Origin: Peptococcaceae bacterium BICA1-7
GTDB lineage: Bacteria; Bacillota; Desulfotomaculia; Desulfotomaculales; Desulfocucumaceae
Assembly (NCBI GenBank): GCA_000802095.1
Contig: JUEB01000026.1
Location: 372,001 to 436,000 of the forward strand
Direction of reading: 5' to 3'
Length of the DNA: 64,000 nt
In this document: positions 1 to 64,000 of the stretch, piece after piece
Layout of the letters: each line of letters opens with the position of its first letter
Numbering within the stretch: the first letter of the stretch is position 1
Program-made: the position numbers and the translations under genes
The notes under the pieces: generated by a model
Seen by the model: only the letters and a program-made list of their open reading frames with translations
Told to the model about the DNA's origin: nothing
The model's database searches: none

Positions 1-1453
1 CTCCGGGGCTTCTTTCCGGAAATTCGGGCAGGCTTGAGAGATCCTGTAATTGATCCTGTCCCGCCTTTACCGGTCTATCTATCTCGCAGTCTATATCCTG
101 AATAATATCAATTCTCTTGGCGCCCACCTCATCACCCTTATCAAACTTTGTTGCTGTGGGCCTTGGTATATTCTGTCTCATTCTTACTTCCACTGACCGT
201 GAGTGGGCTCCCAGGCCCTCCACCTCTGCCAGCTTAATTATACCCGGGGCCTCTCTCTCCAGTGCCTTTCGGGTGTATGATATCACACTGGTGCGCCTGA
301 CAAACTGATCGACCCCCAGCGGTGAAAAGAATCTGGCAGTACCGCCGGTAGGCAGCACATGATTTGGTCCCGCAACATAATCCCCCACCGGCTCAGGCGA
401 GTAGTGTCCCAAAAAGACTGCTCCGGCAGCCTTGACCATGCCCAGCCAGGCAAAGGGGTCACTTACAGCCAGCTCCAGATGCTCCGGGGCAATGCTGTTG
501 GCAAGTTCCAAAGCCTCCTCAATGTTTTCTGTGATCACTATGGCGCCGTAGTCAGATACAGATCTTACCGCTATTGCCGACCTTTCCAGCAGCTTAATTT
601 GCCTGGACACCTCTTCCACCACCGCAAGGGCAAGGGTCCTGTCCGGGGTGATCAGCACCACTGCCGCCATTTCATCGTGCTCAGCCTGGGACAGAAGATC
701 TGCGGCCACATAGACAGGGTTGGCGCTAGAGTCCGCCACCACCAGTATTTCACTGGGCCCGGCCAGCATGTCGATATCCACCGCCCCGTATACCAGCCGC
801 TTGGCCATAGTGACGTACCTGTTTCCCGGGCCGGTTATCTTGTCAACCCTCTTTATCCTATCTGTGCCGAAAGCCAGGGCGGCTACTGCCTGGGCGCCGC
901 CAACACGGTACACTTCCTTCACCCCGGCCTCATATGCTGCCGCCAGAGTATGTATATTAACACTCCCATCCTTCCCTGGAGGGGTAGTCATGGCTATTTC
1001 AGAGACTCCAGCCACTATGGCAGGGATAGCGTTCATCAGCACTGAAGACGGATAGCTGGCCTTTCCTCCAGGCACGTATATACCCACTCTTTCCAGAGGC
1101 CTGACCATCTGGCCCAGAAGCACACCTTCCCGTCCACAGTCAAACCATGAATTAATCTTTTGCTTTTCATGGTATTCTCTTATGTTATCCCGGGCCTTCC
1201 TGAGTGCACGCAGAAAATTAGGGTCTGCCTTTTTTACGGCCTCCTCCAGCTCTTCCTCTCCGACCTTTAAATCATCAGGCGCTAAAACGCAGCCATCCAG
1301 CCTGCCGGTAATACTACACAGGGCGTCATCTCCCCCGGCCCTTACCTGTTCAATGATAGCGGCCACCTGTTCCCTCAGGCTGTCGTCTCCCTCCCCGCCG
1401 GCCCTCTTTCTCAACATCTCCAGGACCTGAGCGGTGTCCATTATCCTGATCAT
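1..1453 (-). CDS. hisD: Histidinol dehydrogenase, 3' end outside window
   Basis: Catalyses the last two oxidations of histidine synthesis, L-histidinol to L-histidine with NAD, using a zinc ion; cytoplasmic. The reading frame is open from an ATG at 1453 (AGAAGGG lies 9 bases before it) to the window edge. Family signatures are clear: YVPGGKASYPSSVLM, VYRVGGAQAVAALAFGT, KITGPGNRYVTMAKR, DMLAGPSEILVVAD, LLSQAEHDEMA, IAPEHLEL, GPNHVLPTGGTARFFSPL and the final GLGAHSRSVEVRM. HisD proteins normally end at about residue 425-435, which is that last motif (Met425). Here the frame runs on at least 59 more residues without a stop and leaves the window, so this is a fusion, a long tail, or a frame error (see findings). 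An in-frame ATG at 1441 is a less likely start. Identification is firm; the true end is unknown. Confidence 0.95.
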   Translation of the reverse strand, partial: MIRIMDTAQVLEMLRKRAGGEGDDSLREQVAAIIEQVRAGGDDALCSITGRLDGCVLAPDDLKVGEEELEEAVKKADPNFLRALRKARDNIREYHEKQKINSWFDCGREGVLLGQMVRPLERVGIYVPGGKASYPSSVLMNAIPAIVAGVSEIAMTTPPGKDGSVNIHTLAAAYEAGVKEVYRVGGAQAVAALAFGTDRIKRVDKITGPGNRYVTMAKRLVYGAVDIDMLAGPSEILVVADSSANPVYVAADLLSQAEHDEMAAVVLITPDRTLALAVVEEVSRQIKLLERSAIAVRSVSDYGAIVITENIEEALELANSIAPEHLELAVSDPFAWLGMVKAAGAVFLGHYSPEPVGDYVAGPNHVLPTGGTARFFSPLGVDQFVRRTSVISYTRKALEREAPGIIKLAEVEGLGAHSRSVEVRMRQNIPRPTATKFDKGDEVGAKRIDIIQDIDCEIDRPVKAGQDQLQDLSSLPEFPERSPG

Positions 1454-1567
1454 ATCCTAAAGCCCTTCTCTCCCGCCGCCGGAACAAAAAATATCCACCA
1501 TGGTGGCAAGACAGGGCGCCTCCCTTCTTTTTAGTAATTTACCTAGTTAAAGTATTACTATGTTAAT

Positions 1568-1596
1568 ATGTTATAATTTGCTTTTATAATTGTCAA
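1568..1596 (-). promoter_or_regulatory. Sigma-A-type promoter of hisD
   Basis: On the minus strand a perfect -35 TTGACA (1591-1596) is followed after 17 bases by TAACAT (1568-1573), 4 of 6 matches to the -10 consensus. Transcription would start near 1561, about 110 bases before the hisD start. The near-perfect palindrome AGTATTACT (1551-1559) lies at the expected start point and is a candidate operator for the neighbouring TrpR-like protein; that is inference. The whole 1540-1600 stretch is AT-rich, so chance matches are possible. Confidence 0.6.
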
Positions 1597-1657
1597 CCTT
1601 AATTGGTGTAATTATTATAATAACTTTCATCCAACCATAAATGATAAAGGAAACCCT

Positions 1658-1975
1658 TTACAGGTTCCCGTCCCTTCCTTCCTTTTCCCTGTTTCTCTCC
1701 AGTATAAGCTTATAGCCGTCCGCGCCGTAGTTAAGGGCTCTTTTCACCCTGCTGACGGTGGCTGTGCTGGCGCCTGTCCTGCTGACAATATCCCCGTAGG
1801 TCCGGTTTTCGTCAAGCATTCTGGCTACCTCAAAACGCTGGGCCATTGATTTTATCTCAGCTACTGTGCACAGGTCCTCAAAGAATTTGTAGCACTCATC
1901 TATGCTGTCGAGGCTCAGTATGGCTTCAAAAAGATTATCCAGCAGATGATCCTTCAGTTTGCCCCTATATTCCAT
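1658..1975 (-). CDS. yerC: TrpR-like regulator, YerC/HisR family
   Basis: A 105-residue protein of the TrpR/YerC-YecD family, a small helix-turn-helix DNA-binding protein. Seen: an N-terminal helical half (residues 1-45) and a typical TrpR-type helix-turn-helix around residues 46-85, with RFEVARMLDENRTYGDI and ISRV-like SRTGASTATVSRVKRAL. The ATG at 1975 follows the ribosome binding site GGGAGG. In Firmicutes, comparative genomics has linked YerC-type proteins to control of histidine biosynthesis (called HisR). Its position directly upstream of hisD, which has its own promoter and a palindrome at the start site, fits that role. The ligand cannot be read from the sequence. The family call is firm, the target is inferred. 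Confidence 0.9.
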   Translation of the reverse strand: MEYRGKLKDHLLDNLFEAILSLDSIDECYKFFEDLCTVAEIKSMAQRFEVARMLDENRTYGDIVSRTGASTATVSRVKRALNYGADGYKLILERNREKEGRDGNL

Positions 1976-2248
1976 AGAAATTGCCTCCCGGTTTTAGTAT
2001 AATCATTTTAATTTAAAGCATTAAATACAGTGAGGAAAATTTTCGACAACTGCGAACAAATACCTCTTTTTATATTTGTCACTACTGACCACCGCCAGGC
2101 TATTCCCCTCAGCCGCTCCTTAACCAAAATCCCTGGAAGTATTATAGGTATATAAAATTTTAATTATCAGGGAAGAATTGGCTGTATCTTTTTTCCCCTC
2201 CCAGGCAAATTATAAGAATAACAGTCAAAACCCATCTGTTACTATAAA

Positions 2249-3892
2249 TTGTCTCACTTGAAAGCCGGTGGTTTTACGAATACCCAAAAAAATGTGGCGG
2301 CAGCCATTCTTGATCAGCTTTCAGCCTGGGGTGTTAAATATATATACGGGGTTGTGGGAGACAGCATTGTATATCTCCTTGACGCTCTTTCCAGGCAGAG
2401 TGCGGTTAAATTTATACAGGTCAGACATGAGGAAAGCGCAGCCCTTATGGCCTCTGCCCATGCCAAGCTCACCGGTGGCATAGGAGTCTGCATAGCCGAC
2501 GGGGGGCCGGGAACACTGCACCTTCTAAACGGCCTGGCCGATGCCTGGGCGGACAGGGTTCCGGTTATTGCAGTTACAGGGCAGGTGGCCCGAAAGGATA
2601 TAGGAACAAATGTCCTGCAGTATATAGATCAGCAGACCCTTATAAGGCCTTTGGCAGCTTACACCGGCCTGCTGTGTGACCCGCAAGGCCTGGTCCCGGC
2701 AATGGAAAAGGCACTGCGGGCGGCTATTTCCGAAAATTCTGTAGCCCATATTTCAGTTCCCATGGACATTTTCCCCATGCCCTGTGAGGCAGGTATTATC
2801 CCTTACGGGCCATATCTTGGGGATTTTCCGGAATCCACTGAGGAGGCGCTGGATGGCGCTATTGAACTGATGAGCAGCGCCCGCCGTCCGGTTATTCTGG
2901 CCGGGGCCGGGGCGCGGCAGGCCGGGTCATACCTGGCCGATCTGTCCCTGCGCTGGGGTGCGGCCATTATCAACACTCTCCCGGGCACCGGATCAGCCGG
3001 CCGGGAACTACCTCTTTACTCAGGCGCACTGGGCCTGGCGGGATTTCCGGCCTCGGAAAAAATACTGGGCCAGGCCGACATATGCCTTATCGCAGGCGCC
3101 AACTGGTGGCCCTCAAAGTATGTTCCCGATATACCAATTATTCAGATTGACAGAAATCCAGCTCACATAGGGTCCACCACTCCGGTTTCCTACGGTCTTG
3201 CAGGTGATGTATCATCTGTTCTGGCAAAAATAAACTCAAAATTTAAATTTTCTCCTGATCATTCCTGGGTGGACAGCATCAGGAAAGAAATAGCCGTCTG
3301 CCTGGAAATGCTTGACCGGGAGGCTGAAGGCATAAATGACCGGCTGCACCCAGCCTCTGTGATCAGGGCAGTTCAGCATACCGCTCCCGATGATGCCATT
3401 ATCTGTCTGGATACAGGGGATCACGCCATATGGTTCGGACGTATTTTCCGCCCTTGCAGGCAAAGGGTCATACTGTCTGGAAAGTGGCGCACCATGGGAT
3501 TCGGGCTGCCCGCCGCCCTGGCCGCAGGTACTGTCAGCCAGGACCGGAAAGTTGTTGCCCTGACCGGGGACGGCGGTTTCTCCATGACCATGGCCGAGTT
3601 TATGACAGCCGTCAAATATAATATCCCGGTTACTGTGGTCGTTTTTAACAACGGCTGCCTGGCCACAGAGAAAAACAAGATGCTGGCGGGAGGTTTGAAC
3701 CCGGCCGGAACCAGTCTTCATAATACTGACTTTGCCGCCTATGCGGTTAGCTGCGGGGGGGTTGGCATAAAGGTTTCAGCCGTCGCCGACCTGGAAACAG
3801 CCCTGAGGGAGGCAATGGACTGCGGTCGCCCGGCCCTGGTGGATGTAATCGTTGATTCTATACCGGTACCGGGAACTGTCCTGCCCGGTTAA
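2249..3892 (+). CDS. Thiamine-diphosphate enzyme, acetolactate synthase/pyruvate oxidase type
   Basis: A 547-residue cytoplasmic enzyme with the three-domain layout of the acetolactate synthase/pyruvate oxidase superfamily: N-terminal pyrimidine-binding domain with the activating glutamate in QVRHEESAALMASAHAK (near residue 60), a central domain (about 190-330), and a C-terminal diphosphate-binding domain with the GDG...NN signature (GDGGFSMTMAEFMTAV to VVVFNN, about residues 440-470). YGVVGDSIVYLLDAL near the N-terminus resembles pyruvate oxidases more than biosynthetic acetolactate synthase, and no regulatory ilvN/ilvH-like gene is adjacent. The substrate, pyruvate being likely, and the acceptor are not determinable here. 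The start is uncertain: the TTG at 2249 has no good ribosome binding site, and TTG 2258 or a GTG near 2292 are alternatives. The following gene begins 23 bases downstream and may be co-transcribed. Confidence 0.85.
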   Translation: MSHLKAGGFTNTQKNVAAAILDQLSAWGVKYIYGVVGDSIVYLLDALSRQSAVKFIQVRHEESAALMASAHAKLTGGIGVCIADGGPGTLHLLNGLADAWADRVPVIAVTGQVARKDIGTNVLQYIDQQTLIRPLAAYTGLLCDPQGLVPAMEKALRAAISENSVAHISVPMDIFPMPCEAGIIPYGPYLGDFPESTEEALDGAIELMSSARRPVILAGAGARQAGSYLADLSLRWGAAIINTLPGTGSAGRELPLYSGALGLAGFPASEKILGQADICLIAGANWWPSKYVPDIPIIQIDRNPAHIGSTTPVSYGLAGDVSSVLAKINSKFKFSPDHSWVDSIRKEIAVCLEMLDREAEGINDRLHPASVIRAVQHTAPDDAIICLDTGDHAIWFGRIFRPCRQRVILSGKWRTMGFGLPAALAAGTVSQDRKVVALTGDGGFSMTMAEFMTAVKYNIPVTVVVFNNGCLATEKNKMLAGGLNPAGTSLHNTDFAAYAVSCGGVGIKVSAVADLETALREAMDCGRPALVDVIVDSIPVPGTVLPG

Positions 3893-3914
3893 AACAAATA
3901 TAGGGGTGTCGCCA

Positions 3915-4646
3915 TTGCCTTTAAATGATTTCTGGCAGGTCATTATATACTCAATAATTATTTTTGTGCTGCTGGTGATCCTGGCCAGACTCATTGGCAA
4001 AAAACTGCTTTCTCAAATGACTTTTTTTGATTTTGTCATAGGCATCACCATAGGGACCATTGGCGGTGCTTTTGTAACCACTGAGGTTAAAGGCTTTTAT
4101 GTATTGCTTAGCCCTGTTGTATTAACACTGGCAGTTGTTTTAACCGGCTACATCTCCCTGAAAAGCGTTCCGGCCAGAAAACTTATAGAGGGTGAGCCCA
4201 TGATAGTAATTCAGAATGGAAAAATATACGAGGAAAATATGAGAAAAATAAGGTATCACTTAGATGATTTACTCATGCAGCTGAGGGTTAAGGGAGTGTT
4301 TGATCTTTCCGAGGTGGAGTTCGCCATACTGGAGCCCCACGGCCAGCTCAGTGTACTTAAAAAAAGTCAGAACCTTCCCCTGACCCCCAAAGACCTGGGC
4401 CTGACCAGCCAATACAAGGGCATATCCTCGGAAATAATCAGGGATGGGAAAATAGTGGAGCAAAATCTCCGGCAGAACAGGCTTTCCCATGAGTGGCTCT
4501 ACAATCAGCTCTCCTCTAAAAAGATTAATAAAATAGAAGATGTTTTTCTGGCTACCCTGGATACCTCCGGAAACCTTTATATTGATACCCGCAGAGACAA
4601 CTTGAATTATGTTCAGGAAACAGAGGACGACGACTCGGTAATATAA
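3915..4646 (+). CDS. DUF421 (YetF-family) membrane protein
   Basis: A 243-residue membrane protein. Two to three hydrophobic segments lie in the first 80 residues (IIYSIIIFVLLVILARL; FDFVIGITIGTIGGAF; a third near LLSPVVLTLAVVLTGYI), followed by a cytoplasmic or extracytoplasmic soluble domain containing the DUF421 signature GEPMIVIQNGKI and a charged C-terminus. The molecular function of the family is not established; members occur in spore-forming Firmicutes. The frame is open back to 3852, overlapping the previous gene, but TTG 3915 preceded by AGGGGTG at 6 bases is the best start; GTG 3906 is an alternative. It is tightly linked to the thiamine-diphosphate enzyme, although nothing suggests a shared role. 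Confidence 0.85.
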   Translation: MPLNDFWQVIIYSIIIFVLLVILARLIGKKLLSQMTFFDFVIGITIGTIGGAFVTTEVKGFYVLLSPVVLTLAVVLTGYISLKSVPARKLIEGEPMIVIQNGKIYEENMRKIRYHLDDLLMQLRVKGVFDLSEVEFAILEPHGQLSVLKKSQNLPLTPKDLGLTSQYKGISSEIIRDGKIVEQNLRQNRLSHEWLYNQLSSKKINKIEDVFLATLDTSGNLYIDTRRDNLNYVQETEDDDSVI

Positions 4647-4676
4647 ATAGGCCGACCTTTCACAGGGCAGCCTATT
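4646..4676. terminator. Possible bidirectional terminator between convergent genes
   Basis: Inverted repeat AATAGGC (4646-4652) / GCCTATT (4670-4676) with a 17-base loop lies between the stop of the DUF421 gene and the stop of purD. The U-tract is poor in both directions (TTAGAA; TTTATATT), so it would be a weak terminator. Confidence 0.4.
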
Positions 4677-4700
4677 AGAAACATGTTGATCTTAATTATT

Positions 4701-5969
4701 CTATCTTCTTATGGTGGCCTTTTGACCTATATCCCTGCGGCAGTGGGCGCCCTCAAAGCTTATGGCCTCCACTCCCCGATAGGCCAGGCTTATGGCCGAC
4801 GGGATGTCCGCCCCCCTGGCGGTAACCCCCAATACTCTTCCCCCGTCTGTAACAATCTTTCCTTCCCTTTCAGCAGTGCCGGCATGAAAAACGGTTACTC
4901 CCTCCGGGACCCTGTCCAGCCCGGTTATTTCAATGCCTTTGCCGTAAGCCCCGGGGTAGCCTCCCGATGCCATGACCACACATACCGAGGCGCCCTCTTC
5001 CCACTCAATATTTATATCCTTAAGCCTTTTGTCAATAACAGCGTCCATTATATCCACCAGGTCAGTTTTAAGCATCATCAGCACCGGCTGAGCCTCCGGG
5101 TCTCCAAAGCGGGCATTATACTCAAGCACCTTGGGCCCCTCAGCGGTAACCATCAGCCCGGCATACAGCACCCCGCTGTAGGGCCTGCCCTCGGAGGCCA
5201 TGGCCGCCACGGTGGGCTGCAGAATTTTCTCCAGTGCATATTTATACAGCTCAGGCGTGCACACCGGCGCCGGGGCATAGGCGCCCATCCCTCCGGTGTT
5301 GGGGCCCTTGTCCCCGTCGTACACCTGCTTGTGATCCTGGGCAGGCAGCATGGGCGCCACGGTAATCCCATCTGTAAAGGCCAGAATGCTTACTTCCTCA
5401 CCTGTTAAAAGCTCCTCTACCACTACCTTGTCCCCGGCGCTGCCAAAGGCCCTGTCATCCATAATCTGAACAATGGCCTCTAGAGCCTCTTCAGTTGTCC
5501 CGGCCACTATAACTCCCTTGCCTGCGGCCAGCCCGTCGGCCTTTACAACGCAGGGAGAGGAAAGGCTTTTTATGTACTCTACGGCCTCCCGCCTATTTTC
5601 AAAAGACCTGTAGCCGGCGGTGGGTATACCGTATTTGGCCATTATGTCCTTGGAGAGCACCTTGCTTCCCTCTATGGCCGCAGCTGAGGCCCTGGGCCCA
5701 AAAACTCTAATCCCATGCGCCTCCAAGGCGTCCACCAGGCCCCGGGTTAGGGGGTCCTCCGGGCCTACCACAGCCAGGTCAATACCCTGGTTATAAGCAA
5801 AGGTTACCAGCCCGTCAATATCAGCGGCCTTTATCCCCACACACTCCGCAACCCCTGTTATTCCAGCGTTTCCCGGAGCGCAATATATCTTGGACACCCT
5901 GGGGCTCTGACTTATTTTCCAGCAGAGAGCGTGCTCACGCCCCCCTCCACCGACAACTAATACTTTCAT
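4701..5969 (-). CDS. purD: Phosphoribosylamine-glycine ligase (GARS)
   Basis: Joins 5-phosphoribosylamine and glycine with ATP to give GAR, step 2 of purine synthesis. 422 residues, the usual length for a stand-alone GARS. Seen: N-terminal GGGGREHALCWKI; ATP-grasp region with VVKADGLAAGKGVIVA (about residue 140); DHKQVYDGDKGPNTGGMGAY (about 230-255); NARFGDPEAQPVL metal-binding segment (about 295). The open frame extends further upstream to 6083, through the dispersed repeat, but ATG 5969 with AGGAGG 10 bases before it is the clear start. Last gene of the pur operon, separated from purH by a 232-base gap filled by a dispersed repeat. Confidence 0.97.
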   Translation of the reverse strand: MKVLVVGGGGREHALCWKISQSPRVSKIYCAPGNAGITGVAECVGIKAADIDGLVTFAYNQGIDLAVVGPEDPLTRGLVDALEAHGIRVFGPRASAAAIEGSKVLSKDIMAKYGIPTAGYRSFENRREAVEYIKSLSSPCVVKADGLAAGKGVIVAGTTEEALEAIVQIMDDRAFGSAGDKVVVEELLTGEEVSILAFTDGITVAPMLPAQDHKQVYDGDKGPNTGGMGAYAPAPVCTPELYKYALEKILQPTVAAMASEGRPYSGVLYAGLMVTAEGPKVLEYNARFGDPEAQPVLMMLKTDLVDIMDAVIDKRLKDINIEWEEGASVCVVMASGGYPGAYGKGIEITGLDRVPEGVTVFHAGTAEREGKIVTDGGRVLGVTARGADIPSAISLAYRGVEAISFEGAHCRRDIGQKATIRR

Positions 5970-6011
5970 CTGCCACAAACCTCCTAATTGGCTAATGCTG
6001 CATTTCATAAA

Positions 6012-6182
6012 GGTCGGGAGACTGCTCATAAGAATGGACTTCGGGTCGGGAGACGGGAGACGGGAGACGGGAGGTCCAGGCATTCCTAATAAGATTTTAT
6101 AACGACCTCAGAGTTTGGCATACCAAACTCCCGTCTCCCGACAGTAAGTAATACCTCTGAGCAGTCTCCCGTCTCCTGACCT
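6012..6182 (-). repeat. Dispersed repeat family A, copy 1 (between purH and purD)
   Basis: An intergenic element built around runs of the 7-mer GGGAGAC, four tandem units at 6050-6075, and an opposing CTCCCGTCTCCCGAC block. Read on the minus strand, it aligns over about 200 bases with the element at 19070-19295: shared landmarks in order are GGAGACTGCTCA, ATTACTTACTGTCGGGAGAC, GTATGCCA, a GACCT/GGTCG block, AGGAATGCCTGGACCTCC, runs of GTCTCC, and ATGCAGCATTAGCC. It carries no open reading frame of its own. The two copies lie in opposite orientation in the window. It looks like a non-coding mobile (MITE-like) or amplified element. Confidence 0.75.
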
Positions 6183-6201
6183 GATGTACTACCCTTAAGC
6201 C

Positions 6202-7743
6202 CTAATGTTTAAAATGCCTATACCCGGTCAAAACCATTATTATTCCGTGCTTTTCGGCAGCCTTCACCGACTCCTCGTCCCTCACCGATCCGCCTGGCTG
6301 AATAATGGCCTTTATACCTGCCTTTGCCGCCAGCTCCACTGTGTCGCCGAAGGGGAAGTAGGCGTCAGATCCAAGATAGGCCCCTTTTGCCCTGTCTCCT
6401 GCCTGGGTCATGGCAATACCGGCTGACCCCACACGGTTCATCTGCCCGGCCCCTACACCGATAAGCTGCCTGTTTTTGGTTATCACTATGGCGTTGGATT
6501 TGACATGCTTAACCACAGTCATGGAGAAGATAAGCTCTTCCAGGTCCTCCTGTCCGGGCTTTACCGAGGTTGCCACATCCAGGTGATCCCTGTCCAACAG
6601 CTTTCTGTCGGTTTCCTGCATCAGCAGGCCGCCGTTAACCTTTCTTAAATCCAGCCTGTCACCGGCCGGCCCCTCAAGGCTGCCTGTCTCCATTACCCGC
6701 AGCCCCGATTTGCCCCCTAAAATCTCCAGGGCATCTTTACTGTATCCGGGAGCGATAACTGCCTCCAGAAATATTTCGGCCATCAGCCTGGCCGCCTCTG
6801 CGGTAACCTCTCTATTACAGGCCACTATTCCGCCATAGGCTGAAACCGGGTCCCCTTCATAGGCCAACCTGTAAGCCTGGGCTATATCACCTGCGCAGGC
6901 CGCCCCACATGGGTTATTGTGCTTTATTACCACCGCCGCCGGGTCTGTAAACTCCCTCACCAGCTCCAGAGCTGCGTTCAGGTCCAGTATATTGTTATAG
7001 GACAGCTCCTTGCCGGCCAGTTGCCTGGCTGAGCTGACCGAAGCCCCGTCCGAGGCCGGGTCCCGGTAAAAGGCCGCCTGCTGGTGGGGATTCTCTCCAT
7101 ACCTGAGCACCTGGGCCAGCTCAAATGGCTTGCTCCACACAGCCGGGAAAAGGCTCTCTTCCTCTTTGGACTGTTTTTCCAGGTAGGCGGCTATGGCCGT
7201 GTCATAGGTGGCTGTATGGGCAAAGGCCTCCCTGGCCAGGGCCAGCCTGAAGGCATAGTCATCCTTACCGCTCTCCAAAGCCTTTAAAACATCTCCGTAT
7301 CTGTCGGGGTTTACCACTACCAGCACGTAACTGTGGTTTTTGGCCGCCGCCCTGACCATGGCCGGACCGCCTATATCAATGTTTTCCACAGCGTCCTCCA
7401 GGGTAACACCGGGCTTTGCTATTGTTTCCCTGAAAGGGTAAAGGTTTACCGCCACCAGATCTATATAGCCAATACCCTGCTTTTCCAGCTGCCCGGCATG
7501 GTCCGGTGTTCTCCTGGCCAGTATTCCTCCGTGCACGGAAGGATGCAGTGTCTTCACCCTGCCGTCCAGTATTTCCGGAAAACCGGTAACACTGGTTATG
7601 TAGGTAACAGGCACTCCGGCCTCCTTGAGAGCTTTGGAGGTCCCCCCGGTGGATACTATTTCATAGCCCTTTTCCACCAGACCCCTTGCGAAATCCACCA
7701 ACCCGGTCTTGTCTGACACGCTGATTAACGCCCTTTTGGCCAT
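6202..7743 (-). CDS. purH: Bifunctional AICAR transformylase / IMP cyclohydrolase
   Basis: Carries out the last two steps of IMP synthesis: formylation of AICAR by 10-formyl-THF and ring closure of FAICAR. 513 residues, standard length. The N-terminal IMP cyclohydrolase (MGS-like fold, about 1-190) has [18 protein letters not shown] and [14 protein letters not shown]; the C-terminal transformylase (about 200-513) has [11 protein letters not shown], the catalytic KHNNPCGAA, and [19 protein letters not shown] followed by [15 protein letters not shown] 7743 follows GGGGTGA. In the pur operon 29 bases behind purN. Confidence 0.98.
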
Positions 7744-7772
7744 TTCATTTCACCCCATTTATATTACAGTTT

Positions 7773-8396
7773 TTACTGCCCACTTCCATCCAAAACATGC
7801 ACTTTTTTCCCATCAATGCGCAATCGCCCCTCGGCAAACAGCTTAACTGCCTGGGGGTATATAATGTGCTCCTGCTCCAGTATCCGGGAGGACAGGTCCT
7901 CCTCACTGTCTCCGGACAGCACCGGCACTGCCGCCTGAATTATTATCGGCCCGGTATCCATTCCGCCGTCTACAAAATGAACTGTGCAGCCGCTTATCTT
8001 CACCCCGTACTCCAACGCCTGCCTCTGTCCGTGCAGCCCTTTAAAGGACGGCAGCAGCGCCGGGTGAATATTCATTATTCTATCCGGGAAGGAATCCAAA
8101 AGCACCCCTCCCACCAGCCTCATATAGCCGGCCAGGCACACCAGTTCCACCCCGTACTCCCTCATCTCCAGCACTATCCTGTGCTCGTACTCCTCTTTAG
8201 TCCCATAATAAGACGGGTGTATGTGCACTGCCGGAATACCGTGCTGCCTGGCCCTGTCCAGGGCATAGGCCTCAGCCCTGTCGCTTACCACCACGGTCAC
8301 CTGGGCCGGCGCCTCCCCGATTGAGCAGGCGTCAATAATGGCCTGCAGGTTGGAGCCCCGGCCCGAAGCCAGCACTCCAACTCTGAGTTTTCTCAC
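7773..8396 (-). CDS. purN: Phosphoribosylglycinamide formyltransferase (GART)
   Basis: Transfers a formyl group from 10-formyl-THF to GAR, giving FGAR (step 3). 207 residues. Seen: VGVLASGRGSNLQAII (phosphate-binding N-terminus), VCLAGYMRLV, the NIHPALLPSFKGLHGQ catalytic segment (Asn-His near residue 110), and GCTVHFVDGGMDTGPII with the catalytic Asp near 145. The start is GTG 8396 with GGAGGTGA 8 bases upstream. 18 bases separate it from purM, so the two are surely co-transcribed. Confidence 0.97.
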   Translation of the reverse strand: MRKLRVGVLASGRGSNLQAIIDACSIGEAPAQVTVVVSDRAEAYALDRARQHGIPAVHIHPSYYGTKEEYEHRIVLEMREYGVELVCLAGYMRLVGGVLLDSFPDRIMNIHPALLPSFKGLHGQRQALEYGVKISGCTVHFVDGGMDTGPIIIQAAVPVLSGDSEEDLSSRILEQEHIIYPQAVKLFAEGRLRIDGKKVHVLDGSGQ

Positions 8397-8414
8397 CGGC
8401 TATTCACCTCCAGC

Positions 8415-9464
8415 CTACCTGTATATTACACACTTTTTAGATGATTCAACAATTTCACCAATAATATAGGCCTCCTCGCCCCGATCCCGGAGGTCCTTTT
8501 GTATACTTGCCGCCTCTCCGGCGCCGGCCACCAGCACCAGACCTATGCCCATATTAAAGGTTTTAAGCATTTCTTCCTCATCCACACTGCCTATTTTCTG
8601 AATGAGGCTGAATACCGGCGGGATCTGCCAGGTTTTTCTGTCCAGGGCCGCAGCCACGCCGGACGGCAGTATGCGGGGAATATTTTCAGTAAGCCCTCCC
8701 CCTGTGATGTGGGCCATGCCCTTTATGGAAAAGCTGGACAGCAGGGGAAGCACAGCTTTTACATAAATCCTGGTGGGCTCAATAAGCTCCTCACCCACAG
8801 TTCTCCCCAGCTCATCAATATAGCTGTCCACACCATACCCGGCCACCTCAAAGACAGTCTTTCTGGCCAGTGAATAACCGTTGCTGTGCAGCCCCGAGGA
8901 GGGAATGCCGATTATAGCATCCCCGGCCTTTATTTCCGATCCGTCCACAATGCGGCTCTTCTCAACAATCCCCACCACAAAACCGGCTATATCGTACTCA
9001 TCTTCACCATAAAAGCCCGGCATTTCCGCGGTTTCCCCGCCAATCAGGGCGCATCCCGCCCTTTTGCAGCCCTCGGCCACCCCTGATACTATGGCCGCCA
9101 CTTTTTCAGGCACCAGCTTTCCCACTGCCAGATAGTCAAGGAAGAACAGGGGCTCAGCCCCTTGCACCAGCACATCATTGGCGCACATGGCCACCGCGTC
9201 AATACCTATGGTGTCATGCCTGTCCACCATCATGGCCACCCTCAGCTTGGTGCCCACTCCGTCTGTCCCCGAAACCAGCACCGGCTCCCGGTAGCGTGAC
9301 GGGTCCAGGGCGAAAAGCCCTCCGAAGCCCCCTATGTCTGCCATAACCCCGGGGCGGAAGGTGCTTCTCACCGACTCCTTCATAAGCTCAACAGCCCTGC
9401 CGCCGGCCTCAATATCTACACCGGACGAAGCATAGGTAAGCTTTTCATTTTTTTTCAAAGCCAT
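8415..9464 (-). CDS. purM: Phosphoribosylformylglycinamidine cyclo-ligase (AIRS)
   Basis: Closes the imidazole ring of FGAM with ATP to give AIR (step 5). Seen: [19 protein letters not shown] at the N-terminus, [47 protein letters not shown] and [11 protein letters not shown], followed by [13 protein letters not shown] in the C-terminal domain. 349 residues from the ATG at 9464, which has AGGTGG 8 bases before it. An in-frame ATG at 9485 overlaps the purF stop as ATGA and would add 7 residues; translational coupling from there is possible, but the internal site has the better ribosome binding site and the more typical N-terminus. Confidence 0.96.
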
Positions 9465-9481
9465 ATACTCTTTACCACCTG

Positions 9482-10888
9482 TCATTCCAGTGAAAATTTA
9501 CCGGCTTCCTTCGGCTTAAATACCTCAACAGGGTATTTGCCGTCAAAACACGCGGTGCAAAAGTTTTCCCGGTATTTCCCGAAAATATTCAGCAGTCCGT
9601 CAATGCTCAGATAGTGCAGCCCATCCACCCCAATCAGAGATTTTATCTCGTTGACCGATTTGTGAGCCGCCACCAGCTCACCTTCGTTGGAGGTGTCTAT
9701 GCCATAATAGCAGGACTTTATTACAGGAGGCGAGCTGAGGCACAGGTATACCTCTTTTACTCCCGAGTCCCTGAGCATCTTAACAATTTTTTTGCTGGTG
9801 GTGCCCCTCACCAGGGAGTCATCCACCATCAGCACCCTTTTCCCTTCCAGCATGTACCTCATGGGATTCAGCTTGAGCCTCACTCCCATATCCCTCATAT
9901 CCTGGTTTGGCTGGATGAAGGTCCTGCCAATATACCTGTTTTTCATAAGTCCCTCTTCAAAGGGTTTTCCCGACTCTTCGGCATAGCCCCTGGCAGAAGT
10001 GGTGCCGGAGTCAGGAACCGGTATCACCAGGTCTACATCCACCGGAAACTCCCTGGCCAATTGCCTGCCCATTTCCCTTCTGACCTGGCTGACATGAAAG
10101 CCGTCCATTTCACTGTCGGGCCTGGCAAAATATATATACTCAAATATACAGTGTGCCTTTTTGCGCTGGGAAAGGGCACTCATGGACCTAATTCCCTGAT
10201 CGTCAATGATTACTATTTCCCCCGGCTTTATATCCCTTACTTTTTTTGCTCCCACAGTATCCAGGGCGCAGGACTCAGACGCCACCACGTAGGCGTCACC
10301 CAGTTTGCCCAGGCAGAGAGGACGGAAGCCGTAGGGGTCCCTTACCGCAATAAGGCTGTCTTCAGTTATTATTAAAAGTGAGTACGCCCCCTTGACATCA
10401 ATCATACACTTGGCCAGGGCCTCTTCCAGGGCGTTCTGGCTGTACCTGGCGATAAGATTTACAATTACCTCGCTGTCGGTGGTGGACTGAAACACAGATC
10501 CGGTGGAGGTAAGCTGATTCCTTAAATCCCATATATTTGTTATATTCCCATTATGGGCCAGGCCCAGTGTTCCCCGGGCGTATCTGAATACCAGGGGCTG
10601 AGCGTTGATAGGCTGGCTGGAGCCGGTGGTGGAGTATCGGACGTGCCCCACAGCAATGTGCCCGGTCATTTTTTCAAGTGTTCCCTGCCCGAACACCTCC
10701 GGGACCAGTCCCATATCCTTGTGCAGCATCACTTTGCCACCATCAGAAACGGCTATTCCTGCGCTTTCCTGGCCCCTGTGCTGCAGGGCATAGAGTCCGT
10801 AGTAAGTTATTCTGGCCACATCCAGATTTTTTCCATATACTCCGAAAATACCGCACTCTTCCCTCGGCTTGTCGATATCCGATAGCAT
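9482..10888 (-). CDS. purF: Amidophosphoribosyltransferase
   Basis: First committed step of purine synthesis: PRPP plus glutamine to phosphoribosylamine. Ntn-type glutaminase with a short propeptide; the catalytic Cys in [10 protein letters not shown] becomes the N-terminus after removal of about 11 residues. Further landmarks: [30 protein letters not shown], the PRPP-binding [16 protein letters not shown] (about residue 345), and Cys residues near the C-terminus ([11 protein letters not shown] and others) suiting the iron-sulfur cluster of the B. subtilis type. About 468 residues. ATG 10888, with GGGGGG 6 bases upstream, is preferred over ATG 10894, where the purine-rich tract abuts the start. 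The neighbour upstream is purC, not purL as in Bacillus. Confidence 0.97.
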
Positions 10889-10930
10889 GCCCATCCCCCC
10901 ATAACGAACAATTTTTACCTGAAGTATTGG

Positions 10931-12238
10931 CTAGGCCCCTGCCCCGTTTAACCTGAAGTAATCTTCCAGGGTGCTATTTTCCTCATAATACTGTATTTCA
11001 TTCAGGGCTATGGACTTAATTTTTTCGTTGGTGTCCGGGGCGCTGGACTGCCCGTATATATAAGAGACCAGGGCATTGAATTTGTCTTCCTGCAGGGAAA
11101 TAAACCTTCCGTCAACAACCGGCGTTACAGGGTAGTATCCCTTTTCCTGTCCTTCCTTCAGATGAACAAGGAAGGACTGCCCCGATACCGCCGCCTCCTT
11201 CTTGGCCTCCCTGGTGGCTTCAAACCATTTGGGGTGCATTATTTTATAATAGTCCCGCATGGACTGCTTATTGATGCTGACATAGTAAGACCTGTCCCGG
11301 TGAACCACCTCAGTGGTCACCCTGATGGAGTCTGTATCTATAGTATCCACAAAAACCAGCCTGTCTCCATCCCTGGCTATCTCCCACTTAAGGTCCCACA
11401 AAAAGAGGCCCAGCCTGCCAAAGTACCGGTGCACCAGCACTGATCCCAGAATGCTCATCCTTATAACGTCTAAGAGCGTCTCTCCTCCACCCCCACAGAT
11501 ATACAGGGCCTCCTGGAGACTTAAGTTTCTGTCCTCGGGCTCGTACTTGGTGGTGAAGTCCACTGTGGGAACTGAAAAGGGCGACCAGGGAACCATTTCT
11601 TCTTTAAGCCCCAGTTCCGCAAGATAGCCTTTGCGGCTCTTTTCATCCATGCCCGAATATTTCCTGTACACCGAAGACCCGGGCACCACCCCGAAGCGAA
11701 CAATGTTTTCCAGGGGCACAACATACCTGTCGGCACTGCTGTATTGGCTGTAATCCCACAGGTTATTGGCAAAATGCCTCAATCTCCGGGGCTTCATTAC
11801 CTTATACTTCTTAACCATCACAAAGGGACTGGGAGCTGATGGAAAAGAATTCCCCAGCACCTCACCTGTTTGTCCGTCGATCATGCCGGCGTGGTGGGTG
11901 TCTGCGCCGCTTTCGGCATAGCGATCCAGCAGCCTCCCCTGTAGAAAATTAAGAAACTCCTCATTTCCCGCGAACATTCCCGGCAGATCTTTTTTTATCC
12001 CGGCCCACTCCTCCTTGGATCCCAGCAGTGTATATATGCTGTGCCGGATGGCAGTTCTGCTGGTATCACTGCCTGGAATGGAAAATATAGTGCCCACATC
12101 AAAAACAGATCCCCCGGAGGTAGTCCTGCAGACCATGTATTCAGGATACTCGCTGCAGTTATAAAGCTGCTGGACCGACCCGTTATAAACCGGCTCTTCA
12201 TTTTCATATCTGGAAAGGTCTATTTTGCTGCTAAACAA
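10931..12238 (-). CDS. purC: Divergent, long SAICAR synthetase-like protein
   Basis: Probably joins CAIR and aspartate with ATP to SAICAR (step 7). Weak but ordered similarity to PurC: FDVGTIFSIPG in the N-terminal part (cf. SDRISAFDV in PurC), YVVPLENIVRFGVVPGSSVY (cf. PVECIVRGYLAGS), PTVDFTTKYE (cf. PLVEFTxK), and LFLWDLKWEIARDGDRLVF followed by DTIDTDSIR (cf. DFKLEFG...DEISPD.CR). At 435 residues it is much longer than the 235-300 of common PurC. No other purC candidate is in the window, and the position between purB and purF is where purC lies in Firmicutes operons. The start is TTG 12238 with AGGTG 7 bases before it. The activity is inferred from motif order and context; a paralogue with another amide-bond substrate is possible. 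Confidence 0.72.
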   Translation of the reverse strand: MFSSKIDLSRYENEEPVYNGSVQQLYNCSEYPEYMVCRTTSGGSVFDVGTIFSIPGSDTSRTAIRHSIYTLLGSKEEWAGIKKDLPGMFAGNEEFLNFLQGRLLDRYAESGADTHHAGMIDGQTGEVLGNSFPSAPSPFVMVKKYKVMKPRRLRHFANNLWDYSQYSSADRYVVPLENIVRFGVVPGSSVYRKYSGMDEKSRKGYLAELGLKEEMVPWSPFSVPTVDFTTKYEPEDRNLSLQEALYICGGGGETLLDVIRMSILGSVLVHRYFGRLGLFLWDLKWEIARDGDRLVFVDTIDTDSIRVTTEVVHRDRSYYVSINKQSMRDYYKIMHPKWFEATREAKKEAAVSGQSFLVHLKEGQEKGYYPVTPVVDGRFISLQEDKFNALVSYIYGQSSAPDTNEKIKSIALNEIQYYEENSTLEDYFRLNGAGA

Positions 12239-12287
12239 AGTATTTCACCTCAGATCAAAATATCGGAATTGGGAATTGGGGGAGCAC

Positions 12288-12420
12288 AAAAGCCACCCCG
12301 ATCGGGGACATTCCTTGGTTTTCAGCGCCAGACCATTAAAGTTAGGTATGTCCATCCAGATCGGGGACATTCCTGTCCACAAAGTAATGCCTCATCTTCA
12401 GCAGGTGTGTCCCCATTCAT
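12288..12420. repeat. Dispersed repeat family C, two partial copies (purB-purC gap)
   Basis: The 184-base gap between purB and purC contains GATCGGGGACATTCC twice (12300 and 12359 regions) and GGTGTGTCCCCATTC near 12403-12418. The same words, inverted, occur in the pur leader (14621-14690) and, more diverged, at 17640-17700. Paired GGGGACA...TGTCCCC ends suggest a small non-coding element inserted within the operon. No reading frame of interest. Confidence 0.6.
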
Positions 12421-12422
12421 TG

Positions 12423-13715
12423 TTACAGCCCGAACCGGCTGAATATCTCATCCACTCTGCCCAAATGGTAGCTGTAGTCAAACAGTCCTTCCAATTCTTC
12501 CCCGCCCAACAGTGACATCACTTCAGAGTCTTCCCTGAGGAGAACTTTAAAGCTCTTTCGGCTCTTCCATGACTCCATGGCGTTTCTCTGCACCAGCTCA
12601 TAGGCCCTTTCTCTGGTAATACCCTTATTGACCAGGGCCAGCAGAACCCTCTGTGAAAAAAGCAGGCCCCCGGTGAGCTCCAGGTTCTTTTGCATATTCT
12701 CAGGATATATAAGAAGGTTTTTCATCATGGCTGTAAACTTGTAAAGCATGTAGTCAAGCGCAGTGGTGCTGTCAGGAATAATCACCCTCTCCACCGATGA
12801 GTGGGAAATATCCCTTTCATTCCACAGGGCCACATTTTCCATGGCTACCAGTGCATTACCCCTTAACAGCCGTGCCATTCCGGTTATCCTTTCGGCGGTT
12901 ATGGGGTTGCGCTTGTGAGGCATGGCGGAAGATCCCTTCTGCCCTTTGGCGAAAAACTCCTCGACCTCCAGTATTTCAGTTCTCTGAAGGCTGCGTATTT
13001 CGGTGGTGAACTTTTCCAGAGAGCTGCCCACTATGGCCAGGGTTGTAAGAAATTCGGCATGGCGGTCCCGCTGCACCACCTGGGTGGAGATGCTGGCCGG
13101 GGCCAGTCCCATTCTTTTACACACATGTGCCTCCACCGCAGGGTTGATGTTGGCGTAAGTCCCCACTGCCCCGGAAATCTTTCCGACACTCACCGACTGC
13201 AGTGCCCTTTCCATTCTGTCGATGTTTCTTTCAGTTTCTGAAGCCCATAAAAGCATCTTCAGCCCGAAGGTAATGGGCTCGGCATGCACCCCGTGGGTCC
13301 TTCCCATCATTATGGTATTCCTGTGCTGAGCAGCTTTTTCCAGCAGAACAGGCTTAAGCTCCTTAAGCTTTGACAAAACCAGCTCCCCGGCCTCTTTCAT
13401 TTGGGCCGCCAGGGCGGTATCCAGCACGTCGGACGAAGTAAGGCCCATGTGTATATATTTGGAGTCCTCCCCCACATACTCTGCCACACATGTTAAAAAG
13501 GCAATCACATCGTGGTTGGTTACCGCCTCAATCTCGTCAACCCTCTCCACGGTGAAATTAGCCTTTTCCTTTATTATCTGCAAAGCGCCGGATGGCACCA
13601 GGCCCAGGTCGGTCATAGCCTCGCAGGCATAAATCTCCACATCCAGCCACTTACGGTATTTATTTTCCTGGGACCATATTTTCTTCATTTCAGGCAGGGT
13701 ATAGCGCTCAATCAT
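12423..13715 (-). CDS. purB: Adenylosuccinate lyase
   Basis: Releases fumarate from SAICAR (step 8) and from adenylosuccinate (AMP synthesis). 430 residues, standard for the Bacillus-type enzyme. Seen: [15 protein letters not shown] start, HDVIAFL near residue 68, [15 protein letters not shown] (about 90), [15 protein letters not shown] with the catalytic His (about 140), and the fumarase-superfamily signature [12 protein letters not shown] (about 262) carrying the mobile catalytic serine loop. Starts at ATG 13715, 29 bases behind purE; a CTGCAGGCCTCCAAT-type ribosome binding site (GGAGG on the minus strand) precedes it. Confidence 0.98.
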
Positions 13716-13744
13716 CTGCAGGCCTCCAATTCTTTTAAAAATAC

Positions 13745-14260
13745 TTATGAGCTAAGATACTTTTCAGCTCCCATTGTCCTCAGCCGGGCATCCTTTTCCT
13801 CCACCCCGGCAGCAAGTGATTCCTTGTATTTTTCTATCCTGCCTCTCATGTCAGGATCACCTGCCCCTATTATCTGAGCAGCCAGTATACCGGCATTTTT
13901 GGCTCCGTTTATAGCTACCGTGGCCACGGGTATGCCGGCCGGCATCTGCACAATGGCATAAAGAGCGTCAACTCCGCTCAGAGCCCCGGACTTTATGGGC
14001 ACTCCGATAACCGGAAGAACAGTAAGGGAGGCAATCACCCCGGGCAGGTGGGCAGCCCCTCCGGCTCCGGCAATAATAGCTTTAAGCCCCCTACCTGCTG
14101 CATCCCTGGCATATCCGGCAGTCTTTTCCGGCGCCCGGTGGGCTGATGAAATGACCATTTCGTATGCAATTCCCAGTTCTTCCAGCATATCAGCCGCATC
14201 TTTCATCACCGGCAGATCGGAGTCACTCCCCATAACTATTCCAACCAGTGGATCACCCAT
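13745..14260 (-). CDS. purE: N5-carboxyaminoimidazole ribonucleotide mutase
   Basis: Rearranges N5-CAIR to CAIR (class I PurE). 171 residues. Seen: [18 protein letters not shown] (phosphate/CAIR binding), [13 protein letters not shown] with the catalytic His, [14 protein letters not shown], and [19 protein letters not shown]. First structural gene of the pur operon, behind an 480-base gap and leader. ATG 14260 follows AGGAGG. No purK partner is adjacent in the window, so N5-CAIR must be made by a gene elsewhere, or this PurE uses CO2 and AIR directly (class II); the sequence was not analysed finely enough to decide. Confidence 0.97.
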
Positions 14261-14380
14261 GTATAAATCCTCCTATTAAACCCTTTTTTTCAGGATAGTT
14301 ACCCACGCCTCAAAGCGGCACCATCAGAGAATGAAAATATAAGAAAAATCCAAACCATTCTACACTGAAAATCACCCGGG

Positions 14381-14480
14381 TCTTTATTGGCCCCAGAGAT
14401 CACATAGAATTTACTCCTTGGAAATTCTGTATTCTGAATTCCGACCGCAAAGGAATATCAGTATTAGCCATTTTTATTAT
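14381..14480. repeat. Dispersed repeats of families D and B in the pur leader
   Basis: 14381-14416 (CGGGTCTTTATTGGCC and on to CACATAGAATTTA) matches the element at 32561-32595 between flhA and flhB, where it reads CGGGTCTCTATTGGCC. Directly after it, 14419-14446 holds the family B block (ATTCTGTATTCTGAATTCCGACC), followed by CAGTATTAGCC, an ending that also occurs after the GGGAGAC repeats of family A. Both blocks lie within the transcribed leader of purE. No coding potential seen. Confidence 0.65.
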
Positions 14481-14511
14481 TATCTTTAAAAACCTGTTAA
14501 TTCAGCCCTTT

Positions 14512-14577
14512 AAAATTAAAAAAGCCCGGAAAACAGGTTTACTCAGTAATAGAGAAACCCTGCCGCCTGGGCTTTTA
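14512..14577 (-). terminator. Second terminator-like hairpin in the pur leader
   Basis: Read on the minus strand: AAAAGCCC, an inner arm CAGGGTTT, a loop, AAACCTG, then GGGCTTTTTTAATTTT. The outer arms (AAAAGCCC/GGGCTTTT) and the inner arms pair, and a long U-tract follows, as in an intrinsic terminator. It lies about 160 bases after the riboswitch and about 250 bases before purE, so polymerase must read through it to reach purE unless an unseen promoter lies below. It may be a second attenuator or a repeat-borne hairpin. Confidence 0.55.
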
Positions 14578-14620
14578 CCCCTGTCGGTGTAACTCCTGAT
14601 GAAGACACGCCTGATTAAGG

Positions 14621-14690
14621 AATGGGGACACACCTCTCTTTAGGGTATTACTCCTCAGTCAGAGGAATGTCCCCGATCGGTATTATAGTG
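14621..14690. repeat. Dispersed repeat family C copy in the pur leader
   Basis: GGGGACACACCTCTC (from 14625) and AGAGGAATGTCCCCGATCGG (to 14680) flank a short centre, giving an inverted-repeat-ended unit of about 60 bases. The same words occur inverted at 12288-12420 and in degenerate form at 17640-17700. It lies between the two terminator-like structures of the pur leader. Confidence 0.6.
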
Positions 14691-14735
14691 ACACTCTTTT
14701 TAAGGTATCACTCGATGAGTCCCTGATCATTATAT

Positions 14736-14823
14736 TAAAAAGTGGCGGGCCTTTTCAGGTGTCTGTGCCGCTCGGACCATGCCGCCCGCTATTAGAGCGG
14801 ACGCGGAACCCTAAGGCACACTT
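14736..14823 (-). ncRNA. ykkC-family riboswitch, probably PRPP type, with overlapping terminator
   Basis: On the minus strand, 15 bases after the promoter start point, lie CTTAGGGTTCCGCG and GGTCCGAGCGGCACAGAC, the conserved words of the ykkC aptamer family. Stem P1 is GCCTT (14813-14817) with AAGGC (14749-14753); stem P2 is CCGCT/AGCGG with a 5-base loop. An alternative stem, GCGGGC (14784-14789) with GCCCGC (14745-14750), is followed by a run of five Ts (14737-14741): a terminator that uses the 3' arm of P2 and part of P1, so ligand-stabilised P1/P2 should prevent termination (an ON switch). ykkC subtypes sense guanidine, ppGpp, PRPP or (d)ADP; PRPP members control de novo purine genes, which follow here. 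Subtype is inferred from context. Confidence 0.8.
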
Positions 14824-14838
14824 TCTCGAATCAATTGT

Positions 14839-14867
14839 ATCATAACAATAGAGGCATTGGGTGTCAA
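14839..14867 (-). promoter_or_regulatory. Sigma-A promoter of the pur operon
   Basis: Minus strand: TTGACA (14862-14867), 17-base spacer, TATGAT (14839-14844). This is a near-consensus promoter. Start of transcription is expected near 14832, just ahead of the riboswitch. The leader to purE is then about 570 bases. Upstream, the palindrome CACTG/CAGTG (14886-14901) might be a weak terminator or operator. Confidence 0.85.
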
Positions 14868-15078
14868 TATTAATTGAATAAAAATCACTGTTTTATCAGT
14901 GGCTTTTATGTGTAATACACCTTCGGGACAGCTACCCGTACCTTTTTTCCCTGGTCTTAAGAATCAATCCGCTAAAACCCCTCTGCATCGGTCCAGGTGG
15001 ACCAGTAAAAGTGGACAGTACGCCCGGTTATAGACCGATACTTTACGGGAAAGGCTAATTTCAAGGAGGTGAGCAGCT

Positions 15079-15201
15079 TTGACCAGGGAAAAGGATATGG
15101 GTCTGGCTAATGATGTGGTCATAGTTGAGGCGGACATGGATCTTCTTAATAAAGAGGCCAATGAAGAGGCCGCGCAGGACTATTTAAGGATTATGCTATA
15201 A
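15079..15201 (+). CDS. Small protein of unknown function, 40 residues
   Basis: I do not recognise this protein. TTG 15079 stands 7 bases after the perfect ribosome binding site AAGGAGGTGA (15063-15072), and 40 codons run to TAA. The product is acidic: it begins MTREKDMGLANDVVIVEADM, continues DLLNKEANEEAAQDYLRIML, and has no membrane segment. It is divergent from the pur promoter and followed after 47 bases by a second small gene, then a strong terminator at 15372-15408, so the two form a plausible small operon. No convincing promoter was found upstream. A pseudogene fragment is less likely because of the excellent translation signals. Confidence 0.6.
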   Translation: MTREKDMGLANDVVIVEADMDLLNKEANEEAAQDYLRIML

Positions 15202-15248
15202 AAAAAGACTACGGAACAAGGAGCGCGCTGAAGCAATGGAGGGATAAT

Positions 15249-15368
15249 ATGTCGAAGGACAAGCAGAACTCTGAAAAAGAGCTTAAGGGAAACAGGAAAG
15301 AGGATCTGGATAGAATACGCGGTATGAGACGTATTTACAATCCTGAGAGCGGACCTTCAAACAAGTGA
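15249..15368 (+). CDS. Small basic protein of unknown function, 39 residues
   Basis: I do not recognise this protein. ATG 15249 follows GGAGGG at about 5 bases; 39 codons run to TGA at 15366-15368, and the terminator starts 4 bases later. The product is very hydrophilic and lysine/arginine/glutamate-rich (MSKDKQNSEKELKGNRKED, then LDRIRGMRRIYNPESGPSNK), with no hydrophobic segment. Small charged proteins like this occur among spore-core or nucleic-acid-associated proteins of Firmicutes, but nothing specific supports that here. Its link with the 40-residue gene upstream is by position and the shared terminator. Confidence 0.6.
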   Translation: MSKDKQNSEKELKGNRKEDLDRIRGMRRIYNPESGPSNK

Positions 15369-15371
15369 ATT

Positions 15372-15408
15372 AAAAAGCCCGGATTCCAGTGTGGAATCCG
15401 GGCTTTTT
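15372..15408. terminator. Strong bidirectional terminator
   Basis: A 17-base perfect inverted repeat, AAAAAGCCCGGATTCCA with its complement, around a 3-base loop, ending in T-runs on both strands. It serves the small plus-strand genes and guaA on the minus strand (stop at 15418). Confidence 0.92.
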
Positions 15409-15417
15409 CTTATCGTT

Positions 15418-16959
15418 CTACTCCCACTCTATAGTGGAGGGGGGCTTACTGGTTATATCGTAAACCACACGGTTTACCCCTTTGACCTCATTGACTATCC
15501 TGTTTGATATCTTCTCCAGCACCTCGTGGGGTATCCGGGCCCAGTCGGCGGTCATACCGTCATTGCTGAGCACCGCTCTTATGGCAATGGTGTACCAGTA
15601 GGTTCTCTCATCTCCCATAACTCCCACACTCTTAAGGCCCGGCAGCACTGCAAAGTACTGCCATATTTCTCTGCCCAGACCAGCCCGCTCTATTTCTCCT
15701 GTTACTATATGGTCGGCCTCCCTTAATATGGCCAGCTTTTCATCTGTGATCTCCCCAATAATACGCACAGCCAGGCCTGGGCCCGGGAAGGGCTGTCTCC
15801 AGACCACCTCTTCGGGCATACCCAGTTCCTCTCCCAGTATTCTGACCTCATCCTTAAAAAGCCAGCGCAGGGGCTCTACCAGTGAAAACTTCATTTTTTC
15901 AGGGAGCCCGCCCACGTTATGATGGGACTTTATTACTGCAGCAGTCTGAGTGCCGCTCTCCACCACATCGGGATACAGGGTGCCCTGCACCAGGAAATCT
16001 ATCTCCCCAAGCTTGGCGGCCTCTTCCTCAAATACCCTGATAAATTCCTCACCGATAATTTTTCTCTTTCTTTCCGGGTCGGTGATCCCCGCCAGTTTGC
16101 CCAGAAACCTCCTGGAGGCGTCAACGTAAATCAATCGGATATTGAAGCCCTCCCTGAATGTTTCCACCACCTTCTCTGCCTCTCCCTTTCTCAGCAGGCC
16201 GTGATTTACAAACACGCAGGTCAGCCTTTCACCCACCGCACGGTTCACCAGTACCGCCGCCACCGACGAGTCCACACCCCCGCTCAGCGCGCACAGCACC
16301 CTGCCGTCCCCCACCCGGGACTTTATTTCTGCCACCGAGTGTTCGATAAAGGACTCCATGTTCCAGGCGCCGGAACAGCCACAAATATTGTACAGAAACT
16401 GTTTCAGAATATCCTGCCCCCTGGGGGTGTGCGCTACTTCGGGGTGAAACTGCACTGCGTACAGCTTCCTGCTGTAATCAGCCATGGCCGCCACCGGTGA
16501 GAGCTCAGTGCTGGCAGTTACAGAAAAGCCCGGAGGAGGTGAGTCAACCCTGTCCCCGTGGCTCATCCAGCACTGCTCGACCTTTTCCAAACAGCACAGC
16601 AGGTCGTCCGGCGAGGAAACCTGAAGCGAAATCCTTCCGTATTCCCGCAGATCTGCCCTGGCCACCACTCCACCCATCTGCTGGGTCATAAGATGCATGC
16701 CGTAGCAAATACCCATAACCGGTATTCCCAGTTCGTAGATGCCAGGGTCACAGGCCGGCGCCCCTTCCTGATATACACTGGAGGGTCCTCCGGAAAAAAT
16801 TATCCCCCGTGGGTTTTTTTCTTTAATCTGGCCGAGGGAAGTGGTATAGGGCAGCATTTCGCAAAAAACCTTTAGCTCACGTATTCTTCTGGCTATCAAC
16901 TGGCTGTACTGCCCGCCGAAATCCAGCACAATAACCATTTCCTGTCCTATTCCCTGCAC
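15418..16959 (-). CDS. guaA: GMP synthase (glutamine-hydrolysing)
   Basis: Converts XMP to GMP with ATP and glutamine. 513 residues, the same size as the B. subtilis enzyme. Class I glutaminase domain (about 1-190) with [15 protein letters not shown], the nucleophile Cys in GICYGMHLM (about residue 85) and QFHPEVAHT carrying the His and Glu; ATP pyrophosphatase domain with the P-loop [15 protein letters not shown] (about 225); C-terminal dimerisation domain ending in [15 protein letters not shown]. The frame opens at TTG 16977, but GTG 16959 has GGAGGT 7 bases before it and is preferred. It follows hpt by 14 bases, a salvage/interconversion operon. Confidence 0.97.
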
Positions 16960-16973
16960 TTTATATACCTCCG

Positions 16974-17516
16974 TCAACCTTTTGTATATACTTCAGGCTT
17001 AAGTACACATATTTCTCTTAAGTTCCTGTAGTTCTCCGCATAATCCAGCCCGTAGCCCACCACGAACTTATCAGGAATGGTAAACCCGTTATAGTCCGGG
17101 ACAACTTTAACCTTTCTTCTGGAAGGTTTGTCCAGAAGTGTGCAGGTTTTGAGGGTGGCCGGCTTTCTGGTGGTAAGGTTATCCAGCATGTACTTCAGTG
17201 TAAGACCTGTATCCACAATATCCTCAACCACTATAACGTGCCTGTTCTCTATGCTCTGGTCAAGATCCTTTAATATTTTAACCACTCCTGAGGACCTGCT
17301 GGCCTTCCCATAGCTTGAAACCGCCATAAAATCAATGTTTACCGGCACTTCTATGTGCCTGATCAAATCTGAAAGAAAAATAACCGCCCCTTTGATTATC
17401 CCTACCATGAGAACCTTTTCTCCACGGTAGTCCTCTGTTATTCTGGCAGCCAGCTCTTTTACCTTACCGGCTATTTCCTCTTCAGAAATAAGTACTTCCT
17501 GAATGTCCGGATGCAT
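16974..17516 (-). CDS. hpt: Hypoxanthine phosphoribosyltransferase
   Basis: Salvages hypoxanthine and guanine with PRPP to IMP/GMP. 180 residues. Seen: [20 protein letters not shown], the flexible-loop segment [20 protein letters not shown], the PRPP-binding signature [14 protein letters not shown] (about residue 97) and [17 protein letters not shown] near the C-terminus. ATG 17516 follows GGAGGTG. In many Firmicutes hpt stands next to tilS and ftsH; here it is paired with guaA, so the unit is devoted to purine nucleotides. No riboswitch was seen upstream. Confidence 0.96.
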
Positions 17517-17608
17517 GCCTGTACACCTCCGCTTTACATGTCAATCTTAGGCTGTATTTTCCTACCTATATAACATATAAGAAAAAATACTTTTAGACAA
17601 GGAAAAAG

Positions 17609-17632
17609 AAAAAAAAACCGCCCGGCGGTTCC
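17609..17632 (-). terminator. Intrinsic terminator of the 17782-18504 gene
   Basis: Minus strand GAACCGCCGGGCGGTT followed by nine or more Ts (17609-17617). It lies after the gene ending at 17782 and before hpt, so it separates the two units. Confidence 0.8.
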
Positions 17633-17637
17633 GTTTA

Positions 17638-17778
17638 AAGGAATAGGGACAAACCTCTCCAGTGTAATTTCCTGGTGGGAGTCAGAGGAATGTCACCAAT
17701 GCTGCTTTTCGGCTTGAAATTCTGATTTCTGAATTCTCTATTCTGGATTCCGACCGAAGGCGCTCACAGTATTAGTTT
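17638..17778. repeat. Dispersed repeats of families C and B
   Basis: 17638-17702 carries a degenerate family C unit (AATAGGGACAAACCTCTCC to CAGAGGAATGTCACC). 17714-17752 carries the family B block (AAATTCTGATTTCTGAATTC, TATTCTGGATTCCGACC), followed by CACAGTATTAG. The same order, C block near B block with a CAGTATTAG end, occurs in the pur leader. Confidence 0.6.
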
Positions 17779-17781
17779 TTT

Positions 17782-18504
17782 TTAATTTATTTCCGTCTTA
17801 ATCTCCAGGTCACTTTCCAGGGGAGGAACAATTTCTATTTTTTCATTAAATCCCCAAAAACGCATATCCACCACCAGTCCTTCGGCTCCTCCGGGCAAGT
17901 ATGCCTGCATAACTCCGCGCATTATATATTTTAGTTTTGGGTCCACCCATACTCTAAATTTGTAATCAGTGTATTTCTGGTCCAAAAGTGGATTGGCCAC
18001 ATTGGGGCTTAACTCCAAAATATCTGTATTTATACCGTTAATCTTTTCCGATCCAGTTCTTTTTATAATGGGAACATCCTTAAAATTATAAAGTCCCAGC
18101 GGGTTGAATTCCGTTAAGAAAAGCTCTGACTGGGTTACTGAGTTCCCCTTTAAGGTGAACCACCTATTCGACCATGGGTCCTTCATATAAGTTGTGTCAT
18201 CAATCTGTATGAACTCCATGCTTGATTTTTGCATGGCGCCTTTTATGTGCACCTTGTTGGGCTTTACTCTGGCTCCCTCCACCATAGATATTGTGTCCCT
18301 GCCGGCCTGTTTAACCTCAACACTGAAATGATAGCCGGAGCATCCTATGGTATTGGCCAGAGACCTGTCAAAAAGCTCTCTTTCAGATAGCCCGCCGCCT
18401 ATTAATGAAGCCGCAGCCCACAATAATATAATAATTGCAAATGCAGCTCCGGCAACCGGCAGTAAGAGCTTTCTGTTTAATACATACCAGCGCGGCCACA
18501 TCAA
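17782..18504 (-). CDS. Membrane-anchored extracytoplasmic protein of unknown function
   Basis: About 240 residues. A single hydrophobic segment close to the N-terminus (VLNRKLLLPVAGAAFAIIILLWAAASLI) anchors a soluble domain predicted outside the membrane. That domain is rich in beta-strand patterns (YHFSVEVKQ, MSMVEGARVKPNKVHIKG-like, YMKDPWSNRWFTL, DILELSPNVANPLL, YKFRVWVDPKLKYIMRGVM), a pattern reminiscent of LolA/LppX-type lipid-binding folds or the outer-surface domain of sporulation proteins; no firm family was recognised. The frame opens at GTG 18516 inside the ribosome binding site itself; TTG 18504, 11 bases after GGAGG, is the likelier start (ATG 18501 also possible). It is transcribed alone and divergently from the MazG-like gene. 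Confidence 0.6.
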   Translation of the reverse strand: MMWPRWYVLNRKLLLPVAGAAFAIIILLWAAASLIGGGLSERELFDRSLANTIGCSGYHFSVEVKQAGRDTISMVEGARVKPNKVHIKGAMQKSSMEFIQIDDTTYMKDPWSNRWFTLKGNSVTQSELFLTEFNPLGLYNFKDVPIIKRTGSEKINGINTDILELSPNVANPLLDQKYTDYKFRVWVDPKLKYIMRGVMQAYLPGGAEGLVVDMRFWGFNEKIEIVPPLESDLEIKTEIN

Positions 18505-18704
18505 TTGGGAGCTCACCTCCTTTAATTGTCTTTTACCAAATGTATACTTTAGGGGGATATTAATTATGCCATGGTATAATATGTAAAGCCAGGGACTGAA
18601 AGACAGCCTACCCGGGACTTGCGAAATGAACGCCGGGCGGTTAAAATTTATTAGATGCGTCTTTCCCTTATTTTTGTAGAAAAAACACCATCCGGAGGAC
18701 CACT

Positions 18705-19055
18705 ATGAATATCAAGGACATGCAGGTTGAAGTTGATGCCTGGATAACACAGTTTGAGGAAGGATATTGGAGCCCCATGAGTATGCTGGCCCGCCTTGCA
18801 GAGGAGGTCGGCGAGCTGGCCCGGGAAGTAAACCACCAGTTTGGTGAAAAAACAAAGAAGCCCGACGAGCCTATGGGAGACCTGGCCCTGGAGCTGGCTG
18901 ATATCCTTTTTATTGTTATCTGCTATGCAAATTTACTGAACATAGACCTGGAAGACGCCTTTAAAAGGGTAATGGCCAAATATCGGCACCGCGACAGCGA
19001 CCGGTGGACCAAAAAGCTTGCGGGTAATACTTCCGGTCAGGGAGACGACTTATAG
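18705..19055 (+). CDS. MazG-like nucleotide pyrophosphohydrolase
   Basis: 116 residues with one MazG-type helical domain. Seen: the EExxE...ExxD metal-binding arrangement, LARLAEEVGELAREVNHQFG (about residues 28-47) followed by LALELADILFIVICYANLL (about 61-79), then the conserved KYRHRDSDRW. Such single-domain enzymes (YpjD-like) hydrolyse non-canonical or excess nucleoside triphosphates to monophosphates and pyrophosphate in the cytoplasm. ATG 18705 is preceded by CCGGAGGACC. Its length is normal for the family. The substrate is not defined by sequence. It stands alone between a divergent gene and a repeat-filled gap. Confidence 0.88.
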   Translation: MNIKDMQVEVDAWITQFEEGYWSPMSMLARLAEEVGELAREVNHQFGEKTKKPDEPMGDLALELADILFIVICYANLLNIDLEDAFKRVMAKYRHRDSDRWTKKLAGNTSGQGDDL

Positions 19056-19069
19056 GCATTACCTTCTGT

Positions 19070-19295
19070 CAGGAGACTGCTCACAGGCATTACTTACTGT
19101 CGGGAGACAGGAGACAGAATTTTTGTATGCCAGACCTTTGTGGTCGGTTTAAAAGCTTAAAGCCTATCAGGAATACCTGGACCTCCTGTCTCCTGTCTCC
19201 AGACCTGTAAGGAATGCAGTATTAGCCGTCTTCCGACCTTTAAAAAATTCAGCATCAGCTGTCTCCCGACCGGTAAGAAATGCAGAATTAGAAAT
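19070..19295 (+). repeat. Dispersed repeat family A, copy 2
   Basis: A non-coding element of about 225 bases that fills the gap before the DUF1015 gene. It matches, read forward, the reverse complement of the element at 6012-6182: GGAGACTGCTCA, GGCATTACTTACTGTCGGG, GTATGCCAGACC, GGTCGGTTTAAAA, AGGAATACCTGGACCTCC, then CTCCTGTCTCC runs. It ends with GGAATGCAGTATTAGCCGTC and related words repeated two or three times (19208, 19248, 19285). The multiple ends suggest repeated insertions or internal amplification. Confidence 0.75.
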
Positions 19296-19311
19296 CAAGG
19301 AGGCCTTTATT

Positions 19312-20655
19312 ATGTCAACAATAGTACCCATTAAAGGAATACGGTACAACCCTGAGAAGGTGTCCGATCTGTCCGACGTGGTGACACCGCCCTATGACGT
19401 TATCGATGCCGCCGCCCAGCAGCGGTATTATGATAAACATCCCTATAATATTATAAGACTGGAGTATGGAAAAACTTACAGTGAGGATGACGATGTCAAT
19501 AACCGTTACAGCAGGGCTTCCGCCGATTATAAAACCTGGCTTGAAAATAAAGTGCTGCAGCCCGACAGCAAGCCTGCCCTTTACCTGTACGAGCAGGAAT
19601 ATACAGTGGACGGCTCCAGAAAGGTACGGTCAGGCTATATTTGCGGTATAAAGATAGAGCCCTATGAAAAAGGAGTGGTTCTTCCCCACGAGGAGACACT
19701 GCCCAAGCACAAGGCCGACCGCCTGTCTCTGATGAAGGCCTGCCGTGCCAATTTCAGCCCAATTTTCAGCCTTTATTCTGACCCGGAACACTTAGTTACC
19801 CATTCTCTGAAAAAAGCGGCAGCCGGGCTCCCCAAATCTGCCTTTACTGATGAAAATGGAGACAGTCACCGCCTCTGGGCAATAACAGACCCAGTAACCA
19901 TAGAACAGGTACAGGGCCTGATGGCCGACAAGCGCATTTTTATTGCCGACGGGCACCACCGTTATGAAACGGCTATGAACTACAAGCTGGAGCGTGAAAA
20001 GGAAGGCCCCGGAAGCCAAAAAGATGATCCCTCTTACAATTATGTTATGATGACACTGGTCAACCTTTACGACCCTGGCCTGGTGGTTCTGCCCACCCAC
20101 CGTCTGGTTAAAAATGTTGACCCCATAATAATAAACGGTCTTATGGAAAATATGGGCCATAATTTTCTACTGGAAGAATTTGAGCCGGAGAAGGAGATTA
20201 AAAGTATTAAAAAATTTCTTTCCGACTTATATGATAAAGGCAGGGAGCTATCCGGGAAAAGCCTCCACAGGCACATATTTGGAGTCTATATCAATAAAAA
20301 ACTTTTCTTTGCCTCCCTTAGAAAAGAGGAGGACCTTCCGTCACTCATGCGCCCGGACAAGTCGCCGGAGTGGAGGGGACTGGACGTATCGGTACTGCAC
20401 AGCCTGATCATGGAAAAATATCTTGGAATTGATAAGAATCTTCTGGCCAGGGGTGAACATATTACATATACCAGGGAAGAAGAGGGGGCACTGGAGGCGG
20501 TGGACCGTGGAGAATACCAGATAGCTTTTTTCCTGAACCCCACACTGGTGGAAGAAGTTACCAGCGTGGCGGCCAACGGCGAGAAAATGCCCCAGAAAAG
20601 CACCTTTTTTTATCCAAAGCTGATTACCGGACTGGTAATCAAGGACCTGACCTGA
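19312..20655 (+). CDS. DUF1015-family protein
   Basis: 447 cytoplasmic residues of the DUF1015 family (COG4198), widespread in bacteria and without an established activity. Seen: N-terminal GIRYNPEKVSDLSDVVTPPY followed by DVI, YDKHPYNIIRLEYGK (about residue 44-58), YEQEYTVDGSRKVRSGYI, the charged LPHEETLPKHKADRL (about 125) and FIADGHHRYETAMNY (about 210), the hallmark histidine-rich motif of the family. ATG 19312 follows AAGGAGG. Some family members have been linked to serine/tRNA-related or kinase-like activities, but nothing here supports a specific reaction. Monocistronic: repeats upstream, strong terminator downstream. Confidence 0.9.
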   Translation: MSTIVPIKGIRYNPEKVSDLSDVVTPPYDVIDAAAQQRYYDKHPYNIIRLEYGKTYSEDDDVNNRYSRASADYKTWLENKVLQPDSKPALYLYEQEYTVDGSRKVRSGYICGIKIEPYEKGVVLPHEETLPKHKADRLSLMKACRANFSPIFSLYSDPEHLVTHSLKKAAAGLPKSAFTDENGDSHRLWAITDPVTIEQVQGLMADKRIFIADGHHRYETAMNYKLEREKEGPGSQKDDPSYNYVMMTLVNLYDPGLVVLPTHRLVKNVDPIIINGLMENMGHNFLLEEFEPEKEIKSIKKFLSDLYDKGRELSGKSLHRHIFGVYINKKLFFASLRKEEDLPSLMRPDKSPEWRGLDVSVLHSLIMEKYLGIDKNLLARGEHITYTREEEGALEAVDRGEYQIAFFLNPTLVEEVTSVAANGEKMPQKSTFFYPKLITGLVIKDLT

Positions 20656-20680
20656 AAAGGGTTGGTCTGCGGATAAAAAG

Positions 20681-20726
20681 AAAGGGGTTGTGTCAAAAAA
20701 ATTAGTTTTTGACACAACCCCTTTTT
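20681..20726. terminator. Bidirectional terminator, DUF1015 gene / flagellar cluster
   Basis: Perfect 19-base inverted repeat AAAGGGGTTGTGTCAAAAA / complement around a short loop, with A- and T-runs at both ends. It ends the DUF1015 transcript from the left and the long flagellar transcript (fliY stop at 20739) from the right. Confidence 0.92.
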
Positions 20727-20738
20727 ATATTACTATTT

Positions 20739-22001
20739 TTACTCTCTAAGCTGTTTTAGTCTTTCTTCGGGACTGATTATACTTATTACCCTTACTCCAA
20801 AATTCTCATTGACAACCACAACTTCACCCCTGGCTACCAGTGTGCCGTTGACCAGCACCTCCACAGGCTCATCCACCAGTGAGGTCAGCTCTACAATAGC
20901 TCCCGGAGTGAGGTTAAGTACCTCTTTAATAGGCTTTTTGGTACGTCCCAGTATAACGCTTATTTTTAGCGGGACTTCCAGCAGCAGTTCCATCTTGCGC
21001 TGTTCAGCCTGGGACAGCCCGGGGAAGGAAAGTGTCTGGGCCGGCACAGCCTGACTTGGCGCCGGACTATAGCCGCTCCTTTGGATAGCCGCCGCCGGCT
21101 CCTGTATTGGAGTTTGGAGCAGCTCTCCGGCGCCGGGCGGCTCAATCTCGGGCCAAACCTCTTCTGATGGCCATATTTCACTGGATTCTTCTTCCTCAAC
21201 CTCTACAAAACTGGGCTGCTCTTCTGAATCCTCGCCCTCTAGCGGCGTGCCCATAAGATTATGCCATAACAGTGCGGCCTCCCTTTTAGCGGTGCTTATA
21301 CTTAAAACCTGCATGATTTCTGTATCAACCAGGTCACCTATTTTCAGCGCAAAGGAAACTACCACCACTTTGTCCCCTATGGGTAGAGTGAATTTGGATC
21401 TGTCCTCATTATTTAAGACAGTGGTAATGGGTGGTGAAATGTTAACAGGCCGCCCGAACAGGGTGGCAAGAGAGGTTGATGCGGTGCCTATCATCTGGTT
21501 CATGGCCTCGGAAGCAGCACTTATTTCTATTTCGCTTATTTCATCGGTCTCAACCTGCCCTTCTCCGCCCATCATCAGGTTGGACATGACCATCGCGTCT
21601 TTTAGTCTTATAACCAGTATGTTAAAACCGACCAGACCTGATTTAAATTCCACCTGGATTACTATGTACGGGACCTGAAAGCTCTCATACAAGGTTTCCT
21701 GTGAAATTATGTTTACCTTTGGACTGGTAATGCTAACCTTCTGGCGAAGCAGTTCCGACAGGGTAGTTGAGGCCGATCCCATGGAGATATTGCCTATCTC
21801 ACCAAGGGCATCCATCTCACTTTGGTCAAGCACATCCGAATCTGCCGATAAATCAGTATTTTCATCCTGTGCCAGCTCTGTCACGGTCTGCTCTACTGGT
21901 ATTGAGCCGGGCTCATCGGCTGTCTCCGCCGGGCCGCCTCCCACCGAGGCATTGAGCACAGCATCAATTTCTTCCTGGCTAAGCATTTTGTTTTCAACCA
22001 C
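20739..22001 (-). CDS. fliY: Flagellar motor switch phosphatase FliY
   Basis: C-ring protein of the Bacillus/Thermotoga type: binds CheY-P and dephosphorylates it, and replaces or complements FliN. About 420 residues. Seen in order: N-terminal CheY-P-binding peptide MLSQEEIDAVLNAS; CheC-like phosphatase region with two ExxxN helices, DALGEIGNISMGSASTTL (about residue 65) and SEAMNQMIGTASTSLATLF (about 165); an acidic, proline- and glutamate-rich linker (about 255-330); and a C-terminal SpoA/FliN domain, VPLKISVILGRTKKPIKEVL to GEVVVVNENFGVRVISI. GTG 22001, 9 bases after GAGGGGG and overlapping the fliM stop, is preferred to the TTG at 22019. Last gene of the cluster. A second, short FliN is encoded at 36084. 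Confidence 0.95.
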   Translation of the reverse strand: MVENKMLSQEEIDAVLNASVGGGPAETADEPGSIPVEQTVTELAQDENTDLSADSDVLDQSEMDALGEIGNISMGSASTTLSELLRQKVSITSPKVNIISQETLYESFQVPYIVIQVEFKSGLVGFNILVIRLKDAMVMSNLMMGGEGQVETDEISEIEISAASEAMNQMIGTASTSLATLFGRPVNISPPITTVLNNEDRSKFTLPIGDKVVVVSFALKIGDLVDTEIMQVLSISTAKREAALLWHNLMGTPLEGEDSEEQPSFVEVEEEESSEIWPSEEVWPEIEPPGAGELLQTPIQEPAAAIQRSGYSPAPSQAVPAQTLSFPGLSQAEQRKMELLLEVPLKISVILGRTKKPIKEVLNLTPGAIVELTSLVDEPVEVLVNGTLVARGEVVVVNENFGVRVISIISPEERLKQLRE

Positions 22002-22995
22002 TATCTCTGTCCCCCTCAATTAGGGCCACTACCTGAACGGCCAGATTTTTATTTAGTCTGCCGGCCTGTACTCCGAATTTTAGCTGGTCTTCCACATATA
22101 ATTCAAGGTCCTGCTCAACAGTCCTGGAAAGAGTTAAAACATCATCCACCTCAAGTTGGAGGAAGTCTCTTACAGTGACATTAGTCTCACCCAATACAAC
22201 TTCCACACCAACGGCGGAATACCCCATCCAGTGTTTTATCCACATTATATCCTCGTCTTTGGATCCACCCATATGCCTTACAAACTGCTGTCGCACCGAA
22301 AGCTTGGAAACCACAGGCTCCAGTACTATGTAGGGTATACATAAATTCATAAGTCCTCTGGGCTCCTCATCAATAGCCACAGAAAAGGTTATCAGCGCCA
22401 CCACCTCGTTGGGTGAATAGAGCTGCTGCATCCTGGGGTTTGTTTCTATGGATTCAATCAATGGGTCAATTTCATATAAATCATGCCAGGCAGCCGCTAA
22501 ATGCTCAGACAGCACTCTCTCAAAGAGCTTTCTTACCACGGTAATCTCAATGTCAGTAAGCTCCCTGGTCTTGTCGGTGGCGGTTCCAGGACCACCAAAC
22601 ATAAGGTCTATCATAGGGAAGATAACCTGACTGTTGGTCTCCATGATGGCAGCCCCCTCCAAAGGCCGGCACTGAAAAATGGTAAGCACCGTTGGACTGG
22701 GTATAGACCGCATGAATTCCTCATAAATCATCTGACCAACTGAAGCAATCTCAACATTTATAGCTGACCTCAAATAACCTGAAAAAAAGCTTGATAACAG
22801 TCTGGCAAAATTCTGGTGCAGCATTTCCAGACTTCGCAGGTGTTCCTTGGAAAATTTGTTTGGCCGCCTGAAATCATAGGGCTTACTTACTGTTGGAGCA
22901 GCTGTATGCTTAATTTCCTCCACATCCAGCTTGCCTGTGGTGAGCGCCTCAAGAAGCGAGTCAATTTCATTCTGCGATAATATTTCCTGCACCAT
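21994..22995 (-). CDS. fliM: Flagellar motor switch protein FliM
   Basis: C-ring subunit that receives CheY-P. 333 residues. Seen: N-terminal CheY-P-binding helix ILSQNEIDSLLEAL; KPYDFRRPNKFSKEHLRSLEM motif region (about 45-65), middle CheC-like domain without the ExxN phosphatase residues, with LTDIEITVVRKLFERVL (about 145-165); and C-terminal SpoA-type domain with VVLGETNVTVRDFLQLEVDD (about 255). Overlaps fliY by 8 bases, which implies translational coupling of the two C-ring genes. Upstream is cheY, separated by 38 bases. Confidence 0.97.
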   Translation of the reverse strand: MVQEILSQNEIDSLLEALTTGKLDVEEIKHTAAPTVSKPYDFRRPNKFSKEHLRSLEMLHQNFARLLSSFFSGYLRSAINVEIASVGQMIYEEFMRSIPSPTVLTIFQCRPLEGAAIMETNSQVIFPMIDLMFGGPGTATDKTRELTDIEITVVRKLFERVLSEHLAAAWHDLYEIDPLIESIETNPRMQQLYSPNEVVALITFSVAIDEEPRGLMNLCIPYIVLEPVVSKLSVRQQFVRHMGGSKDEDIMWIKHWMGYSAVGVEVVLGETNVTVRDFLQLEVDDVLTLSRTVEQDLELYVEDQLKFGVQAGRLNKNLAVQVVALIEGDRDSG

Positions 22996-23033
22996 ATCTT
23001 ACTTCTCCTTGATCATTCAGTGCTTTTAATATA

Positions 23034-23405
23034 TTACTTGCCCCTTGACAGTACCCTCTCTATAGCCTGCAGCAGCCTGTCCTGCTGAAAGGGCTTGACG
23101 ATGAAGTCTTTTGCTCCCGCCTGAATGGCATCCATGACCATAGACTGCTGCCCCATGGCACTGCACATAATTATGCTGGCATTGGGATCAAACTCCCTGA
23201 TGGCCTTAACTGCCTCAATACCTTCCATTTCAGGCATTGTTATATCCATGGTGACCAGATCCGGCTTACTCTCCCTATACATGTCCACTGCAATTTTACC
23301 GTTTTCGGCCTCACCAACCACCTCAAAACCGTTTTTTAGCAAAATGTTTTTGATCATCATGCGCATAAATGCTGCGTCATCCACAATCATTATACTTTTG
23401 GCCAC
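23034..23405 (-). CDS. cheY: Chemotaxis response regulator CheY
   Basis: Single receiver domain, 123 residues. Seen: acidic pair in IMIVDDAAFMR, phosphorylated Asp in PDLVTMDITMPEMEG (about residue 54), Thr/Ser switch in IIMCSAMGQ and the conserved Lys in GAKDFIVKPF. On phosphorylation it binds FliM and FliY, encoded just downstream. GTG 23405 lies 6 bases behind AGGAGGG. The kinase CheA is not in the window. Confidence 0.96.
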   Translation of the reverse strand: MAKSIMIVDDAAFMRMMIKNILLKNGFEVVGEAENGKIAVDMYRESKPDLVTMDITMPEMEGIEAVKAIREFDPNASIIMCSAMGQQSMVMDAIQAGAKDFIVKPFQQDRLLQAIERVLSRGK

Positions 23406-23442
23406 ACTATTCCCTCCTAGACTTAATACTATATATTGTCAA

Positions 23443-24060
23443 TTAAAAACCCAGGGCGTTAAAAAGCTTTGCAATGGATCCGGGTTCGGTAAGCATAAAA
23501 AAGTGTCCCTTAATATTGGCTTCCGCCTGCTCCTGAAAAAGGCTGGTTTCAATTACGAGTACCTGTTCCTCCACCCTTCCGCTGGCCACCATCAGTGATG
23601 TAAGTATGGCCCCCAGCATATCATAGGCGAACAGCGGCACAGCAGATCTCATTTCCAGTGAAGTAAGGCTGTATAGGGCTCCCACAAATGCTCCTGACAA
23701 AACATTGCCCACTTCCATTACCGCCGACTGTCCTATTTCATCCAGTTCACTAGTAGTTCCCAGCTCCAAGCCCATAAGCATGTCTACGAGTCTGAGTGTA
23801 CTCTCAGAATTAAAAAGGAATAGTACAAGTCCAGGAACCTCACCTGACATTCTTACACTGACACAAGAAACAAGTTCTTCCGGGCCGCCCACCCTGGAAA
23901 TGGTTTCTTCAAAGGGCATAAAGGTGGCCACCGGCACATTCATGTTTATACGCCTGTTAACCAGCTGTGCAAGCGAAGTAAGGGCATTTCCCATGCCAAT
24001 GTTACTTATCTCCCGCAGAGCGTCCATATGGGTCGCGGACAACTCCGGGTATTTATTCAT
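23443..24060 (-). CDS. cheC: CheY-P phosphatase CheC
   Basis: About 205 residues. Two phosphatase helices with the ExxN signature are present: DALREISNIGMGNALTSLAQL (N-terminal) and SAVMEVGNVLSGAFVGALY (about residue 110), with the GPEELVSCVSVRMSGEVPG core between. CheC removes phosphate from CheY and pairs with CheD, which is encoded two genes upstream, as in Bacillus and Thermotoga. Several starts crowd the 5' end (GTG 24069, ATG 24066, ATG 24060); ATG 24060 has the best-spaced AAGGGTG. Confidence 0.95.
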   Translation of the reverse strand: MNKYPELSATHMDALREISNIGMGNALTSLAQLVNRRINMNVPVATFMPFEETISRVGGPEELVSCVSVRMSGEVPGLVLFLFNSESTLRLVDMLMGLELGTTSELDEIGQSAVMEVGNVLSGAFVGALYSLTSLEMRSAVPLFAYDMLGAILTSLMVASGRVEEQVLVIETSLFQEQAEANIKGHFFMLTEPGSIAKLFNALGF

Positions 24061-24075
24061 TGCCATCACCCTTTC

Positions 24076-24846
24076 CTATTTTTTCTTTCTGTAGAAACAG
24101 GGAAATACTTTTTCCATACCAAGCTCATTATAATTGAATATCATTTCACTCCCGCCAATAAAGAGATAGCCTCCCGGATTAAGGGACTGGGAAAACCCTT
24201 TGTTTATTTTATCCTGTGCATCCCGGGTAAAATAAATAGTTACGTTCCGGCAAACTATAAGGTCATAGCCGGTTCCGTAATTATCAGCCAAAAGATCATG
24301 TCTTTTGAATGAAACCTTCTTTTTTATACTTTCATTAATCAGATAACTGGCGCCCTGTACGTTAAAATACTTACCCAGCCTTTCCTTTGATACATTTCTC
24401 ACGGCGTCCTGCCCATACTTCCCAACCAGGGCTGTATCCAGTATTGTTTTGTCTATGTCAGTGGCATCAAGACGGTGTGCCCTGCCCGGACTCATTTCAT
24501 CCAGAATTATGGCTAAAGAATAAGGCTCTGCCCCTATTGAACAGGCTGCGCTCCAAACCTTGATTGTCCCCTTTTGCGACAGTATTTCCGGCAATATTTT
24601 TTTTTCCAGATCCAGCCACCTGTGAGGATCCCTGAAGAATTCGGTAACATTTATAGTAAGGTGGTCAAGAAATGTCTGGTAGGCCATCCTGTCGTTGGTA
24701 AGATTCTGAAAAAGCTCCTGGTAGCTATTAATTTTTTGTCTGACCAGAAGTCCATCCAGCCTTCTTTTCAGCTGTGTCTCTTTGTAGCTGTTCAAATCAA
24801 GCCTGAAGCTAACCAGCATTTTGCGTTTAAACTCATCAAAATCCAT
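24076..24846 (-). CDS. cheR: Chemotaxis protein methyltransferase CheR
   Basis: Methylates glutamates of chemoreceptors with S-adenosylmethionine. 256 residues: N-terminal helical domain (FKRKMLVSFRLDLNSYKETQLKRRL... positively charged, receptor-contacting), then the catalytic domain with NVTEFFRDPHRW, the SAM-binding VWSAACSIGAEPYSLAII (about residue 105) and DLIVCRNVTIYFT (about 200). ATG 24846 overlaps the cheD stop region. The matching methylesterase gene cheB and chemoreceptors are not in the window. Confidence 0.96.
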   Translation of the reverse strand: MDFDEFKRKMLVSFRLDLNSYKETQLKRRLDGLLVRQKINSYQELFQNLTNDRMAYQTFLDHLTINVTEFFRDPHRWLDLEKKILPEILSQKGTIKVWSAACSIGAEPYSLAIILDEMSPGRAHRLDATDIDKTILDTALVGKYGQDAVRNVSKERLGKYFNVQGASYLINESIKKKVSFKRHDLLADNYGTGYDLIVCRNVTIYFTRDAQDKINKGFSQSLNPGGYLFIGGSEMIFNYNELGMEKVFPCFYRKKK

Positions 24847-24848
24847 TT

Positions 24849-25355
24849 CTAAATCACCTGCAGTTTATTGCCGAGAGTTCTTATTGTAACCTGTCCTGTC
24901 TGTGTATCCAAAATCATGGTTCTGCCACGGTTGCCGCCGACTTCTTCCACCAAAATCCGTATACCCATTTTTTTAAGCATGTCTCTTGATTTATCAGCAT
25001 TCCGGTGTCCTATATTAAGAGTCATTTTATCATCAAGGCCTGAAAACATCTGTGCCCCACCAACCAATTTTGCCTGCAGCCTGTTTATACTGGCCCCCTT
25101 CGACTGCATTTCCTTTACTATCAGTGGTATACCCAGATCAGCAAACTTTGCCGGCTTGTTAACATTGTTAAACTGAGTGCTGTCAGGGAGCATAACATGC
25201 AGCAGCCCTCCCAATTTTGTGACCGGGTCGTACAGGCTCACCCCAACACAGGATCCCAGCCCCAGAGTGATAAGCTTAACAGGCTCTCTGGCAATTTTAT
25301 AATCAGCTATACCCACCTGTATTTCTGCAATATCTTTTACCGCCAGTTCCATCAT
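24849..25355 (-). CDS. cheD: Chemoreceptor glutamine deamidase CheD
   Basis: 168 residues. Deamidates receptor glutamines and binds CheC. The catalytic Cys-His pair is visible in LGLGSCVGVSLYDP (Cys near residue 34) and GGLLHVMLPDS (His near 51), and a Thr follows in the expected region. VGGAQMFSGLD and NIGHRNADKSRDML are further family landmarks. The order cheD-cheR-cheC-cheY-fliM-fliY groups signal adaptation with the motor switch. Coupled to cheR by near overlap. Confidence 0.96.
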   Translation of the reverse strand: MMELAVKDIAEIQVGIADYKIAREPVKLITLGLGSCVGVSLYDPVTKLGGLLHVMLPDSTQFNNVNKPAKFADLGIPLIVKEMQSKGASINRLQAKLVGGAQMFSGLDDKMTLNIGHRNADKSRDMLKKMGIRILVEEVGGNRGRTMILDTQTGQVTIRTLGNKLQVI

Positions 25356-25370
25356 CTGCCCCCTTAAATG

Positions 25371-26150
25371 CTACTTGCGGAGGTTATTGACCATACCCCA
25401 CATTTCATCCGACGTACTCAACGCCCGGGCGTTTAGCTGGTAAATTCTCTGGGATTCCAATAAATCCGTCATTTCCACAGCCAAATCCACATTGGAAGAC
25501 TCCAGTGCCCCCTGTATCACCACACCAAACCCTTCCCTTCCCGGTGTGCCCTCTTCCTCAGGCCCCTCAGCACCGGTGGAGGCATAAAGATTATTTCCCA
25601 AAGACTTCAAACCATTGGGGTTAACAAATTTATACAGCGTTATAGAGCCCAGGTCTGTAACGCTTCCATCTCCCATTTTTGACTTTGCACTGCCATTGCT
25701 TTCTATGATTATTTCGTGGCTGCCTTCGGGCAGGGTAATTCCGGGATAAAGGGTATAGCCCTGATCATTTACCAGCTTCCCCTCAGCATCCAGGTGAAAG
25801 TTGCCATTTCTGGTATAGGTGGCGCTTCCGTCAGGCATTTCAATTTTAAAGAACCCCTTGCCTTCAATAGCCAGATCAGTTTTTCTTTCAGTCTGCCTGA
25901 TCGGTCCCTGCTCAAAGTCCCTATTGCCTGCCGCCATCCGAACTCCTGATCCCTGAAGAGGCTTTTCCCCCGGCTTGGTCACCACCGGTCTGCCTCCTTC
26001 GGCCAGCCTGGCGTAAACCAGATCGGCAAAGGAGGATCTCTGACTTTTAAAGGCATCCACATTGACTCCGGTTATATTGTTTGATGTATTGTCAATCCTG
26101 GCCTGCTGGGCATTGATGCCGGAAGCGCTGTTTTGCAGTGATCTGATCAA
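25371..26150 (-). CDS. flgG: Flagellar rod/hook-basal body protein, FlgG/FlhP type
   Basis: 259 residues of the FlgE/F/G family, exported by the flagellar apparatus. Seen: N-terminal D0 motif ASGINAQQARIDNTSNNITG followed by VNVDAFKSQRSSF, the DLAIEGKGFFKIEMPDG core (about residue 98), YTRNGNFHLDAEGKLVND, and the C-terminal ESSNVDLAVEMTDLLESQR and LNARALSTSDEM. Lies next to a paralogue of identical length, one base apart. In Bacillus the equivalent pair is flhO-flhP; this downstream member corresponds best to FlhP/FlgG (distal rod). The split of names between the pair is inferred from order. Confidence 0.9.
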   Translation of the reverse strand: MIRSLQNSASGINAQQARIDNTSNNITGVNVDAFKSQRSSFADLVYARLAEGGRPVVTKPGEKPLQGSGVRMAAGNRDFEQGPIRQTERKTDLAIEGKGFFKIEMPDGSATYTRNGNFHLDAEGKLVNDQGYTLYPGITLPEGSHEIIIESNGSAKSKMGDGSVTDLGSITLYKFVNPNGLKSLGNNLYASTGAEGPEEEGTPGREGFGVVIQGALESSNVDLAVEMTDLLESQRIYQLNARALSTSDEMWGMVNNLRK

Positions 26151-26151
26151 T

Positions 26152-26931
26152 CTACCTCACCATCCCAACCTTGTTTATTGCCAGTTCCGTAAGTTCATCC
26201 TGCCTTTGTATGAGCCTCTGGCTGGCCTCATATGCCCTCATTATTTCTATAAGATTAACAGACTCTGCGGACACATCCACATTTGAGGTTTCCAGGAATC
26301 TCTGGGTTACCCCCGGGTTTACCGCCTCAGAACCATTCCCGTCCAGGGAGCTGTAATAATTACCGCCCTCTTTGACCAGCCTGCTTTTGTCTCCAAACTG
26401 AACCACCGCAAGTTGTATCTGCTCATTTTCGGCTGTGGTCACAACACCGGAGGTGTCCACCGTAAAGCCGTCTCCACCCACCAGTACCGGCCCGTTTTCC
26501 CCCAGAATGCGGTTGCCCCTGGTATCCACCAGGTACCCCTCACCATCTACCTGCAGCTCACCGTCCCGGGAGTACAAAACCTTTGTGCCATCCCTATCAC
26601 TGACCTCATAGGAGAAAAAACCCTCACCGGAAAGAGCCAGGTCGGTCTCCTTGCCGGTTTCTTTCAAAATTCCGCTGTTATGGTCGGTAACCACCCCGGT
26701 AACAACAGCACCCTGATTGGTGTAGCCTACTGGTGACCAGTTGTTTAAGCTCATCCCGCCTATTCTTACCCGTGCCTTTTCCTGAAGCAAAAAATCCGGG
26801 AATGCAGCCACCTGGACCTTGTCCTGCTTGTAACCTGTGGTTGATACATTGGCCAGATTGTTGGATGTTGCATCCATTCGCGCCTGCAGTATACCAAGTC
26901 CCGAGGCCGCCGTGTATATCCCCCTGATCAT
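26152..26931 (-). CDS. flgF: Flagellar rod/hook-basal body protein, FlgF/FlhO type
   Basis: 259 residues, FlgE/F/G family. Seen: IYTAASGLGILQARMDATSN and NLANVSTTGYKQDKV (D0), TDLALSGEGFFSYEV (about residue 92), YSRDGELQVDGEGYLVD, and C-terminal ETSNVDVSAESVNLIEIMRA with YEASQRLIQ. Proximal rod component by analogy with FlhO/FlgF. Encoded directly after the sigma-D gene and before the flgG paralogue, as rod genes encoded apart from the flgB-flgC group at the operon head. Confidence 0.9.
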   Translation of the reverse strand: MIRGIYTAASGLGILQARMDATSNNLANVSTTGYKQDKVQVAAFPDFLLQEKARVRIGGMSLNNWSPVGYTNQGAVVTGVVTDHNSGILKETGKETDLALSGEGFFSYEVSDRDGTKVLYSRDGELQVDGEGYLVDTRGNRILGENGPVLVGGDGFTVDTSGVVTTAENEQIQLAVVQFGDKSRLVKEGGNYYSSLDGNGSEAVNPGVTQRFLETSNVDVSAESVNLIEIMRAYEASQRLIQRQDELTELAINKVGMVR

Positions 26932-26950
26932 TTGTTGCCCCCCCGATAAT

Positions 26951-27694
26951 TTATCTGTACTTATCCTTTAATTCTTTCCTTAGTTTTTCTATGGTCCTTC
27001 CGTGCAGCTGGCATACTCTTGACTCTGAAACCTCCAGCACCTGACCAATTTCTTTTAGTGTCAGCCCTTCCTGGTAATAAAGCGCCAGAAGGAGCTGCTC
27101 TTTTTCCGGCAGGCTGGCCACGGCCCCGGCAAGAATTACCCTGCCCTCTTCCTCTGCCACCATTTCAAAGGGATCTGGACTGTTTTGGTCCTGGACCAGG
27201 TCTCCTACCCTTATTTCACCTTCCGAGGAATTAGCGCTTTCGTCCAGTGAAAGGGCAAAGGCTCTGTGATATTGGGACTCAAGTTTTCTCAAATCCTGTA
27301 CGGCCAGTCCCATTTCCCCGGCCAGTGCCCCCTCGGACAGCCGATTTTCCATCTCCAGCCTGTCTTTTACTGTTTTCAGCTCCTGGAGTTTTTGCCAGGT
27401 GGTGCGGGGCATCCAATTGGCCTTGCGTATCTCATCAATCATGGACCCCCTGATTCTCCGGTGGGCATACGCTTTAAAATCTATTCCAACATCGGGGTCA
27501 TACTTCTGAACCGCCTCCACCAGGCCGAAGACACCGGAGCTTTCCAGATCTTCCTGGCTCATGAAGGAAGGAAGCCTGATGGCCAGCCTACCCGCAAGAT
27601 ATTTCACCATCCAGAGGTACTCCATAACCAGCTGATTTCTAAGTGATTCGTTTTTGGTAAGCCTGTACTCTTTCCAGATATCTTTACCGGACAT
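26951..27694 (-). CDS. sigD: Flagellar RNA polymerase sigma factor (sigma-D/FliA/WhiG family)
   Basis: 247 residues. Region 2 (LVMEYLWMVKYLAGRLAIRL, SQEDLESSGVFGLVEAVQKY, FKAYAHRRIRGSMIDEIRKA), region 3 (MPRTTWQKLQELKTVKDRLE) and region 4 with helix-turn-helix LALYYQEGLTLKEIGQVLEV followed by SESRVCQLHGRTIEKLR. It directs late flagellar transcription; matching promoters are seen upstream of flagellin (63641-63667) and possibly fliD. ATG 27694 with GGAG 7 bases before it is preferred over GTG 27709, which overlaps the end of the PilZ gene. No flgM anti-sigma gene was seen in the window. Confidence 0.96.
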   Translation of the reverse strand: MSGKDIWKEYRLTKNESLRNQLVMEYLWMVKYLAGRLAIRLPSFMSQEDLESSGVFGLVEAVQKYDPDVGIDFKAYAHRRIRGSMIDEIRKANWMPRTTWQKLQELKTVKDRLEMENRLSEGALAGEMGLAVQDLRKLESQYHRAFALSLDESANSSEGEIRVGDLVQDQNSPDPFEMVAEEEGRVILAGAVASLPEKEQLLLALYYQEGLTLKEIGQVLEVSESRVCQLHGRTIEKLRKELKDKYR

Positions 27695-27708
27695 GGCCTC
27701 ACTCCACA

Positions 27709-28341
27709 CTAGACCTGCTGTACGCCTCTATTTATATTTCTTAAAACAAAATCTATAATCAATTCCTGGTCATTCTTGTCAATTCTGGAGAACTCCGCCC
27801 CCAACTGGTATACAGGCGGATCTTTCTGATCATCAACAATTAGTCTTACCACCCGGCACTCCATTTTAACAGGCACTACCTTTTCTTTTGCAGGAAGGTC
27901 TAAGCTAACACTCAAGTAGGTATTGGGAATATACATCTGATCTACTGAAAATCTTAATCCATTCCCGCTTATATTAATAGATTTCCCTCTTCGGGTATCT
28001 GAGCCGCTGTTATCCCTGGAGCTTATCTCGGTAAAAAACACATCCATTTTAACCGGAATCCTGGGATACCGCCGGAGATCCACCTTTTCAAGAAGACGTG
28101 GCCTTTCTAATACCAGAACATCGCCTATCTTCTGAGAAAAGCCCGATTCAAAAAGGTATCTTACCCCTTTCCTGGAGAAGGTTATTTCCAGCACATCGTT
28201 GTCGGCAATATCTATGGGCTCCCCATTCAGCCTGGGGAATGAGATGAGCACCTCACTGTCATCAACGTCCATGATCACCGAGCTGTGCCACTTCATAACA
28301 CTCTTTTGAGATACCAGTATGTTTTGACCGGTACTTAACAT
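27709..28341 (-). CDS. PilZ-domain protein, YcgR-like flagellar brake family
   Basis: 210 residues: an N-terminal YcgR-type beta-barrel domain (about 1-95) and a C-terminal PilZ domain (about 95-205). The c-di-GMP-binding signature is present as RRYPRIPV (RxxxR) and NISGNGLRFSV (N/DxSxxG). Proteins of this architecture bind c-di-GMP and slow or block the motor (YcgR in E. coli, DgrA/YpfA in Bacillus). Its position between flhG and sigD inside the motility operon supports a motility role. Its stop overlaps the frame of sigD. No c-di-GMP cyclase or phosphodiesterase gene lies in the window. Confidence 0.9.
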   Translation of the reverse strand: MLSTGQNILVSQKSVMKWHSSVIMDVDDSEVLISFPRLNGEPIDIADNDVLEITFSRKGVRYLFESGFSQKIGDVLVLERPRLLEKVDLRRYPRIPVKMDVFFTEISSRDNSGSDTRRGKSINISGNGLRFSVDQMYIPNTYLSVSLDLPAKEKVVPVKMECRVVRLIVDDQKDPPVYQLGAEFSRIDKNDQELIIDFVLRNINRGVQQV

Positions 28342-28354
28342 AAATCAACACTCC

Positions 28355-29251
28355 TCAGCCGAATAACCTGGTCAGCCTCCTTATAAAGCCCCTGGCACCG
28401 CTTTCCACCGCCGGCGCGGCATCCTGCTGTCCGTTGATCAGACGCCTGGCAATCTTTGTAATACACATCCCCGGCGGGCTGTTGGGGTGAAAAAGGCTGA
28501 AGGGCTCCTGGCTCTTCACTGCCTGGGAAACCATTTTATCTTCAACTATCCACCCTATACTGCTTATCCTTATATGAAGGAATTGTTCCACCAGACTCTC
28601 AATCTTTTGGGCGGTCCTTCTGGCCTCTCTTTCATCAGCAGCCTTATTTACCACTATCATAACCTCTGAGTGAACTTTAAACATGGCCAGCACTTTTATA
28701 AGACTATAGGCATCGGCCAGGGAAGTGGGCTCCGGTGTTATGACAACTATTACCTCACTGGCAGCGGCCACAAAGCCCAGCACATTCTTAGAAATCCCCG
28801 CCCCGGTGTCTATCAGTAAGAAATCGGACTCTCTGTCAAAGTACGCTAAAGATTCAACCAGCTGCTGTCTTCTGGAGCCATCGAGGTTGGCCAGCTCCAA
28901 AAATCCTGATCCCCCCGAAACCAGCTTCACTCCAAGCGGCCCCGGTATGATTACATCCTCTATATCCTTATTCCCGTATACACAGTCATATAAAGTGTAA
29001 ACAGGTGTTATGCCCATCATAACCTCGGCATTGGCCATCCCCAGGTCGGCGTCAAATATTACTATTCTCTGGCCTAAACTGGCCAGTGTTATGCCCAGAT
29101 TTACAACCAGATTTGTCTTGCCCACTCCGCCTTTTCCGCTGGAAACAGCTATTACCCTGGATCCCTTAGAGCCCTTCTCTACCGGGAAAAGATGTTCTCC
29201 GGAAGCCTTTATTATTCTAGGAACGGATTGCCTGGAAGTCTTGCTCCACAT
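28355..29251 (-). CDS. flhG: Flagellar number/placement ATPase FlhG (MinD-like)
   Basis: About 298 residues. Deviant Walker A SSGKGGVGKTNLVVNLG after a short basic N-terminus that carries the FlhF-activating type region (SRQSVPRIIKASGEH), FDADLGMANAEVMMGI, DFLLIDTGAGISKNVL, and a C-terminal part with LINGQ-like and basic membrane-binding ending GARGFIRRLTRLFG. It regulates FlhF and flagellar number. ATG 29251 has GGGAGGTG 9 bases before it; the open frame begins at TTG 29263 within the flhF end. Confidence 0.95.
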   Translation of the reverse strand: MWSKTSRQSVPRIIKASGEHLFPVEKGSKGSRVIAVSSGKGGVGKTNLVVNLGITLASLGQRIVIFDADLGMANAEVMMGITPVYTLYDCVYGNKDIEDVIIPGPLGVKLVSGGSGFLELANLDGSRRQQLVESLAYFDRESDFLLIDTGAGISKNVLGFVAAASEVIVVITPEPTSLADAYSLIKVLAMFKVHSEVMIVVNKAADEREARRTAQKIESLVEQFLHIRISSIGWIVEDKMVSQAVKSQEPFSLFHPNSPPGMCITKIARRLINGQQDAAPAVESGARGFIRRLTRLFG

Positions 29252-30452
29252 AACGGTCAACACCTCCCAGCAGCAGCCCGGCCAGTTTTTTTGGATTCAC
29301 CGCTGCAATATCATCAGGAACGTTCTGCCCGTAGGCTACAAATGAAACCGGCACACCCATTCTGCATACAACATTAAGTAAGGAACCACAGGTTTCAGTC
29401 TCATCAAGCTTGGTAAAAATAAGCTTTGTATACCCTATCTTACGAAACTCCGCAGGTATCCTCAGAAGATCACTGCTTTTTGTTGTAGAGCTTAGAACAA
29501 GATATATATCCTGCTTGCAGCCCAAAGAATGTAATGTTTTGCTAAGTCTTAACATCATACCGGTGTTTTTTGAATTGATTCCTGCAGTATCAACCAAAAT
29601 CAAGTCCTTGTCATGGTGCCTGTTTACCGATTCGGCCAGCTCTTCAGGGCTGGAGGCCCGCTCCACCGGCGAGTTTACCAGGCTTCCGTAATATTTCAGA
29701 GTTTCCAGCTGCCCGATGTGATGCCCGTTTTCAAAAGCTGAAATAAGAGCAACACTTTTGTTCTCATATAATTTAAAGTGTGTGGCCAACTTAGCCATGG
29801 TCAGAGTTTTTCCCACACCCCCGGGGCCGACAAAGGTGCATATCTTATGTTGGGGTAAAGGCTTATATGCAGGCTCAAGGAGCTTTGTTATCTTATTCTT
29901 AAAATACGCTATGTAAGCTTCTGACTGAAGGTTTATTCTGTCATTGCTTTCAATGTCATATCCCAGCCCATTAACCAGACTTTCCACTATGCTTTCCTGT
30001 ATCTCAAGATTAGTAAGTATTTTTTTCCAGTGCTGATCTATTTCTCTATTTATGATGGAATTACCTTTATTTTTCAAGATAATGTCGAAATGATCTTGAG
30101 GCTTCTCTTTATCCCGGGAAATTTTACCCTGGTTATGGTAAATAAAAAGATCGGCACACTCACCGCCCTTTTCCCTTCTGATCCCTCCTGAATCAAACAC
30201 CTTCAGTTCATCAAGAAGACGCCGGGTGCTATCGCTGCCTTCATTAATCATTTTCCTGGGGCCGCTATTGATAACCTGGCCTTTCTCGTCCAGTGCGGCA
30301 GTTACTTCCATAAGCCGTGGTGAAAAAAAGTCAAAAAAACCTTTCCTGGGCAGTCTGTAGTTGCTTATGATCACAGCGTCAGGGCCCAAATCTTTGCGAA
30401 TCAGCTTTAGTGCCTCATTCATATCCTTTACTATGTACTTTTTGATTTTCAA
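29217..30452 (-). CDS. flhF: Flagellar SRP-like GTPase FlhF
   Basis: 411 residues. N-terminal basic B domain starting KKYIVKDMNEALKLIRKDLG; central N domain (about 150-200); GTPase G domain with CTFVGPGGVGKTLTMAKLAT (G1, about residue 205), ILVDTAGINSKNTGMML (G3), and FTKLDETETCGSLLNV (G4). It places the flagellar basal body at the membrane with FlhG. It overlaps flhA by 4 bases and flhG downstream, so the three are translated as a coupled set. Confidence 0.96.
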   Translation of the reverse strand: MKIKKYIVKDMNEALKLIRKDLGPDAVIISNYRLPRKGFFDFFSPRLMEVTAALDEKGQVINSGPRKMINEGSDSTRRLLDELKVFDSGGIRREKGGECADLFIYHNQGKISRDKEKPQDHFDIILKNKGNSIINREIDQHWKKILTNLEIQESIVESLVNGLGYDIESNDRINLQSEAYIAYFKNKITKLLEPAYKPLPQHKICTFVGPGGVGKTLTMAKLATHFKLYENKSVALISAFENGHHIGQLETLKYYGSLVNSPVERASSPEELAESVNRHHDKDLILVDTAGINSKNTGMMLRLSKTLHSLGCKQDIYLVLSSTTKSSDLLRIPAEFRKIGYTKLIFTKLDETETCGSLLNVVCRMGVPVSFVAYGQNVPDDIAAVNPKKLAGLLLGGVDRYVEQDFQAIRS

Positions 30453-32524
30453 TTAACCACCACCGTTCCTACAGCCTCCACCTCGACATTGGGTGAGATT
30501 TCGTTAAGTGATAGTAATACAAGCCCGGGAAGATATCTTTCAGTAAATTTTCTTAAAGGCAGCCGCACCTTTGGCGAACATAGAATTATAGGAGTGATGC
30601 CTTTCACGGACACCTTTTCGACAGTTTCCATGATCGCCTCTAAAAGCTCTCTGGCGATACCCGGCTCCATTACCGGGTATGCCCCCAGTTGAGTAGCCTG
30701 AATAGAATCACCCACATTCTGCTCCACTCTGGGGTGCAGGGTAATAACCTCCAGCTTGTTTTCCCTGTTCACATACTGCCTGCTTATAGTCCTGGCAATA
30801 GCCTGCCTGACATGGTCGGTGAGAAAGTCTATGTCCCTGTTTATCCTAACCCCGTCGGCAATAGCCTCCAGAATAGAGACCATGTCCCTGATGGGGACTT
30901 TTTCTCTCAAAAGATTTTGCAGTACCTTTTGTATATCTCCCAAAGCAATAGCATCAGGGGTAAGGTCCTCCAAAACAGCCGGGTCTCTCTCCCTGACCGC
31001 TTCAATCAGCTCTTTAACCTCCTGCCTGCCGAGCAGCTCATGGGAGTTGCTCCTGATAAACTCCGTCAGGTGGGTTACCAAAACGGTTGAGCAGTCAACT
31101 ACAGTCATGCCTGACATTTCTGCCTTTTCCTTCTGATCAGGGCTAATCCACATGGCATCCAGCCCGAAGGTGGGCTCCTTGGTGGGAATACCCTCTATTT
31201 CAACCTCTCTGCCTGAGGGATCCATGGCCAGGTAACTGCCTACCAGCAGATCTCCTGAGGCAGCCTCCTCGCCTCTTAGCTTAAACACGTATCCATTAGC
31301 CGAGAGCTGGAGGTTGTCCCTTATTCTTATGGGCCGCACATACACACCCATCTCAGTGGCGCACTGCCTGCGCACGGCGGATAGCCTGCCCAGCAGGTCT
31401 CCCCCCTGACTGTCATCCGTGAGAGGGATAAGGTTATAGCCAATCTCTATCTGCAGAGGGTCAACCTGGAAAAAGGCGGTAACAGCTTCCGGCTCCTTCT
31501 TCCTCTGGGCCTTTTCACGGGCCACCGCCTCTTTAATCTGCACTTCCTTCTTCTTATTGGTGGTAATAAGGCTGTACGCTATAAAGCCAATCCCGGCAGA
31601 TACTAATAAAAACAGAATGTTCGGCATGGCCGGGATCAGGCCTAGTATAAAGATAATCCCTGATACCAGGAAAAGTATTTTGGGGAAACGGGTAAACTGA
31701 CCGGCTATGTCTTCGCCAAAGCTGTTGTCTGAGGTGGCTCTGGTCACCAGTATACCGGCGGAAGTGGAGATAAGCAGGGCTGGAATCTGGGCCACCAGGC
31801 CATCTCCTATGGTGAGCACGGTATAAACCTGCACCGACTGGGCTACCTCCATTTCCAGCTGCAAAACACCGATAACTATGCCCCCCACGACATTTATAAC
31901 GGTGATTAATATGCCCGCTATGGCATCACCCCGGACAAACTTGCTGGCGCCGTCCATGGCGCCGAAGAAATCGGCCTCCCTCTGCAGCTTTTTACGCCTT
32001 TCCCTGGCCTCGGACTCGCTTATGAGGCCGGAGTTGAAGTCCGCGTCTATGCTCATCTGCTTGCCGGGCATGGCGTCCAGGGTGAACCGGGCCGCCACCT
32101 CGGCTACCCTTCCGGAGCCGCTGGTGATAACCACAAATTGAATAATTGTTATTATTATAAAAACGATAAAGCCCACCACATAGTTACTGCCCACCACAAA
32201 GGTGCCAAAGGCCTCAATAACCCTTCCGGCCTCGGCCTGCCCCAGAATAAGCCTGGTGGAGGAAATATTCAGGGCCAGCCTGTACAGGGTGGTGATTAGC
32301 AAAAGAGAAGGAAAAATTGAAAACTGTAGCGGCTCGGTTGTAAACATGGTAATAAGCAATATGACCAGACCGAGGCTGATGCTTATTGTAAGCATAAAAT
32401 CAAGCACATACGGCGGCAGAGGAATGATAATCATAAGCAGTATTCCGATTACCAGCCCCGCGATGAACATATCAGTATTCTTTTTTAAGCCGCCTAATAT
32501 TGATCCAGTATTTAATGGGGCCAT
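30449..32524 (-). CDS. flhA: Flagellar export gate protein FlhA
   Basis: 691 residues, standard length. Eight transmembrane segments in the first 330 residues (e.g. DMFIAGLVIGILLMIIIPLP, IAGILITVINVVGGIVIGVL), the FHIPEP-type cytoplasmic loop including RVAEVAARFTLDAMPGKQMS followed by DADFNSG (about residue 145-170), and the large C-terminal cytoplasmic domain that docks export chaperones (about 350-691). ATG 32524 follows GGAGGC. A family D repeat sits in the 95-base gap between it and flhB. Confidence 0.98.
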   Translation of the reverse strand: MAPLNTGSILGGLKKNTDMFIAGLVIGILLMIIIPLPPYVLDFMLTISISLGLVILLITMFTTEPLQFSIFPSLLLITTLYRLALNISSTRLILGQAEAGRVIEAFGTFVVGSNYVVGFIVFIIITIIQFVVITSGSGRVAEVAARFTLDAMPGKQMSIDADFNSGLISESEARERRKKLQREADFFGAMDGASKFVRGDAIAGILITVINVVGGIVIGVLQLEMEVAQSVQVYTVLTIGDGLVAQIPALLISTSAGILVTRATSDNSFGEDIAGQFTRFPKILFLVSGIIFILGLIPAMPNILFLLVSAGIGFIAYSLITTNKKKEVQIKEAVAREKAQRKKEPEAVTAFFQVDPLQIEIGYNLIPLTDDSQGGDLLGRLSAVRRQCATEMGVYVRPIRIRDNLQLSANGYVFKLRGEEAASGDLLVGSYLAMDPSGREVEIEGIPTKEPTFGLDAMWISPDQKEKAEMSGMTVVDCSTVLVTHLTEFIRSNSHELLGRQEVKELIEAVRERDPAVLEDLTPDAIALGDIQKVLQNLLREKVPIRDMVSILEAIADGVRINRDIDFLTDHVRQAIARTISRQYVNRENKLEVITLHPRVEQNVGDSIQATQLGAYPVMEPGIARELLEAIMETVEKVSVKGITPIILCSPKVRLPLRKFTERYLPGLVLLSLNEISPNVEVEAVGTVVVN

Positions 32525-32560
32525 TAATTTGCCTCCAGTGCTTCCTGATAACCTCTCGGG

Positions 32561-32595
32561 TCTCTATTGGCCACAGAGGACACAGAGAATTTAGG
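32561..32595. repeat. Dispersed repeat family D, flhA-flhB gap
   Basis: CGGGTCTCTATTGGCC, ACAGAGGACACAGAG and AATTTAGG: the only other copy seen in the window is at 14381-14416 in the pur leader, same orientation and only a few mismatches. Non-coding. Confidence 0.65.
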
Positions 32596-32619
32596 TTATC
32601 TTAATTTTTGATGGCAACA

Positions 32620-33684
32620 TCAAATCGCATTTCTCTTTAGCCGCAGCACCATAGCCAGAACCTCGGCTACCGACTGGTATAGCTCGGCCGGTATTTCTCT
32701 GCCTATATCCACCTGCTGAAAAAGAGTTCTGGCCAGGGGTGGGTTTTCAAAAATAGGCACCCCGTTTATTGCTGCTATTTCTTTCAGCCTCAGGGCAATA
32801 TCGCCGGCTCCCTTGGCTACCAGCAGGGGAGCGGTGTTTACCCCTTCCTCATATTTAAGGGCCACCGCATAGTGGATGGGGTTGGTAACAACCACTGTCG
32901 CCCTGGGCACTTCTTCCCTTATTCTGTTCATGGCTATTTCCCGCTGTCTTCTTCTGAGCCAGCCCTTTATCTGGGGGTCCCCTTCGGACTGCTTGTGCTC
33001 ATCCTTTACCTCCTGCTTGGACATGCGCATTCTTTTATTAAAGTCAAACTTCTGGTAGTAAAAGTCCGCCACCGCCAGAAGCAGGTAGGCTCCCCCTCCG
33101 GCCGCCCCCACCACAATCATAATATCAAGTATTTCAAGCATTTCCTGGATGGGGTTTTTATAGAAAATCATCAGCATCTGCGGCACGTATTTTATAGCCA
33201 CCAGGTAACTGACCACACCAACCACAATTACCTTGAGAATGGTCTTGGTCAGCTCAAACAGGCTCGTCAGACTGAAAATCTTTTTAAAGCCCTCAATTGG
33301 GTTAAGCTTTTCCAGCTTGGGCTTAATAACTTCCGGGGCCAGAAGAAAACCGGTTTGCATGACATTCCCCACAAACGCCAGCAGTATTGCTACTACAAAT
33401 ATGGGCAGGAAAATTATAGCTATATCATAGAAGCTTTCCAGAAGCATCCAGGGCAGATGCTTGTCTGGAACTTCAATGGACAGGCTATTTGAAAAATACC
33501 ACAGAAGGTATCTTTCCAGGCTGTCTATGGCACTTCTGGCAGAAAGGTAAAAAGCTCCCACAACTGCCATCAGTACTAGTGCCGACGATAAATCCTTGCT
33601 TTTGGCAACCTGACCCTTTTTACGGGCATCCTGTAATTTCTTTGGCGTAGGCTGTTCGGTTTTGTCCTGGCTGTTGTCAGCCAC
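32620..33684 (-). CDS. flhB: Flagellar export switch protein FlhB
   Basis: 354 residues with four transmembrane segments (about 30-230) and the cytoplasmic substrate-specificity-switch domain. The self-cleavage motif, NPTH in most FlhB proteins, reads NPIH here (TVVVTNPIHYAVALKYEEG, about residue 265-283); the Asn-Pro bond that is cut and the His are kept. C-terminal region IAAINGVPIFENPPLARTLF and REIPAELYQSVAEVLA is typical. Starts with GTG 33684 and overlaps the end of fliR by 8 bases. Confidence 0.97.
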   Translation of the reverse strand: MADNSQDKTEQPTPKKLQDARKKGQVAKSKDLSSALVLMAVVGAFYLSARSAIDSLERYLLWYFSNSLSIEVPDKHLPWMLLESFYDIAIIFLPIFVVAILLAFVGNVMQTGFLLAPEVIKPKLEKLNPIEGFKKIFSLTSLFELTKTILKVIVVGVVSYLVAIKYVPQMLMIFYKNPIQEMLEILDIMIVVGAAGGGAYLLLAVADFYYQKFDFNKRMRMSKQEVKDEHKQSEGDPQIKGWLRRRQREIAMNRIREEVPRATVVVTNPIHYAVALKYEEGVNTAPLLVAKGAGDIALRLKEIAAINGVPIFENPPLARTLFQQVDIGREIPAELYQSVAEVLAMVLRLKRNAI

Positions 33685-34453
33685 TGTTTATCAGCCCCTT
33701 CAGCAAGGTGTAGAGGTCTCTTTCCATCATCCTGAACAGAGACTGAAAAGCTGTTCCCAGAAGTGGCGCCATTACTGCCAGCACAACTATACCGGCAATA
33801 ATCTTTATCGGAAAGCCCATCATGAAAATATTCATCTGCGGCGCCGTACGCCCCAGAATGCCAAGGCAAACATCAATTATAAGTATTACTGCGATAAACG
33901 GGGCGCTCAGCTGAACGGCCACGGTTATCATTCTGGCAAAGGCCTTTATAACAATCTCTGCGCTGGTTCCACTCAAAACGGCAGTGTTGAGCGGTACTAT
34001 ATCAAAGCTCCTGGCCAGTCCCAGCAGAAGCATGTGGTGGCCATCAAGCACAAAAAACAGTATTATGCCGGTAAGGTATAAAAACTTGGCTGTTAATGTA
34101 ATCATGCCCCCGACAGACTGGTCAAAAATGCTTGTCATCATAAAGCCTATATGAAGGTCAAACAGCTGGCCAAGTATGCTCAGGGCATGTAAAATAAGAC
34201 TGCACAAAAATCCCATTAAAAGGCCAACGCCCACCTCTCTTACAAGAGCTGTCGCATATTCTCCCAATCCGCTGATATCCAGCTGTTCCGGAGTCGAAAC
34301 CAGAGGGTAAAGAACCACAGTTATTACAAATGTGATTCCTGCCTTCACGATGGCCGTGGTGTACTGTCCTCCGAAAATGGGAGAGGAGGCCACAAATGCG
34401 CTTATACGGGCAAAAACCAGTAAAAAAGAGGCCACCAGCTCTAAATTAATCAT
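33677..34453 (-). CDS. fliR: Flagellar export protein FliR
   Basis: 258 residues with five to six hydrophobic segments (LELVASFLLVFARISAFVAS at the N-terminus; ALSILGQLFDLHIGFMM in the middle; PIKIIAGIVVLAVMAPLLG near the end). Builds the export-gate core with FliP and FliQ. Coupled to flhB by overlap; a family B repeat lies in the 91-base gap towards fliQ. Confidence 0.96.
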   Translation of the reverse strand: MINLELVASFLLVFARISAFVASSPIFGGQYTTAIVKAGITFVITVVLYPLVSTPEQLDISGLGEYATALVREVGVGLLMGFLCSLILHALSILGQLFDLHIGFMMTSIFDQSVGGMITLTAKFLYLTGIILFFVLDGHHMLLLGLARSFDIVPLNTAVLSGTSAEIVIKAFARMITVAVQLSAPFIAVILIIDVCLGILGRTAPQMNIFMMGFPIKIIAGIVVLAVMAPLLGTAFQSLFRMMERDLYTLLKGLINSG

Positions 34454-34485
34454 AAAACAACCTTATATATGTACTAATTCTGAAT

Positions 34486-34530
34486 GTTACCACGGTCGGA
34501 ATCCAGAATTCAGAATCCAGAATAGTTTAG
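34486..34530. repeat. Dispersed repeat family B, fliR-fliQ gap
   Basis: CGGTCGGAATCCAGAATTC and AGAATCCAGAATAG: units related to GAATCCAGAATTC, followed by TAGGCATTC. Inverted relative to the copy at 34838-34886. Confidence 0.7.
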
Positions 34531-34544
34531 GCATTCTTATATTG

Positions 34545-34814
34545 CTATTGAACCATCAGCGGTATTTTTGCAAATAGTTCATTGGTAAATCCCACCAGCA
34601 CATTAATAATCCAGGGTGCCAATATCATCAGGACCAACAGCACAGTCATAAGCTTTGGCACAAAAGAAAGAGACTGCTCCTGAATCTGGGTGGTGGCCTG
34701 CAGTATGCTTATTATAAGGCCCACAATCATGCCTGCGCCAAGTATGGGGATGGTAATCAGCATTACCATTATAAGAGCGTCCCTTACTATCTGTAGGACC
34801 ATTGAATCTGTCAT
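34545..34814 (-). CDS. fliQ: Flagellar export protein FliQ
   Basis: 89 residues, two transmembrane helices (LIMVMLITIPILGAGMIVGL followed by ISILQATTQIQEQSLSF; and LVLMILAPWIINVLVGFT). The conserved ATTQIQEQ...F turn is intact. Part of the FliP-FliQ-FliR gate. Flanked on both sides by family B repeats, so this gene stands free rather than overlapping its neighbours as is usual. Confidence 0.97.
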   Translation of the reverse strand: MTDSMVLQIVRDALIMVMLITIPILGAGMIVGLIISILQATTQIQEQSLSFVPKLMTVLLVLMILAPWIINVLVGFTNELFAKIPLMVQ

Positions 34815-34837
34815 TTACTACTCCCCTATTTGGAGGT

Positions 34838-34886
34838 CAGAGTATCCAGGCATTCTGACTTCTGAATTCTGAATTCTGTATTCTGA
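34838..34886. repeat. Dispersed repeat family B, fliQ-fliP gap
   Basis: CCAGGCATTCTGACTTCTG, then AATTCTGAATTCTGTATTC and TGACCG: TTCTGAATTC-type units between TCCAGGCATTC and GACCG. TCCAGGCATTC is also found in the family A copy at 6012-6182. Confidence 0.7.
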
Positions 34887-34912
34887 CCGTTAATTAAAGC
34901 TTGATAGCTATA

Positions 34913-35701
34913 TTAGAAACTCTCCACCAGCGACTTGACCACCAGGTACCACCCGTCAACCATTACAAAGAGAAGTATCTTAAAAGGGAGGGCAATCATA
35001 ACGGGCGGAAGCATAAACATACCCATGGACATAAGCGTGCTGGCCACAACAATATCTATAACCACGAAAGGCACGTAAAGCAAAAAGCCCATCTGGAAGG
35101 CAGTTTTTAATTCACTTATGGCAAAGGCCGGAGCCAGTACAGACAGAGGCACGTCCTCTTCATTTTGGGGCCGGTCCGACTTTGATATGGAAACAAACAG
35201 GGCCAGATCCTTCTCGCGTGTCTGCTTTAACATAAAGGTTCTAAGTGGGCTATATGCCTCTGCAAAGGCCTGTTCCTGTGAAATCTGATTATTCAGATAT
35301 GGTTTTACGGCATTCTCATTTATTTGTCCGTATACCGGAGACATTATAAAAAATGTAAGGATAAGAGCAAGCCCTACCATGACCTGGTTGGGTGGGGCGG
35401 TAGGTGTTCCTATGGCCCCCCTGAGCAGGGACAGCACTACTATAATTCTTGTAAAGCTGGTGACCATCATTATAAACGCCGGAGCAAGGGTGATCACACT
35501 CAGTATAACAAGGAGCTTTACACTGTCCACCACTTCTGTGGGCTGATCCGAAGGACTGACCCTCAGGTCAATGCTGGGCAGCGGCTCCGCCTGAACACAG
35601 CGGGGCAAGAAAAAAACAGCCGCGAGAACCAGAAAGGTCACCAGATGTCTTTTTGTGCACAGCCCTTTATACCACCGGCGCAAATAAGCTATAACCGTCA
35701 T
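34913..35701 (-). CDS. fliP: Flagellar export protein FliP
   Basis: 262 residues with a cleavable-type signal sequence (HLVTFLVLAAVFFLPRCVQA, residues about 20-39) and four further hydrophobic segments. Landmarks: TRIIVVLSLLRGAIGTPTAP, NQVMVGLALILTFFIM, LALFVSISKSDRPQ and FVVIDIVVASTLMSMGMFML followed by PPVMIALPFKILLFV. Central pore of the export gate. Four-base overlap with fliO. Confidence 0.97.
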   Translation of the reverse strand: MTVIAYLRRWYKGLCTKRHLVTFLVLAAVFFLPRCVQAEPLPSIDLRVSPSDQPTEVVDSVKLLVILSVITLAPAFIMMVTSFTRIIVVLSLLRGAIGTPTAPPNQVMVGLALILTFFIMSPVYGQINENAVKPYLNNQISQEQAFAEAYSPLRTFMLKQTREKDLALFVSISKSDRPQNEEDVPLSVLAPAFAISELKTAFQMGFLLYVPFVVIDIVVASTLMSMGMFMLPPVMIALPFKILLFVMVDGWYLVVKSLVESF

Positions 35702-36084
35702 CTTTCCTTGCCTTTCCGGAAAACTAGTTTACTTAAAAAGGGACTGTCAGCCGCCGCCACCTTTAAATTCCGGTATGCTTCCTTAAATCCGGGCGATTCT
35801 GCTTCCGGTAAAATTATCGGCTCCGGAAGCTGGTCCACCTCCCTGATCACCTGGAAGCCATTTTCCGAGTGGGCCAGTATAATATAGCTGCCCCCCACCT
35901 CCACCAGGCTGACATAAGATTTTGGGCTTAGCGGCACCTGTTCCACCAGGCGCATGCGGCGTCTCCCGTTAAGAGCAAGGGGATGCCTGGCCAGCCCGTA
36001 CTTTATTAAAAAATAAGCCAGTGCGGTCACCAGCGGAAGAAAGATTATAATTTTTATCAAGGCCCAGATCATTTCACTGCTCAC
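35698..36084 (-). CDS. fliO: Flagellar assembly protein FliO/FliZ
   Basis: 128 residues: one N-terminal transmembrane segment (IWALIKIIIFLPLVTALAYF), then a small soluble domain with MRLVEQVPLSPKSYVSLVEV and GSYIILAHSENGFQVI, the typical FliO pattern. It assists FliP oligomer assembly. It overlaps fliP by 4 bases and abuts fliN. Confidence 0.9.
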   Translation of the reverse strand: MSSEMIWALIKIIIFLPLVTALAYFLIKYGLARHPLALNGRRRMRLVEQVPLSPKSYVSLVEVGGSYIILAHSENGFQVIREVDQLPEPIILPEAESPGFKEAYRNLKVAAADSPFLSKLVFRKGKER

Positions 36085-36461
36085 TAGGACTTACCAATGC
36101 CTTCCTTTTTTTCGGTCTGCAGAATGCTTTCCATTCTAATTCCGAAATTACCGCCGATAACTACCACTTCACCTTTACCAAAGCTCTGGTCATTGACGTA
36201 TATTTCAGCGGTTTCCCCGGCCGGCTGGTCCAACTCCAGCACAGATCCCTCTCCCAGCTTCAATATATCCTTTATTTTCATGGTGGTTTTACCCAGCTCG
36301 GCGCAAATAATAACCTGGATGTCATCAATAAAATTGATGCTGACCTTCATTTTATCCCCGGGACCGGGAAGATCAAAGGATGGATACTCAACCTTCCTCA
36401 CAATGTTGTCCGGGTCGGACATCCTGCTCAGAAATTCCTTTATTTCTTCATGCTTCATCAT
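36084..36461 (-). CDS. fliN: Short flagellar switch protein FliN
   Basis: 125 residues consisting mainly of a C-terminal SpoA domain: LGKTTMKIKDILKLGEGSVL, LDQPAGETAEIYVNDQSFGK and GEVVVIGGNFGIRMESI. The N-terminal 45 residues lack the CheY-P-binding peptide seen in FliM and FliY. It forms the base of the C-ring and docks the export ATPase complex. The cluster thus encodes both this FliN and the long FliY (20739-22001). ATG 36461 (or 36458) follows AGGGGCG. Confidence 0.93.
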   Translation of the reverse strand: MMKHEEIKEFLSRMSDPDNIVRKVEYPSFDLPGPGDKMKVSINFIDDIQVIICAELGKTTMKIKDILKLGEGSVLELDQPAGETAEIYVNDQSFGKGEVVVIGGNFGIRMESILQTEKKEGIGKS

Positions 36462-36484
36462 AGTCAGAACGCCCCTTTGAAGAA

Positions 36485-36967
36485 TTACTGAATAAGGAAA
36501 TCCGTGAAATAGATCTTCTCTACCTTACCGCTTTCCAGACGCTGATTGATGGATTCCAAAATCTCTGTCTTTACAATTTCCTCTTTATCCAGAGGCCTTA
36601 TCTGATCAACACTTTTACTGCGGAACACATGTAATATTCCTTCCATTATAGAGGGGTTTTTCTCCTTCAGCTCGGCGGCCAGCTTTTCATCCTTTTTAAA
36701 TTCCAAAACCATGCGCACCCTAAGATAGCGGCTCCCGCCAGAATCCGACAGGTTGACAACCCTTTCACCAAGATCAAGGTTTTCCATTTCAATCTTTACT
36801 TCTTCCTTGGCCTTGGGGGCCATCCCGGGTATACCGAAAGTGTAAATGAATACCCCCATGATGATACCCCCCACAATCAGGGCCCCGATCGCGGCAATGA
36901 TAATTTTCAATGTACCGGATTTTTTCTTTTCCTGTGTTCCATTATCCTTTTCTTCTTTTGCAGCCAT
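36485..36967 (-). CDS. fliL: Flagellar basal-body-associated protein FliL
   Basis: 160 residues: lysine-rich cytoplasmic N-terminus, one transmembrane segment (LKIIIAAIGALIVGGIIMGV and on, about residues 24-50), and a periplasm-facing stomatin-like domain with VNLSDSGGSRYLRVRMVLEF (about 92-110) and IKTEILESINQRLESGKVEK-like C-terminal helix. It sits around the stator. Unlike in Bacillus, there is no swrD/flbD-like gene between it and flgE; a 10-bp hairpin lies in that gap. Confidence 0.94.
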   Translation of the reverse strand: MAAKEEKDNGTQEKKKSGTLKIIIAAIGALIVGGIIMGVFIYTFGIPGMAPKAKEEVKIEMENLDLGERVVNLSDSGGSRYLRVRMVLEFKKDEKLAAELKEKNPSIMEGILHVFRSKSVDQIRPLDKEEIVKTEILESINQRLESGKVEKIYFTDFLIQ

Positions 36968-36985
36968 TGATCCTACTCCCTAATG

Positions 36986-37017
36986 GGCTGCCCGCCATGG
37001 GAGCGGGCAGCCTTTTT
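36986..37017 (+). other. Hairpin between flgE and fliL with plus-strand U-tract
   Basis: GGCTGCCCGC (36986-36995) and GCGGGCAGCC (37003-37012) form a perfect 10-bp stem with a 7-base loop; TTTTT follows on the plus strand. As a terminator it would stop antisense (plus-strand) transcription. In the flagellar mRNA the hairpin has no U-tract and may be a stability or processing element. Confidence 0.6.
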
Positions 37018-37028
37018 AGTTAATTAAA

Positions 37029-37829
37029 CTAACGTTTCAGTTGAATAAGTTCCTCCAGCAATGTGTCAGACACTGTTATGACCCTTGAGCTGGCCTGGTA
37101 TCCGCGCTGGGTGGTGATCATGGTGGTAAACTCATCACTTAGGTCAGCATTGGACATTTCCAGGTAGCCGGACTCTATGGTTCCCACCCCGCCTGTCCCC
37201 GGCGCCGTGGCAGCAGATGCCACTCCGGAGCTGGAGGCCTCCTTGTACAAACTGTTGCCGACCTTTTCCAGGCCTTCCGGGTTTCTAAAAGTATTAATGG
37301 TGATTACCTGGTCGTTCACCGGTGTGTCACTGCCAGCGGGATAGTATGTAATAACCCCGGTCTTGTCTATAGAGATTGATACTATATCTTCCGAGCCCAG
37401 CTGAATGCTGGTGCCGTCATTTTGCAGCCTGCAGCCGCTGGAGTTCACTATGTAGTTTTCCTCATCCAGAAAGAATGCCCCGTCCCTGGTGTAGAGCGGA
37501 GGATCAACCTCAGCTCCATCCTGGTCCACCTGTTTTACACAAAAGAATCCCACACCCGAGATGGCCAGGTCCATTGTTCTCCCGGTCACCTGAAGTGGAC
37601 CCTGTTCCATCTTGTTGCCAATGCTGGCGGTGTTTATCCCAGTCCCTGCCTGCATGGGGTTTCTCCCCGCACCGCCGCCCCTTAAGAGCTGGCTTAGGCT
37701 GTCCTGGAAATTGGCCCGGCCGGCCTTAAAGCCTGTTGTATTAACGTTTGATATGTTGTTCGAAAGTGCATCCATACGAATCTGGTGGTTACGTATTCCC
37801 GAAACGCCTGAAAAAAGAGACCTGATCAT
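37029..37829 (-). CDS. flgE: Flagellar hook protein FlgE, short type
   Basis: 266 residues, like the 264-residue FlgE of B. subtilis. Seen: IRSLFSGVSGIRNHQIRMDA and LSNNISNVNTTGFKAGRANF (D0), the family GAGRNPMQAGTGINTASIG segment, TMDLAISGVGFFCVKQV (about residue 85), YTRDGAFFLDEENYIVN, and C-terminal YLEMSNADLSDEFTTMITTQ with RGYQASSRVI. The frame extends back to 37871, but ATG 37829 behind AGGAGG is the start. Position after flgD and the TIGR02530-like gene supports the hook rather than a rod assignment. Confidence 0.9.
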   Translation of the reverse strand: MIRSLFSGVSGIRNHQIRMDALSNNISNVNTTGFKAGRANFQDSLSQLLRGGGAGRNPMQAGTGINTASIGNKMEQGPLQVTGRTMDLAISGVGFFCVKQVDQDGAEVDPPLYTRDGAFFLDEENYIVNSSGCRLQNDGTSIQLGSEDIVSISIDKTGVITYYPAGSDTPVNDQVITINTFRNPEGLEKVGNSLYKEASSSGVASAATAPGTGGVGTIESGYLEMSNADLSDEFTTMITTQRGYQASSRVITVSDTLLEELIQLKR

Positions 37830-37904
37830 TGTACATCCTCCTACTTTATACGTATTGGCCGCCTCAGTCATTCAGCGGCCTGCAGCCTCCTTTCGGGCCA
37901 GCTG

Positions 37905-38327
37905 CTAGCTTACAAAAACCGCACTGTCTATGTTTGTAAACACGTGATCCTGCATATCCTTACCTTCCATAGCGGTGATGATGGTTCTGTTTTTTATGTT
38001 TGCCACCAGAGCCAGGTCTCCGTAAATAACCAGTGACTCTCTTGACCCCTTGGCAGCGGCCTTATGAACAGCCCCCTCGATCTTTTGCAGGTCCTCACTG
38101 TCCAGGACAACATTTCTTTCCCTGAGCCTGCGCTCAGCATGGGCCGACAGCTTAAGCCCGTCCGTCTTTTTAAATTCCGCTGTTAATACTTCTCCGAAGT
38201 TTTGTTTTACCGGGTTAGCCCGGACATTTCCCACCGGATTGTCAACTGGCCTGCTTCTGATGATTTCTGCCACCGGCCGGGGAATTATAAGGGGCTGTCC
38301 GCCCGGTTCCCTGCCCTGTACCTTCAT
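37905..38327 (-). CDS. Flagellar operon protein, TIGR02530-like
   Basis: 140 residues matching the flagellar operon protein family found between flgD and flgE in Firmicutes: KLSAHAERRLRERNVVLDSE (about residue 58-77), AVHKAAAKGSRESLVIYGDL and ALVANIKNRTIITAMEG with the C-terminal FTNIDSAVFVS. The N-terminal third is disordered, proline-rich. Function not established; conserved position suggests a role in hook assembly. It overlaps flgD by 4 bases. Confidence 0.85.
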   Translation of the reverse strand: MKVQGREPGGQPLIIPRPVAEIIRSRPVDNPVGNVRANPVKQNFGEVLTAEFKKTDGLKLSAHAERRLRERNVVLDSEDLQKIEGAVHKAAAKGSRESLVIYGDLALVANIKNRTIITAMEGKDMQDHVFTNIDSAVFVS

Positions 38328-38965
38328 TGTGACTCAACCTCCGGCTCCGGCTGGCTGGCTGTATCTTCATCTATGCTGCTTATCTCAGATATATCGGCAA
38401 TGTCATGAGGAGATCCGTTCACATAGATTTTTACTTTTCCATCCGCCATACCTACCTTTTCAACCACTCCTTCCGGATCACCATCCAGCGACACCTTCCT
38501 GCCAATCAGCATAGCAGCCTGCAGCAGGTCTCCCGAGTAAAGGGCTATCTGGCTGGACTCCTGTGGATGCACTTCCTTGACATCGGAGATGCCGTACTCT
38601 ATACCCCCGACATATACAACCACCTTTCCGTCCACAACACCTGCTTTCTCAACTGTTCCGGTGACTGCGTCTTTATTTTGCTCCTGCACCGTCACAGTTT
38701 TACCCACCATTGACATGGCCTGACCGTACTGGGTGTTCTTGTCAAGAGAAGACAGAGTCTCAAGTGAATTAAACTGCGCCATGGTGGCAATAAAATCCTC
38801 GTTGCTTTGCGGCTCCATGGGATCCTGGTTTTTTAGCTGGGCCACCAGCAGGTTGAGAAAGTCATTCTTGTCCAGAACCTTTTTAGGTACCCTTTCAGTT
38901 TTTGGCAGGCTGTAATCGTTATTTCCGGCTGCCTCGACCGTTGCCACAACCTCACCACTTTTCAT
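38324..38965 (-). CDS. flgD: Flagellar hook assembly (cap) protein FlgD
   Basis: 213 residues. The N-terminal FlgD signature LDKNDFLNLLVAQLKNQDPM and PQSNEDFIATMAQFNSLETL (about residues 30-75) is followed by a double Tudor-like/Ig region, MVGKTVTVQEQNKDAVTGTV and LIGRKVSLDGDPEGVVEKVG, which repeats GK/RxVxx....GVVEKxGxxDGKVxxYV twice (about 88-195). That internal duplication is visible by eye. Caps the growing hook. Overlaps fliK by 4 bases. Confidence 0.95.
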   Translation of the reverse strand: MKSGEVVATVEAAGNNDYSLPKTERVPKKVLDKNDFLNLLVAQLKNQDPMEPQSNEDFIATMAQFNSLETLSSLDKNTQYGQAMSMVGKTVTVQEQNKDAVTGTVEKAGVVDGKVVVYVGGIEYGISDVKEVHPQESSQIALYSGDLLQAAMLIGRKVSLDGDPEGVVEKVGMADGKVKIYVNGSPHDIADISEISSIDEDTASQPEPEVESQ

Positions 38966-40596
38966 ATAAGTAAATTTAGAGAGCTACTGCCTTGCCCGGG
39001 TTCACTCCTTCCGGAGTCCCCTGATGAGTTAGCGGAATAATTAATTCCCCTATGGCCCGGAGCGCCACCCTGCTGATAACCCCCGAACTTCCCTCCGCTA
39101 CGGTTTTGCTGCTCCTGTCCCACATAGGCGCCGGCTTCACCCAGGTTTATATTGTACTGTCCCAGGGTCTCTCTCAGTTGGGGCAGCGACCCCTCAACGG
39201 CATCCTTTACCAGCCCGCTGGCTGTATAAAAATGTGCCGTCAGCTCACCTTTTACAAAGGTCAGCCTTATTTTTATCTCACCTAGATTCTCCGGCTCCAG
39301 CTTCAGCCTCAGTACAGTAACCCTGTTTTTTTCTCCCTCTGAATTCTTTAATGAATTCAGCACATAGGGCATTATTTCCGCCGCCAGCTTTCTCCCGGTA
39401 ATGTTGGAAAGTTGAGTGCCGGTGCTAACCTGCATATCACCCTGCAGACCAAATCCACCTGGCCTGGCATCACTTTCCTTTCCCTCAGCCCCATTAGAAT
39501 CCGTTATACTTGCTATCTCAGCCGCTCCGTCTTCCACCGGGACCGCCGTAGCTGAAGCATTCCTGGCCCCCTGTGCCGCCTCATTCCGGCCATATCCGGC
39601 AGCTTGCGCAGCTGTTCCTTCGATCTTCTGATCCAGCCGGACAGCCGGGTCAATACTGCTGGCCTTTTCCAACCTATTGTCCGGAATTTTTGCAGGATCA
39701 CCCTGGGGTTGTTCTTCAACAGCCGCAAAAGTCTGGTACCCATTTTCCCCTTCTCCGCCGGGCACGCTTACGTTATTTTTCGCCAGGCCGGAAGGTAAAC
39801 TGTTATTCACCAGCAGGTAATCGGCTGCTACCCCTTTTGGCACTGCAGCATCAGGGAGCATTTGATCGCTGTTTACCGTAGTAATTACTCCGGCTACCCT
39901 TGCTGTGGCAGTGCTGTGCTGCAAAGTTGAAGCTGCCTGGGGCGCCCTTGCATCTTCACTGCTCCCTGTATCCACCTGCACCTGTACATTGATGCTGGTC
40001 TCTCCGCCTTTAAGCACCTGTACATTGGCTCCGGTTTCTCCACCTTTAAGCGCCTGTACATTGGCTCCGGTTTCTCCACCTTTAAGCGCCTGTAAATTGG
40101 GGCCTATTTCTCCGTCTGCCCGCACCTGTGCTGAGCCATTGGCCTCCTGCCCGGAAACCGCATTTCCCGGCAAAGCTATTCCTAATGCTTCTGCCTGACC
40201 CGGCTGAGTTATACCCTCCGGCGACATGGCACTGCCACTATTTGAGGCCACGGCAGAAGGTATAAGAATGCTCGTTATGTTTTCCCCGCCAACCGCACCC
40301 TTTTCATTTCCCGGCAGCAATTCTGAAACCAATTCCTCAACCTGACCCTGGGAGCTTAGTCCCTCAGTCCCTGCCACAGACAATTCCGGCGGCAATAAGC
40401 CTGAAACCACCTGACCCTGCTGGAAAGAAGTTCCTCCTGGGCTTTGTCCGGCAGAATCTGCAATGCCCCCCTGCTGCAGCAACGCTCCCATCAGCGCCAT
40501 GATAAAATCCCCCGGTATTGCATGATCAGTTCCGCAATACTTGTTTCCGGACACCGCCACGGCTGTTGGAGTCATTGATACTGAGTCCGCTTTCAT
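38962..40596 (-). CDS. fliK: Flagellar hook-length control protein FliK
   Basis: About 544 residues. Long, low-complexity, Gly/Ala/Gln-rich N-terminal region that acts as the molecular ruler, and a C-terminal Flg_hook domain: VLRLKLEPENLGEIKIRLTF and VKGELTAHFYTASGLVKDAV, SLPQLRETLGQYNINLGEAG (about residues 420-500). About residues 165-205 hold a 12-residue tandem repeat (QALKGGETGANV, three copies). ATG 40596 follows AAGGAGGTG; the frame is open to 40638. It flips FlhB specificity at hook completion. Confidence 0.92.
   Translation of the reverse strand: MKADSVSMTPTAVAVSGNKYCGTDHAIPGDFIMALMGALLQQGGIADSAGQSPGGTSFQQGQVVSGLLPPELSVAGTEGLSSQGQVEELVSELLPGNEKGAVGGENITSILIPSAVASNSGSAMSPEGITQPGQAEALGIALPGNAVSGQEANGSAQVRADGEIGPNLQALKGGETGANVQALKGGETGANVQVLKGGETSINVQVQVDTGSSEDARAPQAASTLQHSTATARVAGVITTVNSDQMLPDAAVPKGVAADYLLVNNSLPSGLAKNNVSVPGGEGENGYQTFAAVEEQPQGDPAKIPDNRLEKASSIDPAVRLDQKIEGTAAQAAGYGRNEAAQGARNASATAVPVEDGAAEIASITDSNGAEGKESDARPGGFGLQGDMQVSTGTQLSNITGRKLAAEIMPYVLNSLKNSEGEKNRVTVLRLKLEPENLGEIKIRLTFVKGELTAHFYTASGLVKDAVEGSLPQLRETLGQYNINLGEAGAYVGQEQQNRSGGKFGGYQQGGAPGHRGINYSANSSGDSGRSEPGQGSSSLNLLI
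39990..40098 (-). repeat. 36-base tandem repeat inside fliK
   Basis: Three consecutive 36-base units encode QALKGGETGANV, QALKGGETGANV and QVLKGGETSINV. The middle unit is nearly identical to the unit next to it at the DNA level, pointing to recent slippage or unequal exchange. It would lengthen the ruler part of FliK by 12 residues per unit. Confidence 0.85.
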
Positions 40597-40644
40597 CTCA
40601 CACCTCCTTTCCATATTTAATTTTTGCTTATCCTGCACAACTCT

Positions 40645-40789
<145 letters not shown>

Positions 40790-40790
<1 letters not shown>

Positions 40791-41227
40791 CATTCCCCCT
40801 TTCTACGGTGGGCCAGCGCAGTGCACTGGTCATCGTTTATTTTTGCTTCCCACCTGTTCAGTTCTGCAATATAGCTTTCATATAGCCTGTCCTTATGCTT
40901 TTGCAGAACAAGCTTGTCCTTACGGGCCTTAATCAGAGCCTTCCTTTTTCTTTCCAGCTCCCGGCGGGCTTTTTCAACAGCATCTTCCTGTCTTTCGGCA
41001 GAATTCTTCAGGAAGTCCATATACACCCAGCGGGTCAAATATTCCTGGGTGGTAATTAAACTACATTCTTTTTCAAACATATTTTCCAGGTCATTTTTAA
41101 GCTTTTCCAGTTCACCCAGCTGCTCCGCATATTCTTTCTGGGCTGCCGACTGTGCCAGGATGGCCTTTACTTCTTCATTAGCACGGCTTTTCAATACAGG
41201 TTCCAGCCTGTATAAAAAACTTTTCAT
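40790..41227 (-). CDS. fliJ: Flagellar export protein FliJ
   Basis: 145 residues, almost wholly coiled coil (KSRANEEVKAILAQSAAQKE, ELEKLKNDLENMFEKECSLI, KARRELERKRKALIKARKD). Starts KSFLYRLEPVLKSRANEEV, the family N-terminus. It is the stalk-like subunit of the FliH-FliI ATPase. ATG 41227, 8 bases behind AGAGG, is preferred to ATG 41233. It lies 143 bases from fliI, an AT-rich gap that has a TATAAT box but no clear -35. Confidence 0.92.
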
Positions 41228-41370
41228 CCCCATTACCTCTCTGGATTATACCTGGAAGATCCTAATAAATATTTTCTCATTAAAAACATTATAATAGCAA
41301 TTATTTGGAGCTCTTATTCAGGCCATTCACGGACCTAATTTTACATCTGAATCAAAATTACAATATATTT

Positions 41371-42699
41371 TTACACTTTACTTAATAATCCTTCCATTGA
41401 GTCCACCACATCCTCAAGGGAAAAGCCGCTTTTTATATCCTGTTTCAGAAAGCTGTTTATTTGATCGTTGTATTTTATAGCTTTATCAATTCTGGAATTG
41501 GATCCTTTCATATAGGCCCCTATATTGATTAGGTCCTCAGAATCCCTGTATACCGCTATATTTTCCTTTAAAGCCATGGCCCTGCTGTAATGTTCCGCAG
41601 TGGCCAGCTCCGGCATAAGCCTGCTGACGCTCTCGAGAATATCTATGGAGGGGTAATGGGCCTTGGCAGCCAGCCCTCTTGACAAAACGATGTGTCCGTC
41701 AAGTATGCCCCTTACTGCATCTGCTATGGGCTCACTCATGTCATCAGCCTCTACCAGCACTGTATAGAATGCTGTTATTGAACCGTTTACTCCCATGCCT
41801 GACCTCTCCATAAGCCGTGGCAGGAGGGCAAATACAGAGGGTGTATATCCCTTTGTGGCAGGGGGCTCCCCCACTGCCAGTCCCACCTCGCGCTGGGCCA
41901 TGGCAAACCTTGTCACCGAGTCCATCATCAAAAGAACATCCTTGCCCTGGTCTCTAAAGTATTCAGCAATAGCGCTGGCCACGAAGGCCCCTTTTAGCCT
42001 GACCAGTGCAGGCTGATCCGATGTAGCCACCACCACTATTGATTTAGCAAGGCCATCACCCAGATCCCTTTCAATGAATTCCCTTACCTCACGCCCTCTC
42101 TCACCTATCAGCGCTATCACATTGACATCTGCTTTTCCATGGCGGGCTATCATTCCCAGCAGTGTGCTCTTGCCAACACCGCTGCCTGAAAATATACCCA
42201 GGCGCTGACCCTTGCCGCAGGTAAGCAGTCCATCTATGGCCTTTACTCCAGTAGCCAGCACCTCAGTAATTCTTTTTCTGTACAGAGGATTGGGAGGGGA
42301 ATTGTCTACAGACACCTCTACTCCTGTCTCCCAGTCGGGTTCTTCCCAGTCGATGGGCTTTCCAAGACCGTCGACTATCCTGCCCAGCAAGTGCTGGCCA
42401 ACTCTAATGGAAAGGGATCTTCCATTTGGAACCACAGCACAGCCTGGATATATCCCCCTCAATTCACCCAGCGGCATCAGCAAAGTGTTATTGTCCAAAA
42501 ATCCAACCACTTCTGACTTTACAGGCAATGGCTCTCCAGGCACCAGAATATCGCATACCTCTCCTATTCTGGCGGAAATACCCCTGGCCTCTACTGTAAG
42601 CCCTATTACTCTGGAAACCTGACCGGTTGGATAGATTATTTTTGTCTGCCTTACCCTGTTCCTCCACTTTTCCAGGTCTATTTCCCTGACATGCGTCAT
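41371..42699 (-). CDS. fliI: Flagellum-specific export ATPase FliI
   Basis: 442 residues, F1-beta-like. Seen: Walker A GIFSGSGVGKSTLLGMIARH (about residue 168), ALIGERGREVREFIERDLG, Walker B DVLLMMDSVTRFAMAQREVG (about 255), GEPPATKGYTPSVF and the DGHIVLSRGLAAKAHYPSID arginine-finger region. It drives unfolding and delivery of export substrates. Four-base overlap with fliH. Full length. Confidence 0.98.
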   Translation of the reverse strand: MTHVREIDLEKWRNRVRQTKIIYPTGQVSRVIGLTVEARGISARIGEVCDILVPGEPLPVKSEVVGFLDNNTLLMPLGELRGIYPGCAVVPNGRSLSIRVGQHLLGRIVDGLGKPIDWEEPDWETGVEVSVDNSPPNPLYRKRITEVLATGVKAIDGLLTCGKGQRLGIFSGSGVGKSTLLGMIARHGKADVNVIALIGERGREVREFIERDLGDGLAKSIVVVATSDQPALVRLKGAFVASAIAEYFRDQGKDVLLMMDSVTRFAMAQREVGLAVGEPPATKGYTPSVFALLPRLMERSGMGVNGSITAFYTVLVEADDMSEPIADAVRGILDGHIVLSRGLAAKAHYPSIDILESVSRLMPELATAEHYSRAMALKENIAVYRDSEDLINIGAYMKGSNSRIDKAIKYNDQINSFLKQDIKSGFSLEDVVDSMEGLLSKV

Positions 42700-43466
42700 T
42701 TATTAACCTCTCCCAGAGACTCCAGCAGCGCCCCCCAGCGGCTGCCCAAAGTGGCGTCTACGCGGCCGTTTTCAGTTTCAGCGATACATCCTCCGGCTTC
42801 AATATCAGGGTCCTTTATTATAATAAGCTCTCCTTTCGGAGAAAGTGTTTTTATCAGTTCTCCCCGTCTTTCTTCATACAGTTCCACCTCGGACGGGTTC
42901 ACATACAACACTACCTGTTCCCTGCTGTGCAGCATTCCAATAGCTTCCTTGGCTATTTCCACAATCACCCGGGGGTCCAGGTTAAGCTTGGCGGAAAGAA
43001 TCTTTTCGGTCATTTCTATAGCAAGCTTGACTATATCGGACTCCAGAGACTCAATGGTCTGTCTTCTGACCTCCTCGGCCTGCCTCAGGACTGATCTTGC
43101 CTGCTCCCTTATAAAAGAAGCATCGGCGGCGGCCTTGGCCAGTGCTTCCTTTTTGCCCTCTTCAAATCCCTCCCGGGACGCTTCCTTTTTAATCCTTTCT
43201 GCTTCTTCACCGGCCCTTTCCCTGGAGGCATCCTCTATCCCGGCAGCATCCTTTTCAGCCCTGGCTATTAATTTTTGGGCTTTCTCCTCAGCCTCCCGCA
43301 GCATAAGGGCGGCCAGCTTTTCATAATCAATAGCCGGTTCAGCTTTACCGTTTTCTTCAGCCACACCTTCAACAATATCCTCTTCCCTGAATATGTGCCT
43401 CAGCTCAATAATTCTGCAGTCGAAGGACTTATCAAGACCTTTAATTATTTTAGAGGACAATTGCAT
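42696..43466 (-). CDS. fliH: Flagellar assembly protein FliH
   Basis: About 256 residues. Middle third is a long charged coiled coil (YEKLAALMLREAEEKAQKLI, ARAEKDAAGIEDASRERAGE, AERIKKEASREGFEEGKKEA), followed by the V-ATPase-E-like C-terminal domain (ESDIVKLAIEMTEKILSAKL, NLDPRVIVEIAKEAIGML, LYVNPSEVELYEERRGELI). It tethers FliI to the C-ring. ATG 43466 inside the fliG end is preferred; a GTG at 43475 is possible. Overlap with fliG is about 17 bases. Confidence 0.93.
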   Translation of the reverse strand: MQLSSKIIKGLDKSFDCRIIELRHIFREEDIVEGVAEENGKAEPAIDYEKLAALMLREAEEKAQKLIARAEKDAAGIEDASRERAGEEAERIKKEASREGFEEGKKEALAKAAADASFIREQARSVLRQAEEVRRQTIESLESDIVKLAIEMTEKILSAKLNLDPRVIVEIAKEAIGMLHSREQVVLYVNPSEVELYEERRGELIKTLSPKGELIIIKDPDIEAGGCIAETENGRVDATLGSRWGALLESLGEVNK

Positions 43467-44463
43467 CTTCTCCACCCCGGGCTACTATTATTTCTCCAGC
43501 CTCATCCAGCCGGCGGATTACCTGTACAATCCTCTGCTGTGCCTCTTCCACATCCCTCAGTCTAACCGGGCCCATAAACTGAATCTCTTCTCTCAGCATA
43601 TCAGCCGCCCTCTTCGACATGTTCTTGTATATTCTTTCAGCCACTTCTTCATTGGACCCACGCATGGCCTTGGCCAGGTCTTTTTGCTCCACTTCCCGTA
43701 AAACCCTCTGTATGGCCACGTCATGCAGCTTTATAATGTCCTCGAAGACAAACATAAGTTTGCGTATTTCATCAGCCAGCTCTGGATCATTAGTTTCCAG
43801 CTCTTCAAGTATAGTCTTCTCGGTAGAGCGGTCCACCCTGTTAAGAATATTGACCAGTGTCTTGATGCCTCCGGTGTTCTGCTCATGGTGGGGCACTATC
43901 ATGGACATTTTTCTTTCCAGTACCTTTTCCACTTCCTTAATCACCTCAGGTGCTATACGGTCAATTATGGCCACCCTTTTGGCCACATCAGCCTGCTGCT
44001 CCGGCGGCAGAGCGGCCAGTATCATTGATGACTGCTCCGGGTGCAGGTAGGTAAGTATGAGAGCAATTGTCTGCGGGTGCTCATCCCTTATAAAATTGAA
44101 TAGATGTTTGGCCTCTGTCTTCCTGAGATTGCTGAAAGGCACGTTCTGAAGGTTTACAGCTACCTTCTCAAGAATTTCCACGGCCTTTTGATTGCCCATG
44201 GCTTTTTCCAGGAGCTCCTTGGCATAGTCGAAGCCGCCCCGCATCAGGTATTCCCGCGCCTGGGCAAATTGTAGGAACTCTTCCAGGACGATCTTTTGTA
44301 TGTCTCTGGGTATATTCTCGAACATTGAGATTTCTCCGGTGATTTTTTCTATTTCCTCCTCGGAGAAAGTCTTTTTAAGAACTTTGGCTGAAAGGTCGGA
44401 GCCCAGAGTTATCAAAAGAATGGCGGTTTTTTGGATGCCGCTGAGTTTTACCGGCATTGACAT
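43450..44463 (-). CDS. fliG: Flagellar motor switch protein FliG
   Basis: 337 residues, three armadillo-like domains. Seen: KTAILLITLGSDLSAKVLKK (N-terminal, contacts FliF), EHPQTIALILTYLHPEQSSM followed by ILAALPPEQQADVAKRVA (middle EHPQR-type motif region), and the torque helix LMFVFEDIIKLHDVAIQRVL and REVEQKDLAKAMRGSNEEVA with charged residues (about 245-285). Transmits torque from stator to MS ring. ATG 44463 lies 12 bases after AGGAG, rather far; ATG 44457 is also possible. Confidence 0.97.
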   Translation of the reverse strand: MSMPVKLSGIQKTAILLITLGSDLSAKVLKKTFSEEEIEKITGEISMFENIPRDIQKIVLEEFLQFAQAREYLMRGGFDYAKELLEKAMGNQKAVEILEKVAVNLQNVPFSNLRKTEAKHLFNFIRDEHPQTIALILTYLHPEQSSMILAALPPEQQADVAKRVAIIDRIAPEVIKEVEKVLERKMSMIVPHHEQNTGGIKTLVNILNRVDRSTEKTILEELETNDPELADEIRKLMFVFEDIIKLHDVAIQRVLREVEQKDLAKAMRGSNEEVAERIYKNMSKRAADMLREEIQFMGPVRLRDVEEAQQRIVQVIRRLDEAGEIIVARGGEDAIVL

Positions 44464-44469
44464 ATACTA

Positions 44470-46023
44470 CTACTGCTCCTTTATCCAAAGTTTTAATATC
44501 TCGGCCACACCATCGGGATTACCGGTGGCTATTTCCCTGACCTCATCCTGGGCTGAGGCAATCTTGGGAATTTCTATGTCATCATCCATATCATCTTCAA
44601 GAAGTGACCTCTTACGCGCCTCTTCCTCCTGCCTCCTCAGCTCTGCCCTTAACTCAGCCCTTCTGCGCATGTACCTGGACATGTATCTGGCCAGCAGCGC
44701 CAGCAGCACCAGTCCAATCAGGGCCGCCACAGCTATCATTATAAGTTGCTTCTGCTTTTCCTCCTGAGCCTTCTGCTGAGCCAGCTCGGCCCCTATTTCT
44801 TTCTTCTCGGAGTCGTCGAAGGTCATGCTGGACACGACAATCTGGTCGCCGCGATTAGTGTCATAGCCTATTGCAGCCGCCACCACTTCTTCAATCTGCC
44901 TAACCTGGGCCTCTGAATAATTGCCGTTTAGCACCACTGATGCCGACAGCCTTTTGGGGCTTCCGGGAGCCTTGACAACTGTTTCCTCTTTATTGGGCAC
45001 CTGGTAGTTGGTGGTTGATTCCTGCTTGGAATAGGATCCCCCGCTACCTCCTCCGGAAGCGGGAATACTTTTGCCAGGCAGCTCCGAGTCCGTTCCCGGG
45101 GCTCCTCCGGCGCTTCCCGGACCAGTCCCTGTTTCATTTACATTATGCTCGCTTAGAACTTGTCCCTTGTCGTAGGTGGTGGATTTATACTGCTCCTGGT
45201 CGAAATTCAATTCGGCGGTAACCATGGCCACAGCCATACCTGAGCCCAGAATCTGTCTAAGCATGTTCTGTATCCTGGACTCCAGCTCTTTTTCAAAGGC
45301 CCGCCTTAATTCGTTGCGATCCATCGATGCCTTGGTAAGGCTGGCGGATTTGTCCAGCTTTAGTCCATCACTCAGTGAGTTACCCTGCATATCAATAATA
45401 TGAATATTTTCCGGTTTCAGCCCCTCCACGCTTCCAGCCACAAGATCCACTATCCCGCGCACATTATCCTCAGATATCTTTGAAGTGGGCTTCAGGTTAA
45501 GGGCTATAGATGCAGAAGGCTCAGACTGATCATCCAGAAACAGGCTCTTTTTGGGAAGCACCAGGTGTACGCGGGCCTGCTCCACCGCCTCGATCTGAAT
45601 TATTGTCCTTCTCAGCTCCTCCTGCAGGGCCCGCTGGTAGCCTACCTGCTGTTCAAACTCTGTTATCCCGAACTTTTTCTGGTCAAACAGTTCAAAACCG
45701 ACCCCGCTGCTGTATAAAGAACCGCTGCTGGCCAGTTTTATCCTTGTATCGTAAACTATTTTCTCAGGCACCTCGATGGTCTTTCCCTGATCTGTCACGT
45801 GATAGTCTATTTTTTCCTTTTTTAGCTCCTCTGTAATTTTACCGGCATCTTTGGGATCCAGTCCGGTCAAGAGAGGCGCATAGGGTGTACTGAAAAGAAC
45901 CTGACCAATAATGGCCAGAATAACCAATACTGCTGTAGCCACTGAAATGGCGATTATTTTTTTTGTTTGATTCAGTGCCTGCCATTTCTCACTGAAATTG
46001 GCTAATAGCTGTTTAAAATTCAT
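44470..46023 (-). CDS. fliF: Flagellar MS-ring protein FliF
   Basis: 517 residues. Two transmembrane segments (KKIIAISVATAVLVILAIIG near residue 25; KQLIMIAVAALIGLVLLALL near 430) enclose a large periplasm-side region with YscJ-type ring-building motifs (FSTPYAPLLTGLDPKDAGKI; ARVHLVLPKKSLFLDDQSEP; ASIALNLKPTSKISEDNVRG). The C-terminal acidic tail binds FliG. ATG 46023, 9 bases after GGGGTG, is preferred to GTG 46035. Confidence 0.97.
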   Translation of the reverse strand: MNFKQLLANFSEKWQALNQTKKIIAISVATAVLVILAIIGQVLFSTPYAPLLTGLDPKDAGKITEELKKEKIDYHVTDQGKTIEVPEKIVYDTRIKLASSGSLYSSGVGFELFDQKKFGITEFEQQVGYQRALQEELRRTIIQIEAVEQARVHLVLPKKSLFLDDQSEPSASIALNLKPTSKISEDNVRGIVDLVAGSVEGLKPENIHIIDMQGNSLSDGLKLDKSASLTKASMDRNELRRAFEKELESRIQNMLRQILGSGMAVAMVTAELNFDQEQYKSTTYDKGQVLSEHNVNETGTGPGSAGGAPGTDSELPGKSIPASGGGSGGSYSKQESTTNYQVPNKEETVVKAPGSPKRLSASVVLNGNYSEAQVRQIEEVVAAAIGYDTNRGDQIVVSSMTFDDSEKKEIGAELAQQKAQEEKQKQLIMIAVAALIGLVLLALLARYMSRYMRRRAELRAELRRQEEEARKRSLLEDDMDDDIEIPKIASAQDEVREIATGNPDGVAEILKLWIKEQ

Positions 46024-46081
46024 TTGCCCATACACCCCGGCAGGGGAAAAATTAGATTCATTTAAGCACTCAACCTTTCAA

Positions 46082-46378
46082 CTATACCTGCATGCGAGAC
46101 ATTTCCTGATATGCCTCTACTACCTTGTTTCTCACCTCTACGGCCAGCTGCATCATTATCCTGGCCTGCTCCGCAGCTATAGTGACCTGATGAACATCCT
46201 GAATTTCACCAGTTAAAAACTGTTTAGTGGTTTCATTAGCCTTCAACTGAGCTGTGTTAACATTATTCAGTGCCTTTCCGAGCACTTCCCCGAATGAATT
46301 GACCCCGTCTGCCTCAGGTCTTTCAGCCCCGGCCTTTGCTGCTGCCGGTAAAATCATCTGAAGAGGCGCAACATTCAT
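46082..46378 (-). CDS. fliE: Flagellar hook-basal body complex protein FliE
   Basis: 98 residues. Helical; FGEVLGKALNNVNTAQLKAN and IQDVHQVTIAAEQARIMMQL followed by AVEVRNKVVEAYQEMSRMQV, the standard FliE C-terminus. It joins the MS ring to the rod. ATG 46378 follows AGGAGG. Confidence 0.95.
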   Translation of the reverse strand: MNVAPLQMILPAAAKAGAERPEADGVNSFGEVLGKALNNVNTAQLKANETTKQFLTGEIQDVHQVTIAAEQARIMMQLAVEVRNKVVEAYQEMSRMQV

Positions 46379-46449
46379 AATTTTATCCTCCTACTGAGTG
46401 ACTTATTCTGTCTGAATTATGACCCCATAATCGATATTCCCGGGGTCAA

Positions 46450-46893
46450 TTACCCCCGCCCAATTTCCAGTGCTTTCAAGGCCATACTCTTGGCTGCATT
46501 AACTGCTGTTGCACTGGCCTCATAAGCCCTGGTGGCGGCTATCATATTCACCATCTCATTAGCTATATTAATATTGGGGTAAGCAACGAACCCATCCTCA
46601 TCGGCATATGGGTGTGACGGGTCATGTACCATTCTTGGCTCGGCAGGATCCTCCACAACCCTTGGCACGTGAACACCCATACCCTTTAAGCGGTCTTTTC
46701 CGGGAACAGATCCGGCGGCTGTTTCCAATAACTCGGAGAAAACCGGCACCTGCCTTCTATAGGGTTGAAGGCCGGGGTCTCCCGGTTTCCCCGCCGTGTT
46801 CATGTTTACCACATTGTTAGTAATCAGATCAAGCCACAGCCGGTTGCTGGTCATTCCTGAAGAGCTTATGGCAAAGGAGTCGAATAATGGCAT
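46450..46893 (-). CDS. flgC: Proximal rod protein FlgC
   Basis: 147 residues. Seen: FAISSSGMTSNRLWLDLITN and NVVNMNTAGKPGDPGLQPYR, GVHVPRVVEDPAEPRMVHDP, HPYADEDGFVAYPNINIANE and MVNMIAATRAYEASATAVNA. Standard length. It follows flgB by 3 bases. Confidence 0.97.
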   Translation of the reverse strand: MPLFDSFAISSSGMTSNRLWLDLITNNVVNMNTAGKPGDPGLQPYRRQVPVFSELLETAAGSVPGKDRLKGMGVHVPRVVEDPAEPRMVHDPSHPYADEDGFVAYPNINIANEMVNMIAATRAYEASATAVNAAKSMALKALEIGRG

Positions 46894-46896
46894 AAT

Positions 46897-47301
46897 TTAC
46901 CTCCCTCCCCTAATTACATAGCTTAAAAGCCCCATTTTACCTGAAATAGTGCTTACACTAAAATCATAGGTAATAGAGTTGGCCGCCAGGTTTACCATTT
47001 CCTCATCTATGTCCACGTTATTCTGTCCGTAAAGCATGGCAGTCCCGTTCTCCTGAACAACTCTGGGCCTTACCTGATTGATATCAACTTTTCCACCTAA
47101 GTGTCTTGGATTTGAGGTGACGAGAGAAGGAGCCCTGGTATTGAGAGCCCGTTTTAGTTCGTCCTGGAAGGAAACATAGGACTTTTTAAAGCCTGGGGTA
47201 TTGACATTGGCAACATTATTGGCGATAACTCTCTGTGTTACTGCCGCTGAATCAAGCTGCTTGGCCAGCCCTACAATTACGGGATTGTCGAAAAGGTTCA
47301 C
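46897..47301 (-). CDS. flgB: Proximal rod protein FlgB
   Basis: 134 residues. Seen: LDSAAVTQRVIANNVANVNT and PGFKKSYVSFQDELKRAL, then NNVDIDEEMVNLAANSITYD. First gene of the flagellar cluster; GTG 47301 has CGGAGGG 7 bases upstream. The promoter must lie in the 303-base gap before it. Confidence 0.96.
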   Translation of the reverse strand: MNLFDNPVIVGLAKQLDSAAVTQRVIANNVANVNTPGFKKSYVSFQDELKRALNTRAPSLVTSNPRHLGGKVDINQVRPRVVQENGTAMLYGQNNVDIDEEMVNLAANSITYDFSVSTISGKMGLLSYVIRGGR

Positions 47302-47604
47302 TGGCTATCCCTCCGAAAACTGTAAAATAAGGCCATATTAATGTATAGGGCAGGTTACTTCCATTGTTTTACTAATATGTTAAGCTATAATTCAACAGCT
47401 TTAACTTTTATTCCTTCTTAAAACCCAGCAAATTTCTACTTTTTTTGCTAATAAAATAACTTTTTATCAATTTTTAAAAGCTGTAAACCCCCAAAAAAAA
47501 CTTGCAGCACCCGTATTAATAAGAAAAACGGATTCTACCGCAAGGCAAAATCCGTTAATAGGAATATTTTCTCATTTTAGTTTAACCCCGATAAATTTCA
47601 TATT
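47302..47604 (-). other. Leader and promoter region of the flagellar cluster
   Basis: A 303-base gap, very AT-rich between about 47390 and 47480. No convincing promoter could be fixed: TGGAAG-17-TAATAT and TTGAAT-18-TAAAAC on the minus strand are weak sigma-A candidates, and no sigma-D match was seen. The flaG terminator is at its upstream edge (47523-47556). No open reading frame or repeat of the families above. Confidence 0.5.
47523..47556 (-). terminator. Intrinsic terminator after flaG
   Basis: Minus strand AACGGATT, a 14-base loop, AATCCGTT and then TTTC-TT. The 8-bp stem and U-tract end the fliD-fliS-fliT-flaG transcript and separate it from the fla/che cluster. Confidence 0.8.
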
Positions 47605-47964
47605 CTAAATAAATTTATCCACTATAATACCCAGCATTTTTTTGAAGTGAGCTACCATGTTCAGTACCCGTTCCGGAGGGATTTCCCTGATCACGCTGTT
47701 ATCCTTTGTATTGATAATTTTTACAATATACTCACCGCTGTCCTTGTGCAGCTTGAATTTAAGCTCAGTGGTATAGCTTTCCATAGTTTTATTAAGAAGT
47801 TCCACGGCTTTTTCCACCGATAGGGATTCCTGTTTCTCTTCCTTATTCTCCTCTTCTACACTATTTTTCTTTACCGGCTGCTTTTCGGAAACCCCGACAT
47901 CACCTCTGACTACCGGATTTGCCGGCGAAGAAGGCTGTATTTCACGCATACCCTCTACTTTCAT
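47605..47964 (-). CDS. flaG: FlaG-family protein
   Basis: 119 residues. Disordered charged N-terminal half (SVEEENKEEKQESLSVEKAV), then the FlaG domain: ELKFKLHKDSGEYIVKIINT and DNSVIREIPPERVLNMVAHF. FlaG proteins influence filament length and are encoded near fliD. Last gene of the fliD unit. AT-richer than the flagellar cluster next to it. Confidence 0.93.
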   Translation of the reverse strand: MKVEGMREIQPSSPANPVVRGDVGVSEKQPVKKNSVEEENKEEKQESLSVEKAVELLNKTMESYTTELKFKLHKDSGEYIVKIINTKDNSVIREIPPERVLNMVAHFKKMLGIIVDKFI

Positions 47965-47991
47965 AACCCGATTCCTCCATGTAAAGTAATA

Positions 47992-48468
47992 TTATTTTTT
48001 TTCATCAACAAATATACTATCAGGAAGAGAATGTTTTTTAAGATACGCTCCCATCGTTTGCCTGCCAATCCTTACCTTATCCCTCATACCCTTTAATTCT
48101 TTAAAAGATTGACCTAATACTTCATTATACTCCCTGTCCTGTTTAATCATTTGCTCAATTAAGTTAACCTGTTCCTTCTTTATATCATCTATTTTTTGAA
48201 TTTTGCCCGCAAATTTTTGCCTATCTTCATTTGTAAAGTTACTTAATGTTTTCTCATTTATCTCGTATATTTCCACGTCCAGCACATCTATCTTATCTAT
48301 ACATCCCTGTCTTATTTCAATTGATTTTAGTATCTTTTCAATTTCTCCTATTGGGTTAAAAATACTTTCTGAAGTTGCTTCCTGCATATCCTTTAGGACA
48401 GCATATTTACACCGGTGCAGATGGTAAAGCTTTTCCAGCAGTTTTTCCGCGAGAACGCTGTCGTTCAT
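47992..48468 (-). CDS. fliT: FliT/FlgN-like flagellar chaperone
   Basis: 158 residues, nearly all alpha-helical with heptad patterns (AEKLLEKLYHLHRCKYAVLK; GEIEKILKSIEIRQGCIDKI; INLIEQMIKQDREYNEVLGQ-like segment). It ends with a short FlgN-like tail (MRDKVRIGRQTMGAYLKKHS). Sequence alone does not decide between FlgN and FliT; position after fliD-fliS favours FliT, the chaperone of FliD. The coding DNA is AT-rich compared with flanking genes. Confidence 0.7.
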   Translation of the reverse strand: MNDSVLAEKLLEKLYHLHRCKYAVLKDMQEATSESIFNPIGEIEKILKSIEIRQGCIDKIDVLDVEIYEINEKTLSNFTNEDRQKFAGKIQKIDDIKKEQVNLIEQMIKQDREYNEVLGQSFKELKGMRDKVRIGRQTMGAYLKKHSLPDSIFVDEKK

Positions 48469-48474
48469 AACAAC

Positions 48475-48855
48475 CTACTCCTGGGTCTTTGCCAATTGCA
48501 GTGCCTGCCGCCAGGTATCACGCATTTCCGCGGCCAACCCAAGAACCTCTTCCACCAGTTCAGTCTCTTTTTTTATATTTGCGCTGATCAGCTGCCCTTT
48601 CATAAAGTCATAAAGTGAACTGAGGTTTCGGGATAACTCAAACTGCATGTCCAGAGTATTATTGAGGTAGTCGATGATATCCTGAGACCTGACCAGCGCG
48701 TTGTTTGAGTTGCTGATATCATTTTCTTCAATTGCATTAATAGCTATCTTCAGGTACTTTATAAGACCGTCAAATAGCATTATCACAAGATCTCCGGGAT
48801 TGGCGCTCTGTACGGCATTATGCTGATACTGCAAATAAGGATTGGCAAGGCCCAA
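48475..48855 (-). CDS. fliS: Flagellin chaperone FliS
   Basis: 126 residues. Seen: NPYLQYQHNAVQSANPGDLV and IMLFDGLIKYLKIAINAIEE, then helices up to YDFMKGQLISANIKKETELV. It binds the C-terminus of flagellin before export and interacts with FliW. Starts at TTG 48855 behind GGGAGGT. Confidence 0.96.
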   Translation of the reverse strand: MGLANPYLQYQHNAVQSANPGDLVIMLFDGLIKYLKIAINAIEENDISNSNNALVRSQDIIDYLNNTLDMQFELSRNLSSLYDFMKGQLISANIKKETELVEEVLGLAAEMRDTWRQALQLAKTQE

Positions 48856-48886
48856 TTTTTATACCTCCCTATATTAACCACGAATG

Positions 48887-50479
48887 CTATTGACCGCCAA
48901 ACTGCTGGGCCAGCCAGGAACTCTGAGAATTCATCTGGCTTATGGCTTTCTCCATGGCGGTAAACTGCCTCCAGTATCTGTCCTCTATCTGAGCAAGCCG
49001 GTCTTCCCATCTTTCTATCTGTTCATTCATATCTTCCAGCTTTTTACCCATTATGCTGTCATCATACTCTGAAAGGCTAGATTCCATACCGGCCTTTTCA
49101 AGTATCTGGTCAACCCCGGCATCAGCAACATTGTAAAGCCGCCGGGCTATCCCCAATTCCCCGCTCACCTCGGAGTCGTTATTAAAAAGCTTCATAACCC
49201 CTTCAGGGTCGTTCTGGATGGCTTTTTTCAGGTCGGCCCCATCATTTTTCAGATAGAGCTTACCTCCATCCATGTAGTCTTTGGTGGTAATAATACCTAT
49301 GGAGGAAAGGTTGTTGTGGGTTACACTCTTTCCGTCAACCACAACGGAGGATAAACCGGATACGATACTGCTCATGGCTCCCCGGACCTTGCTCATCAGC
49401 CCTGAAAGATAAGTGTCCCCTTTTAGCAGGCCGCTTTTAGCTTTTTCATCCCAGTCTTTTTCCTGCTCATCTGACAGCTGCTCCCTCTGCTCATCGGTCA
49501 GGGGCAGATAAGACTTGTATTTTACCTCCCTTAGCTCACCGTTTATCAGATCTATGGTGGTGTTGTACTGGTCAATAAATTTTACTATGGAATCGTATAC
49601 AGCATCTGGGTCGTGGGCTACAGTAACAGTAGCGGTTTTGGGGTCCGCCGGCTGTCCGTCCTTTAGTGTAAGGGTTATACCGTTTACCAATACGGTATTT
49701 GAAGAGCTGGTCATACCTGCGGCATCGCCAAAATCATAAATGGCGTCTTTTCCTGCAGTTACGGCCGCTCCGGTCTGCAGGGCCAGTTTAAGCACACTGT
49801 CATTGGCGTTTCCAGTAGCCGAGGACAATAGGCTATCTGAGTCGGCAAGCACTCCAATTCCACTGTCATGGCCTATTCCGGTGCTGGATAGGAAAAACCG
49901 GTTATTGGCGGAGTCGTAGCTGGCGGCAATGCCCAAGTCATCACTGTACTGATTGATCTCCGCCACCAAAGCATTGATGCTGGTGCCTTTGGTGTAAATG
50001 GTAAAGTCTTTGCTGGCCCGTGTAATTCCGTCAGACTCCATCTTCCCCACCAGTGTAAAGGTGATGGTGTCCGAAAGACCGCTAAATTGATCTTTCAGCA
50101 TTATTGCATTTCCCTCGGAATTTACCTCATCCGCCAGCTGCACCTGGCTCCCCTTTGTGACCCCCTCGGCCAGCTGGTGGACAGTTACCGAGTATGTCCC
50201 GCTTGCAGCAGTTGCATTGGCGCTGGCGGCTACAACCGATTCATTGGAAGAAGTGGCCTTTTTAGCCTGGTAGGTTCCCGAAAGCCGCATATTAAAAGCT
50301 GCGTCCCTAAGAGAGCGGAGGGAGTTATTTATAGTCCTGTAGTCCGACTGCTGCCACTCCAGCTGCTGATACTTCTGCTTAATAGACTCCGACCTCATTC
50401 TCTGGGCCTTCATCAGGTCGCTTACCAGTTGGTCTATATCCATCCCGGAGGCAAGGCCACCTATGCGCATTGAGCTCAT
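48887..50479 (-). CDS. fliD: Flagellar filament cap protein FliD
   Basis: About 530 residues. FliD_N at residues about 1-100 (IGGLASGMDIDQLVSDLMKA and EWQQSDYRTINNSLRSLRDA), central variable D2/D3 region, and FliD_C (about 270-510) with YDSIVKFIDQYNTTIDLING, GLMSKVRGAMSSIVSGLSSV and the final coiled region DSIMGKKLEDMNEQIERWED. The frame opens at 50524, but ATG 50479 behind AAAGGTGGG is the start. A weak sigma-D-like promoter lies at 50515-50541. Confidence 0.95.
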   Translation of the reverse strand: MSSMRIGGLASGMDIDQLVSDLMKAQRMRSESIKQKYQQLEWQQSDYRTINNSLRSLRDAAFNMRLSGTYQAKKATSSNESVVAASANATAASGTYSVTVHQLAEGVTKGSQVQLADEVNSEGNAIMLKDQFSGLSDTITFTLVGKMESDGITRASKDFTIYTKGTSINALVAEINQYSDDLGIAASYDSANNRFFLSSTGIGHDSGIGVLADSDSLLSSATGNANDSVLKLALQTGAAVTAGKDAIYDFGDAAGMTSSSNTVLVNGITLTLKDGQPADPKTATVTVAHDPDAVYDSIVKFIDQYNTTIDLINGELREVKYKSYLPLTDEQREQLSDEQEKDWDEKAKSGLLKGDTYLSGLMSKVRGAMSSIVSGLSSVVVDGKSVTHNNLSSIGIITTKDYMDGGKLYLKNDGADLKKAIQNDPEGVMKLFNNDSEVSGELGIARRLYNVADAGVDQILEKAGMESSLSEYDDSIMGKKLEDMNEQIERWEDRLAQIEDRYWRQFTAMEKAISQMNSQSSWLAQQFGGQ

Positions 50480-50514
50480 GCCGATCCCACCTTTAAAACA
50501 AATCCTTATAAAAT

Positions 50515-50541
50515 ATTTCGTCAAAAAATAAAAAAACTTAA
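50515..50541 (-). promoter_or_regulatory. Possible sigma-D promoter of fliD
   Basis: Minus strand TTAA (50538-50541), 15-base spacer, GACGAAAT (50515-50522): 3 of 4 and 5 of 8 matches to the sigma-D consensus TAAA-N15-GCCGATAA. The surrounding DNA is AT-rich, so this is a weak call, supported by the late-gene nature of fliD. Confidence 0.35.
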
Positions 50542-50574
50542 GCTGTAGTATGTTAAATATTTACCGTTATACTT

Positions 50575-51717
50575 TTACGCCAAGGCATTAATAATGTTTT
50601 TTAGCTCGCCGGCCACTCTATTTGCATCCTTTAAAGTCAGGCCGGGATAAAGGGGCAGGCTTAGGGTAGAGGAGTAATAGTCCTCAGCCACCGGGCACAG
50701 GCCCCTGGCATAGCCCTTTTTAAGGTAATAAGGGTGCCGGTATACCGGTAGATAGTGCACCTGCACGCCAATTCCCCTTTTATGAAGCTCCTCATAGGCC
50801 TTAAGTCTCATTTTTTCTCCGCCTTTAACCCTGACCACATATAAATGCCAGGCCGGCTGAGATCCAGGCAGCTTTACCGGAGTTGTTACCGGCCCCAGTG
50901 AGGACAGCTCTTCGTTATATAGATCTACAATATCCTGCCTCTTTTTGAGAAATGAGTCCAGTTTTTTTAGCTGACTATTCCCCAGGGCGCACTGAATATC
51001 AGTAATCCTATAATTGTAGCCCAGCATATGCATTTCATGGTACCAGGGGCCGTGGTACTCGGTGAGCTTTTCCCTGTCCCTGACCATGCCGTGAGACCTG
51101 AAGGACTTCATTTTTTCACAGTATTCCCTGCTGTTGGTTACAGCAGCGCCTCCCTCACCGGTTGTAATATGCTTTACCGGGTGAAAGCTGAAAATTGTAA
51201 TATCCGCCAGCGACCCCACTGGCCTGCCCCGGTAGCCAGCGCCCAGTGCATGACAGGCATCCTCCACCACCACCAGACTATTTTCCCTGGCTGTGTTAAT
51301 TATATGGTCCATTTCCGCCGGGTGTCCGGCAAAGTCTACCGGGGCCAGCACCCTGGTGCGGTCAGTAATATGCCTGCCGATCTCTTTTTCGTTAATATTC
51401 ACCGTATCACTGCGCACATCGGCAAAAACCGGCCTGGCGCCCAGATAAACAGCCGCGTTGGCGGTGGCCGCAAAGGTTATGGGTGAAGTAATCACCTCAT
51501 CGCCAGGACCAACCCCGGCGGCAAAATAGGCAGCATGCAGGGCCGCGGTCCCCGAGTTAAAGGCCACTGCATACTCCACGCCGGCCTTCTCGGCAAGGGC
51601 CCTTTCAAAATCCTCCACCCTGGGGCCGGTGGTAAGCCAGTCCGACTCCAGGGCCTCGGCCACGCTATCGAGATCGTCTCTGTCTATGCTCTGCTTCCCA
51701 TAAGGCAAAAAGTCCAT
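50575..51717 (-). CDS. pseC: PseC-type UDP-4-keto-sugar aminotransferase
   Basis: 380 residues, PLP-dependent DegT/DnrJ/EryC1 family. Known PseC converts the 4-keto product of PseB to UDP-4-amino-4,6-dideoxy-beta-L-AltNAc with glutamate. Seen: GKQSIDRDDLDSVAEALESD and WLTTGPRVEDFERALAE at the N-terminus, FNSGTAALHAAYFAAGVGPG, VVEDACHALGAGYRGRPVGS and the PLP lysine in SFHPVKHITTGEGGAAVTN (about residue 183). ATG 51717 behind GGTGA and one base after the pseB stop; the frame extends upstream to 51750. Confidence 0.93.
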   Translation of the reverse strand: MDFLPYGKQSIDRDDLDSVAEALESDWLTTGPRVEDFERALAEKAGVEYAVAFNSGTAALHAAYFAAGVGPGDEVITSPITFAATANAAVYLGARPVFADVRSDTVNINEKEIGRHITDRTRVLAPVDFAGHPAEMDHIINTARENSLVVVEDACHALGAGYRGRPVGSLADITIFSFHPVKHITTGEGGAAVTNSREYCEKMKSFRSHGMVRDREKLTEYHGPWYHEMHMLGYNYRITDIQCALGNSQLKKLDSFLKKRQDIVDLYNEELSSLGPVTTPVKLPGSQPAWHLYVVRVKGGEKMRLKAYEELHKRGIGVQVHYLPVYRHPYYLKKGYARGLCPVAEDYYSSTLSLPLYPGLTLKDANRVAGELKNIINALA

Positions 51718-51718
51718 A

Positions 51719-52717
<999 letters not shown>

Positions 52718-52726
52718 TTATTTTAC

Positions 52727-53791
52727 TCAGTCAATTACTAAATCCCAGGTGACTGCTGTACCCTTTTTAATATCCCTTCTTACCTTTTTCCCCAATAGGT
52801 TAGCCATGTACTTAGTGGGCAATCCCAGCCCTGGCCTTATAGCCCTCAAATTTTGGTTTGATAATAATTCTCCCTCTTTCATATCCTCAACCACATATAA
52901 TGAGCGCCTATGCCTTAAAGAATTTTTTTCAGCCTCTGTGGGGCCATAGCTAATTCTCCCTAAAGCCTGCCAGACCCTCTCACTCTCCGCCACCAATTGT
53001 CTCAATTCATCAGGCTCAATTGAAAACTCAGAATCTACCCCGCCATCTGCACGGGAGAGGGTGAAATGCTTTTCAATAACCGTTGCCCCCAGGGCCACGG
53101 CAGCTAAAGCTGTCCCAACGCCCATGGTATGGTCGGAAAGCCCTGCCTGGCAATCAAAAAGCTCCCGCATATGGGGAATGGTAAAAAGATTGGTGTTTAT
53201 TGGGCTGGCCGGGTAAGTGCTTGTGCACTTTAAAAGCACAATATCCCTGCAGCCTGACTTTCTTGCCTCCCGTACAGTTTCATCAAGCTCAGCGGCAGTG
53301 GCCATACCTGTGGATATTATTAAAGGCTTGCCTGTGGTGGCAACTTTTCGCACAAGTGATATATCTGTATTCTCAAATGAGGCTATCTTGTAGCAGGGTA
53401 CATCCAGGGATTCCAGGAAATCCACCGCTGTCTCATCAAAGGGTGTGCTGAAGGCGACCAGGCCCAATTCCTTGCAGCGATCAAAAATAGTTTTGTGCCA
53501 TTCCCAGGGAGTGAAAGCCTCCTTATACAGGTCGTATAGTGACCGGCCCTTCCATAAACTACCGGGATCATCTATAAAAAACTCTCCGGTATTTATATCA
53601 ATGGTCATGGTGTCCGCAGTATAGGTCTGCAGCTTTATGGCATGGGCACCGGACTCTGCGGCGGCATCAACTATTTTCAGCGCCCTTTCCAGAGATTGAT
53701 TGTGGTTTCCAGACATCTCGGCTATTATAAAAGGGCGGTGCCCTCTGCCAATACTATAACCTTCTATTTTAATCTTATCACTACTTTTCAT
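52727..53791 (-). CDS. pseI: Pseudaminic acid synthase, NeuB family
   Basis: 354 residues. Condenses 2,4-diacetamido-2,4,6-trideoxy-L-altrose (or here possibly a differently acylated analogue) with phosphoenolpyruvate. TIM-barrel NeuB domain with FIIAEMSGNHNQSLERALKI, AIKLQTYTADTMTID, FSTPFDETAVDFLESL, YKIASFENTDISLVRKVA, PLIISTGMATAAELDETV, GLSDHTMGVGTALAAVALGA and EKHFTLSRADGGVDSEFSI; C-terminal SAF (antifreeze-like) domain from about residue 290. FTLSR and VDSEFS favour PseI over NeuB. ATG 53791 after AAGGAG. Confidence 0.93.
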   Translation of the reverse strand: MKSSDKIKIEGYSIGRGHRPFIIAEMSGNHNQSLERALKIVDAAAESGAHAIKLQTYTADTMTIDINTGEFFIDDPGSLWKGRSLYDLYKEAFTPWEWHKTIFDRCKELGLVAFSTPFDETAVDFLESLDVPCYKIASFENTDISLVRKVATTGKPLIISTGMATAAELDETVREARKSGCRDIVLLKCTSTYPASPINTNLFTIPHMRELFDCQAGLSDHTMGVGTALAAVALGATVIEKHFTLSRADGGVDSEFSIEPDELRQLVAESERVWQALGRISYGPTEAEKNSLRHRRSLYVVEDMKEGELLSNQNLRAIRPGLGLPTKYMANLLGKKVRRDIKKGTAVTWDLVID

Positions 53792-53806
53792 GTTTTTTCT
53801 CCTTGT

Positions 53807-54469
53807 CTATAGTGCCATAAATAGCCTGTTATCCAACTCGTCCAGAGAATATATATTTAAATCTGCCTCGTATTCTTCTTTGTTTCTTATATCCTTAAAC
53901 ATTCCCCTTAATACCCTAATGGTCTTGAAACCCATCGGTTTTATCCCTATAAAATCTTTATTGGGGTTATCTCCTATGTAAAAAACTTTATGAGGTTCAA
54001 CTTTCTCTCTCTCACATATTTTTAAAAAGCAGTACGGCGATGGTTTTGCTTGTCTTATACCATATCTGTGAGTTATATAGCAAAATTTAACTCTATCATA
54101 CAATCCCAGTGCTTTAAGTTTATTATTCTGAACGATCTTATTACCATCTGTTACAATGTACAAAGGTAGATGTTTAAACCGGTTAAGACATTTTTCTGCA
54201 TCTTTGTATAGATGAATGTGAGGCCTGTGGCTTCGGTATATGGAAAGACATTTTCTCACTTCAGCATTACTGAATAAGTTATATTTTAGCAAAACATCGT
54301 TGAAAATATGCCCCCGCCCACCCTCAATTCTTTTCAACATATATTCATAGCTATCGTCAGGCGGCAATGAATATTTCCGGAATAGATAAGTAGCTACCTC
54401 TTTAAAACCACTTTTTACATAGGTTATCTCTTCAAAAAGAGTATCATCCATATCAAAAACTAAAACCAT
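53807..54469 (-). CDS. HAD-superfamily hydrolase of unknown substrate
   Basis: 220 residues. HAD motif I FDMDDTLFEE (Asp8, Asp10), motif II YIVTDGNKIVQNN (Thr), motif III Lys in RQAKPSPYCFLK, and motif IV FYIGDNPNKDFIGIK. Helical cap inserted between motifs I and II (subclass I). Probably a phosphatase acting on a small phosphorylated metabolite. It begins right after the ATP-grasp gene (stop 54472; ATG 54469), implying joint function. Codons and base content are AT-rich, like the next three genes and unlike pseI downstream. Confidence 0.85.
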   Translation of the reverse strand: MVLVFDMDDTLFEEITYVKSGFKEVATYLFRKYSLPPDDSYEYMLKRIEGGRGHIFNDVLLKYNLFSNAEVRKCLSIYRSHRPHIHLYKDAEKCLNRFKHLPLYIVTDGNKIVQNNKLKALGLYDRVKFCYITHRYGIRQAKPSPYCFLKICEREKVEPHKVFYIGDNPNKDFIGIKPMGFKTIRVLRGMFKDIRNKEEYEADLNIYSLDELDNRLFMAL

Positions 54470-54471
54470 GG

Positions 54472-55449
54472 TCAGATTATCAAATCCTTTGCGTATCGTA
54501 CCAGCTTTTTTTCCACATTTGAGCGTACAAAGGGTATTTCGTCAATGTCCGCCCCCAAAGCCTCTAGCATAAACCAATAAAAACTGTCAAGGCCAACCTC
54601 TATACTTAAAGTTGACGCCCCGCCAAACCTGCTGTTACATTCTATTATATGTAATTCATTCTTCTTTTTATCTATTAACGCCTGCAGGACTGCATGTCCA
54701 TATATTTTTGTCTTTTCAGCAAGTTTAGCCGCTATATTTTCTATATCTGTATTTCTCAGAGTGGTGGTCACCTGCGATTCTCCATTTACCACTAGATCCC
54801 TTGATCTCACCACAACCCCTTTGCACTCTCCCTTTATGTCGACATATAGATCAACACTAAACTCACAACCCTCTACATATGGTTGATAAACAGGGTTTAA
54901 TAAAATTTTAGCATGTTCAACAGCATAATTTCGCCTTAGTTTAATACCTATATTATTTGAGCCAGAACCGTATCTTTCTTTTACCACATAATAATCTGCT
55001 TCTATCTCATCTATATTAACAGCTGTTTCTATTACTGGAAAACCAAATGATTTAAGAGTTTTGTAAAAATTTATTTTATCCATACAAGTTTCCACAGCAT
55101 TCTTATCAGAAACCATAACAAATATTCCGTTACTTGCAAGGGTTTTCTTATATGAAGAAAAAAATAATAGCTCGCCATCTCTTGTGGGAATTATACATTT
55201 AATTTTGTTTTCCCAGCAGTAAAGTGTTAAAAACTCTACACTTATATCTTTTAACTGAGGCATTGACCAAAATTTGTCCACAAAAAATTTCCCTATACAA
55301 TTATTATCCGAGTCCCCACCAATAATTTTTTCATAACCCGGGATTTTTGATCTTGCACACTTAACAGCATTAATAAGTGGCACCTTTTTAGATATGCTAG
55401 TAATAAGTATATTGCTGTTTAAATTTAAATTCATACCATTTCTTATCAT
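54472..55449 (-). CDS. ATP-grasp ligase of unknown substrate
   Basis: 325 residues. N-terminal Rossmann-like part with ILITSISKKVPLINAVKCAR and a PtrDGELLFFS type segment (CIIPTRDGELLFFSSYKKT), then an ATP-grasp domain: YYVVKERYGSGSNNIGIKL (about residue 172), QPYVEGCEFSVDLYVDIKG, GHAVLQALIDKKKNELHIIE and CNSRFGGASTLSIEVGLDSF with Mg-binding Glu-x-Asn. It resembles carbamoyl-phosphate-synthase-like / D-Ala-D-Ala-ligase-like enzymes that join a carboxylate to an amine. In this cluster a natural acceptor is the 4-amino group made by PseC (inference). AT-rich. Confidence 0.85.
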   Translation of the reverse strand: MIRNGMNLNLNSNILITSISKKVPLINAVKCARSKIPGYEKIIGGDSDNNCIGKFFVDKFWSMPQLKDISVEFLTLYCWENKIKCIIPTRDGELLFFSSYKKTLASNGIFVMVSDKNAVETCMDKINFYKTLKSFGFPVIETAVNIDEIEADYYVVKERYGSGSNNIGIKLRRNYAVEHAKILLNPVYQPYVEGCEFSVDLYVDIKGECKGVVVRSRDLVVNGESQVTTTLRNTDIENIAAKLAEKTKIYGHAVLQALIDKKKNELHIIECNSRFGGASTLSIEVGLDSFYWFMLEALGADIDEIPFVRSNVEKKLVRYAKDLII

Positions 55450-55466
55450 TTAATCACCATAGTTAT

Positions 55467-56213
55467 TTATTCTATCACAATATAGGAACATAATGGACTT
55501 AAGGTACTTCTTTTTATTCCATATTTGCTAAGACCTAAAACCTCTTTAACAGCCAGTGTTTCTCCGGGAAACTCCTGACAGTTTAGCTCATCGAAGGCTA
55601 ATACACTCCCTTTTGTAACCCGGTCTAATACAGCTTCCAAGCATTTTTTTGTTGGAAGATAAATATCAAAATCAAAGTAGGCAAGGGAAACTATTGTTTC
55701 AGGATGTTCGTCCAGGTATGAGGTAATTGTTTTGGTCGCGTCTCCCTTTACCAGCTCATATTTTTTCTTATGGGAAATAGGGCTTTCAGACTCGTGATAG
55801 TCAAGTATTTTTTCAAGATAATTTTCGTAACCGTCAGTAACACTGTAATCTCCAACAGAAAGCCTTTCTCCATCTTTTTCATCAACTTGTGGAAAGCCGG
55901 AAAAAGTATCAAATCCTATAATCTTCCTATTATAATTGAAAGGCTCGTATATTCCCCTGAATGACTGAAAAAGTGCAAGGTTCTGCCCCCAGCGCACACC
56001 GAATTCTATTACCACCCCGTGGACATCAATTATTTTTTTGTATAATTCATGCATGAAAAGTATTCTGGATAATGCCTGCCTGTTAATAAAAAGACCAAGA
56101 TTGCTTAAGATCTCTCCCTCAGGCACAGGATTGTTTCTATATATTTCCATAAACGACGTTCTATTTTCTATTTCATTACTGGTTGAACCTGTTAAAACCT
56201 TTATACCTTTCAT
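55467..56213 (-). CDS. TylF/macrocin-O-methyltransferase-like protein
   Basis: 248 residues. SAM-binding VIEFGVRWGQNLALFQSFRG (about residue 68), GFDTFSGFPQVDEKDGERL, and the metal-binding acidic pattern YFDFDIYLPTKKCLEAVL (about 180) and LAFDELNCQEFPGETLAV (about 205) of TylF-type Mg-dependent O-methyltransferases. Substrate unknown; O-methylation of a sugar or of an acyl group is the usual chemistry. ATG 56213 behind GGAGGG, overlapping the upstream methyltransferase stop by 4 bases (ATGA). AT-rich. Confidence 0.8.
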   Translation of the reverse strand: MKGIKVLTGSTSNEIENRTSFMEIYRNNPVPEGEILSNLGLFINRQALSRILFMHELYKKIIDVHGVVIEFGVRWGQNLALFQSFRGIYEPFNYNRKIIGFDTFSGFPQVDEKDGERLSVGDYSVTDGYENYLEKILDYHESESPISHKKKYELVKGDATKTITSYLDEHPETIVSLAYFDFDIYLPTKKCLEAVLDRVTKGSVLAFDELNCQEFPGETLAVKEVLGLSKYGIKRSTLSPLCSYIVIE

Positions 56214-57097
56214 AATTCCTCCCTGCTTTTGAAGAAAGCTGTGATTCCCCTGCCAAGTCCCAATTGGGCAAGGACCCGGTATAACTCGTTGGTTTTCGAC
56301 GGTGAAATGCTATGTAATAGATTTTCAATTGAAACTCTTGCCTTATGACAGTTTTTACCTTTACTCTTGTCTTCAACGTAATTGGTATTTTCATTTAGTA
56401 AAAAAATATCTATGGGGAAGTCCCCCATCACATAGCTACATGTCCAACCGGACTCATCACATATTGAAATTAACCCCTCAGAATTAAAATAGGAGATATG
56501 GTCTGGAACGGCCACCCAAAAGGATTTTGTTATATACCCGTTATCCAGCAAGTGCTGTTGAATAGGTGAAAAGTCATTGGGAACATCTATTACCAGAACC
56601 CCGTCCTTATTAACAAGCTTTTTACATTTAATCAAAAGGTCTAATGGGCTAAGCACATGCTCTAAAACATTATCCAGCCAGATAATGTTAAAATTCTCCT
56701 GTCCCGTCAATTTATCCAGGCATTCGTTGATATCTCCAATAATCATATATTGCAGCATATCCGGATTCTGCGCCCTGCATCCATACTCACTGTAATCGAG
56801 ACCAGTCACATCCCAGCATCTTTCACTGAAATATTTTAATGCCCAGCCTTCTCCACAGCCTATATCCAAAAAACGCCTTTTTACAATTTCCCCTGGTAAT
56901 AATTCATTTATTATTGCATATCTTTGCTCTATCTTGTTCTTTATGTAGATAATTTCATCTTCTGCATAATTTATTTGATAACTGCCCTCGGCCTCCTGAT
57001 AATACTTTTCAGAGTAATACTTTTTTAATTCTTCAGGAGTCGGTTTATTCTTCAGTTCATAGAAGCCGTATTTATTTACTTTCACCCCATAACTCAA
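56210..57097 (-). CDS. Class I SAM-dependent methyltransferase
   Basis: 295 residues. N-terminal extension with PTPEELKKYYSEKYYQEAEG, then motif I RFLDIGCGEGWALKYFSERC (about residue 74), WDVTGLDYSEYGCR (motif II), NIIWLDNVLEHVLSPLDLLI (post-motif), and GVLVIDVPNDFSPIQQHLL. Similar proteins occur in O-antigen and glycan loci (Methyltransf_23 type). TTG 57097 starts 7 bases after GAGGTG; ATG 57090 is out of frame. Tightly coupled to pseG (upstream) and the TylF-like gene. Confidence 0.82.
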   Translation of the reverse strand: MSYGVKVNKYGFYELKNKPTPEELKKYYSEKYYQEAEGSYQINYAEDEIIYIKNKIEQRYAIINELLPGEIVKRRFLDIGCGEGWALKYFSERCWDVTGLDYSEYGCRAQNPDMLQYMIIGDINECLDKLTGQENFNIIWLDNVLEHVLSPLDLLIKCKKLVNKDGVLVIDVPNDFSPIQQHLLDNGYITKSFWVAVPDHISYFNSEGLISICDESGWTCSYVMGDFPIDIFLLNENTNYVEDKSKGKNCHKARVSIENLLHSISPSKTNELYRVLAQLGLGRGITAFFKSREEL

Positions 57098-57103
57098 GGG
57101 GCA

Positions 57104-58201
57104 TCACCTCGTTTTAAAATTATTCATTATAACCTGAGCAATGTGATGAGATTTATTATTGCCTACAAGATTAAGGGCCTTTTTTTCCATTTCTTTAAGC
57201 CCATTGCTGTTATCAATAATACTCTGATATATATCGAACAATCTTTCTATTCCCAGGTCAAAGTTCCTGCCCGCCAGTAATACAGCCCCTGTTTCTGCAA
57301 TATCTACTGCGGTTTGGTATTGGTTTTGCGCAATTATTACAACTATTGAAGGGAGGCCCAAAAAGCACCTCTCAATCATCGATACTCCACCCGCCCCTAT
57401 AGAAAGGTCGGCAGAAGACATTAATTCCGCCATATTTTCAACCTGACAATAAAAAGAGGTATTTTCTATGCTATTACAAATTTCCTTCACTTGATCTTTA
57501 TTTGGATTGTTTGCTCCGACTACCACATCTACGGCTATATCCGGTCTATTTGCCAGGCCAACAGCTTTAAGCGCCTTTACCGTCTCATTGCCTGGATCAC
57601 TTCCGCCAAAAAAAATCAAAACCCGCCTGACTACCCCTCCACGTATCTTTAATATCTCTCTGGCCTCATAAAACTCCGTCCTAAGCAGGGAATAACCTGG
57701 ACCCAAGAGCCTTGTGCAGTGATCTGGAACCAATCCTTCATAGCGTGAGCTCATATTTTTATAATAGTTTTGATCCAGCAGTAAATCACAGTCATGAGGC
57801 CTGTCTGCAAGGTCGTCAATGACCATAATCTTTGGCGCTTCCAGTCGCATGCGTTTCTCCCACTCAGCGCAAAGAGAGTATTGGTCCACTACGACAAGAT
57901 CTGCTCCACCATTTCTTTTTATTATCTCAAGAGACTTTTTTGAATCTTTTATCTGCGCATCTTCAGAGTTATTTACTAAGACGCCCACTGTTTCTCTCAG
58001 GCCAAAACTATCAGACCATTTTAGTCTGTACACAGAGAACCCCTTCGTCTCTATATAGCCGCAAAGGCTTCCAGGAAGATCAAGGCATATGAAATTAACA
58101 TGGGCTCCCAGCCCCCGCAGTGTACAGGCCAGAGTCAGGCAGCGCATGACATGTCCTGAGCCTATATCATACGAAGAGTCGCACCTTATATATACCCTCA
58201 C
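57104..58201 (-). CDS. pseG: PseG-type UDP-sugar hydrolase
   Basis: 365 residues, GT-B-like fold. Known PseG removes UDP from UDP-2,4-diacetamido-2,4,6-trideoxy-beta-L-altropyranose. Seen: IRCDSSYDIGSGHVMRCLTL with the catalytic His of GHVMR (about residue 18), VVDQYSLCAEWEKRM, KIMVIDDLADRPHDCDLLLD, VLIFFGGSDPGNETVKAL (about 200) and SADLSIGAGGVSMIERCFLG. Its C-terminus ends with the GT-B fold; no fused GNAT (PseH) domain follows. GTG 58201 behind GGAGA. Confidence 0.9.
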   Translation of the reverse strand: MRVYIRCDSSYDIGSGHVMRCLTLACTLRGLGAHVNFICLDLPGSLCGYIETKGFSVYRLKWSDSFGLRETVGVLVNNSEDAQIKDSKKSLEIIKRNGGADLVVVDQYSLCAEWEKRMRLEAPKIMVIDDLADRPHDCDLLLDQNYYKNMSSRYEGLVPDHCTRLLGPGYSLLRTEFYEAREILKIRGGVVRRVLIFFGGSDPGNETVKALKAVGLANRPDIAVDVVVGANNPNKDQVKEICNSIENTSFYCQVENMAELMSSADLSIGAGGVSMIERCFLGLPSIVVIIAQNQYQTAVDIAETGAVLLAGRNFDLGIERLFDIYQSIIDNSNGLKEMEKKALNLVGNNKSHHIAQVIMNNFKTR

Positions 58202-58256
58202 AAAAAGATCTCCTAAATACTACAAGCAAGTATATATTTAACATCAGGTAATGTAT

Positions 58257-58994
58257 TTATTGGCCATACAGCTTCTGTTCAACATGAACATTTATATGAA
58301 ACCAGTCAGGATTGTTTTCCAACAAGGATAGGGCATCTTCCAGGGAAAAATGGGGGTTGACAGGATACAGTCCCTCAATAATCCTCTTTATCAACTCAAA
58401 ATCATCAGCAGTATCCACTGTCCACCTGTGGCGGCTTTGATCCTCATGGAAAGTAACATTGGCAGTCCCGAATATTTCAGGATTACGGTATAAGTATGCT
58501 GTCACATGCTCTCTTTCAGGAGCGGTCTTTGCGAGCCGGTGGGCCAACTCCAGTGCCTTGAAGGAAAAAACCTCTGTGTCCATGCCCCGGGGATAAGTCC
58601 TTTCCAGGGTATTGGACACATAATCATATTTAGGGTAATTGTCAATATAAAAGCCTATTACGCTGTCAATCACAGAAGGGTCAATAAGGGGACAGTCCGA
58701 GGTAACTCTTACCACCACATCTGCTTCATGTTCTAAAGCAGTCCCGTGATACCTTGACAGCACGTCTTCCTCAGACCCACGGAAATAAGGAAGCGACAGT
58801 TCTTTACAGAAATCAACTATAACATTATCTTCCTTATTTTCTGTTGTGGCTATAATCACGTTATCGGCAAGCCTCACCCGCAAAAGCCTTTCCACCTGAT
58901 AAGCTAGCAGGGGCTTATTAAGCACCTTTTTTAATATCTTGCCCGGAAGCCTTGTGGAGGTCATTCTTGCCTGAACTATTATAACTTTTCTCAT
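58257..58994 (-). CDS. spsF: SpsF-type cytidylyltransferase (CMP-nonulosonate synthesis)
   Basis: About 245 residues, nucleotidyltransferase of the SpsF family (COG1861). N-terminal VIIVQARMTSTRLPGKILKK (nucleotide-binding loop), NKPLLAYQVERLLR, RVTSDCPLIDPSVIDSVIGF (metal-binding Asp), and RHRWTVDTADDFELIKRII. In the PseB-C-H-G-I pathway the final activation is done by PseF; the protein here is the SpsF-like counterpart, so the CMP-transfer role is inferred from family and place. ATG 58994, 8 bases behind AGGA, preferred to ATG 59003. Confidence 0.85.
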   Translation of the reverse strand: MRKVIIVQARMTSTRLPGKILKKVLNKPLLAYQVERLLRVRLADNVIIATTENKEDNVIVDFCKELSLPYFRGSEEDVLSRYHGTALEHEADVVVRVTSDCPLIDPSVIDSVIGFYIDNYPKYDYVSNTLERTYPRGMDTEVFSFKALELAHRLAKTAPEREHVTAYLYRNPEIFGTANVTFHEDQSRHRWTVDTADDFELIKRIIEGLYPVNPHFSLEDALSLLENNPDWFHINVHVEQKLYGQ

Positions 58995-59012
58995 TTCACT
59001 CATCCTGCAGAT

Positions 59013-59645
59013 TCACTCTTTTATATTGGTCTTTTTCATCAAAAACCAGGTAGCATCATCCATAGGAAAATTATTGTCCCTCCGGTACAGAAAGCCGTAA
59101 TCAACCAGTTCCAGGTCATTATGCCTGTCCATTATTTCCCCGGCAAAGTCCCTTTTGAAAAGCTTCCCCGCATGACCCCGATAGTTTACCTCCATTGGCG
59201 TGGGGTTATAGTACTCGGCCACCATTATATACTTTTTGCTGCTTTTGTATAATACATCATAAACCTTTGGCAGCATATCAGGATTCAGGTGTATCAACAC
59301 ACCTACAGTGAAAGCAAGATCATATGTACACTCGGGGGTAAATTTAAGAATAGACTGGTGATAAACCCTTGCCTTTCCCCATTTATTCAGCTCACTTACC
59401 GCCTTTTCATTTATTTCGACAGCGGCAAGCTCAGCCCCGGGAAGCAGCTGATTTATTGCCCTCAGATTCAGCCCTATGTTTGAACCCAGCTCAATGCACG
59501 AACTCACTCCAGACATTCTTGAGAACAGCTTGCCAAAGAAGGCCAACTTGCCAGCCTGTATTTGCTCATTTCTATTTCTTTCCACATATTCATCCCCGAA
59601 AGAGCCCGCCCAGAAGGACTCCTGCTCAGTTTTAAAGCCACTCAT
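59013..59645 (-). CDS. Pseudaminic-acid-cluster methylase
   Basis: About 210 residues of the methyltransferase family regularly found in pseudaminic acid biosynthesis loci. Seen: ESFWAGSFGDEYVERNRNE at the N-terminus, motif I CIELGSNIGLNLRAINQLLP (about residue 50), LAFTVGVLIHLNPDMLPKVY, KYIMVAEYYNPTPMEVNYRG and KLFKRDFAGEIMDRHNDLEL. Its reaction is unproven. ATG 59645 behind GGGGTG, with GTG 59654 and ATG 59648 as alternatives. Co-directional with maf upstream and spsF downstream. Confidence 0.9.
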   Translation of the reverse strand: MSGFKTEQESFWAGSFGDEYVERNRNEQIQAGKLAFFGKLFSRMSGVSSCIELGSNIGLNLRAINQLLPGAELAAVEINEKAVSELNKWGKARVYHQSILKFTPECTYDLAFTVGVLIHLNPDMLPKVYDVLYKSSKKYIMVAEYYNPTPMEVNYRGHAGKLFKRDFAGEIMDRHNDLELVDYGFLYRRDNNFPMDDATWFLMKKTNIKE

Positions 59646-59721
59646 CATTTTCACCCCAGTTTTATATTACCAGCAGGACTAACCGCTCTAAAGTAGTTAC
59701 TCCAAGGATAGTTTAATAATT

Positions 59722-61575
59722 TCATTTCTTTACGATATCTTCCTCCGGATCTTCTTCTATCTTTAATATACCGTCTATTTTTCTCTGTACCGCTATTATG
59801 AAATAAAGAGTTTCTACGGTCAAATTATTAAGATATTTTTCCCATGCTAAAACTTTTTCCTCATTATTTGCATAGGATTCACCGTATTTCTTTTTCAGTG
59901 CAACTACAACAGGAGAAAGGACTTTTAAAACAACACTGTCATAAAAATCTATTTCTTTCATACGGGCAACGTCTTTATTATTTATTTCATCCAATAACAA
60001 GGTGAGTCTTTTTGTTTTTAGGCCCATTTCCCTCTTTCTGGTAATTTTTTTCAGTTTGTATATTACTTTTTCATTTATTTCTACCAGCTGTTCTATTTCA
60101 TTTCTTATCTCCAGCAAGGCTTCTTTCTTACTTTCAAGGTTATAGTATTTTTCTTTTTCTATCTGACTATCAATATAGGAATTAAGGTCAAAGTCCATAT
60201 TTTCCAAATCCTCTTCCATAACCCTGGCCAGAGGCTTTATCTCTGTTCCGTCAATACCGATGCCGCCCTCTGTGGCGTTAATATACCTTGTATTTGGAAA
60301 ACTTTTTATCCTGCCTTCAAAATCATATTTTATCTGCAGGTAACCCCTGGGAGACTGTACTTTGTTTCCATATATATCTATCATCTGCACTATATTCTTT
60401 TCCGCAAAGTCTCCCTTGGAAGTCTGGCTTCTGCCCTCTGCGTAAAGCCCGTCATCATACATGCACATGTCCTGGCCTATAAAGATAATGTGACTGCAAC
60501 CTGCCTGGCTTAAAAACCAGGTGGCTGAATTGGCTATGGATGCCCCGCTTCCAACCGGTGGGATATTTATACCCATTTTTTTATTTAAATAATTGCCCAG
60601 CATATCGGTCTCCAGCGACATGAATATTTTTCTTCCTTTATACAGGGGAAGCAATTTTTCTGTTAGCTGGCTGGCAAAGAGGAGGGGAATATCTTCGCTT
60701 AGATCAAAGAATTCATCGTCATATATTTTTTCGTTAAAGCTAGCGTCAATGGCGGCCCTTAAGTGCGGAGTAATGCCGTGGCTGTCCAAAATTTTCATGG
60801 CGGACCCTACCGCCACCAAAATAGCCTTCTTCTTAAGGTCATTTAGTAAATGCAGGTGTTTATTTAGAGAAGGGCCGGCCGAAATCACCACGGCGGGCCT
60901 TCCCCTGAAATAATCCATAACATCACCGTAAAATATGCTGTCTTGATTCATATTCTTAAAGCTGTTATGCAGCCATACGTATTTTGTCCAGTGCATGGTG
61001 GCAGTATGGGCGGTCCTGCTCCTGAAATATTTTACCAGGTAGTTTTTTACAGCTTCATAATAACCGGAGAACAAAGACAGATATGAGGCTGTGCATACCA
61101 GCCCGTAGGGCTTATCTGACTTTTCGTATAAAGCCCCCGAAAGGTACTGGGATACTGCCTCCTCACTTTTGTTCACCAGCACCGACACCTTGCCCATTGT
61201 TTTAAAAACATCCACAAAGGCATGTCGGCTTAAAAAACGCCTGAACATCTGCAGGGAGGGCTCAATAATAATAACGCTTTTTATAGATCTGTAATTCCTT
61301 TTGGCATACTCCAACGCCTTTCCGCTGCCTATGCCGAATATAACAAGAGCCTCGCAGTCCTCACCCACCGATGAAAACATGAGCCTCATTTCTTCCTCTG
61401 TACTGTAAAGGCTATGGTCAAAACACTCGCAGTTCCCATTCTTTAAAAGACAGTTATCCTGCCCCTCCACCTCGTTTATTTCTATTTCATAAAGAGCCTT
61501 TTCCTGTGTCGCTGTTCTGTATAAGTCAGAAGCATTTGCTTTTAAGAAACGTAAGTTTAAATCATATCTTGTCAT
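59722..61575 (-). CDS. maf: Motility accessory factor (Maf) flagellin glycosyltransferase
   Basis: 617 residues, DUF115/MAF_flag10 family. N-terminal domain (about 1-170, VIFGIGSGKALEYAKRNYRS, VIIIEPSLQMFRRFLSRHAF), catalytic central domain (about 225-450) with AVVISAGPSLNKHLHLLND, AVGSAMKILDSHGITPHLRA, GSGASIANSATWFLSQAGCS and HIIFIGQDMCMYDDGLYA, and a C-terminal helical region. Maf proteins transfer nonulosonic acids from CMP to flagellin Ser/Thr. It lies between flagellin and the sugar pathway, as expected for the transferase that uses it. ATG 61575 behind GGGAGG. Confidence 0.92.
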   Translation of the reverse strand: MTRYDLNLRFLKANASDLYRTATQEKALYEIEINEVEGQDNCLLKNGNCECFDHSLYSTEEEMRLMFSSVGEDCEALVIFGIGSGKALEYAKRNYRSIKSVIIIEPSLQMFRRFLSRHAFVDVFKTMGKVSVLVNKSEEAVSQYLSGALYEKSDKPYGLVCTASYLSLFSGYYEAVKNYLVKYFRSRTAHTATMHWTKYVWLHNSFKNMNQDSIFYGDVMDYFRGRPAVVISAGPSLNKHLHLLNDLKKKAILVAVGSAMKILDSHGITPHLRAAIDASFNEKIYDDEFFDLSEDIPLLFASQLTEKLLPLYKGRKIFMSLETDMLGNYLNKKMGINIPPVGSGASIANSATWFLSQAGCSHIIFIGQDMCMYDDGLYAEGRSQTSKGDFAEKNIVQMIDIYGNKVQSPRGYLQIKYDFEGRIKSFPNTRYINATEGGIGIDGTEIKPLARVMEEDLENMDFDLNSYIDSQIEKEKYYNLESKKEALLEIRNEIEQLVEINEKVIYKLKKITRKREMGLKTKRLTLLLDEINNKDVARMKEIDFYDSVVLKVLSPVVVALKKKYGESYANNEEKVLAWEKYLNNLTVETLYFIIAVQRKIDGILKIEEDPEEDIVKK

Positions 61576-61824
61576 CTATATTACCTCCCCTTCCAGCAGG
61601 GGACAAAGGTCGAATTTAATTATATCCGAGGCGTTGAGATAGTCCCTTTTTTGTAATGCTGCCAGTATAAGCTGCAGCATGGCGTTACAGTCATTTATTT
61701 TTTTTGGAGGCAAAGCACTCATCCTTTTTTCGGCCTCACTGAGTATTTTGGTAATCAAATCCATGTATTCCGGGATGTTCTGGTCAAAAATGCTCATCCT
61801 GAGCTTTTCTATTTCCTCTCTCAA
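61576..61824 (-). CDS. Small helical protein of unknown function, between flagellin and maf
   Basis: 82 residues. Not recognised. Predominantly helical (EEIEKLRMSIFDQNIPEYMD, LITKILSEAEKRMSALPPKK, NAMLQLILAALQKRDYLNAS) and ends DIIKFDLCPLLEGEV. It ends exactly one base before the maf start, so it is part of the maf unit. TTG 61824, 6 bases after GAGGTG, is the better start; GTG 61833 lies inside the ribosome binding site. Possible roles are a Maf partner or flagellin-specific chaperone; this is only an inference from place. The flagellin terminator lies 32 bases upstream. Confidence 0.75.
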   Translation of the reverse strand: MREEIEKLRMSIFDQNIPEYMDLITKILSEAEKRMSALPPKKINDCNAMLQLILAALQKRDYLNASDIIKFDLCPLLEGEVI

Positions 61825-61850
61825 TAGCTTCACCTCTATGCCTTTTTATT

Positions 61851-61878
61851 AGAAAGAGGCTCCAGAAACTGGAGCCTC
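61851..61878 (-). terminator. Terminator after flagellin
   Basis: Minus strand GAGGCTCCAG, 3-base loop, CTGGAGCCTC, then TTTCT. A stable 10-bp stem with a short U-tract, 19 bases after the flagellin stop. It likely separates abundant flagellin mRNA from the maf/pse genes with partial read-through. Confidence 0.8.
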
Positions 61879-61896
61879 CTTCGGATTTCTGAAGTG

Positions 61897-63546
61897 TTAC
61901 CTGAGGAGCTGCAGAACTCCCTGGGGCTGCTGGTTGGCCTGGGCCAGCATGGCCTGAGCGGCCTGCTGCAGAATGCTGTTCTTGGTGAACTCCATCATTT
62001 CCTTGGCCATGTCCACGTCGCGGATCCTGGACTCGGAAGCGGTGAGGTTCTCGGCAGAGGTGTCCAGGTTGGCTATGGTGTGCTCCAGCCTGTTCTGCAC
62101 GGCACCCAGCTTGGAGCGCTCGGCGGAAACTGTCTGCAGTGCATTATCAATGGCTGTAATCGCCGCTGCGGCATTTTCCTGACTGGTAACATCAAGGGCG
62201 TATTCAGCGCCTACATTGTCGGTGCCATTAGTTACGGCCATGGTAATTGCAAAGCCTTCCTCCTCGTCAATGTCGGTGGAAAGTCCCAAAGCCTTGGTGT
62301 TCATCTCAGATATGCTGAGTCCCATGGTTTGGTTTTCATTGGCACCCACCTGGAAGGTCATGCCGTTGTTGACGGCTTTATCCTGGTATGAAATGTCAAA
62401 GTCCAAAGCTATGGTTGAAGTGTCCAGCACGGCAGATGTATCCCAAACTTGTACCTCGAAGCTGATGCCATGGTTGTTGTATTTTACTGAGCCGGTAAGA
62501 GCTCCAGCACTGTAGTTTATTGTGTCGGACACTATATTATTGCCATCTTTGTCCAGCAAATTAACCCTTACCACACCGTTTTCTATGTCCAGCACCGCCG
62601 ACATCCTGGCTATTTCAAACTCAATATTGCCCAGTATATTGACACCGGTAATCTTTGAGTTGGTCAGCCCGGAAACCCGAATGCTGTTGTTTACAGCGAA
62701 TGATGTTGTAGCGTCAAATGCGGTAGTACCTTGATGATTGAAAGCCGCAGCCAGTTCAAGAGTAATATTCTTTCCTGCCACTGCATCTTCCCACTGCTTC
62801 TGGGTAAAGGTAAAGGACACGCCGTGGTCGTTATAGGTAAACTCACCGTTAGTAAATGATACTGTCACTTTATCATCTATCTGAACAGACGATATTTCCG
62901 GTGCGCCTCCGGTAAACAATGCGTCAATCTTTACACTTAACTCACCGGCAGTGTTCTTGGTGATAGTAATGCTGCCCGTGGTAACGTTTGACCAGTCAGC
63001 GTCGGAAGCTGCTGCGAGGGTTATACCTTCAGTTGAGAGAGCAAGGGCATTCAGATCAACAGTCATGCCCAGTCCGGTGGGGTCATATCCCCTTACGTCC
63101 GCCTTGATGGCCTTTACGGTGTCTGCCTTGTCGCCGTTCAGAAGCTTCATGGTGTTGAACTCGGTGGTGTTGGCGATCCTGTTAATTTCCGAGGTCAGCT
63201 GGGTGATTTCCTTCTGAATTTCCTGGCGGTCCGAGGTGACGTTGGTGTCCGAGGCTGCCTGTACGGCCAGCTCGCGCATCCTCTGCAGTATGGAGTGGGT
63301 CTCGTTCAGCGCGCCCTCAGCGGTCTGTATCAGCGAAATTGAGTCCTGGGAGTTCTTGGAGGCCATGGACAGGCCCCTGATCTGGGCTCTCATTTTCTCA
63401 CTGATGGCCAGTCCGGCGGCGTCGTCACCGGCGCGGTTTACACGCAGACCTGATGACAGCTTCTCAATGGACTTCTGGGTTACCGAGTTATTGTTGAATA
63501 ACTGGCGGTAGGTGTTCAGGGCTGAGATGTTGTGATTAATCCTCAT
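61897..63546 (-). CDS. hag: Flagellin, with long variable domain
   Basis: 549 residues; Bacillus-type Hag has about 300, so a central variable domain of about 250 residues is inserted. D0/D1 N-terminus [20 protein letters not shown] and [21 protein letters not shown]-terminus [40 protein letters not shown] and [20 protein letters not shown]. The central part (about 150-430) is beta-rich with two similar words, [10 protein letters not shown] and [10 protein letters not shown], 110 residues apart, suggesting an internal duplication. Ser/Thr-rich surface, the likely site of glycosylation by Maf. ATG 63546 behind GGAGG. Controlled by a sigma-D-type promoter and probably by CsrA. Confidence 0.97.
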
Positions 63547-63574
63547 TTTTCATTCCTCCATGAATTTTAATTAC

Positions 63575-63594
63575 ATACCGCATCCGTGCGGTAT
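63575..63594 (-). promoter_or_regulatory. CsrA-binding-type hairpin in the flagellin leader
   Basis: Minus strand ATACCGCACGGATGCGGTAT: a perfect 8-bp stem presenting CGGA in a tetraloop, with the core ACGGAUG close to the CsrA consensus. A second GGA is in the ribosome binding site (TGGAGGAATG, near 63551-63560). The pair of sites parallels the hag leader of B. subtilis, where CsrA blocks translation and FliW relieves it. csrA and fliW lie directly upstream. Confidence 0.8.
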
Positions 63595-63640
63595 AATCTT
63601 ACCGGTCGGCCGCCCGGCAAAAATATGGTTCTGATTATAA

Positions 63641-63667
63641 ATATCGACAATAATTCTTAAAGGTTGA
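63641..63667 (-). promoter_or_regulatory. Sigma-D promoter of flagellin
   Basis: Minus strand TCAA (63664-63667), 15-base spacer, GTCGATAT (63641-63648): 3 of 4 and 6 of 8 matches to TAAA-N15-GCCGATAA. The leader then runs about 85 bases to the ATG and contains the CsrA-type hairpin. Confidence 0.75.
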
Positions 63668-63686
63668 GGGCCAGGCAATAATTTTT

Positions 63687-63920
63687 TTATTTTTTACCCA
63701 ACATTTTTTTCGACAGCATTTCCTGTAATTCCTGCCTGGCGGATACTGCGGAAGCATTTTCCTCCATTATTGCCCTGTATATCTCTTCTCTGTATATCTC
63801 CATACTATGGGGTGCTTCTATCCCTATTCGGACCGTCTCACCTGATATATCGGCCACGGTTATCCTTATTTCTCCCCCAATTATTATGGTTTGCCCTTTT
63901 TTCCTTGCCAGCACCAGCAT
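63687..63920 (-). CDS. csrA: Carbon storage regulator CsrA
   Basis: 77 residues. MLVLARKKGQTIIIGGEIRI with the RNA-binding N-terminal strand, GETVRIGIEAPHSMEIYREE (conserved core), and a charged C-terminal tail. RNA-binding homodimer that represses flagellin translation in Firmicutes, antagonised by FliW. It starts one base after the fliW stop (TAA-T-ATG) and the sigma-D promoter of flagellin follows its stop. Confidence 0.97.
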   Translation of the reverse strand: MLVLARKKGQTIIIGGEIRITVADISGETVRIGIEAPHSMEIYREEIYRAIMEENASAVSARQELQEMLSKKMLGKK

Positions 63921-63921
63921 A

Positions 63922-64000
63922 TTAACGCCCCTTTTCTTCTTTTATTATAGCCAGGGGCATCCTTACCGAATATTTTTTTTCATTTAGCACAACCTGTTTT
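63922..64000 (-). CDS. fliW: FliW, C-terminal end only
   Basis: Only the last 25 codons are in the window, ending with TAA at 63922-63924. The translated end KQVVLNEKKYSVRMPLAII followed by KEEKGR fits the FliW C-terminus (conserved KQVVL...Y..R.PL). FliW binds flagellin and, when free, sequesters CsrA. Its place directly before csrA supports the call. Confidence 0.75.
   Translation of the reverse strand, partial: KQVVLNEKKYSVRMPLAIIKEEKGR

Follow-up and report, generated by a model that had tools for sequence, protein, structure and literature searches.

A probable singlet PRPP riboswitch with a REP-lengthened outer hairpin in the leader of a clostridial purine-synthesis operon

The minus strand of the 64,000-nucleotide stretch of Peptococcaceae bacterium BICA1-7 DNA analysed here (the window) carries, downstream of one leader, the genes purE, purB, purC, purF, purM, purN, purH and purD in this order (Table 1). 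The PurC of this operon (10931-12238) is divergent and long (435 aa), reaching 51 bits against the curated purC cut-off of 189.9, and Pfam SAICAR_synt covers only its residues 172-341. Just downstream of guaA, before the pur leader, a 17-bp hairpin, AAAAAGCCCGGATTCC/GGAATCCGGGCTTTTT (15372-15408), makes a very strong terminator. The leader opens with the promoter named in the original prediction, and the aptamer starts 8-9 nt past its -10 box; the ykkC words and the P1 and P2 stems, named there as well, are present on the minus strand and are matched by the covariance model described below. The interval proposed originally, 14736-14867, is real, but it holds only the 5' half of the element. 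The minus strand about 170 nt downstream of P1, at 14592-14552, reads UUACACCGACAGGGGUAAAAGCCCAGGCGGCAGGGUUUCUC, that is P3 and the 3' strand of P0, which had been overlooked; helix P0 is formed from the two ends of the aptamer. The riboswitch is much longer than that interval because a REP-like palindrome landed in its outer hairpin.

Table 1. Parts of the leader and genes of the operon, with positions in the window.
Feature	Position	Strand	Remarks
Riboswitch feature overall	about 14867-14518	-	promoter through terminator
Promoter TTGACA-17-TATGAT, TG before -10	14867-14839	-	11/12 consensus; kept in relatives before the same aptamer
P0 5' strand GAGAAA	14827-14822	-	A5 = 14822, then G6 = 14821; numbering of PMC6031431
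P0 3' strand UUUCUC	14557-14552	-	pairs with GAGAAA in model match and predicted fold
P1 (UGUGCC/GGCACA), P1a/P1b, P2	14764-14820	-	G48 = 14771, C49 = 14770
Peripheral hairpin, ~170 nt, P1-P3 interval	14593-14762	-	stems CCUGA/UCAGG and AAGGCCCGCC/GGCGUGUCUU
REP-like palindrome ATACCGATCGGGGACATTCCTC...GAGGTGTGTCCCCATTCCTTAAT, ~70 bp	14683-14614	-	inside peripheral hairpin
P3, conserved ACACCG and GCCCAGGCGG	14563-14592	-	model match; numbering of PMC6031431
P3 pocket residues	C75 = 14589, A76 = 14588, C77 = 14587, G96 = 14567	-	
CAGGG joining strand, positions 101-105	14558-14562	-	one G beyond close relatives' CAGG
Intrinsic terminator AAAAGCCC...GGGCUUUUUU	14576-14518	-	5' arm includes 3' strands of P3 and P0
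purE, first gene of controlled operon	13745-14260	-	
purB, purC (divergent), purF, purM, purN, purH, purD	4701-13715	-	

For recognition of the full aptamer we used a covariance model, R1, made from 45 aligned PRPP aptamers of other genomes with exclusion of the window and its genus; the seeds were gathered from genome contigs using a pattern for the 3' motif of the aptamer, and covariation is present across them in P1, P2 and the outer hairpin. In the whole 64-kb window R1 gave a single full-length match, at 14830-14550 on the minus strand (73.4 bits, E 1.6e-19), which is far beyond chance for a model built without window sequence. Standard pairing was found in 28 of 30 consensus pairs, and the alignment places a 159-nt insertion within the outer hairpin. 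The score is the lowest with R1 among the PRPP/ppGpp-type aptamers recovered whole; the default window scan joins the two halves, while unfiltered or genome-wide scans report them as separate half-hits. The Rfam scan of the window at curated thresholds gave no match, and at loose thresholds guanidine-I (RF00442) was aligned at 14826-14752, over P1 and P2 only, scoring 23.7 bits where the cut-off is 63. An Rfam score below the cut-off, together with halves reported apart, illustrates how such riboswitches get missed or split. The folding z-score of the region originally predicted was uninformative (z -0.73). Orthologous leaders carrying the same aptamer-closing 3' motif were found upstream of purE in eight relatives; two genomes of the same family (G004 and G005) gave no R1 match though their neighbours match, as would follow from loss or from assembly gaps.

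The ligand subtype can be read from single residues, since PRPP aptamers differ from ppGpp aptamers in having G96, and both differ from guanidine-I in having a pyrimidine at position 49 (PMC6031431). With residue numbers mapped onto the window in this analysis, anchored on C75-A76-C77 and A103-G104-G105 of that paper, the window carries both C49 (14770) and G96 (14567, in CCCAGGCGG), as in PRPP aptamers. G96 is absent from 23 ppGpp-type aptamers of related genomes, which mostly have A there. The model made from these 23 aptamers, R2, scored the window at 48.7 bits, below the R1 score and above the guanidine-I score, and, R1 and R2 being uncalibrated to each other, it is of note that PRPP-type relatives give the same order of scores. 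Guanidine-I shares the P1/P2 words with the window, but has A at 49 and no P0. G96 and the operon purEBCFMNHD thus indicate PRPP and not ppGpp, in agreement with the subtype originally proposed, although the original interval, which reaches neither G96 nor the 3' strand of P0, was too short to decide it. It had also been stated that no guanine aptamer stands in tandem; indeed, neither a guanine aptamer nor another purine riboswitch was found in Rfam scans of the window, and the promoter-to-P0 interval is too short for one.

The folding of the leader was predicted with and without its 3' end. An aptamer-length transcript, folded without constraint, forms P0, P1, P2, the REP-bearing hairpin and P3; with the terminator segment added, the terminator fold becomes optimal and is 10.8 kcal/mol more stable than the constrained ON state. 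Because this terminator overlaps P3 and P0, PRPP is predicted to turn the operon on, an arrangement that has been described for singlet PRPP riboswitches (PMC5912903). As judged from sequence and folding prediction, the leader thus shows the combination typical of the PRPP class, a downstream operon of purine genes and a terminator competing with P3, and the ON logic and pur-operon control of the original prediction are supported, as a prediction, by this overlap and by the gene order from purE to purD. Transcription would begin a few bases before P0; the first helices to fold would be P1 and P2, the REP-lengthened outer hairpin would then fold on itself, and P3 with the 3' strand of P0 would emerge last and close the pocket. 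When PRPP is bound, P3 and P0 would sequester the strand AAAAGCCC-AGGCGG-CAGGGUUUCUC, so that no terminator forms and transcription continues into the operon; in the absence of PRPP the same strand would pair downstream as the terminator, and transcription would stop.

The window shares with the known PRPP riboswitch of subtype 2b (PMC5912903, PMC6031431) the helices P0, P1, P2 and P3, the residues G96, C49, C75, A76 and C77, the purine operon, the P3-overlapping terminator and the singlet form; it differs from it in the peripheral hairpin of about 170 nt with its REP and in an extra G in the G104/G105 strand. The leader of this purine-synthesis operon belongs to a known class of RNA switch and should sense PRPP. 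Taken as a whole, it is very probably a singlet PRPP riboswitch of ykkC subtype 2b before purEBCFMNHD, acting as a terminator-based ON switch with a REP-lengthened outer hairpin.

The hairpin between P1 and P3 is 11-100 nt long in 70 measured aptamers, except for 129 nt in genome G002 and 172 nt in the window. Long extra sequences were observed elsewhere in the class: the records L077 (Thermotalea) and L115 (Anaerosolibacter) are PRPP aptamers with about 100 nt extra in P2, and two Desulfosporosinus leaders (L112 and L126) keep P3 and the 3' strand of P0, the 5' half being changed by long extra sequence, perhaps an insertion. The REP family of the window has 76 matching pieces in its own genome, as is usual for a short dispersed palindrome, with common ends CCGATCGGGGACATTCCT and AGGTGTGTCCCCATTCC; among relatives of the same taxonomic family, four carry 29-54 pieces and a fifth carries 4, and a search of nine further genomes did not find the family. 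The REP occupies the identical site in the nearest relative, G002 (PurB identity 94.9%), and is missing there from the next one, the congener G001 (PurB identity 87.2%). The simplest account of this distribution is a single insertion in an ancestor shared by the window genome and G002. The landing site would be the apical part of a length-tolerant hairpin, and since this hairpin tolerates length change, the riboswitch could survive the insertion. Words of the REP family lie also at 12304-12375 (the purB-purC gap) and at 17685-17697 (near the gene upstream of hpt), so that the region holds several copies. A candidate for a second REP, degenerate and lying at about 14727-14685, was rejected, because 81 of 1000 shuffles were equally good. 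No RAYT was found beside the REPs: a single 8-mer is the only REP word within about 1.5 kb of the five Y1_Tnp genes (L070-L074).

Conservation was compared for the two genomes that carry the REP at this site, that of the window and G002, the numbers being small. Identity is 92.5% in the promoter and 91.3% in the 5' half of the aptamer, and all 41 aligned bases of P3 and the 3' strand of P0 agree; the corresponding values are 79% for the outer hairpin, 70% for third codon positions of purE, 65% for the spacer and 35% for the region upstream. The REP itself is 82.6% identical, against 91-100% in the aptamer core, and the stem flanking it from below shows a compensatory change, CCUGA/UCAGG versus CCUAA/UUAGG. 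Core identity above that of third codon positions and the compensatory stem change, small as the numbers are, point the same way: the switch would have outlived the insertion, and the aptamer core appears to have stayed under selection.

Two other readings concern the ligand and the site of switching. A ppGpp riboswitch (subtype 2a) placed by chance before purine genes would have the same overall fold and P0, and R2 does find the aptamer; it is nevertheless very improbable, since native ppGpp aptamers lack G96 (PMC6031431) and stand before other genes (here the ilvE-type locus L041), R1 exceeds R2 by 24.7 bits, and 8 of 8 orthologues stand before purE. Hardly more credible is the mechanism originally proposed, in which a GCGGGC/GCCCGC terminator with T5 competes with P1/P2. 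The letters exist, both the six-base complement and T5, but this hairpin is weak (-14.7 kcal/mol) and separated from T5 by a 3-nt gap, it appears in no predicted fold of the leader, its T-run is absent from relatives, and GGCCCGCC pairs inside the outer hairpin, of which these letters are part. The actual terminator stands about 170 nt downstream of this hairpin, and its competitors are P3 and P0.

Whether a PRPP riboswitch carrying the REP still works bears on the remaining readings. The window has CAGGG before UUUC, compared with CAGG in its genus, and among 88 aptamers found with a pattern that leaves the position before GGUUUC free, 87 have A at this position and the window alone has G. 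As G104 and G105 contact PRPP and A103 packs on G105 (PMC6031431), the extra G in this strand may weaken PRPP binding; its effect may be offset by the canonical three-base spacing, the 3 nt between CGG and GG in CGG-CAG-GG being the commonest length in the class, or it may be a sequencing error. A decaying relic, in which the REP and the extra G broke PRPP sensing and left a constitutive, partly terminating leader, would account for this unique residue in a ligand-binding strand and for a terminator weaker than those of relatives (-24.3 against -26 to -32 kcal/mol). We consider it unlikely, because the other checked pocket residues, P0, the promoter and the terminator are all kept, the spacing is regular, and core identity after the insertion is well above that of third codon positions. 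The opposite possibility, that the REP hairpin was co-opted, for example as a pause site or a delay in folding time that tunes the switch, would agree with its retention at the same place in two species and with the compensatory change in the flanking stem; this we hold to be quite improbable, as the REP diverges faster than the core, as expected for a passive insert, and linker length varies freely across the class. We infer that the REP is a neutral passenger in a PRPP riboswitch that still functions.

What is unusual in this leader is only the REP, within an aptamer that appears still to be under selection; the class is known, and a new mechanism is not indicated. A literature search turned up no REP or MITE within an aptamer, and the only related case was in the pneumococcal trp operon (PMC3049150), where a BOX element stands between two T boxes; this is likewise a repeat in an apparently functional riboswitch leader, but lies between two riboswitches, whereas the REP of the window lies inside one aptamer. 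It is a long shot that the inserted palindrome is now a working part of the aptamer and, together with AGGG, shifts PRPP sensitivity or the timing of purine control in these species. Since the REP is common to sister species and absent in a congener, the cost of the insert would be directly measurable, and the pur leader would represent a natural case of a dispersed repeat that entered a ligand-binding RNA without destroying it.
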